From the IMG/VR virus record IMGVR_UViG_3300042502_000027, positions 1 to 27,983 of that record: DNA of 27,983 bases, one strand, 5' to 3'. Shown piece by piece: positions 1-27,983 of this stretch. Under the pieces are notes generated by a model. It made no database searches. It had not been told where the DNA came from and saw nothing but the letters and a program-made list of their open reading frames with translations. Each line of letters starts with the position of its first letter. The stretch's first letter is position 1. Made by a program: the position numbers and the translations under genes. The stretch is from a virus.

Positions 1-519
1 CGGTTGCACAATCGTCAGATGGAATTCTTTGATCCAATCGCGTGACATTCCCTGCGTGTACGCAAGCGCGTAAATCTTGAGCTGTGTCGAGTCCTCAGAC
101 ACATAGCCTTTGCCGGTCTTGAGATCAGTGACATAGACCTTGCCTGACTGCATGGAGTAACCCACGACATCGGCAGTGCCGCCCACTTGGATGTATTCAG
201 CAGACTGATACTTGACTGGGTACTCGACATTCATTTTTTCTGTTAAGCCTTCGATATTCCAAATCTCGTTCAGGTAGTCGAGTGCCATCTGACAATCGTC
301 AGCGTCCAAGATCACGCCTTCAATCTCCTCGCCAACAAATTTCATGGGATCGGTGTCGAGCTGGTAGCAAGTCTCGGCCAGCGCGTGAATGGCAGTGCCA
401 AGCTGCGCGGCTTCACCTGATGGGCGTTGCGGTACTTGAGCGCAGAGCTTGACCGAGCCAGGACACGCTATCCACCGTGAGCTTGCTGATGGTCTTAGTC
501 TGCGTTGTTTTGTTGCCAT
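1..519 (-). CDS. RecB/Cas4-like PD-(D/E)XK nuclease, DUF2800 family (partial, C-terminus missing)
   Basis: The first 173 residues are visible and the gene runs off the left edge. The N-terminus carries the DUF2800-type pattern R-P-S-A-S-S-R-W-I-A-C-P-G-S (residues 9-22). Next come GTAIHALAE (H45), GGTADVVGY (D117) and VTDLKTGKG (D132-x-K134), then STQLKIYALAY (Q146 and Y150). The H, D, D-x-K and Q-x3-Y series is the RecB/Cas4 nuclease core, so a DNA exonuclease role in recombination or replication is expected. The ATG at 519 gives the family-typical N-terminus, and the frame is open for all 173 codons to the edge. It overlaps the end of the upstream 76-residue gene by 25 bases and belongs to the left-reading group with the RuvC-like resolvase. 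The catalytic core is seen; the biological role is inferred. Confidence 0.85.
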   Translation of the reverse strand, partial: MATKQRRLRPSASSRWIACPGSVKLCAQVPQRPSGEAAQLGTAIHALAETCYQLDTDPMKFVGEEIEGVILDADDCQMALDYLNEIWNIEGLTEKMNVEYPVKYQSAEYIQVGGTADVVGYSMQSGKVYVTDLKTGKGYVSEDSTQLKIYALAYTQGMSRDWIKEFHLTIVQP

Positions 520-725
520 GTGTCTCTTTCTAAGTGATGGTCATTGATGATGATCTGATACGCCAACTGCCTTACCTCATGGCTGACAGCGTGTCCAAGG
601 TCTTCGGGGTCTAGGATGCGCTTTAAGAGCACCACCTTGTCCTGATTGGCTTTGCGTTGCGCCTCGAGCTGAGTGCCCAGCCAGATGATGTGCTCGCGCA
701 TGACTTGTCTCTCTTTATCTTGCAT
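495..725 (-). CDS. Small hypothetical protein between RuvC-like and DUF2800 genes
   Basis: This 76-residue, soluble, charged protein has no family I recognise. Its composition is helix-friendly (MREHIIWLGTQLEAQRK and a leucine/valine pattern around residues 30-55), and it ends in a polar tail. It starts 11 bases inside the end of the RuvC-like gene and ends 25 bases inside the start of the nuclease gene, which fits translational coupling in one left-reading operon. The overlaps are larger than the 1-4 bases usual here, which lowers confidence slightly. A role accessory to the nuclease or resolvase is only a guess from position. Confidence 0.6.
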   Translation of the reverse strand: MQDKERQVMREHIIWLGTQLEAQRKANQDKVVLLKRILDPEDLGHAVSHEVRQLAYQIIINDHHLERDTWQQNNAD

Positions 726-1188
726 TGCGAATCCCCCACATTGCGATCAGCGTTGCCTCGGCTCGGCCATCGTCTTTGACGCGCTTGAAGTATTCCGACA
801 TGGCGGGGAATAACTCAATGGCACGCTGTCTGGATGCGTCTTTGCCTGCGGCCTTGCCCATGGCCTTAGTCCATGTGGCTGGTGCAACATAGGTCACTGG
901 CACACTGAGTCCGGCCAGCACACCTTCAACGACACCAAGGCTGCGGCCAAAGCCAAACATGGCGGTTACGCCTTGACCTGGCCGCGCCGCTGGACGCTCC
1001 ACAATGGCTAAATCTGGCTTGAGAGACTCAATCAAATGAGCCAGCAAATTGGGTGAGACCTGTCGTTTGGTCTTTTTGTTGATGTCCACCGTCAGCGTTG
1101 GCATATCGTGTACCGATAGCAACTGGCCGTCTACCAACACCGCTATAGCGCCGTTTAAGCCGCAGTCAATTCCGATGGTTCTAATCAT
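715..1188 (-). CDS. RuvC-like Holliday junction resolvase / RNase H-fold nuclease
   Basis: This 157-residue protein has the RuvC layout. IGIDCGLNGA supplies the first acidic residue (D8), IVERP the second (E64), and the C-terminal DDGRAEATLIAMWG the last group (D139/D140 and E144). The segment AMFGFGRSLGVVEGVLAG matches the RuvC region that packs against the core. These enzymes cut four-way junctions, and in phages they resolve recombination or replication branches before packaging. Length is typical (about 150-170). The ATG at 1188 overlaps the stop of the upstream HTH gene (ATGA). It lies upstream of a RecB-like nuclease in the same operon, which fits a recombination/replication module. Confidence 0.88.
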   Translation of the reverse strand: MIRTIGIDCGLNGAIAVLVDGQLLSVHDMPTLTVDINKKTKRQVSPNLLAHLIESLKPDLAIVERPAARPGQGVTAMFGFGRSLGVVEGVLAGLSVPVTYVAPATWTKAMGKAAGKDASRQRAIELFPAMSEYFKRVKDDGRAEATLIAMWGIRNAR

Positions 1189-1439
1189 TTGACGGCCTCA
1201 TCCATGGCCTTGTTGAGCATCGTCATGCGTGCTGACACCAGCGCATCCGCTGCCTGCTCCAAGCGCACCACGGTGCTGTAAAGTGGCTCTGTGATGCCGT
1301 TCTGCCAGCGACTGATCTGAGCCTGATTGATCTCGGCCACGCGGGACAGATCGGACATCTTGAATCCGGCAGCCTCTACCTTGTGCTTGATGTCCAGAAT
1401 TGCTTGTTGTGCTATTTTCATGCGTAGAATGTTAACCAT
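1185..1439 (-). CDS. Small Cro/CI-type helix-turn-helix regulator
   Basis: This 84-residue protein has a lambda-repressor-like HTH at about residues 27-60: MSDLSRVAEIN, then the recognition helix region QAQISRWQNG, followed by TEPLYSTVVRLEQAADAL. It has no peptidase or dimerisation extension, so it resembles Cro or other single-domain regulators. It is the first gene of the left-reading group and faces the 190-base control region, so the obvious inference is that it binds there and regulates one or both divergent operons. The start is uncertain: ATG at 1439 gives this length, while ATG at 1421 gives 78 residues. Neither has a convincing Shine-Dalgarno sequence. A TTGACC/TAACAT promoter candidate at 1429-1458 would make the 1421 start nearly leaderless. 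Confidence 0.8.
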   Translation of the reverse strand: MVNILRMKIAQQAILDIKHKVEAAGFKMSDLSRVAEINQAQISRWQNGITEPLYSTVVRLEQAADALVSARMTMLNKAMDEAVK

Positions 1440-1458
1440 GTTTTGTGGAGATGGTCAA
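1429..1458 (-). promoter_or_regulatory. Candidate promoter for the HTH/RuvC/nuclease operon
   Basis: On the minus strand TTGACC (1458-1453) and TAACAT (1434-1429) are separated by 18 bases. This resembles a sigma70 promoter, with five of six matches at -35 and a moderate -10. Transcription would begin around 1421-1424, after the ATG at 1439 and at the ATG at 1421, so it fits only if the shorter, nearly leaderless start is used. It is a weak call from spacing and consensus alone. Confidence 0.3.
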
Positions 1459-1467
1459 GTTTAAGGC

Positions 1468-1498
1468 AAAAAAAGAGGGTTGACTCACGCCAACCCTC
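1468..1498 (-). terminator. Intrinsic terminator reading leftward in the control region
   Basis: GAGGGTTG (1475-1482) and CAACCCTC (1491-1498) form a perfect 8-bp stem with an 8-base loop. On the minus strand the stem is followed directly by seven T residues (A run at 1468-1474). That is the classic intrinsic terminator arrangement for leftward transcription. On the plus strand there is no T run after the stem. No minus-strand gene lies just to its right, so it would end either a short leader/small RNA or antisense transcription entering from the early operon. Confidence 0.65.
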
Positions 1499-1529
1499 AA
1501 GGCAACTGCCGGAAAGCATGACACCGGCA
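1468..1529 (-). ncRNA. Candidate small RNA: two hairpins ending in an intrinsic terminator
   Basis: Read leftward, a TACAAT -10-like box (1540-1535) is followed by hairpin 1 (CTGCCGG 1530-1524 with CCGGCAG 1512-1506, 11-base loop). Hairpin 2 follows, with a GAGGGTTG/CAACCCTC stem and seven T residues. This gives a roughly 60-nucleotide unit shaped like a bacterial small RNA. The -35 is poor (TTTAGT), and the predicted start falls within the first arm of hairpin 1. The structure is seen in the sequence; expression as an RNA is inference. Alternatives are an attenuator, or operators plus an insulating terminator. Confidence 0.35.
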
Positions 1530-1530
1530 G
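1506..1530. repeat. Perfect inverted repeat in the divergent control region
   Basis: CTGCCGG at 1506-1512 and CCGGCAG at 1524-1530 are perfect inverted copies separated by 11 bases. It could be an operator for the adjacent HTH regulator or the first stem of the candidate leftward small RNA. The arms are GC-rich in an otherwise AT-leaning spacer, so chance occurrence is less likely. Confidence 0.5.
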
Positions 1531-1573
1531 AGGGATTGTAAGGGATGGAATACCTGACTAAATCGCATGGTAT

Positions 1574-1601
1574 TTGACAGATTTGGAAATATTGATATGA
1601 T
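1574..1601 (+). promoter_or_regulatory. Sigma70-type promoter for the rightward early genes
   Basis: A perfect TTGACA (-35) at 1574-1579 is followed after 16 bases by TATGAT (-10, five of six) at 1596-1601. Transcription would start near 1608, about 22 bases before the first early gene. The spacer holds ATTTGGAAAT (1581-1590), an imperfect palindrome that could serve as an operator. This is the best promoter match noticed in the window and implies use of host RNA polymerase for the early genes. Confidence 0.7.
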
Positions 1602-1629
1602 TACTTCGTCAACAACCTGAAAGGCTTTT

Positions 1630-1770
1630 ATGAACCACACACAACACGCATTCACCGTAGAGGCGCACCGCCGCCTCTCCAAACGCGCAGAGGCAGCCTT
1701 TGACTACCTGCTGTGCCTCGCCATCGGCACTGGCTTGGCTGCACTGCTTGTCGCATGGTGGTCGGCATGA
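1630..1770 (+). CDS. Small single-pass membrane protein, first early gene
   Basis: This 46-residue protein has a charged N-terminal half (EAHRRLSKRAEAAFD) and a hydrophobic C-terminal segment at about residues 27-45 (YLLCLAIGTGLAALLVAWW), so it should span the inner membrane once. The ATG at 1630 has GAAAGG at 1619-1624 with 5-base spacing and lies about 22 bases after the predicted transcription start. Its stop overlaps the next start (ATGA). It is not recognised. As the promoter-proximal early gene it may act on the host envelope, but that is only inference. Confidence 0.65.
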   Translation: MNHTQHAFTVEAHRRLSKRAEAAFDYLLCLAIGTGLAALLVAWWSA

Positions 1771-2003
1771 ATAACCCACCAGCATTTCCAGTTCAAAGCG
1801 TTTACATAGAAGACCAAGAAACAAATTCAAGAGGCATGAGTCTGCGTGACTACTTTGCTGCCAAGGCAATGCAGATCATGTGGGACGCCTATGACAAGGG
1901 GTATTGCGGCCTGAACAACAACGACGCGCCAAACGTGGAAATCATCGCGGCTGGCTCCTACTCAATGGCAGACGCAATGCTGAAAGCGAGAGAGCAAGAA
2001 TGA
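1767..2003 (+). CDS. Conserved small phage protein with the GMSLRDYFAAKAMQ motif
   Basis: This 78-residue protein contains GMSLRDYFAAKAMQ near the middle and ends ADAMLKAREQE. The combination is familiar from many uncharacterised early or accessory phage proteins of Gram-negative hosts, and function is unknown. The ATG at 1767 is chosen because it overlaps the upstream stop as ATGA and gives the usual N-terminus before PPAFP. An in-frame extension to 1713 would run through the previous gene and is unlikely. The predicted protein is soluble and mainly helical. Confidence 0.75.
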   Translation: MNNPPAFPVQSVYIEDQETNSRGMSLRDYFAAKAMQIMWDAYDKGYCGLNNNDAPNVEIIAAGSYSMADAMLKAREQE

Positions 2004-2023
2004 ATAACCCAAAGGAGAAAACC

Positions 2024-2293
2024 ATGTCACAGACAATGCAAATGGAAATTGACCGCGCTGTCAATAAGTTCACGCCACCCATGGAAGTGGGCGGTGGATT
2101 TCTCACCCGCGATGAATACGCCAAGTTTGCGCGTATGGCAGTCACCGAGGGCACATTGATCGGATGGGCGCACGCGGAGAACATGACACGCGAAAGAATG
2201 CAACGCAAGATCACCGAGCTGGAGCATGAGGTCAGCATACTGCGTGACCGCGTGAAAGATGTCGAGATGGAATTGCTGGCGACTCAAAAATGA
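2024..2293 (+). CDS. Hypothetical early protein with C-terminal coiled coil
   Basis: This 89-residue protein is not a family I can name. The middle (GGGFLTRDEYAKFARMAVTEG) looks globular. The last 35 residues (RKITELEHEVSILRDRV and on) have a leucine/valine heptad pattern typical of a coiled coil, suggesting dimerisation. The ATG at 2024 is preferred because AAAGGAG sits at 2011-2017 at good spacing. An alternative in-frame ATG at 2000, overlapping the previous stop, would add eight residues. The stop overlaps the next start (ATGA at 2290). Confidence 0.7.
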   Translation: MSQTMQMEIDRAVNKFTPPMEVGGGFLTRDEYAKFARMAVTEGTLIGWAHAENMTRERMQRKITELEHEVSILRDRVKDVEMELLATQK

Positions 2294-2496
2294 GAAAGCT
2301 CAACTGGACACCCCCACACGGCACAAAGATCACATGGCCAACCATTCATGTGTTTGATGCCGCATTCACACCAACCAGAGGCGCTGATGTGCAGGCAATT
2401 TGGCGCAGATACGGTTGGACACCACGCTTTGGCAACGCGCCAGCGGTTGACGAACCCATCCACAAATCCAAGGTGCTGCGCGTATGGAAACCATAA
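2290..2496 (+). CDS. Small hypothetical early protein
   Basis: This 68-residue basic protein is rich in Trp, Pro and Arg (WTPPHGTKITWPTIHVF, AIWRRYGWTPRFGNAP) and ends KVLRVWKP. No transmembrane segment or known motif is evident. The repeated W-T-P and the basic charge could suit nucleic-acid or protein binding, but nothing is diagnostic. It is coupled to both neighbours: its start overlaps the upstream stop by 4 bases, and its last 13 bases contain the start of the next gene. Confidence 0.65.
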   Translation: MRKLNWTPPHGTKITWPTIHVFDAAFTPTRGADVQAIWRRYGWTPRFGNAPAVDEPIHKSKVLRVWKP

Positions 2497-2594
2497 TTAA
2501 CTTTTTGCTTGTGGCGGTGCTCTCCATCACAATCACGCTACTGGTGATCTTTTGCGTCATCAAATTTCTGCTGGACCAGACCGAGGACAAATAG
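2484..2594 (+). CDS. Very small membrane protein
   Basis: This 36-residue protein consists almost entirely of one hydrophobic helix (about residues 4-30, INFLLVAVLSITITLLVIF and on), flanked by a short polar start and an acidic tail (DQTEDK). The ATG at 2484 lies inside the end of the preceding gene, and the stop at 2592-2594 directly abuts the next ATG. The tight packing supports a real gene. It is probably an inner-membrane peptide of the early operon, with unknown function. Confidence 0.55.
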   Translation: METIINFLLVAVLSITITLLVIFCVIKFLLDQTEDK

Positions 2595-2747
2595 ATGGCA
2601 CGCCCAAAGACAGAGTTGACCACCAACCCCAAAATCATAGGGGCGCGGTTGACGCAGGAGCAATTCAAAGAATGGCGCAAACTGGGTGGCGGCCTGTGGC
2701 TGCGAAAGTATTTGATTGAGAGTGCTGAGAAAAGGAAAAAGCAATGA
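2595..2747 (+). CDS. Small basic protein, possible ribbon-helix-helix DNA-binding type
   Basis: This 50-residue protein reads ARPKTELTTNPKIIGARLTQEQFKEW and so on, then GGGLWLRKYLIESAEKRKK. The order is a basic N-terminus, a short beta-like stretch (KIIGARLT), then two helices, the second beginning near a G-x-W-L-R segment. This resembles the CopG/Arc ribbon-helix-helix pattern of small repressors, though the match is by shape and not by a decisive motif. The start follows the upstream stop without a gap, and the stop overlaps the next ATG (ATGA). It may be an early transcription regulator. Confidence 0.6.
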   Translation: MARPKTELTTNPKIIGARLTQEQFKEWRKLGGGLWLRKYLIESAEKRKKQ

Positions 2748-3031
2748 AATCACTTAGCAAACTACATCAAGAGGCAATCACCCAAGCCCAAAACGAAACC
2801 GATCAAAACAAAGCAGCGGCGATGGCGATGATTGAGAAGCCAATTGAGATGATTAAGGCCATCATGCTCAAGCATGAATTGGCGGTCATCGAGGTGATGC
2901 GTGAGTTGCATGAGTCCCGTGAAGCGGCAGTCAGGGCAGAGCGTGAAGCCTGTGCAAAGTTGTGTGAGGATGGAATTGTTAAAGGCGGTGAAGTGTTTGC
3001 GGCAAAAATCAGAGCAAGGGGAAACACATGA
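2744..3031 (+). CDS. Hypothetical helical early protein (AEREACAKLCE motif)
   Basis: This 95-residue, almost fully helical protein has a long amphipathic region and a C-terminal motif AVRAEREACAKLCEDG, then AAKIRARG. That motif recurs at the ends of many short phage proteins of unknown function, often downstream of varied N-terminal parts. It has no membrane segment. The ATG at 2744 overlaps the previous stop and AAAAGGAAAAAG lies just upstream. The end overlaps the next gene by 4 bases. Confidence 0.7.
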   Translation: MKSLSKLHQEAITQAQNETDQNKAAAMAMIEKPIEMIKAIMLKHELAVIEVMRELHESREAAVRAEREACAKLCEDGIVKGGEVFAAKIRARGNT

Positions 3032-3285
3032 GCAAAGACACAAGATGGGACAGAAGCATAGAGACTTTCTCAGATGAGCAACTTTTATTTGAGTTGGTCA
3101 GACGCAATGGTTTTCAACGAGCCGCTAAGAAGACAGAGTATTGGGGAAAGGGATGGGTCACAAGTGTTGTCGGCATTGGCAAAGACCACAGCGTATCCAT
3201 CACTATGGACAGAGATGACTTCAAAGAGTTGTCTGTGTTGGCGGTTGTTGGGTTTCAAGACAAACTCAAGGAGAAGAACACATGA
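3028..3285 (+). CDS. Small hypothetical early protein
   Basis: This 85-residue soluble protein is not recognised. It shows an acidic N-terminal helix (TFSDEQLLFELVRRNGF), a basic middle with KKTEYWGKGW, a beta-like stretch (TSVVGIGKDHSVSITMDRD) and a short C-terminal helix. It begins with an ATGA overlap and ends with a 4-base overlap with the next gene. A frame running alongside it (3074-3322) is discarded because it lacks the coupled start. Confidence 0.65.
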   Translation: MSKDTRWDRSIETFSDEQLLFELVRRNGFQRAAKKTEYWGKGWVTSVVGIGKDHSVSITMDRDDFKELSVLAVVGFQDKLKEKNT

Positions 3286-3443
3286 AATACGAAGACATAA
3301 AAGACTTCTATCAACGCTGTGAAGAACACCCTGACCATCAAAACGGCATCATATGCAACTCAATGATTCAACAGCGGTTGCATGAAGAAATTGACGAACT
3401 GCGTGAGTTCATTGAACAGCAACTCAAGGAACGCAATACTTGA
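3282..3443 (+). CDS. Small acidic helical hypothetical protein
   Basis: This 53-residue protein has an N-terminal part KYEDIKDFYQRCEEHPDHQNG and a C-terminal amphipathic helix (LHEEIDELREFIEQQL). Its heptad pattern suggests oligomerisation. The ATG at 3282 follows a GGAGAAG Shine-Dalgarno (3270-3276) and overlaps the previous stop as ATGA. The stop at 3441-3443 overlaps the TTG start of the next gene. No function can be assigned. Confidence 0.65.
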   Translation: MKYEDIKDFYQRCEEHPDHQNGIICNSMIQQRLHEEIDELREFIEQQLKERNT

Positions 3444-3808
3444 AATCCGCAAGACTGCCCAAGGTAATTGACTTACTCCAGCGCACAGCCTGCACAGCGC
3501 CAGAGCTGGCGGCCAAGGTGTACTGCACCGAGAGGTCAGCGCAGCAGATGATCAACCGTCTGCGACTCGCTGGCACTGTCCACATACAAGAGTGGCGCAG
3601 ATCGGGCAGAGTGCTGGTGGCGGTGTACCGCTATGGCATCGGCACTGATGCCGTCAAACCTCCACCACTGACACCCATGGAGAGGTTGCGTAGATTCAGA
3701 GAGCGCGAGACATTGGACGATAAGGCTTTCCGCTTGGCAAGGGAAAGAGGCAAGAGGTTAAAGCCACGGCGTGATCCGCTGGTGGCTGCACTGTTTGGAG
3801 ATAAGTGA
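3440..3808 (+). CDS. Winged-helix-like putative DNA-binding protein (TTG start)
   Basis: This 122-residue basic protein has residues 5-65 forming a likely winged helix. IDLLQRTACTAPELAAKVYC provides the first helices, TERSAQQMINRLRLAG the recognition helix, and VHIQEWRRSGRVLVAVYRYG a beta wing. The C-terminal half is Arg-rich (MERLRRFRERETLDDKAF and on) and may contact DNA non-specifically. The start is TTG at 3440, overlapping the previous stop as TTGA with AAGGA upstream; no ATG precedes the domain. It is a candidate early-to-late transcription regulator by position near the end of the early operon, though target and role are unproven. Confidence 0.75.
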   Translation: MKSARLPKVIDLLQRTACTAPELAAKVYCTERSAQQMINRLRLAGTVHIQEWRRSGRVLVAVYRYGIGTDAVKPPPLTPMERLRRFRERETLDDKAFRLARERGKRLKPRRDPLVAALFGDK

Positions 3809-3948
3809 TGATTGACAAAGAAAAACTCAAAGCATTTTTGATTGAAATGCTTGATGAGGCAAATGAAGTACAAGTCGCATCCGGTGAAACACCGTCAGCG
3901 CAGGAGGCCATAAATCAAATTATTGATTGGCTTGATGAAGATCAATAA
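3808..3948 (+). CDS. Last early gene, very small acidic protein
   Basis: This 46-residue acidic protein (IDKEKLKAFLIEMLDEANEV, then AINQIIDWLDEDQ) forms two probable amphipathic helices. The ATG at 3808 shares its A with the previous stop (TGATG). The stop at 3946-3948 lies inside the end of the opposing late gene, so the two operons overlap tail to tail by 7 bases. The function is not recognised. Coupling and a consistent helical pattern support a real gene. Confidence 0.6.
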   Translation: MIDKEKLKAFLIEMLDEANEVQVASGETPSAQEAINQIIDWLDEDQ

Positions 3949-3960
3949 TCTTCTTTTTTC
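3919..3960 (+). terminator. Terminator-like hairpin at the collision of early and late operons
   Basis: ATTATTGAT (3919-3927) and ATCAATAAT (3941-3949) form a perfect 9-bp stem around a 13-base loop. Rightward it is followed by CTTCTTTTTTC, a U-rich tract ending early transcripts. Leftward it is followed by TTGATTTAT, which is weaker. The stem contains the stop codons of both converging genes. It is AT-rich, so efficiency is uncertain, but location and T-tract support a shared terminator. Confidence 0.5.
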
Positions 3961-5324
3961 AGGATGCCGCCTTTGGTAATGCCACCGGCATAAGCCTGTC
4001 CTCTGATAATTAAGTCTCTGGCGCTTTCTGGAGAGATACCCAATCTGGTTGCTGTCTCACCAATTTGTTGCGCCAGCAACTCTAGCTTTGGCGCACCAAT
4101 AGGTGAAGTCACTCCGGTTGCGCCTGATCCAGCGCCCCAAATAACAGCTTGTGCAGGCACTGCCTCAAGCTCCATAGGTTGCGCCACTTTCTGATTGAAC
4201 CACGGTCCAAGCGCAACCATCTCAGGCACTGACGCGCTGGCCTTTGGTATTGTTTGAACGCCCTTAGAGGTTGTTGCGCCACGCACATCAGGCAAACCTA
4301 CCAATCGTGACCAGTGTGCGTCTCCAACCGGCCATTGCGTTTGAAAGCCTGTCTCTGGCACACCAGACGCATGGATATAGCTTGGCACTTTGGCAGAGTC
4401 CATGTCCAGCAATCCACCGGCTAAATACTTGCCCATTGGACCGGCCTGCGCGGTGCTGTGATATGGATGGCCGATAACGCCAGCCAGTTCTGGAGGAAAA
4501 TTCTTTCCTCGTTTCTTTTCAGAAATACCGCCAAAAGTTCGGAAGTCTTCAAATCTTCCCATGGTGTCCATCATGTTGGCGGCAGTACCACGGTTTAATT
4601 CGGTGAGCACCTCGCTGCCAGGACTTGACATCCCTGTCAGTGCATTGAATTTGTTGTACTCGCCAATAGCTTTGTCAGCGCCATATATATCAACAAATCG
4701 CTGATATAGCGGGTCCATGGTGTACCAAGATGCCATGCCTTTGTACAGTTCTGGCTGCTGCTTTGCCTCGGCCACAATGTCTTGCAAACGCTGCACATTG
4801 CGCGGATTCATAACCTGTGGCGCGTGCTTTGCACCTTTAGGATTGGCGGCAGTTCTAAACGGTACATCAGTGATATTGCCAGCGCGAGTGCCTTGCTGAG
4901 AGATGTCAAATAAGTCCTGTCTGGTCACGCCAAACAATTGTTTCATCAGAGGGTTTTCTGTAGCCACACGGCTTGTTGCCTCTTGCACCAATTCACGCGG
5001 GTTTTTATAGATATCAGGAAAAGCAATGCGTGATGGATTCATCACGGTAGCAATCTTCTTAGTGATGCCAGCAGGCGCAAACGACATTGGACCAGACATT
5101 GTCATGTTGACAAGTTCATCGAAAGCCGCCTGATCAGTGACCTTGATGGGATTCTTTTTATCTGCAAATGCGCGAGCATTTAATTCTCTAAATTTGTCTC
5201 TGGATTGCTCCATATTCGACACGCCAGATTGCAATAAGCCGCCAATGCCTTGCAAAGCCTGCGTCCTGTTTGGGTCTTGCAGATAACCCAAAATATCGCC
5301 AAGTAATCCAGTTTCTTTTGCCAT
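3942..5324 (-). CDS. Last late gene: ejection-module protein with enzyme-like conserved core
   Basis: This 460-residue protein starts with a virion-protein-like region (LLGDILGYLQDPNRTQALQGIGGLLQSG) and ends with a hydrophobic/helical tail. Residues about 195-410 hold dense motifs: KGMASWYTMDPLYQRF, GMSSPGSEVLTELNRGT, GHPYHSTAQAGPMGKYL, WPVGDAHWSRLVGLPDVRG and PAQAVIWGAG. Such invariant-looking His, Ser, Glu, Arg and Trp motifs suggest an enzyme, not a plain structural protein. I have a memory of similar phage sequences of unknown function and cannot name the reaction. It follows four other internal-virion proteins in the operon, so delivery with the DNA is a reasonable inference. It ends in a 7-base overlap with the last early gene. 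Confidence 0.75.
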   Translation of the reverse strand: MAKETGLLGDILGYLQDPNRTQALQGIGGLLQSGVSNMEQSRDKFRELNARAFADKKNPIKVTDQAAFDELVNMTMSGPMSFAPAGITKKIATVMNPSRIAFPDIYKNPRELVQEATSRVATENPLMKQLFGVTRQDLFDISQQGTRAGNITDVPFRTAANPKGAKHAPQVMNPRNVQRLQDIVAEAKQQPELYKGMASWYTMDPLYQRFVDIYGADKAIGEYNKFNALTGMSSPGSEVLTELNRGTAANMMDTMGRFEDFRTFGGISEKKRGKNFPPELAGVIGHPYHSTAQAGPMGKYLAGGLLDMDSAKVPSYIHASGVPETGFQTQWPVGDAHWSRLVGLPDVRGATTSKGVQTIPKASASVPEMVALGPWFNQKVAQPMELEAVPAQAVIWGAGSGATGVTSPIGAPKLELLAQQIGETATRLGISPESARDLIIRGQAYAGGITKGGILKKEDY

Positions 5325-5327
5325 GAT

Positions 5328-7352
5328 TTATTGTCCTTGCTGAAACGCGTTTGGCACTCTTCCTGCCGTGATGCCGGTCAAACTGTAAGGCACAGTCTTG
5401 CCGGCAAAGCGTGAGAAGTCGTTCAGTTTCTTTTGCAATGTCGCCATTGCACTGGTGTCAGTCAATGCGCGGCGCACAAGATCAGGGTCTTCGGAGACAA
5501 GTATCTTTGCAACAGCATCGCGTTGTGCCTCTGTCATATTCTTATTTTGTTTGGTTGCAACTTTTTTCACAATGCTTACTGCTGATGATGCCATCGTCAA
5601 AGGATTTGCCGACATCACATTTGCAATCTCTTCGGCAGAGATATTCATTCCAGTGCGAGCCGCCTGCAACAATGTTGGAGCAGTTGAAGACCCACCAAGA
5701 ATGTAACTCTTGGCGGCTTGAGACTGAGCCGCAGTGTTGATGCGTTGCAAGATGCCAGCTAGTTCATCGCCAGGATAAATCGTCCGCAATATCAAACCCT
5801 CCTTAGAGTTTGCATTTGCAAGATTTGCCATCATTGATGTGCGTGTGCCAGTTGTCATTTTGTTGCGGATGGCATCCATAGTGCCTGCGCGGAATGCGGA
5901 CAGCGCGCCAGGCTTTTGCGACAACTCTTCCACCAAAATAGCAACCTCATCTGCACTTTTGCCAAATACCTTACGGCCATCATCGAATGCATCCCTTGCG
6001 GTGCGCCTCACAGCGGCCTGCAAACGCGCATCAGCGAGCTTCTTCGATGATGTGTCTATTGCATCACGCAATGCTTCTTCAACCTCTTTGAGAGCGCCAC
6101 CAACACCGCCACGGCCTGTTTGATATGCCTGATCTACTGATGTCTGAATACCACGCCGAATTACCTCGGCATCTTCCAGTGTGGGTGTGCGGTTGAAGTT
6201 GATGTTGCCATTCTTGTCAAATGAGAAAAATGGCTTTTTGCCGGTTTGTGCAATATAGATATCGTTGATATCTTTTACTGCTGATGGTGAACGCTTCAAG
6301 GCATCAGTCACACTTTGCAACAATGTTGAGTCAATAACTCCACCAGTTCCAAAAGCATCTTTGTATGCCTCTGTTTCAAGTTCTTTGAGTTGCTTGTCAT
6401 TCAACTTGAATTGACGCAACACATTACCCTCTTGGCCAGCCAGAGTCTTTTGCATATCTGTCAGCACTGAGGTGCGTAGCTCTTCAGGTCTGCGCGTCAA
6501 AGACGACATCAATGTGGTTGATGGTTTTCCACCTTGAGCGTACAGACCGCGCACAGCGGCCAGCAATGTGGCGTTCTCAGCCATGATCTCACCGCGAGCA
6601 ATGCGGTCAATGATCTCATCTGTGGTGAGTCCAGTTTCACCCGCCAAACGCTGTAATTCAGTCTCAACTACTTTTGCGCCACGGCCACCAGCAAGACGGC
6701 GAGCAAAGTCTGTGACCTTATCAACAAGCATTCCAGTGCCGGTAATGGCCGTCTTTACTACTGGTGCAACGGTTGCGCCGACTGCTGTACCGCCAGGCAC
6801 ATTTGCCAAACGACTAAAGACATCACCCTCACCAGACAGGAATCCGGTTGTGCCCCCATACAAACCGCCAAGCGCAGATGTTCCAACCAATCCTCTGACG
6901 ACATCTGCGGTTGTCTTTGCCGCCATAGGCACTGTTGCTGGTGCGGCTGCACCACCAGTTCCTAATGTGACGGCAGCCGCAGGCAATAGACCGCCAAAAG
7001 CCTCATAGCCAAGCGATTCAAATGGCCTGTCCTTTTGATAGGCTTTTGTTTTTGACCTGATGTCAGCCAACGCTGTTTGATAGTCTTCGCCAGCCATTGA
7101 ACGCAAATAAGCCTCTGCCTCATCAGCGCCTGTCAATGTTGCGCCTTGTGCAATTGCACGCAAACGCTGTGTAGGCGCTGGTGGCGCAACTGCAACAGGA
7201 ATTGGCGCAACTTGCGTTGGTGCTTGCTGAGTAGGCAAACCACCAGCAACCTCCTTCAATGCTTCCAACTTTTCCATTGACAGTTTTGAAAAGTCACCCT
7301 TTTGGATAGCCTCTAGTTCTTCATAACTGAATTGACTTAGTCCATCACTCAT
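5328..7352 (-). CDS. Large internal virion/ejection protein
   Basis: This 674-residue, largely alpha-helical protein opens FSYEELEAIQKGDFSKLS, a start I associate with phage ejection-type proteins. A Pro/Ala-rich linker follows, then a small-residue hydrophobic region at about 115-175 (EAFGGLLPAAAVTLGTGGAA, GLVGTSALGGLYGGTTGFLSG). That region could insert into membrane during DNA entry. The rest is long charged helices. It sits between two other virion-interior candidates, overlapping the upstream one by 4 bases. Composition resembles P22 gp16/gp20 and T7 gp15/gp16 class proteins, without a recognisable lytic domain. Confidence 0.75.
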   Translation of the reverse strand: MSDGLSQFSYEELEAIQKGDFSKLSMEKLEALKEVAGGLPTQQAPTQVAPIPVAVAPPAPTQRLRAIAQGATLTGADEAEAYLRSMAGEDYQTALADIRSKTKAYQKDRPFESLGYEAFGGLLPAAAVTLGTGGAAAPATVPMAAKTTADVVRGLVGTSALGGLYGGTTGFLSGEGDVFSRLANVPGGTAVGATVAPVVKTAITGTGMLVDKVTDFARRLAGGRGAKVVETELQRLAGETGLTTDEIIDRIARGEIMAENATLLAAVRGLYAQGGKPSTTLMSSLTRRPEELRTSVLTDMQKTLAGQEGNVLRQFKLNDKQLKELETEAYKDAFGTGGVIDSTLLQSVTDALKRSPSAVKDINDIYIAQTGKKPFFSFDKNGNINFNRTPTLEDAEVIRRGIQTSVDQAYQTGRGGVGGALKEVEEALRDAIDTSSKKLADARLQAAVRRTARDAFDDGRKVFGKSADEVAILVEELSQKPGALSAFRAGTMDAIRNKMTTGTRTSMMANLANANSKEGLILRTIYPGDELAGILQRINTAAQSQAAKSYILGGSSTAPTLLQAARTGMNISAEEIANVMSANPLTMASSAVSIVKKVATKQNKNMTEAQRDAVAKILVSEDPDLVRRALTDTSAMATLQKKLNDFSRFAGKTVPYSLTGITAGRVPNAFQQGQ

Positions 7353-8920
7353 CGTTTTCCTCCAGAGGCTTTGCGTCTGTCAATCTCTTGTTGCACCGCA
7401 TTTTGCAATGGATTTGCTGCTGGTGCGCCATAGACTGGCACTTCATACATTGGCGCAATCTGTGCCAACGATGGGATCGTTCTGACCGCTGTACTTAACA
7501 ACTGTCCATGCGATTCAGCCCTTGCTCTTGCTGATCTTTGTGCAGCAAGTAAACCGACACGCAACTCGCCTGCCGTCAAACTTACATCACCACCAGCAGC
7601 GCGGCGCAAAATTGCTCGCTCTGCATCAGTCAATGTACCTTGTCCACGCATTTGAGATGCTGCATCAAGTTCTTGCTGTGCAAGTCCTTGCACAACAGTG
7701 GCGGTATTTTTAAGGATTTGATCTGCATCAGCGCCAGCAACATTTAATTGTTTGCCAACACGCAATAGTGTTGCTCTGAAGTCAGCGGCAGGACCAGTGA
7801 TTGCCGTATCAAGTGCAGGCAAAATTCTGTCAATGTTTGCAAGTGTTGCATTGGCAGACCGCGCCATATCTCTTGATGCGGCAAGGTCTTTGACTCCCTG
7901 CTCATATGCAAGCGCAAGGCCACCTTTTTCTGCGTTTTGAGTTATGTTGGCAGCGCCTGATCTGCGAATCGCCATGATGTTTTCGATGGTGATCGGCATC
8001 TTTGCCGCTTCTAATAATTTAACTTCAGCTGGCGATGCTTCTGGTTTTTCGTAAGGCATTACGCCTGTAACGACTCTTCTATCGCCTTTTTTGTTGTACT
8101 GCACCATTTGAGTTTGACCGCCAACCACTTCAGGAACAGCAGCACCAAACTCTTCAGCGCCCAAGTCAGCAGGCGCAATTGACGCTGGGATTGGACCTTG
8201 TTTGGTCATGTAATAGTAATTGCCATCAGCACCCTTGAATGCTTGGCCTGTGATCTCTGGTGGCTGAGACAGCTTTAAGAGTTCTGCTCTGCCCTCTTTG
8301 GCAGGCATACGCCGCAAGATGTCCATCTGCACTTGCGTCAAAGCAGGCATACCGCCAGTTGTTGCAGTACCGGCAGGCATAGGCTGACCAATCATTGCAG
8401 CGCGTTGCGGTGTAGGACCGGCTTGTCCACCGCCAACAGACAATGCTTGTATTGGTGTCATTGGTGCGCCAGCAGTTGGCATTTGAGTGAACATATTTCG
8501 ATATGCTTCCTCATCAGCCACTTGACGCTTGTACTCATCCAACTTCTGCTTGGTCAGCATCTGCTCAATGGCATTCTTCTGTGCGCCTTGGTAGCCAGCA
8601 GTGCCAGCCTCATACGCGCTGCCGAGTGCTTCACCAAGTCCAATAGGTCTTGTGGTGTAGCCACTGTTCTTCAGCAGCGACATGGCCGCACTCATCAGTG
8701 CCTGAGACTGCATCTGCTTTTGCTGCTCCCTTGACAGGTACTCGTTCAATCCTGAGTCAGCACCGCCAAACAGTAAGCCGCCAAGGTTTGATGCAAACGA
8801 TGATGGCGCGACATTTGATGCTGGCACTTGGAAATCGGAATAAGGCACTGCCGCTGGATTGGCAAGTTCTCTGATTCTTGCTGTTTCAGCAAACATCTGT
8901 TGCAATTCTTCATTAGTCAT
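7349..8920 (-). CDS. Internal virion/ejection protein
   Basis: This 523-residue protein has an N-terminal helical part, then LGEALGSAYEAGTAGYQGAQ, a pattern repeated in many phage internal proteins. A Gly/Pro/Ala/Met-rich middle follows (about 150-210), and then a C-terminal helical bundle containing GQGTLTDAERAILRRAAGG. The last motif is common in large podovirus virion proteins. There is no signal peptide or catalytic motif. It has an SD-like AGGTG before the ATG at 8920, and its stop overlaps the next start by 4 bases. Expected to be inside the capsid and ejected with DNA; this is inferred from composition and position. Confidence 0.75.
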   Translation of the reverse strand: MTNEELQQMFAETARIRELANPAAVPYSDFQVPASNVAPSSFASNLGGLLFGGADSGLNEYLSREQQKQMQSQALMSAAMSLLKNSGYTTRPIGLGEALGSAYEAGTAGYQGAQKNAIEQMLTKQKLDEYKRQVADEEAYRNMFTQMPTAGAPMTPIQALSVGGGQAGPTPQRAAMIGQPMPAGTATTGGMPALTQVQMDILRRMPAKEGRAELLKLSQPPEITGQAFKGADGNYYYMTKQGPIPASIAPADLGAEEFGAAVPEVVGGQTQMVQYNKKGDRRVVTGVMPYEKPEASPAEVKLLEAAKMPITIENIMAIRRSGAANITQNAEKGGLALAYEQGVKDLAASRDMARSANATLANIDRILPALDTAITGPAADFRATLLRVGKQLNVAGADADQILKNTATVVQGLAQQELDAASQMRGQGTLTDAERAILRRAAGGDVSLTAGELRVGLLAAQRSARARAESHGQLLSTAVRTIPSLAQIAPMYEVPVYGAPAANPLQNAVQQEIDRRKASGGKR

Positions 8921-8928
8921 ATGTCACC

Positions 8929-9303
8929 TCATCCAAGTAAGCCGCCACTGCGCACACCGTACATCTTCAGCAGTTCTTCATAGTTCTGATTGCTGCCCAT
9001 GGGCAATTGCGGCATTTCCATTTGCGGCATTGGCGCTTGTTGCTGTTCTTCTTGTTTCCCAAGAAGTGAACCCATTGATGTAAGCGCAGATTTCCAATCA
9101 AAGCCAGTAGGCATCTGACCAAACGATGATGGTGGCATCATGCCTGTGCCGGTTGCTGAATCAGCATATGTATTTCTTGGCATCGTCATACCAAGATTCA
9201 TGCTTGGCTTGCCGCCATACAAGTCCATGCCAGTACCCATTTGCGGCATACGCATACCGCCTGCGGCATTGCCACCGCCAAATAAGTTCGTTAAGTAGTT
9301 CAT
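8929..9303 (-). CDS. Met/Gly/Pro-rich putative internal virion protein
   Basis: This 124-residue protein is of low complexity, dominated by Met, Gly, Gln and Pro (for example MRMPQMGTGMDLYGG, QQQAPMPQMEMPQLPMG). It has an amphipathic segment in WKSALTSMGSLLGKQEEQQQ and ends MYGVRSGGLLG. Such proteins often sit between ejection proteins in podovirus genomes and are probably disordered before assembly. It is encoded between two longer internal proteins and overlaps the upstream one by 4 bases. No enzymatic role is suggested. Confidence 0.65.
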   Translation of the reverse strand: MNYLTNLFGGGNAAGGMRMPQMGTGMDLYGGKPSMNLGMTMPRNTYADSATGTGMMPPSSFGQMPTGFDWKSALTSMGSLLGKQEEQQQAPMPQMEMPQLPMGSNQNYEELLKMYGVRSGGLLG

Positions 9304-10079
9304 CCGAATAAGCCTCCAAGCAGACCGCCGCCAATTGCGCCAATCGCTGTGCCAACGCCTGGGAAGATTGATCCAAGCTGTGCGCCAGCCAATGCGCCAC
9401 CCAATGCGCCTGACGCAACATTGCGACTTGTTGGCTGACTTGATGTGCCTGTCATTGTTTGTCCAAGATTTGCTGGCTGTGCGCTCATCGCAGACTGCTG
9501 AAGTGCTAAACGCTGCAATGGTAAGTTGCGCTCTGCATCAAGTTTCAATTGTGCGTACTGTTGGCGCGTCAATCCAAGATTCATGGCGTTTTGAAAGCCG
9601 CGCATATTCATCTCACGCGCTTCTTGAGCCAGTCGTGCTGCTTGGCCAAAGCCAGCAGAGCGCAACTGTCCGGCAGTGCGTGCGGCCTCTTGCAGTGCCG
9701 CTTCATTTGTCAATGCAGACTGCACCCCATAGCGTGAGCCACCAAAGGCTTTGGCGGCAGTTGCTCTGTTTGCGTCTTGCAAAGCCTGCATCTGGCGTGA
9801 ACGCTCGATGTCTTGCAAAGATTGCTGAACAACTTGCTCTTCATATGGGTTTTGGAAAGCCGCAATATCTTCAGCGCCAAAGGGTTTCATGCTGGCTTCA
9901 AACAAAGCCGCTTCACCAGCCTCGTAGCGTGGATCGAATCCAGCGAATTGCTGAACACCAAGACCGCCAGCCGTAGAACGCGCTAAATCTAAATTAGATA
10001 AATAAGCTGCACGCGCTGCTGGATCAATACTTGTCGTTTGCCCTTGCGTTGATGTTTGTGGTTTTCCACCCTTAGACAT
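9300..10079 (-). CDS. Putative DNA-ejection protein with Gly-rich hydrophobic C-terminus
   Basis: This 259-residue protein has a Ser/Thr/Gln-rich N-terminus, then FQNPYEEQVVQQSLQDIERS and FGGSRYGVQSALTNEAALQ. These recur in phage virion proteins I associate with ejection (P22 gp7-like by analogy). The centre is long Gln/Ala-rich helices. The last 35 residues are Gly/Ala/Leu-rich with alternating small residues (ALGGALAGAQLGSIFPGVG, GAIGGGLLGGLFG), like a glycine-zipper membrane segment. It is the first long member of the ejection block after the GNAT-like gene. Membrane insertion during infection is an inference. Confidence 0.72.
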   Translation of the reverse strand: MSKGGKPQTSTQGQTTSIDPAARAAYLSNLDLARSTAGGLGVQQFAGFDPRYEAGEAALFEASMKPFGAEDIAAFQNPYEEQVVQQSLQDIERSRQMQALQDANRATAAKAFGGSRYGVQSALTNEAALQEAARTAGQLRSAGFGQAARLAQEAREMNMRGFQNAMNLGLTRQQYAQLKLDAERNLPLQRLALQQSAMSAQPANLGQTMTGTSSQPTSRNVASGALGGALAGAQLGSIFPGVGTAIGAIGGGLLGGLFG

Positions 10080-10088
10080 AAGTCACCC

Positions 10089-10457
10089 CTATAAATCTTT
10101 GCACATTACGAACCACTTTGGCTCGTATCCCCTGTCTCTTAAAAATGTCCTCTCCCAACCCTTACGGCCAGCGAGAGACACTCGGCTGCAACCTTCACTC
10201 TTCCCCCACGATTCGATGATAGGTTGCATCAATCGGAGTTCATCTAGGTCGCCGCCAGCAAGGAAGAAGTGCAAATCCTTTAACTGCGGGTAGACAATGA
10301 TCTCTGTCACTATTACTGAATCAAGACCTGGCCAGAGCTGAAAATGACCTTTCTCAATGCCTTCAGCAATATCCTCAACACTGTGACTGCCTCCAGAGTA
10401 TTCTAGTGCCGCAGCCACATGATGGCGCAGTCTCTCAAACTCTTCCCAATCAATCAA
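10089..10457 (-). CDS. GNAT-like virion-module protein (TTG start)
   Basis: This 122-residue protein has beta strands around SVIVTEIIVYPQ and KDLHFFLAGG, a helix DELRLMQPIIESWGKSEGC, and GRKGWERTFLRDRGYEPKW at the end. This order matches the C-terminal half of GNAT acetyltransferase folds, where a Gly-rich turn and the final G-Y strand-helix sit near the acetyl-CoA site. Similar short proteins sit before ejection proteins in T7-like and related phages (gp13 position). Whether it retains acetyltransferase activity is unknown. The start is TTG at 10457, overlapping the upstream stop as TTGA with AGGTAAG nearby. Confidence 0.65.
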   Translation of the reverse strand: MIDWEEFERLRHHVAAALEYSGGSHSVEDIAEGIEKGHFQLWPGLDSVIVTEIIVYPQLKDLHFFLAGGDLDELRLMQPIIESWGKSEGCSRVSLAGRKGWERTFLRDRGYEPKWFVMCKDL

Positions 10458-11935
10458 CGCTTACCTGACGCAACAGCATCAACTCTGGTCACGCCAACGC
10501 GCCAATCTTCCAGCACAGCGCCTGTGTAGCGAATCTTGACCTGACGGCCAGAGAACCGCGCATCTGTGGGCTGTGACGCTGAATACGGGCCGTGTGTCGT
10601 TTCCACTGATGTCGGATACATCCGAGACTTGAAGCTGATCTGCACCTCGCCAAGCGCCATCTCGTCTGGTATCACTTGACGCACCGACATGATGTTCTCT
10701 CCCACGCCAATCTCGTACGGTCCAGACTCGGCATAGACAGAGCCACCGTCATAGCCAAATCCGACTTCATGCTCGTAGATATAGCCTGATGCGTCAACCA
10801 TGATGGGGTAGAGGTAAACGCCACGGTCTACGCCAGCAGTGCGCCCCATCGTGCCAATGTTCCAATGGCCTTCGCGGTAGTTGTAGATGACATAAGAGTC
10901 AACTTCATTGCTCGCGCTTGATGGGTAGAACCACCACACCTCACCGTATTTGCTGTTGTGTACAGCATAGACTTTGCTGGCTTGGTTGTAGTTCATGTTG
11001 CTAAATACATAGTCCGAGACATCGCAAGGCAATGGCTTGACATAACCATCAAATACCCAGAATCCTGATCTGCTCATCCACATGGCGGCAGAGTCGATGG
11101 CCGCCACAGACTGACTCGATATCACGCCACAGCCTGAACCGGCACGCTCAAACGAATAGACATAGGGTAGGCCGACATAAGTCGCAGTGTGGACATCAAC
11201 ATCAGTGAATAGCAAATTGATGCCTCTGACGCGCTTTCCGCACTTCAGTGAGCCAACCGTGTTCAGTTCAAAGTCACCGGCCTGATTGGTGGCCGCCGCC
11301 GTCCATGTCGTGTTGTCCTCCTGATCTGACCACTTCACCAGACGCGGATTGCTGGACGCACCCAAAGCAAACAGGAATCGCTCGGCAGTAGACAGCAAGG
11401 CCGCGCAGCCGGTTGGCGCGTTGGTGATGGCCACCGCCAAGGTTGGCGTTGCAAAGTCAAGTTGCCATTCGTAGAGCTTGCCGTCAGTATCTGAACAAGC
11501 CACTAAATACTCGCCCCAAGTGTCCAGACTCCATGTGGTGGCAGGCGCTACTGCGCCAGCGTCAGGACGCGCCACGCCATAAGCAAATGAGCCATAGGTG
11601 TTGTAGCCATAGCCTGTGCCGCTGACGGCATCAGCGCGGCCAGATGCAATACCTGTTGGCGTGATCTCTTTAATCACATTGTTTTCGTCCACGGCGTAGA
11701 GCTTGGACTGCGTACCGGCAGCAATGTACCGCGCACCGGAATTCGTTCTCCAAGTCAATATTCCACGGCATAAGCCTGTCAGTGCAGTGGTTGACTTCTT
11801 GCGCCAGCCACCAATGGGTCTAAGCGTGTTTTCGTACCAACGCACAAGGTTTGCGTCATACCAGCGGCCAGCAGACTGATACTCTGTGCCATTACGGTAC
11901 ACGCCAGCAGGGATTTTGAGAGGTATGAGTGCCAT
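10454..11935 (-). CDS. Nozzle/hub-like virion protein (P22 gp10-like role suspected)
   Basis: This 493-residue beta-rich protein begins LIPLKIPAGVYRNGTEYQ, then GRWYDANLVRWYENTLRPIGGW. I recognise that opening from podovirus tail-hub proteins, often annotated as packaged-DNA stabilisation or structural proteins. Repeating blade-like segments follow (RYIAAGTQSKLYAVDENN, WGEYLVACSDTDGKLYEW, GEVWWFYPS, VYLYPIMVDASGYIYEHE), consistent with a beta-propeller. Its likely place is below the adaptor, closing or extending the short tail. The ATG at 11935 gives the family start; the frame stays open 41 codons further upstream, but those lie inside the preceding gene and look meaningless. Confidence 0.72.
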   Translation of the reverse strand: MALIPLKIPAGVYRNGTEYQSAGRWYDANLVRWYENTLRPIGGWRKKSTTALTGLCRGILTWRTNSGARYIAAGTQSKLYAVDENNVIKEITPTGIASGRADAVSGTGYGYNTYGSFAYGVARPDAGAVAPATTWSLDTWGEYLVACSDTDGKLYEWQLDFATPTLAVAITNAPTGCAALLSTAERFLFALGASSNPRLVKWSDQEDNTTWTAAATNQAGDFELNTVGSLKCGKRVRGINLLFTDVDVHTATYVGLPYVYSFERAGSGCGVISSQSVAAIDSAAMWMSRSGFWVFDGYVKPLPCDVSDYVFSNMNYNQASKVYAVHNSKYGEVWWFYPSSASNEVDSYVIYNYREGHWNIGTMGRTAGVDRGVYLYPIMVDASGYIYEHEVGFGYDGGSVYAESGPYEIGVGENIMSVRQVIPDEMALGEVQISFKSRMYPTSVETTHGPYSASQPTDARFSGRQVKIRYTGAVLEDWRVGVTRVDAVASGKR

Positions 11936-11942
11936 AGCTGAA

Positions 11943-12608
11943 TTATGCGGTTTCTGTTGACAAATTGGACACAAATGTGACAGTGGCAATGGCTGACGGT
12001 ACGGCTGGTCTGGTTGGGGTACTGCTGGCGGCAAAGTGCTCAAGACTGACACCAACATCTGTTGGCCGCCACATGATTTCTACATAGTCATTTGCCACCA
12101 AACTCACAAAGAAATTCATTGCGGCAATCAAGTGAGATGGGTCGCCAGAAGATTTTCTTGCCACAGCATGAAACCTGCTGTTTGAATTGTCGATGTTTGT
12201 GCCGTTCTTGCGAAACCACACATCCACATCTTGACCATCATTGGTAGTGTTCTTGAATTGGATGCTGAATTGCAGGTTGTAGATGCCAGACTGCGCCACA
12301 TTGAGCCTTGATGAATTGGACAAGGTAACGCCATTGCTGAAATCGGTGGTGTTAAAGGTGACGGCGTAGGCTGTGGTGGTGTTGGCCGCAGTCTGGTCTG
12401 TGGAGTCCTGAAAGCCACCATATGGCGAGTTGATCCACTTGCCACCACGCCTGCCGAACAACGCTGAAAACAACGCTGTGAGCTTGCTGAAGTAGGTATT
12501 CAGGCCGCCAAAGGATTGCGTGAAGAAACCTTGATCGTAGGCAACATCAGCCGCGCCAAGGTTTGGCGGTGTAGGTGGCGTTATCTGCTGATCAAGGTTA
12601 AGTGCCAT
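11943..12608 (-). CDS. C1q/TNF-like jelly-roll virion protein
   Basis: This 221-residue protein has an N-terminal helix-containing part (FFTQSFGGLNTYFSKLTALF, probably a particle attachment or trimerisation segment). It is followed from about residue 60 by a jelly-roll of C1q type. Telling pieces are TAYAVTFNTTDFSNGV, GIYNLQFSIQFKN, DVDVWFRKNGTNIDNSN, NFFVSLVANDYVEIMWRP and a final TVTFVSNLS. Such modules are common tips or decorations on phage tails and often bind host surface sugars. It lies between the lysis genes and the hub-like protein. The fold call is good; the location on the particle is inferred. Confidence 0.72.
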   Translation of the reverse strand: MALNLDQQITPPTPPNLGAADVAYDQGFFTQSFGGLNTYFSKLTALFSALFGRRGGKWINSPYGGFQDSTDQTAANTTTAYAVTFNTTDFSNGVTLSNSSRLNVAQSGIYNLQFSIQFKNTTNDGQDVDVWFRKNGTNIDNSNSRFHAVARKSSGDPSHLIAAMNFFVSLVANDYVEIMWRPTDVGVSLEHFAASSTPTRPAVPSAIATVTFVSNLSTETA

Positions 12609-12611
12609 GGT

Positions 12612-13076
12612 TTATGCCACCAAGCCGTTCAAGTAGGTAGTCTTACCGGCAACCTTGGTGGCGGTCAACTCTTGCTTCTTCAGGTTGTTCGGGTCATAGG
12701 ACACATGAACCCACCCGCTGTCGGGAATACCTGGCGTGTAAAACTCCAGAATCAATTGCGTGTACTCAAGGTTGTCCATGATCCACTGTGCGAGGTCAGC
12801 ATTGGCCACGCCAGGTATCTCAATATCAGCCGCCATACCCTTGCAATGGTCAGAGGTCTTAGAGCCTCCAACCGCCGCATTTGACTCCGGTGAACGGTAA
12901 GCGGAATTCACCTTCACGCCTTTGCCGTAATGGTCACGCACTGGCTGCAATACCTTCTCGCACAGCAGTCGCAGATTCTCGGTGGCTGTCTCATCGGGAT
13001 TATTTTCAAACCCCATGCGTATAGCCGTTTCTGATTTACACATCTCATGTAGCGAAAAATTTGCTGATAAGTTCAT
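12612..13076 (-). CDS. Peptidase M15 family endolysin (L,D- or D,D-carboxypeptidase type)
   Basis: This 154-residue protein opens SANFSLHEMCKSETA, the usual start of the phage M15_3 group. VNSAYRSPESNAAVGG is followed by SDHCKGMAADIE with zinc ligands H77 and D84. GWVHVSYDP supplies the third ligand H124, and E111 or nearby acts as the likely catalytic base. These enzymes cut peptide cross-links in peptidoglycan and release progeny. There is no signal sequence, so it would need a holin to reach the wall. It overlaps the spanin gene by 4 bases, confirming a lysis role. Length is typical. Confidence 0.9.
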   Translation of the reverse strand: MNLSANFSLHEMCKSETAIRMGFENNPDETATENLRLLCEKVLQPVRDHYGKGVKVNSAYRSPESNAAVGGSKTSDHCKGMAADIEIPGVANADLAQWIMDNLEYTQLILEFYTPGIPDSGWVHVSYDPNNLKKQELTATKVAGKTTYLNGLVA

Positions 13077-13555
13077 TTTGTGTTCCTTAAGGTTTCGTAG
13101 GCTTCAAGACAGGTATTCAGTTTCCGGATGGCGGCATCTCCATCGGCGGCGATCTGGAGAAGATCGGCAGCGACATCAACCGATCCACTAGATTCGGCTC
13201 TTGCTTCTCCGCTGTCACTTCCGCTGGCAACGGTGGCGGTTTCGGGCACTGAAACGCTTGGGCAGGTGGGCGCTTTGACAGGAAGCCGCAGCTTGAGACT
13301 GCCATTACTAAGATCAGCACGCAACTGATTTTCTTTAGCCTTTGCAACATTGTTCGCCTTTCGTAATGTGTCACCGTATGTCTGCGCTACCTTTGCCATC
13401 GCCTGCTCAGTCTCCCGCGCCTTGGCGTTGAGCGCGGCAATCTCAAGTTGTTGGCGCTGGTACTCTGAATCCTTGCCCTTGTAGTATCCACCGCCAAAGG
13501 CTGAAAGCACCGCCATGACGATGCCCAATAACACCCAAGGATTTAATAGACTCAT
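13073..13555 (-). CDS. Rz: Rz-like inner-membrane spanin (i-spanin)
   Basis: This 160-residue protein has an N-terminal signal anchor at about residues 5-25 (NPWVLLGIVMAVLSAFGGGYY). A charged helical periplasmic stretch follows (QQLEIAALNAKARETEQAMA, AKAKENQLRADL), then a Cys-containing C-terminal part. This is the Rz architecture: it anchors in the inner membrane and pairs with the outer-membrane lipoprotein Rz1 to disrupt the outer membrane in the last lysis step. Decisive support is a complete Rz1-like frame nested inside it. ATGA overlaps couple it to the genes on both sides. Confidence 0.88.
   Translation of the reverse strand: MSLLNPWVLLGIVMAVLSAFGGGYYKGKDSEYQRQQLEIAALNAKARETEQAMAKVAQTYGDTLRKANNVAKAKENQLRADLSNGSLKLRLPVKAPTCPSVSVPETATVASGSDSGEARAESSGSVDVAADLLQIAADGDAAIRKLNTCLEAYETLRNTK
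13117..13350 (-). CDS. Rz1: Rz1-like outer-membrane lipoprotein spanin nested inside Rz
   Basis: In another frame entirely inside the Rz gene, the ATG at 13350 opens a 77-residue protein. It has a basic signal peptide (LQRLKKISCVLILVMAVSS), a lipobox ending at C21, and a Pro-rich mature part (KRPPAQAFQCPKPPPLPAE). A short lipoprotein with prolines embedded out of frame in Rz is the textbook o-spanin layout. It would be lipid-anchored in the outer membrane and span the periplasm with Rz. The mature part is longer than lambda Rz1. Starts at 13374 exist but add residues before the signal peptide. Confidence 0.85.
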   Translation of the reverse strand: MLQRLKKISCVLILVMAVSSCGFLSKRPPAQAFQCPKPPPLPAEVTAEKQEPNLVDRLMSLPIFSRSPPMEMPPSGN

Positions 13556-13872
13556 GGTGCTGGCGGCTCGTTGTCGTTAGCCTCTGCCTTGGCAACTGCA
13601 TTGGCCACGGCTTTGACACCAGATCGTCCTGCAACACCGCCAAGCACACCAGTGATGAATACCATGATGGTGGAAATTTGGCTTGTGTAGACCTTGTCAA
13701 TTGCCGCCATCTGACCATTCATTGGTTGCGTCACATAGGTCACAGAGTACAAGAACATGGCCATTGCACCAAGCAGAATGGTCACCAAGATAACGATCAC
13801 AAAAGCCCAAACACGAATCTCGATTTCTTCGGCAGTCATGCGGCTTGATTTATTCATCACGACAGTTGGCAT
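13552..13872 (-). CDS. Two-helix membrane protein of the lysis cassette (holin candidate)
   Basis: This 106-residue protein has transmembrane helices at about residues 20-44 (RVWAFVIVILVTILLGAMAMFL region) and 64-83 (ISTIMVFITGVLGGVAGRSG), and a polar Ala-rich C-terminal tail ending NDNEPPAP. Size and topology fit a class II-like holin, with both ends probably cytoplasmic. It sits next to Rz and the M15 endolysin, where the holin is expected. A competing candidate is the single-helix protein at 14918. The ATG at 13872 shares a base with the upstream stop (TAATG). Confidence 0.65.
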   Translation of the reverse strand: MPTVVMNKSSRMTAEEIEIRVWAFVIVILVTILLGAMAMFLYSVTYVTQPMNGQMAAIDKVYTSQISTIMVFITGVLGGVAGRSGVKAVANAVAKAEANDNEPPAP

Positions 13873-14057
13873 TACTTCTTCTCCTGTTCGGTTTTAACAA
13901 GTTGCTCTGGACAAGTCGCTGTGGCGGTGCAGATGGGTGGCTTGCACTCGTCAAGTTCCCAATTCTCAGGGTCTTGGCATGGGTATCTGAATCTGTCTTC
14001 GCACCCTGTCAGAAACACCAACATGATGGAAAAAAAAGAAATGCAATAGATGTTCAT
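13872..14057 (-). CDS. Small Cys-rich lipoprotein in the lysis cassette
   Basis: This 61-residue protein has a signal peptide (NIYCISFFSIMLVFLTG) with a lipobox at C19, so the mature protein is lipid-anchored, probably in the outer membrane. The mature part has four further cysteines (C27, C38, C43, C49), with FRYPCQDPENW and TCPEQL segments, and could form two disulfides in the periplasm. It is distinct from the nested Rz1. I recall similar short lipoproteins near lysis genes in other environmental phages, without known function. Superinfection exclusion, as for T5 Llp, is possible but unproven. ATGA overlap with the upstream gene. Confidence 0.7.
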   Translation of the reverse strand: MNIYCISFFSIMLVFLTGCEDRFRYPCQDPENWELDECKPPICTATATCPEQLVKTEQEKK

Positions 14058-14218
14058 TTTTTCTCTCGTTCCTTTTGCTCAAGCTCTCTACGCAATTTTT
14101 CCACCTTTTCGATCTGCTGCTTGGACTCGTTCTTCACTTCCAGCACATCTAGATACAGTATGGCCATCAAAGGCAATAGCAAGGCAATGAGTACGCAAGC
14201 CGCAATCCATCCGATCAT
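14054..14218 (-). CDS. Small membrane protein with charged coiled tail
   Basis: This 54-residue protein has one transmembrane helix at about residues 3-23 (GWIAACVLIALLLPLMAILYL) and a strongly charged C-terminal helix (KQQIEKVEKLRRELEQKERE). The ATG at 14218 is chosen because it overlaps the upstream stop as ATGA and is preceded by GGGGGAAG. The frame is open for 40 more codons upstream, but those lie fully inside the preceding gene. The coiled tail could bind the similar helices of the upstream protein. It may modulate the holin; no homologue is recognised. Confidence 0.65.
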   Translation of the reverse strand: MIGWIAACVLIALLLPLMAILYLDVLEVKNESKQQIEKVEKLRRELEQKEREKK

Positions 14219-14913
14219 CTCTTCCCCCAGTGACTTACGAACCACAGCCACAGCCACAGGTACAGGAGGAATATAGAAGTCGCCACCACTGCTGCCAGCT
14301 TGGCTTGCAGGTTTCTTTCCTCTTGACGGTGTAGCCATCTGTCTTGCCTCTTCTTCGCCTCCTCCTTGAGTCTAGCTTTTTCCTGTTCCTCTGAGATGAC
14401 TTCGCGCATCTTGAAGACTTCGGAGTACAGTGCGCCCATCTCTGGCGGTGACTGATACACCATAGTCTCTCGGATTTGAATCACCAGCCTGTCCATCTCT
14501 TGTTGCGCCATCACACGCTTTAAGGCAGCTTCCATGAGGTTTTGATCAGGGTCATAGACAGTTTGGCTTTTCTCTTCTTCCTCCCTGATGTGCGCGGCCA
14601 GTTGTTCTTGTAGCTTGAAAAACTCGGTCAGGTTTCTGACAATGTCGATCTTGACTTGTGTCTCATCAACTGCGACATAGGATTGCTTCTTTTTCGCCAG
14701 AGGCTTTGCTTTGGCGGCTGGCTTTGGTTTGCCGCCAAAGAATGACAGCAGTTGATTCCAGAAGCCATATGCCTCTTTTCCAATTTCAATGACTTGGTCA
14801 GCCGTTGCCTTAATCTCAACAAAGGATTCCTTGGCTTGCTTGTACAGCTCGCATCCGGCTTGGATGTTCTTAACCAGCCCAGCCGCAAGCAGACAAATGC
14901 TGATCGGATCAAT
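14215..14913 (-). CDS. Long helical C-tail-anchored membrane protein (probable ATT start)
   Basis: The reading frame encodes 232 residues from an ATT codon at 14913: (M)DPISICLLAAGLVKNIQAG, a Lys/Ala/Pro linker (KPKPAAKAKPLAKKK), long helices (MRKVI-type heptads around MVYQSPPEMGALYSEVFKMR), and a C-terminal transmembrane helix (AVVATSIFLLYLWLWLWFV). The D-P-I start followed by A-G-L-V-K and a helical stretch is typical of N-termini I know from phage proteins at this position. The frame has no ATG until 14535, and a stop lies three codons before the ATT. AGGG lies 8-11 bases before the ATT. Alternatives are a +1 shift from the upstream gene or a 106-residue product from 14535. Confidence 0.65.
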   Translation of the reverse strand: MDPISICLLAAGLVKNIQAGCELYKQAKESFVEIKATADQVIEIGKEAYGFWNQLLSFFGGKPKPAAKAKPLAKKKQSYVAVDETQVKIDIVRNLTEFFKLQEQLAAHIREEEEKSQTVYDPDQNLMEAALKRVMAQQEMDRLVIQIRETMVYQSPPEMGALYSEVFKMREVISEEQEKARLKEEAKKRQDRWLHRQEERNLQAKLAAVVATSIFLLYLWLWLWFVSHWGKR

Positions 14914-14917
14914 TTCA

Positions 14918-15109
14918 CTACCCTATGAGTTTGCTGATCATCGTGCCGACAAAGCCTGGTCCTAATAGCACCGCACCAATCACGATGTAGAGCAGATACT
15001 CAATGCGCGTCATGCGCTTGTCGCCCTCGACAAATGCTTTCTCTATTGCGGCGTACCTCTCAGCGCAGACAGCCTCATGCACAGCGAATTCCTTTTCAAC
15101 GCTGTCCAT
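14918..15109 (-). CDS. Small XhlA-like membrane protein (possible holin or holin partner)
   Basis: This 63-residue protein has a helical N-terminal half (EKEFAVHEAVCAERYAAIEK, GDKRMTRIEYL) and one C-terminal transmembrane helix (YIVIGAVLLGPGFVGTMI). This layout matches XhlA-type haemolysin/holin-associated proteins, in which a short coiled segment precedes a single helix. It is the first membrane gene of the cassette. The ATG at 15109 overlaps the previous stop (TGATG); a GTG one codon earlier at 15112 is equally possible. Its stop lies 5 bases before the ATT start of the next gene. Confidence 0.65.
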   Translation of the reverse strand: MDSVEKEFAVHEAVCAERYAAIEKAFVEGDKRMTRIEYLLYIVIGAVLLGPGFVGTMISKLIG

Positions 15110-15300
15110 CACTGAGCCTCAGTAGGCGCTGTCTCAGATGGCGTTGCTGATGCTGCTTCAGCATCTGCAAGTGCTTGCGCTTCGGCAGCCGCTGCTTGCT
15201 GTGCCGCTACTGCCGCATCATGGATTGCTTGCTCTTCAGGTGTGTACTCAACTTGTGTGGTCACGCCTGTCTCTACATTTACTACGATTCTGTGTGTCAT
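15109..15300 (-). CDS. Small Ala/Glu-rich protein between appendage and lysis genes
   Basis: This 63-residue protein begins RIVVNVETGVTTQVEYTPEE, then turns into an Ala/Gln/Glu-rich helix and a Ser/Thr/Pro/Ala tail (ASATPSETAPTEAQ). The V-E-T-G-x-x-T-Q-V-x-x-T-P-E-E start is familiar from small proteins following tail-fibre genes, with an unknown role that could be chaperone-like. It is packed 3 bases after the third appendage paralogue and overlaps the next gene. It is too short for firm assignment. Confidence 0.65.
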   Translation of the reverse strand: MTHRIVVNVETGVTTQVEYTPEEQAIHDAAVAAQQAAAAEAQALADAEAASATPSETAPTEAQ

Positions 15301-15303
15301 TTT

Positions 15304-15834
15304 TTATCCTTCATACATGATGTTGATTGTTCCGGCATCAAAGGTGTCAGTGCCATTGGTGGTAGTAATACGAATTTGGTCAAGAGTTCCAGAAGTTGTT
15401 TTTGTATAAGTTGAAATATTTCCTGATCTATCAGTTGCGCTACCACCAACAGTTCCTGATTCAACCCAAATATTTGAGCCAACTGTTACCAGCGTAACCA
15501 ATCCATGATTTGTTTGTGCGGCAACTGCATTGACTTGCAAGGTCATACGATTAGTTGGCCATGCGCCTGCACCAGTTTGTGGATTTCCTGTTCCTGTACT
15601 ACCAGCATAACCTGAAGTTTCAATACTTCCGCTACCAATTTGTAAGGCAAGTCCAGCCGTTCCACTTAAAGATACGCCAGCAAACATCACAGTAATGCGC
15701 TTCACCCATGATGGGATGCCTGTGAAGTCAACGCTTACACCTGATGTGCTGGCAACAGCAGTGCCAGAGGTAATCCCCAGTACCGCACCATTGTTGATCG
15801 TGACGCTTGCTGAACCATCGATTACTGTGCTCAT
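15304..15834 (-). CDS. Appendage paralogue 3 of 3 (putative receptor-contact virion protein)
   Basis: This 176-residue beta-rich protein shares two conserved blocks with the next two genes to its right: IPSWVKRITVMFAGVS in the middle, and LDQIRITTTNGTDTFDAG, then INIMYEG at the end. The N-terminal cap and central region between blocks differ. It is rich in Thr, Ser, Gly and Ala, with no enzymatic motif. It is likely a tail- or capsid-surface protein produced by gene duplication. The gene lies 3 bases from the next paralogue, and its ATG at 15834 follows the preceding stop closely. Of the three copies it has diverged most (LDQIRITT for LDRVRITT). Confidence 0.7.
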   Translation of the reverse strand: MSTVIDGSASVTINNGAVLGITSGTAVASTSGVSVDFTGIPSWVKRITVMFAGVSLSGTAGLALQIGSGSIETSGYAGSTGTGNPQTGAGAWPTNRMTLQVNAVAAQTNHGLVTLVTVGSNIWVESGTVGGSATDRSGNISTYTKTTSGTLDQIRITTTNGTDTFDAGTINIMYEG

Positions 15835-15837
15835 GAT

Positions 15838-16425
15838 TTAACCCTCATATATGATATTTACGCTACCCGCATCGAAAGTATCCGTTCCATTTACGGTGGT
15901 GATGCGGACGCGGTCTAAAGTAGCCGAAAGAGCTTTGACACCACTAGCGGTATGTAAATAGTTTGTTGGGTCTAACAAGTTTCCTTGAGATACCCATGTA
16001 TTAGTAGTCGAGTCCAACAAAGAAATTATGATCGAACCGCTTGTAGCGTTAGCTGCTGCAACAATAACCGTTGAAATTAAACCTGCCGTTGATGTTGCGC
16101 TGCTATTGTTTGTAAGCGTTATTGCTCTTGCAGAATACCCTGTAGTTTCAATGCCGCCAGAATCGCCTAACTGAACAAGCCAATTACTCGTTCCATTTGT
16201 ACTCACACCATTAAACATCACAGTGATCCGCTTCACCCACGCAGGGATGCCTGTGAAATCTTTGCTTGTGCCGCTTGTGGTTGCTTGAGCAGTAGCCTGC
16301 ACAATCCTCTGCAACTGCGCCCTAGACGCATTGCTGTCAGTCCCAAAGAATTGACCGTTGTATTCAATGTTGCCAGCGGCTGCTGTACCAATCAGCGTGT
16401 CAGAAGTTAAAACAAGTATTGACAT
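15838..16425 (-). CDS. Appendage paralogue 2 of 3 (putative receptor-contact virion protein)
   Basis: This 195-residue protein shares IPAWVKRITVMFNGVSTNGTS and a C-terminal LDRVRITTVNGTDTFDAG, then VNIIYEG with its neighbours. Its N-terminal 45 residues (TLIGTAAAGNIEYNGQFFGT, DSNASRAQLQRIVQ) are unlike the other copies but resemble N-terminal anchor segments in many phage fibre proteins. There is a variable centre (YSARAITLTNNSSATSTAG). The mosaic of shared blocks and private segments fits duplication followed by exchange of the host-facing part. The function on the particle is inferred. Confidence 0.72.
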   Translation of the reverse strand: MSILVLTSDTLIGTAAAGNIEYNGQFFGTDSNASRAQLQRIVQATAQATTSGTSKDFTGIPAWVKRITVMFNGVSTNGTSNWLVQLGDSGGIETTGYSARAITLTNNSSATSTAGLISTVIVAAANATSGSIIISLLDSTTNTWVSQGNLLDPTNYLHTASGVKALSATLDRVRITTVNGTDTFDAGSVNIIYEG

Positions 16426-16427
16426 GG

Positions 16428-17003
16428 TTATCCTTCGTACAGAATGTTGACAGAGCCAGCATCGAATGTGTCTATGCCGTTGACTGTTGTGATGCGTACT
16501 CGGTCAAGAGTTCCACCAAGAGTAATGCTTCCAGCCATTGACCAAACATTTGCGGCATTTGAAGATGCCACAGTTCCTGAAGCCGCCCAAGAATTTGATC
16601 CTAAAGATGTTATGGTAAAAGAACCATGCAAAATTGTCCCAGAACCATTTCCATTTGTTATTCCAAATCCTGCCGTAAAAGCAGCCGCCCCGCCGCCAGA
16701 AATATATGCAGAACTACTCAAATAACCAGAACTTGTCACGCTTCCAGCACCAATTTGACATTGAAGATTTGAGCTTCCATTTGTACTTACGCCTTGAAAC
16801 ATCACAGTAATGCGCTTAATCCAACTCGGCAACGCTGTGAAATCAATCGCTGTGCCTGATGTAGACGCAACCGCTGTTTCCAATTTATTGACAGCACTTG
16901 TCGCAGTGGCGGCTTGAAGCGTCAGCGTGTTTGTACCAGCAACAGCAGGCGCTGATACTGTGATAGCCCCGCTGGTGTCTCCCGAAATAATTACTGAGGA
17001 CAT
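16428..17003 (-). CDS. Appendage paralogue 1 of 3 (putative receptor-contact virion protein)
   Basis: This 191-residue protein is the first of the paralogues in transcription order. Its N-terminal half (ISGDTSGAITVSAPAVAGTN, TLTLQAATATSA) is the generic beta-repeat found at the base of many phage fibres. Then come LPSWIKRITVMFQGVSTNGSS, a long Gly/Ser/Ala variable region (YISGGGAAAFTAGFGITN), and the shared end LDRVRITTVNGIDTFDAG, then VNILYEG. It lies 14 bases downstream of a typical fibre gene. It is probably a virion surface protein that may contact the host. Confidence 0.72.
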   Translation of the reverse strand: MSSVIISGDTSGAITVSAPAVAGTNTLTLQAATATSAVNKLETAVASTSGTAIDFTALPSWIKRITVMFQGVSTNGSSNLQCQIGAGSVTSSGYLSSSAYISGGGAAAFTAGFGITNGNGSGTILHGSFTITSLGSNSWAASGTVASSNAANVWSMAGSITLGGTLDRVRITTVNGIDTFDAGSVNILYEG

Positions 17004-17017
17004 ATTTTTCCTTTAGG

Positions 17018-17539
17018 TCAAAGCACAACCCACCTTGCACCACTTGGAATGGTGACGGTGATGCCGCTGTTAATGGTTATCGGGCCAACACTGTGTGCAT
17101 TGTTGGAAGAGCTGAGTGTGTAGTTAGTGGTCACGGTGAGCGTGTTCTCATAGAACACGGTATCAGCACCGCCACCAGTTGCACCACCACCCACTGAAGA
17201 CCACACAGTGCCGTTGTAGCCTTCAAACTTGTTCAGGCTGGTGTTGTATCGGAGTTGACCGGCTGCTGGTGAACCTGGCCGCTGTGCCGTAGTGCCTGAC
17301 GCAATCTTGATGGCATCGGTTGCCGAGACAGTGAATGTGCCAGAGACAGATGCTGTGCCTGCCACCGCCAATGTCTTGCCTGCGCCAATGTTCAAGCCAA
17401 CTGATGTGCCAGTGCCTGCGGCAGCGAAAACGGCATCAACACTATCCAAATCGGTGTTGATCTTTGTGCCCCAAGTGTCTGTTGACGCGCCAACTTCTGG
17501 CTTTGTCAGCAATAGATTTGTGGTGGTTGTATCTGCCAT
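17018..17539 (-). CDS. Tail fibre-like protein
   Basis: This 173-residue protein opens with [20 protein letters not shown], then [15 protein letters not shown], a well-known start of phage tail fibre and appendage proteins. The middle has the repeated beta pattern ([20 protein letters not shown]) and [18 protein letters not shown], with [15 protein letters not shown], the common motif linking trimeric fibre domains. The end ([20 protein letters not shown], then [15 protein letters not shown]) is a frequent C-terminal beta cap. It lacks a large receptor-binding tip of its own, so host specificity may lie in the downstream paralogues. Confidence 0.82.
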
Positions 17540-17548
17540 CTGTACCCC

Positions 17549-18073
17549 TTACGCGGCTTCTTGCCAAGTGATTGAATTGTCTGCTAAATCAGACCAGTTT
17601 TCTGAGGTGTCTGAAACTGGTGTCCAAGATTCCGAGGAATCAGGCACAACACCCCATCCATATCCAGTCATTGTGCCAACCGATCCAGCCGCGTCAACGC
17701 CACTGATCGACACCACGACAGACATACTGAAACCGATTGTGCCAACTTCGCCTGTACCCTCAACGCCTGTGATGTCTTGAAGTGTGAGAACCGCACCGAT
17801 CACCGTTCCAACAGCACCAGTGGCTGCATTGCCTGTGATGATCGGTGAAACAAATAGCGAGTTGACAGCGCCAGTGGCTGAATTGCCAGTGATGGCCACA
17901 GTCCTGTTGATGCCGACTGTGCCTACATTGCCAGTGGCAATCGTGCCATCTTCTTGAATTGATCGGCTGGCCAGCAGCGTGCCAATGGCAAGATTCGCCT
18001 GATTGCCACTGATGACAACATTGCCTATGCCATAGACACCAAGTCCATAGTAGCCTGTTCCATAAGCAGCCAT
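17549..18073 (-). CDS. Repeat-built beta-rich virion protein
   Basis: This 174-residue protein starts with AAYGTGYYGLGVYGIG, then about six imperfect 20-residue repeats with the core I-[ST]-G-x2-A-x-G-x-[VI]-x-[TS]. Clear copies are ITGNSATGAVNSL, ITGNAATGAVGTV, ITGVEGTGEVGTI and ISGVDAAGSVGTM. The C-terminus has a second, shorter repeat around Trp (SESWTPVSD, SENWSDLAD, SITWQEAA). The repeats suggest a beta-solenoid or strand-repeat rod. The gene is in the tail/fibre section, so it is likely a structural or adhesive component. No enzymatic motif. Confidence 0.7.
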   Translation of the reverse strand: MAAYGTGYYGLGVYGIGNVVISGNQANLAIGTLLASRSIQEDGTIATGNVGTVGINRTVAITGNSATGAVNSLFVSPIITGNAATGAVGTVIGAVLTLQDITGVEGTGEVGTIGFSMSVVVSISGVDAAGSVGTMTGYGWGVVPDSSESWTPVSDTSENWSDLADNSITWQEAA

Positions 18074-18088
18074 GCCGCTGCTCCTCGG

Positions 18089-18544
18089 TTAAGCCAACCG
18101 GATCAGGCCGGTGCTTGCGTCATTGACAGGCATGGTCAGTGTGAATGTTCCTGCCGTCACGGTCTGACTGCCAAAGGTATGCACGCTCACCGCCTTGTCG
18201 GACTGACTTGAGTTATAGATCAACACGCAATCAAATGCGGTTGACAAAGTAACTGCGGCATATGTGATGCTGGCACTTGGCGTGACAAAGGCAGTCGTGC
18301 CGCTGGTGCTCGGTGCAGTGCCAAATGTGACGGTGACACCACCTGCGGTATAGCCTGAACCCGAAACCTCGCCAGTGGTCGTATATGCGGTTGTAGAGGC
18401 ATTGATGGTGGCACTGTCCAAGTACAAAGCCGCCTTGAAAGTGTCAGCGGCAGTTGATGCACGCACAACACCTGTGCCGAAATTGTGAATGCCGGTCAGC
18501 AAATCACCTTTAAAACTTGTACACATGGATTGAGTATTGGCCAC
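18089..18544 (-). CDS. Conserved virion structural protein (GTG start)
   Basis: This 151-residue beta-rich protein contains SFKGDLLTGIHNFGTG, DTFKAALYLDSATINAST, YTTTGEVSGSGYTAGGVTV and a C-terminal TFTLTMPVNDASTGLIRLA. This is a widespread phage protein pattern, always near fibre or adaptor genes, and is commonly labelled as structural. It may form part of the tail or a surface decoration. The start is GTG at 18544, preceded by AAGGA at good spacing. No signal sequence or catalytic residues. The exact place on the particle is unknown. Confidence 0.7.
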   Translation of the reverse strand: MANTQSMCTSFKGDLLTGIHNFGTGVVRASTAADTFKAALYLDSATINASTTAYTTTGEVSGSGYTAGGVTVTFGTAPSTSGTTAFVTPSASITYAAVTLSTAFDCVLIYNSSQSDKAVSVHTFGSQTVTAGTFTLTMPVNDASTGLIRLA

Positions 18545-18555
18545 GGTCTTATTCC

Positions 18556-18747
18556 TTATCCAATTGCTGCCGCAACGCCATCGGCTGCGACACTTTGTTT
18601 CAACACAACATGGACTGATCTGTGTACCAGCTCGTCATCCAAACGATATTCAACCCAACTGATGATCTCTTTGTCGTTCTCAATCGAACCAACAGACTTT
18701 TGCAACAAGGACTCATCCATGTTGCCTTTGGTGGTGGTGATCATCAT
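18556..18747 (-). CDS. Small conserved protein downstream of adaptor
   Basis: This 63-residue protein holds GNMDESLLQKSVGSIENDKE and WVEYRLDDELVHRSVHVVLKQ. The W-V-E-Y-R-L-D-x-E-L-V-H-R-S-V-H-V stretch is a strong beta-pair signature that I have seen in small phage proteins following adaptor genes, without known function. It overlaps the adaptor by 4 bases, indicating coupled translation and a likely role in connector or tail assembly. Two consecutive ATG codons make the start uncertain by one residue. Confidence 0.65.
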   Translation of the reverse strand: MMITTTKGNMDESLLQKSVGSIENDKEIISWVEYRLDDELVHRSVHVVLKQSVAADGVAAAIG

Positions 18748-19373
18748 CCGAATGTCCTTGCACGCGCCAAGATTGCGCCGCCAGAGGTTGAGCCACGATC
18801 ATCAGCAATCTGCAACTGCTCCAAACCAGCCGCATATAACGATGACCACACAGTGATTCTCGCATCGTCTTGCAAGTATGGCGCAGCCTGTAAAAGTGCG
18901 CCGTACAAATAAACATCAGGCGCTTGTGTCAGCAGCCAGTTTGTAGCAACAGTCGATGACAACTTTGTCAACTTTGCGTAATAGACCAGCTCTGCTGTGT
19001 ATGCGCCATCAGGTATCGGCAAAAGTCTGAATTGGTTGCCCACCACGCTGAAATACAGTGGCTTTCCGCTGGACAAGTAAGTGGTGTTCGACAATGAATC
19101 CATGGCATCAATCGTCTGAAATGTCAGATTGGTCACTGGATTGGTGTTGAGCTTGATGGCCTTGGACTCCAAGAAATCATCAGGCACTGTGCCGTACTCA
19201 GCAGCCGCCGCAAAGGATGCAGTGGCACGCACAATCATCTGTCGTGTGCGTAGTTGTCTCTCAATCTGTGCCTCGGCCAGACTGATGAAGTCAGGAATAA
19301 CTGAAGTCAGATCGGACCGATTAAGCCAATCGGCCAGCGATGTCTTCAATTCTGTGTAGGTGGTCAATGCCAT
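18744..19373 (-). CDS. Phage adaptor / head-to-tail connector protein
   Basis: This 209-residue helical protein opens TTYTELKTSLADWLNRSDLT, then PDFISLAEAQIERQLRTRQM. Later come VPDDFLESKAIKLN and YTAELVYYAKLTKLS, with WLLTQAPDVYLYGALLQAAPYLQDD near the end. This is the standard pattern of the podovirus adaptor family that docks beneath the portal (gp4 of P22 and gp11 of T7 by role). Length is normal. It lies directly after the glycosyltransferase (TAA then ATG) and before the small conserved protein, in the connector section of the operon. Confidence 0.82.
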   Translation of the reverse strand: MALTTYTELKTSLADWLNRSDLTSVIPDFISLAEAQIERQLRTRQMIVRATASFAAAAEYGTVPDDFLESKAIKLNTNPVTNLTFQTIDAMDSLSNTTYLSSGKPLYFSVVGNQFRLLPIPDGAYTAELVYYAKLTKLSSTVATNWLLTQAPDVYLYGALLQAAPYLQDDARITVWSSLYAAGLEQLQIADDRGSTSGGAILARARTFG

Positions 19374-20027
19374 TTAGACTGCCTCTTTTTCGAGCTGTTC
19401 TTTCATCACCCAAGTGTGTTCATGTCGGAATTCAAATGTGCCAATGTGTCCGATCTCTTTCGAGACATCATGGTCAATATACACCTTGTAGCCCAGCTCC
19501 TGCGCCTTCTTGCAAAAGAACACATCCTCGCCCATGTAGCCGCGAGTCTCATGCTGCCAAGGCATATCGAACCACGGCTCAGTCATTCCCTGAAACACTT
19601 CGCGCTTGATTAGCATCACGCCAGTGCCAACTGAGCCGATTTCTTCCAAACCAGTGGACTCAGGCATGGTGTAGACCGGCTGGCGCTTGCCGTTCTCATC
19701 GTAATTCTGCGCTGTTGGACCTGTGGGCATTCTGCGTCTGGCGCAGTTTGTAGCCACGATGTCCACATCATGCGCCAGCAATCGGCCAATCATGTCCTGC
19801 GGAAAAGTCATGTCGGAGTCAATGAATAGGATATGGCTGCAACCTTCACGCATTGCGTCCAAACACAAATCAGCACGCTGGTTTTGAATTAGCGTGCCTT
19901 GCAGTATCTTGAGGCTCACAGCGTCAGTGGTGTTGAGCGTGTGATACGCCACCATATTGACCATGCAATAGGTGTAGTTGGTGTGAACCATGTCACGCGC
20001 TGGCGTGCAGACTGCGATGTAGTTCAT
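19374..20027 (-). CDS. GT-A family glycosyltransferase-like protein
   Basis: This 217-residue protein opens YIAVCTPARDMVHTNYTYC. HILFIDSDMTFPQDMIGRLL carries the D70-S-D72 motif that binds metal and nucleotide sugar, then DIVATNCARRRMP, VGTGVMLIKREVF and MGEDVFFCKKAQELGYKVY, with a final acidic/His region for the catalytic base. All are GT-A (GT2-like) hallmarks. The acceptor is unknown: virion protein, phage DNA base or host glycan are each possible. The gene sits inside the head/connector section between the capsid and adaptor genes, which favours modification of virion protein. It has a 4-base overlap with the upstream gene. Confidence 0.8.
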   Translation of the reverse strand: MNYIAVCTPARDMVHTNYTYCMVNMVAYHTLNTTDAVSLKILQGTLIQNQRADLCLDAMREGCSHILFIDSDMTFPQDMIGRLLAHDVDIVATNCARRRMPTGPTAQNYDENGKRQPVYTMPESTGLEEIGSVGTGVMLIKREVFQGMTEPWFDMPWQHETRGYMGEDVFFCKKAQELGYKVYIDHDVSKEIGHIGTFEFRHEHTWVMKEQLEKEAV

Positions 20028-20338
20028 AGCTGACCTGGCCTCACTCTGAAGAACCTGTTGTCAGGATCGTTTAACCATTTCTTCATGTAAACCGGATCAT
20101 CTATCTTGCCTTCAGCCTTTAATTGAAAGTAAACCGTCTCAGGAATGCTGGCAACATGATGCCATTCACCCTTCCAGTTTGCTTTGTTGTCTATGGCGGC
20201 AAAGTCGCGCTTATTGGCCTCAATGACAGCAGTCAAATCCTGAGTCGTCTGAATCGTTGCCTCATCAGTCTCATCGTTGTAGTGCCAAGTGCGAGTGATC
20301 CCCTTGTCGGGGCTTGCATCAAAAAATCGTTTTTCCAT
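20024..20338 (-). CDS. Conserved small protein following the capsid gene
   Basis: This 104-residue soluble protein has the pattern ITRTWHYNDETDEATIQTTQ, then VIEANKRDFAAIDN, WKGEWHHVASIPETVYFQLK and KKWLNDPDNRFFRVRPGQL. I recognise this pattern from uncharacterised proteins next to capsid genes in many phages; it is likely needed in head completion or early assembly, but function is unknown. It starts 6 bases after a strong hairpin and lacks a clear Shine-Dalgarno of its own, so translation may be lowered or dependent on readthrough. It overlaps the next gene by 4 bases. Confidence 0.72.
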   Translation of the reverse strand: MEKRFFDASPDKGITRTWHYNDETDEATIQTTQDLTAVIEANKRDFAAIDNKANWKGEWHHVASIPETVYFQLKAEGKIDDPVYMKKWLNDPDNRFFRVRPGQL

Positions 20339-20343
20339 GTAAG

Positions 20344-20367
20344 TAGGGGAGAGTTTCCTCTCCCCTA
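20344..20367 (-). promoter_or_regulatory. Strong GAAA-capped hairpin between capsid gene and next gene
   Basis: TAGGGGAGAG and CTCTCCCCTA form a perfect 10-bp stem closed by a four-base loop, which reads GAAA in the late transcript (a stable GNRA tetraloop). No T-run follows, so it is not a standard intrinsic terminator. It lies 14 bases after the capsid stop and 5 bases before the next start, in the only gap of over 30 bases among the late genes. It could protect capsid mRNA from 3' exonucleases, pause polymerase, or occlude ribosome binding downstream. Confidence 0.7.
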
Positions 20368-20381
20368 TTCCTCTCAGTTGA

Positions 20382-21344
20382 TTAAGAAGTGATCAAGTCT
20401 GCTGCCAAGCCGTGGGCATCCTCTGCCAACACCTTGTGCGCAAATTCGATGAGCAGCATACGCTTCTCAGCGTCACCGGTCTTCGCCAACTCGACTTGCT
20501 GATATGGACGCAGAACAGCCATTTTTGCGTACTCAGGATCGAGCACCCACGCATCGCGCTCGCGCTGGAAGCGGTTGGCAATGACTTGCACATTGCCAAA
20601 GTCGGACACATAAATGTCCACCGCGCCGATCAATGTCGCTGGCTTTGCACCGCCATCAATGTTGAAACGGCTGGATGCGATACCAGAGAAACCAGACACG
20701 CGCTGCTTGTTGACAGGACCGCACATCAGAATCTTTGGAGTGCCGCCAGCAGTCCATACTTTCTGAATCACATTCTTCAAAATGGTTTCAGTGAAAGTAC
20801 GCACATTGCCGTCAGTGCGAGCACTGTTGGGCAGAGTGGTGTAGCTAGGGTCAACGCCGTTGGTTTGCTTGTCGGTGTTGGTCTTGATGAACGCCTGCAA
20901 GCTGGCAGTTGTGCGAGCTGTGGTGGTGTTACCAGCAGCGGCCACTGCACTATTCAACATGGTGAATTCTTGGTCACGCTTCAACTCAGCACCCCTCTTA
21001 GCTATTTGGTATGCTAATTCTGAGCGCCTGCCTGCCTTATTTACTACTTCTTCAGTATTTGACAAGATGATGGTCTTGCGAGCGATTTGCGCGTAGTTTT
21101 GCAAACGCACAGTCGCGGTCACTGAATCAAACGATGAGACATCATCGCCTTCCAGTTGAGCATTGGCGGCGGCTGCGGAGAGTGAATCGACTTGCCACTC
21201 AAAAAGAGTGTTGGTGATGTTCTCGCGGCCAATATTAGAAATGTACGGCGTCTCTTCTGGTGAGATATTAGTTATTACATTTGAAAGATCTTCCCGAATG
21301 CCTTTAGCACTATAGGTTGTAAATGTATTCGTTACGATAGACAT
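20382..21344 (-). CDS. Major capsid protein, SU10-type (DUF5309) HK97 fold
   Basis: This 320-residue protein opens FTTYSAKGIREDLSNVITNI, then SPEETPYISNIG and FEWQVDSLSAA. These and the C-terminal VSDFGNVQVIANRFQRERDA, LDPEYAKMAVLRPYQQVELA and TGDAEKRMLLIEFAHKVLAE are the marks of the SU10/DUF5309 major capsid family. It forms the head shell through HK97-type subunits. It follows the scaffold by 10 bases with AAGGAAT before the ATG. A strong hairpin follows the gene, in line with high expression. No protease gene is seen nearby, so scaffold removal by an unlinked or no protease is possible. Confidence 0.9.
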   Translation of the reverse strand: MSIVTNTFTTYSAKGIREDLSNVITNISPEETPYISNIGRENITNTLFEWQVDSLSAAAANAQLEGDDVSSFDSVTATVRLQNYAQIARKTIILSNTEEVVNKAGRRSELAYQIAKRGAELKRDQEFTMLNSAVAAAGNTTTARTTASLQAFIKTNTDKQTNGVDPSYTTLPNSARTDGNVRTFTETILKNVIQKVWTAGGTPKILMCGPVNKQRVSGFSGIASSRFNIDGGAKPATLIGAVDIYVSDFGNVQVIANRFQRERDAWVLDPEYAKMAVLRPYQQVELAKTGDAEKRMLLIEFAHKVLAEDAHGLAADLITS

Positions 21345-21354
21345 GATGGATTCC

Positions 21355-22347
21355 TTATTTCAAGAGTTTGAAGATTGCATCAGCCGCGTCATCGACACGG
21401 CCAGTTTTTGCTAGACGCTGTTGTGCTCGCATAGCTTCAGTGTTGTTTGATACTCTTCCTGCTGCACCAGGCTTGGCAGGTCTTGGCCCGTTATTGGTCA
21501 CTGGCTTGATGTCTTTTCGCTTGGACATCATTTGGTCGTAGAGAGCTGCTTTTCGCAACAACACAACCGCCCTGTGATCAAGAACATTTTTCAGTTCATC
21601 AGGTGAGAACCCAGCCTTTTGGCCGAATTGAACAAGCATTGCCTTCTCAGCAGCCGCCTTCTTTGAGTCTTTCCACTCAGGTATGGCGGCCATCAAAGCC
21701 TCTTGTTCCTGTTGAAACAACATCTGCTGCTGTTGCAACTGCTCTTGCTGTGACAACTGAGAGAGTCGCTGTTTTTCCGATTGGATCGCCGCGTTCTTCT
21801 CTTGGTTTTCACGCATCAACTCGCGCTGCCTTACCCATTCGATGGGGTCATCCTGATAGAGACGATCCCAATCAATGTTCGGCTGCGCTGCCTGCTGAAC
21901 CTGTGCCTCTAGAGCACCCAACAAATGAGCGTACTGCTCGCGCTCGGCACGCACTGCCTGCAACTCTGCCTCAGCGTGCTTTCGCACTTCGGCAATTTGC
22001 TGCGTTTTGCGTGTGTAATCCTGTGTCCTTGAATATCCCTTTTGGAGTTCCTCCAGCGTCACCTCGACTTCTTTACCGTCAACCTTGACGGTGAAGACTT
22101 GTGGCTGTTCTTCCTCCTCGGAATTTTCATCTTCTTCGGATTGTTCGGAATCAGTTTCATCGCTGTCCGCGTCTGCATCGGTCAGCAACTCCTCTTCTTC
22201 CGCCGCGCCCTCTTCGGGCAACTGCGCCTCTTGGTCTTCCTCTTGTCCCTGTTCGGGGAGCAATCCCTCAAGTGCATTGGCCGCTTCGGCCATATTCATC
22301 GGACCTTGTACAACACTCGCCGCTGGCGTTGGTGCTACTGTTTGCAT
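21355..22347 (-). CDS. Scaffolding protein
   Basis: This 330-residue protein lies between portal and capsid genes. The N-terminal 80 residues are extremely acidic (runs of E and D), and then FTVKVDGKEVEVTLEELQKG and YSRTQDYTRKTQQIAEVRK form a motif repeatedly found in phage scaffolds. Residues 110-230 are long Gln/Glu/Ala-rich helices, and the C-terminus is basic (KRKDIKPVTNNGPRPAKPG). An acidic N-terminus, coiled middle and basic C-terminus that binds the capsid protein are what a scaffold needs. It would direct capsid assembly and then leave the head. Confidence 0.87.
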   Translation of the reverse strand: MQTVAPTPAASVVQGPMNMAEAANALEGLLPEQGQEEDQEAQLPEEGAAEEEELLTDADADSDETDSEQSEEDENSEEEEQPQVFTVKVDGKEVEVTLEELQKGYSRTQDYTRKTQQIAEVRKHAEAELQAVRAEREQYAHLLGALEAQVQQAAQPNIDWDRLYQDDPIEWVRQRELMRENQEKNAAIQSEKQRLSQLSQQEQLQQQQMLFQQEQEALMAAIPEWKDSKKAAAEKAMLVQFGQKAGFSPDELKNVLDHRAVVLLRKAALYDQMMSKRKDIKPVTNNGPRPAKPGAAGRVSNNTEAMRAQQRLAKTGRVDDAADAIFKLLK

Positions 22348-22363
22348 TGGTCTATTTCCTCAA

Positions 22364-22627
22364 TTAAACAAGATTTTTCTGTGCGCGTTCGATAGCACGC
22401 TGTGCCACCTTGCCGTTATCAATCAATTTGATCAATTCATTTTTAAAATTCTCAATGGCACGCAACTGCGCCCAGCAGATTTCGCGCTTGGCAACCTCCT
22501 CGGGTTTGCTGTTCTCAAACTCCCAGTGCAAGTCGCCACGCATCTTCTCAATCGCAGTCGAGAAAACCTCGTCCTGCATAAACTGCTCGGACTTGCGCCC
22601 TTTCCTGACCTGTTCTTCTTCGTTCAT
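22364..22627 (-). CDS. Small helical protein between portal and scaffold
   Basis: This 87-residue charged, mostly helical protein reads EEEQVRKGRKSEQFMQDEVF, AIEKMRGDLHWEFENSKPEE and KREICWAQLRAIENFKNELI. It is a common small late-gene product in podovirus-like genomes at exactly this place, without a known function. Its position and helical character suggest an assembly factor for portal or scaffold. It overlaps the portal stop by 4 bases. No membrane segment or catalytic motif. Confidence 0.72.
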   Translation of the reverse strand: MNEEEQVRKGRKSEQFMQDEVFSTAIEKMRGDLHWEFENSKPEEVAKREICWAQLRAIENFKNELIKLIDNGKVAQRAIERAQKNLV

Positions 22628-24813
22628 TGCGCCATTCCATTGAAGTTAATAGGTGGTGGCGGGACGCTGGCCGCCGTCTGCACAGCCTGCTGCACAATCG
22701 CCGCCTCTTGCTTCATCGCCTCTCGGTCAATGTTCTGCATGGCCACGATCTCTGCCGTCCCAATTTGTGTCTGGTACTTTAACTCTAATTCGTACTTCTT
22801 GAGCATTAAGTCTTGTGCCAGTTGATCTCTTCGATAATCGTCATCGCGGATCATCTGCTCGCGCTTCAATTCAAGCTCGGCAGCCTTCTTCTGTATGTCT
22901 GCTTGGATCGACTGAGCCTGCACCTGCGCCAGCACTTCTTCTGGAGTCGGTTTCGGCGCATCGGCCTGTGGCATCTGGTAGTCAGCAGGCAGTGCTTGGA
23001 AATAGCTTGATGCGTCTTTGAAGCCTGACAGCTCGATGATCTTCTGAATTGTGCGGATGTACATGGCTGGTGTCACCACAGGATTGCCCAAGCCAAACTG
23101 CTGCATGATCTGCTCTTGCTTGCCAGCAATCATGGTCAGTGCTTGGATGCGGTCATTGGTGTCACCGTTACCCAAGCCAATGTTGACCGTCACATCCATT
23201 GATGTGTTCCAAACACGCGGATCAATCTGCACCCACTCATTTCGCAAACGAATCATCCGAGGCTTGTCCTGATGGGTGGTCATCAGATACAAAATGCCCT
23301 TGAAGAGCTTCTTCATGCCCTCGGCCAAGAGTCGAGCTTGCAACTCCAAACGGCTTTGGCTGGCGCTCACGGTGGCCGCCACAGCAGCCTTGGTAGTGGA
23401 CTGCAAAGCGTCAGGGTCTAAACCCATGGCGGCTTTGCTCATGCCGGTACGGTCTTCGCGCATTGCGTCCATGTAGTCCAGCATGGGGAATGCGGCCTGT
23501 CCGACAAAGGGTGAGCTGAATGGTTGCACCATGCCTGGCGCTCTCATCCGAATGATTGCACCTGTCTCGTTGTTCAGCACATCGTCAATGTTGACCTGTC
23601 CTTCCACCACTGCTGTGCGTGGATGGATTGACTGCGCCAGCGAGTCCAAGGTGTTACGCATGATCTCGGACTTGATCTCCTGAATGTCATGCGTCACATC
23701 AAAAATCGACATAGCCTCAAGTGGCGAGGTATGTGGCTCGGGGTCGCAAGGGAAGTCCACAAATGGGATGTAGCTGGCGGGTAAGTTTCGCACCACGGTG
23801 TAGCCTGAACCCATGCAGCAAACTTTGCGGAGTTCAGCGATGCCGTCACCGTCATAGTCAACGCGGATATAGGATTCAATGTAGAGCACGCGCCGCTGCA
23901 TGGGATTCAGACTGTCACCCGCGCCCAAGGTGGTGGAGAGTGGCTGACGCGCCAAATACTCGTCATTGCTGTCCAAGTCGGTGCTGGAGATGTTCTCCTC
24001 AATCTCCTCCAGCTCGTAGCCCATCTTGAGCAAATCGTCCACGGTTGCCATCTGACGGTGGGCGATGATGCCTGCATCCTCAAATGATCTCGCTCTGCGA
24101 TCAAGTATCAATTCTTCAGGTGGCACGGCCATGATGCGGATGCGCCCATCTTTGGTGGTGCGCTTGATCTGCACATCGTGCAACATGGGTGGCGGCATCA
24201 TCACAGGTTGACCAGTCATTGGATCAACCTGTGGCTGCATCATCTCCATGGGCACAGATGTGTCGGGGTAACTGACAACGATCTTGACCTCTGCACCCTC
24301 TTGCATCAGCACCTGCAAGGTCTGGTCATCGAGTCCCGAATACTCGTCAATCTTGACCTCTTCAACCTCGTCCCACCAGTACTTGGCAATGCCGCACTTA
24401 CGCACCAGCGAGTCTTTGAACAACGCATAGGTGGTCATGAAACCGTTGTTGTCGTTGGCGAAGACATAGTTGGCGTAGTCAGTCGCCTGCTGTGCGCCGG
24501 TCACATCTTCCGGCCCACGCGGTACATACTCCACGACATTCTCACTGCTGAAAAACACCTTCATCAGGCTTGGCAACATGGCTGACACTGTGTCGCGCAC
24601 CTCCATGGCCACGACTTGGCTTCGCCCATCTTCCTCATTGCCAAAAGGATCGCCACGGTAATACTCAGTTCCCTTGGCTCGGATGGGGGAGACATCAGAG
24701 TCGATGTAGCTGACAGCGTCCTCCAACTCGCCAGAGACGATGCCCTGCAACTCGGTGTCGTCCATCGGCTCAATGGCCGCGATGTCGGTGCTGATGTTCA
24801 TGTCGTTGATCAT
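22624..24813 (-). CDS. Portal protein, P22 type
   Basis: This 729-residue protein is the usual size of P22-like portals. It has GELEDAVSYIDSDVSPIRAK, YYRGDPFGNEEDGRSQVV and VRDTVSAMLPSLMKVFFSSE near the start, all typical of the clip/wing region. DSLVRKCGIAKYWWDEVEE follows. The stem/crown region is FPCDPEPHTSPLEAMSIFDV, then MRNTLDSLAQSIHPR and DRTGMSKAAMGLDPDALQST. The last 130 residues are a long charged helix (barrel-like), ending SVPPPPINFNGMAQ. It forms the ring through which DNA is packed and leaves. It overlaps both neighbours by 4 bases, and the small DUF6321 protein is upstream. Confidence 0.93.
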   Translation of the reverse strand: MINDMNISTDIAAIEPMDDTELQGIVSGELEDAVSYIDSDVSPIRAKGTEYYRGDPFGNEEDGRSQVVAMEVRDTVSAMLPSLMKVFFSSENVVEYVPRGPEDVTGAQQATDYANYVFANDNNGFMTTYALFKDSLVRKCGIAKYWWDEVEEVKIDEYSGLDDQTLQVLMQEGAEVKIVVSYPDTSVPMEMMQPQVDPMTGQPVMMPPPMLHDVQIKRTTKDGRIRIMAVPPEELILDRRARSFEDAGIIAHRQMATVDDLLKMGYELEEIEENISSTDLDSNDEYLARQPLSTTLGAGDSLNPMQRRVLYIESYIRVDYDGDGIAELRKVCCMGSGYTVVRNLPASYIPFVDFPCDPEPHTSPLEAMSIFDVTHDIQEIKSEIMRNTLDSLAQSIHPRTAVVEGQVNIDDVLNNETGAIIRMRAPGMVQPFSSPFVGQAAFPMLDYMDAMREDRTGMSKAAMGLDPDALQSTTKAAVAATVSASQSRLELQARLLAEGMKKLFKGILYLMTTHQDKPRMIRLRNEWVQIDPRVWNTSMDVTVNIGLGNGDTNDRIQALTMIAGKQEQIMQQFGLGNPVVTPAMYIRTIQKIIELSGFKDASSYFQALPADYQMPQADAPKPTPEEVLAQVQAQSIQADIQKKAAELELKREQMIRDDDYRRDQLAQDLMLKKYELELKYQTQIGTAEIVAMQNIDREAMKQEAAIVQQAVQTAASVPPPPINFNGMAQ

Positions 24814-25100
24814 TTCTTGTTCCTTGCAGAAATTGCTTTGGCCTTTGCTCTGGCATCAGCCTTACTTGACGCGCCCCACGCCTTCAGACTCAACAGTAAG
24901 CGCGTTGGCTCGCCGTCCTTGTACTCGGGGCCTGGCATATTGCCCATTCTCGCAAGGAATGATGCCCTGCGCGGGTTGTCGCCAGACTTGACAGGCGCTT
25001 TCAGATTCATGCCCTCGGCTTTTGCGCTGGCGCGTCCCTTTGCGTTTAGGCCGCCACTCGGATTCTTTCCCTCTTTACGCTGCCACGCTGGTGTCTTCAT
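24810..25100 (-). CDS. Small basic DUF6321-like protein
   Basis: This 96-residue, strongly basic protein has the sequence pattern AWQRKEGKNPSGGLNAKGRA, KAPVKSGDNPRRASFLARMG and PTRLLLSLKAWGASSKADAR. I recognise this as a widespread phage family (DUF6321 by memory). It always sits near the portal/terminase genes; the function is unknown. It probably binds DNA or acts in packaging or head filling because of its charge. It starts 26 bases inside the end of the methyltransferase gene and ends overlapping the portal start. Confidence 0.78.
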   Translation of the reverse strand: MKTPAWQRKEGKNPSGGLNAKGRASAKAEGMNLKAPVKSGDNPRRASFLARMGNMPGPEYKDGEPTRLLLSLKAWGASSKADARAKAKAISARNKK

Positions 25101-25632
25101 AGGGCACTTTCTTCAAAATCACATACATAGAATCAACTGCTCGCGGCAGTCGCAGTATTTCATCTTGTGGCAATTCTAGGCTTGCACCGTAATTGCTGAG
25201 ACTCATTTGCAAATGCGTCAACTCAAACCGACTACCCTTCCAGCCCAAGTACCACGCCCACTCGCAGTAATACACCCACGACTTTTCGTTGAACGCACGC
25301 ACATGAGTCGGGTCTTGCCACGCGCCGTGACTCAAGTCATAGGGCACATGAATGTGCATCTCGCCGCCTTCACGCAACAAATCCCGACAGTTTGTCATGG
25401 CCGTCACCAAGTCCGGTATGTGCTCCAACACATCATTGGCGATGATCTTGTCAAAGCAAAAAGGCTTAATAGTCACCAGCCCAACTGGTGACTGTATGAC
25501 TTCACCTAGTGACAATTTGCAAATGTCCAGCACCCAATCAGCGCCAACATCAGCGCGAATGTCAGCATTCACGCAGTCAGTCTTGTAGTCCTTGCCCGAA
25601 CCCAGATTAAGAGTTAAACCATTGCTTGGCAT
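25075..25632 (-). CDS. SAM-dependent class I methyltransferase
   Basis: This 185-residue Rossmann-fold protein has LTLNLGSGKDY (motif I, residues 7-15), NADI with D24 as the ribose-binding acid, FDKIIANDVLEHIPDL (motif IV-like) and LLREGGEMHIHVP. The last part is Trp/Tyr-rich (FNEKSWVYYCEWAWYLGW). This belongs to small methyltransferases associated with glycan or small-molecule modification; it lacks the DPPY or PCQ motifs of DNA methylases. It lies directly after a glycosyltransferase with a 26-base overlap, which suggests that the two modify the same sugar or surface. Substrate unknown. Confidence 0.8.
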   Translation of the reverse strand: MPSNGLTLNLGSGKDYKTDCVNADIRADVGADWVLDICKLSLGEVIQSPVGLVTIKPFCFDKIIANDVLEHIPDLVTAMTNCRDLLREGGEMHIHVPYDLSHGAWQDPTHVRAFNEKSWVYYCEWAWYLGWKGSRFELTHLQMSLSNYGASLELPQDEILRLPRAVDSMYVILKKVPYEDTSVAA

Positions 25633-26305
25633 AGTCTGGCCTGTTCTTTAAAAGCCATGGAATGGCAGCCTTGGTCAATGCGTCACCATTCATGCCCACA
25701 GTCTGGCTGCCAATGTGGTGCACATATGACCGACTCAGGTAATGGTGAAAGCCTGCTTTTCTCAAATCCTCGCAATGCACATCATCGGAATACCAATTCA
25801 GCGGAGGAAACTTGGCCGCGCTCCACGCATCAGCGCCAATCCATGCAAAGATAGGGGATGGGCATTCCAGCGGCACAATTGCGTCTTCATAGGGGTACTT
25901 GAAGTAGTGCAACTGCTGCCCAAAGGGATTTGATCGCACATTTTGCACAGGTCTGGCCGCATCACAACGCGCTGAAACCCAGCCCACAGGCTCGCCGGTT
26001 TCCTCTTTCAACTGCCGGACATCCTCCATCAGCAGACGGTAGCTGGTAGGTGTCAGCACAATGTCATCGTTGGCGCAGATCACTGACTCAAAGCCATCGG
26101 CAAACGCCCTGTCCATGATGTCGTTGTAATCCTCACCGAAATTGTGCGGCGCACCAAAGACCTTCAGGTCAGCGTCAAAGCCGCCAATAATGGACTCTGG
26201 ACCTCGCAAATACACAGGCACTTCTGGACAATACTCGGCAATGCTTGTGAGCATCACCCGCAAACCTTTGCCAGTGACTGTGCTGATGCATATGGGTGAG
26301 ATCAT
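25607..26305 (-). CDS. GT-A-type glycosyltransferase-like protein
   Basis: This 232-residue protein opens ISPICISTVTGKGLRVMLTS, a GT-A nucleotide-binding start. SVICANDDIVLTPTSYRLLM gives N79-D80-D81, equivalent to the DxD metal site. FAWIGADAWSAAKFPPLNWY, DDVHCEDLRKAGFHHYLSRS and YVHHIGSQT follow, the last typical of phage GT2-like enzymes, where acidic and His residues close the site. The partner methyltransferase follows directly. Its acceptor may be virion protein, phage DNA or host surface glycan. A second, different GT-A protein is encoded at 19374-20027. Confidence 0.78.
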   Translation of the reverse strand: MISPICISTVTGKGLRVMLTSIAEYCPEVPVYLRGPESIIGGFDADLKVFGAPHNFGEDYNDIMDRAFADGFESVICANDDIVLTPTSYRLLMEDVRQLKEETGEPVGWVSARCDAARPVQNVRSNPFGQQLHYFKYPYEDAIVPLECPSPIFAWIGADAWSAAKFPPLNWYSDDVHCEDLRKAGFHHYLSRSYVHHIGSQTVGMNGDALTKAAIPWLLKNRPDYAKQWFNS

Positions 26306-26703
26306 TCGGGGTATGGGTAAAGTAAACCAGTTCTATTCGCAAAAGGTGATTCACCTTTTTTCAGTCTTGACTTTGCCCAAGATTCGGCTTTGTTGTAAAT
26401 ATCTTCTGTTGGCTTGCCATCGGATAACAGCAACCCCAACTCTTCTTTGGTCAGCGTTGGAACGATCAATGGATATTCACCAATATCAGACTCAGAAGAT
26501 ATCTCTGTTGACATCCTTCCATCTGTTGTTGGTAATTTACCCAAATAGCCAGAGCCTTTTGGGAATCCGCTTGAATGGCGCAAGCCGCCGGAAGCAAGAC
26601 CTTCGCCTGCTGAATAGTTTTTTAAACCGACATTTCTACCCATGTCTTGACTCTGAGACAGACCCAAGGTGTTCATCAAATAATTCAGCAATTCTGGATT
26701 CAT
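26302..26703 (-). CDS. Conserved phage protein with PTLT-x-EE/PFA motif
   Basis: This 133-residue protein has an N-terminal low-complexity part, then GSGYLGKLPTTDGRMSTEIS, EYPLIVPTLTKEELGLLL, IYNKAESWAKSRLKKGESPFA. This block (Y-L-G-x-L, S-T-E, V-P-T-L-T-x-E-E, A-x-R-x3-G-x-S-P-F) is found both as a stand-alone short protein and as a domain of larger phage virion proteins. Function is unknown. It overlaps the 54-residue basic gene upstream by one base (TAATG) and the glycosyltransferase by 4. Confidence 0.72.
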   Translation of the reverse strand: MNPELLNYLMNTLGLSQSQDMGRNVGLKNYSAGEGLASGGLRHSSGFPKGSGYLGKLPTTDGRMSTEISSESDIGEYPLIVPTLTKEELGLLLSDGKPTEDIYNKAESWAKSRLKKGESPFANRTGLLYPYPE

Positions 26704-26867
26704 TACTTCGCCTTCGGCTTCTTCTTGGCGGTCTTGGCCGCCAGCTTGAAGTCAGCAGCAGATGGTGCTGCCTTTGATCCCACCTTGTTCATCTTCTCGC
26801 CAGAGCCAGCGGCTATGCGTTTTTGCTTGGCGTTGATGTTGGCGTACAAACCAGTCTTACTCTTCAT
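26703..26867 (-). CDS. Small basic phage protein (SGEKM-x-K motif)
   Basis: This 54-residue protein is Lys/Ala-rich: KSKTGLYANINAKQKRIAAG, then SGEKMNKVGSKAAPSAADFK and a KTAKKKPKAK tail. The pattern S-G-E-K-M-x-K-x-G-x-x-x-A-P-S is common near terminase and portal genes of environmental phages. It is too short and basic for an enzyme; DNA or RNA binding or a minor head component are plausible. It overlaps the upstream Cys-rich gene by 11 bases and shares a base with the next start. Confidence 0.72.
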   Translation of the reverse strand: MKSKTGLYANINAKQKRIAAGSGEKMNKVGSKAAPSAADFKLAAKTAKKKPKAK

Positions 26868-27333
26868 CTTTAACCCCAATCTTGATGGTCAGCAAGGACT
26901 CAGTCTCTTCCTCTTCTTCCTCTTCCTTGACGATCCAAGCCGAGCAAGTACGGCTGGCCGCGCACTTGAAATCAAAAATCTGGCAATACCCCAAGTCACC
27001 AGCCTCAATCGTGCCCCAAGGATCACCCTCATCGCCAATGCCCTTGGCAATGCAATCGAGCATTCCATCATCTTGGTTGAAAGCCGCGCAGTTACCGCAT
27101 CGGCTCATCTTCGCGTCTTGAGCGTCAACGCCCCACTCTTTGGCCATCTCCATCCAATACTGCTTGTTGGGCAGATTCGGATTCTCAGGACCGTAGTTCG
27201 CAGACGCAATTGCCTTGCCGCGATTCTTCAAGTTCAGCGTGATGTCTTGCGTGGGCATGGGACAACTCTCGCCATCCTCATAACCCTCGTCTTTGTCCAT
27301 GGCCTGATCCATGGTGCGTTTAAGCGTAGCCAT
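26857..27333 (-). CDS. Cys-rich, probably metal-binding phage protein
   Basis: This 158-residue acidic protein has seven cysteines: C24, C79-x2-C82 (SRCGNCAAF), C94, C117 (GYC), C124 and C130 (FKCAASRTCSAW). The order CxxC, C, G-Y-C resembles high-potential iron-sulfur proteins in part, but a zinc site is equally possible. It ends with a poly-Glu run (eight E) and IKIGVKDEE. The ATG at 27333 shares its last base with the upstream stop (TAATG); the frame is open for 75 more codons upstream, running through another gene. The family is seen in many phages near terminase. Function unknown. Confidence 0.75.
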   Translation of the reverse strand: MATLKRTMDQAMDKDEGYEDGESCPMPTQDITLNLKNRGKAIASANYGPENPNLPNKQYWMEMAKEWGVDAQDAKMSRCGNCAAFNQDDGMLDCIAKGIGDEGDPWGTIEAGDLGYCQIFDFKCAASRTCSAWIVKEEEEEEETESLLTIKIGVKDEE

Positions 27334-27527
27334 TAACGCATCCCCTTGGTCTTCATGTTCTTCGCTGTACGCGCACCGCGCATGGGCATCTTGGCTTCGG
27401 ACATCGCAATGGCGATGGCCTGCTTGGGATTCTTGACTACTTTGCCGCCTTTGCCAGAGTGCAATGTGCCTTCCTTGAATTCGCCCATCACCTTGCCGAC
27501 TTTCTTTTGTGCCTTGGTCATCTTCAT
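27333..27527 (-). CDS. Small basic DUF6496-like protein
   Basis: This 64-residue very basic protein reads AQKKVGKVMGEFKEGTLHSG, then GKVVKNPKQAIAIAMSEAKM and a KNMKTKGMR tail. This is the DUF6496-type pattern (by memory), a small family common in environmental phages. Function is unknown, though basic charge and its place next to terminase suggest DNA contact in packaging or in the capsid. It is 23 bases from the terminase gene and one base overlaps the Cys-rich gene. Confidence 0.8.
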   Translation of the reverse strand: MKMTKAQKKVGKVMGEFKEGTLHSGKGGKVVKNPKQAIAIAMSEAKMPMRGARTAKNMKTKGMR

Positions 27528-27550
27528 GCGTTACTCCTTGAATAAACGAA

Positions 27551-27982
27551 TTATGCAACCCTTGATAGGTTTCTTTTCAGCGGTTGACTCCACTTGGTGC
27601 TGGCCTTTGACCCCATCATGCCAATCACAGCATCTGATGCGAATGTCAAGCAAAACGCATCAGCCTTGTCAGGCGAGGCCAAACCACGCTTTCTGATCTC
27701 ATCTTTGCCCTCAATCTGAATCTTGCCGTTAGAGGTAAACGAATACCTGACTGTCGCCAACTCAGCAATCAGCAGCTCATCCTTTGGCAGCCGACAGTCC
27801 CTTTGCTCCAACCACGACTTGGCTTTGTACCAAAGCTCGGCCTTTAAGTTGCGGTAAGTCGTGCCCATGGCCGGACTCTCGCTCACATTGATACCGCGAG
27901 CCGGTAAATTCAACTCTCTCAAGCGGTCAACCACGCCAGCGCCAAGTCCAATGCTGTCCACAAGTATCTCTGTCGGCCTCTC
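27551..27982 (-). CDS. terL: Terminase large subunit, C-terminal nuclease domain (partial)
   Basis: The C-terminal 143 residues are visible; the ATPase part lies beyond the right edge. RPTEILVDSIGLGAGVVDRL carries the second catalytic Asp of the RNase H-fold nuclease, and KAELWYKAKSWLEQRDCRLP, GKIQIEGKDEIRKRGLASPD and KADAFCLTFASD complete the standard end, with the third catalytic Asp in SPDKAD. It cuts concatemeric phage DNA during packaging. A GTG at 27961 is inside the domain and not the true start. It is the first visible late gene and marks the start of the right-to-left packaging and head module. Confidence 0.92.
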   Translation of the reverse strand, partial: ERPTEILVDSIGLGAGVVDRLRELNLPARGINVSESPAMGTTYRNLKAELWYKAKSWLEQRDCRLPKDELLIAELATVRYSFTSNGKIQIEGKDEIRKRGLASPDKADAFCLTFASDAVIGMMGSKASTKWSQPLKRNLSRVA

Positions 27983-27983
27983 A

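Follow-up and report, generated by a model that had tools for sequence, protein, structure and literature searches.

A freshwater phage very probably encodes a small RNA of about 60 bases beside a repressor-like gene. The window examined herein is the whole stretch of 27,983 nucleotides (IMG/VR record IMGVR_UViG_3300042502_000027), and the unit resides on its minus strand, near the left end. The two hairpins, the T-run, and the TACAAT box that a sequence-only reading had described are present exactly where that reading had placed them. Stem 1 is formed by CTGCCGG and CCGGCAG (1530-1524 and 1512-1506), and stem 2 by GAGGGTTG and CAACCCTC (1498-1491 and 1482-1475), with the latter stem proving to be 10 base pairs long and capped by a GUGA tetraloop. 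Seven T residues (1474-1468) lie directly 3′ of stem 2 and complete an intrinsic terminator (1468-1498) that is stronger than any other leftward terminator in the first 5 kb and is the only strong one found within positions 1-5000. Hairpin 1 (1506-1530) has 7 base pairs as DNA and 5 or 6 in the predicted transcript, wherein it closes the 5′ end of the RNA. The hairpins are joined by the linker GTTGCC (1501-1506), whose first G forms the closing pair of hairpin 1 at the DNA level and whose other bases are unpaired in the fold. Based on comparisons with related sequences, we consider it highly likely that this unit represents a real, separately terminated small RNA.

Inverted repeats of at least 7 nucleotides are common in this stretch (six pairs per 801 nucleotides), and therefore the stems by themselves prove little. 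For the 106-nucleotide minus-strand segment, the predicted fold is better than those of 200 of 200 shuffled sequences (z = -3.5), and the value for the predicted 61-nucleotide RNA is z = -4.5, compared to a weaker fold on the opposite strand (z = -1.95). The predicted RNA adopts one dominant fold, and no competing structure was seen. The strong case against chance repeats comes from the comparative evidence. Relatives were sought in viral loci drawn with the neighboring helix-turn-helix (HTH) protein (40, 80, and 80 loci, with more than 200 stretches encoding a relative) and, independently, with a DNA pattern composed of hairpin 1 and the linker (49 loci). A total of 102 distinct units were collected in viral contigs, and these roughly 100 distinct relatives mark the unit as a genuine RNA gene and not as inverted repeats that arose by chance.

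The conserved secondary structure that characterizes a small-RNA gene is evident among these relatives. An alignment of 18 distinct close relatives shows pairing in 95% of cells, and both stems carry compensatory changes (6 of 17 pairs are two-sided, with 33 double-change cells, a level reached by 0 of 500 shuffles). Hairpin 1 alone is 100% paired in its 18 distinct sequences, and the pairing signal collapses in every slid control. Thus, the stems are conserved; their loss beside conserved flanks was the outcome that the sequence-only reading had named as evidence against its proposal. When the close-relative alignment is read as minus-strand RNA, its wobbles are G-U, which points to a leftward transcript. 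Across all groups, a sequence-only MAFFT alignment misaligned hairpin 1, and therefore counts anchored on the linker were used instead. The pair designated p4 is G-C in 30, U-A in 26, and C-G in 19 distinct cores. One anchored count, that of mismatches at the outer pairs of hairpin 1, demands pairing from p2 upward, and only the contrast at p0 and p1 is informative there. An unforced control is provided by swapping arms: in a strict five-pair test, 73 of 98 units show pairing with the 3′ arm that belongs to them, compared to a mean of 12.9 and a maximum of 23 for swapped arms. The 25 units that fail this test match the count of group B units, in which the stem has one pair fewer.

The terminator hairpins are replaced wholesale among relatives, with UUCG, GUGA, or GCGA loops on quite different stems, while the units examined retain an 8-11-base-pair stem followed by at least five T residues. 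One type of hairpin 1 co-occurs with several terminator types, such that the two modules combine freely.

The TACAAT box (1535-1540, minus strand) probably serves as the -10 element of the small-RNA promoter, as judged from its conservation and spacing. In relatives this box reads TAAACT, TAGAAT, CATAAT, or GATAAT, and it is separated from hairpin 1 by 4 or 5 nucleotides in 73 of 73 group A units. Group B units carry an extra 5′ hairpin, and their box (TAGAAT, CATAAT, or GATAAT) precedes that hairpin. From the spacing to the -10 box and the pairing pattern, we infer that transcription begins at G1528, 7 nucleotides past the box, which would yield an RNA of about 61 nucleotides (1468-1528, minus strand) ending with the T-run. 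The two outermost pairs of hairpin 1 contain mismatches in 6 and 10 of 31 distinct group A hairpins and in 0 of 6 distinct group B hairpins. This contrast could mean that mismatches are tolerated where the bases fall at or before the start site (group A) and barred where they are transcribed (group B), but it is no more than suggestive, given that pairing at the inner positions is forced by the count. Covarying stems, a -10 box whose spacing is fixed, and a terminator that about 100 distinct relatives retain lend good support to the small-RNA proposal of the sequence-only reading.

Farther upstream is a block, GTCAGGTATT (consensus GTCRRSTATT; 1549-1558, minus strand), which is conserved in almost every distinct unit and begins 17 or 18 nucleotides before the -10 box. 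It lies near the expected place of a -35 element, a canonical version of which is absent, and it is possibly an operator or activator site. A divergent early promoter, TTGACA-16-TATGAT (1574-1601, plus strand), matches 11 of 12 consensus positions, and relatives with other first genes have a comparable sequence. A TCATCAACAAC-like block opens the rightward early transcript (about 1603-1620 of the window) and is also present in the early leaders of relatives. In many relatives, a block of the same kind recurs on the opposite strand ahead of the small-RNA promoter. One possibility is that these blocks are operators of the HTH protein.

In every relative showing both elements, the unit immediately precedes the same small HTH gene, and among close relatives a constant 79-83 nucleotides separate the linker's end from the matched HTH start. 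The early genes on the other flank vary from phage to phage, which indicates that the unit travels with the HTH gene. A covariance model yielded one match per record in the 13 records searched (E of about 1e-16 to 1e-26). No tyrosine integrase was found in these 13 records, some of which are fragments, and thus nothing in them shows the phages to be temperate. The diverged L187-L224 group (e.g., L190 and L224) carries an added 5′ hairpin, GAGGCG...CGCCTC or GGGCG...CGCCC, near the predicted start and upstream of the HTH gene. Searches of phage and plasmid collections produced no close relative of the unit, and no such RNA was apparent by eye upstream of the nearest HTH gene in a deposited phage (MW202879; 37.5% protein identity).

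We slightly favor the hypothesis that the RNA is a base-pairing regulator acting in trans. The largely unpaired constant sequence is the GTTGCC linker, which 98 of 102 distinct units share without change, whereas the loops and the stems of the terminators vary or are exchanged. Loop 1 is variable yet pyrimidine-rich in most groups (CAUGCUUUCC, UCUCC). This arrangement is that of an RNA acting in trans through an accessible contact site, or of one that binds protein. We propose that a stand-alone gene, with its own start at about 1528 and its stop at the intrinsic terminator ending at 1468, would produce a compact RNA that is closed at the 5′ end by hairpin 1 and at the 3′ end by the tetraloop terminator, leaving only loop 1 and the linker AGTTGCCTT unpaired. 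The invariant GUUGCC would then be the core contact, while further contacts to purine-rich ribosome-binding sites could come from the pyrimidine-rich loop (CUUUCC, UCUCC). The target would probably be a conserved host RNA, or else a phage RNA missed by our scans. We lean modestly toward this explanation as a whole.

An invariant short single-stranded motif between stems conserved only as structure would fit protein binding equally well. One alternative, therefore, is that the linker and hairpins serve as a decoy or ligand for a host or phage protein, such as Hfq, a ProQ-like protein, or RNA polymerase, and the tail of five to seven T residues also accords with such a role. However, no known protein-binding motif was recognized and no similarity to Rfam families was found, and we regard this alternative as unlikely.

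Searches for phage targets of a base-pairing RNA bear on the choice between phage and host. The linker complement AAAGGCAAC, besides its occurrence in the RNA itself, recurs in about half of 18 records. As an RNA element it was rejected, in that the sites in the five records read in context are codons of the primase motif HGKGNGDKNPS and are not kept in all relatives. A scan of gene starts by protein family, with starts taken from a simple ORF caller, revealed a candidate in the primase ribosome-binding site GAGGCAATATGC. This candidate was also set aside, as the leader is replaced in many relatives and the complementary site is present in only part of them. At the start of an AAA/Toprim primase-like gene (e.g., L173:8103, minus strand), nearly all of 42 distinct contexts share the first 20 nucleotides, ATGCAAGCAGAACAAATAGC, letter for letter, and this identity extends to third codon positions though the upstream leaders differ. 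Overall, the AAAGGCAAC, leader, and gene-start scans revealed no site of extended complementarity to phage mRNA that is kept across relatives. Because these scans yielded no conserved phage site, a host target is our preferred guess. A search of genome contigs for the host with the HTH and portal proteins gave no match.

Among phage targets, the first divergent early gene deserves separate consideration, given that the sequence-only reading had suggested pairing with the early leader. The RNA might block translation of this gene via its loop, acting as an anti-Shine-Dalgarno sequence, together with the linker. In two related records (L177 and L182), loop 1 is perfectly complementary over 10 nucleotides to GGAAAGCAAA, the Shine-Dalgarno region of the first rightward gene. 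A longest-match test between loops and leaders gave p = 0.015, a weak result that is uncorrected for relatedness and derives largely from two related records. However, the interaction energies of matched RNA-leader pairs do not differ significantly from those of permuted pairs (p = 0.083 and 0.136). Moreover, among 87 early leaders, the linker complement GGCAAC occurs in none within 32 nucleotides before the ribosome-binding site, and the partial match GCAAC occurs in only 35. The leaders thus offer no support for the suggested pairing, and we judge a block of the first early gene to be quite improbable.

The terminator could also be the sole function of the unit, with the hairpins keeping leftward read-through from the late operon, or stray antisense transcripts, from running into the HTH promoter. 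The sequence-only reading had found no minus-strand gene to the right that would need a terminator, but this was mistaken: the structural (late) operon (27961 to 3942) runs leftward toward the unit, with about 2.3 kb of rightward early genes intervening. The unit is the sole strong leftward terminator found in positions 1-5000, and one relative (L131) is missing both the small-RNA promoter and hairpin 1 yet retains the terminator, about 215 nucleotides upstream of the HTH start. This may be a natural deletion, in which case the RNA may be dispensable, or the contig may be an assembly chimera. At the convergence of the early and late operons (about 3935-3957) lies a weak rightward terminator, GAAGAT-CAATA-ATCTTC-TTTTTT, for which no leftward counterpart was seen. 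A purely insulating function would leave unexplained the -10 box at fixed spacing, the covarying hairpin 1, and the invariant linker, and we consider it very improbable.

The adjacent gene (1185-1421, minus strand) encodes an HTH regulator of 78 amino acids of the Cro/CI type (PF01381), as supported by a Pfam HTH_3 match above cut-off, a weak match to a PHROG repressor family, and alignment; a profile search of the PDB with this protein gave no match. The gene has its own predicted promoter, TTGACC-18-TAACAT (1429-1458, minus strand), which begins 9 nucleotides past the T-run and is strongly conserved in relatives. Its ATG, at 1421, lies at about +2, one base after the predicted start, and thus the message would be near-leaderless, as is the lambda cI message. 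The spacing between promoter and ATG looks alike in the relatives read. With its own promoter past the T-run and a near-leaderless start, the HTH message need not rely on read-through, which makes an attenuator unlikely. The HTH protein probably controls the shared intergenic region.

An attenuator or leader of the HTH gene, as raised in the sequence-only reading, in which hairpin 1 and the terminator would switch states and set read-through into the regulator, is therefore a very remote prospect: the unit does lie on the HTH strand, directly upstream at a constant 79-83 nucleotides, but no Shine-Dalgarno sequence is visible for a longer HTH transcript, the fold contains no competing structure, and the free mixing of several hairpin-1 types with several terminator types shows that no shared alternative pairing is maintained.

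The stand-alone small RNA that we favor can be compared with several known phage RNAs. The OOP RNA of lambda is made in the leftward direction and ends at an intrinsic terminator. This short RNA is expressed from a promoter of its own within the phage control region and is antisense to cII (PMC12197685). Our unit resembles OOP in being short, located in a control region, and leftward with an intrinsic terminator, with its promoter and transcript being predicted, but it overlaps no predicted gene on the other strand. The sar RNA of P22 and the c4 RNA of P1 and P7 are short phage antisense RNAs controlling an antirepressor, and c4 has been described as pairing through loops with the region around a ribosome-binding site (PMC12197685). 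The unit would likewise be a short phage-encoded RNA with a probable regulatory role in gene control. In contrast to sar and c4, whose target mRNA is defined by complementarity, the unit has no complementary phage target that we could find, and it lies between divergent promoters where it overlaps neither predicted adjacent transcript. Because complementarity is lacking, we do not assign it to the antisense group that includes c4, sar, and OOP. VpdS, PreS, and AgvB are phage or prophage RNAs that act in trans on host or phage RNAs (PMC12197685). Action away from the locus of origin is also the mode proposed for our unit, for which no Rfam relationship was found.

Searches of Rfam 15 at gathering and relaxed thresholds returned only chance-level matches (best E of 0.1 or worse; 17-19 bits compared to cut-offs of 36-70), and no description of this phage RNA was found in the literature. 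Phage small RNAs are a known kind (PMC12197685), and by structure and sequence the unit appears to be a new family of that kind. A more tentative proposal is that it represents an undescribed, lineage-wide small-RNA family, tied in this group of phages to one HTH regulator. The invariant GUUGCC motif of such a family would act on a conserved RNA or RNA-binding protein of the host, whereas loops and terminators would be free to drift or to be exchanged.

The control regions of phages are usually interpreted as switches made of proteins, and here a structured RNA persists in one. This RNA has been retained for so long that many compensatory changes have built up in it, across phages in which the neighboring early genes have been replaced. 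It offers for testing a ready alignment, a precise prediction of the transcript, and an invariant motif of six bases.
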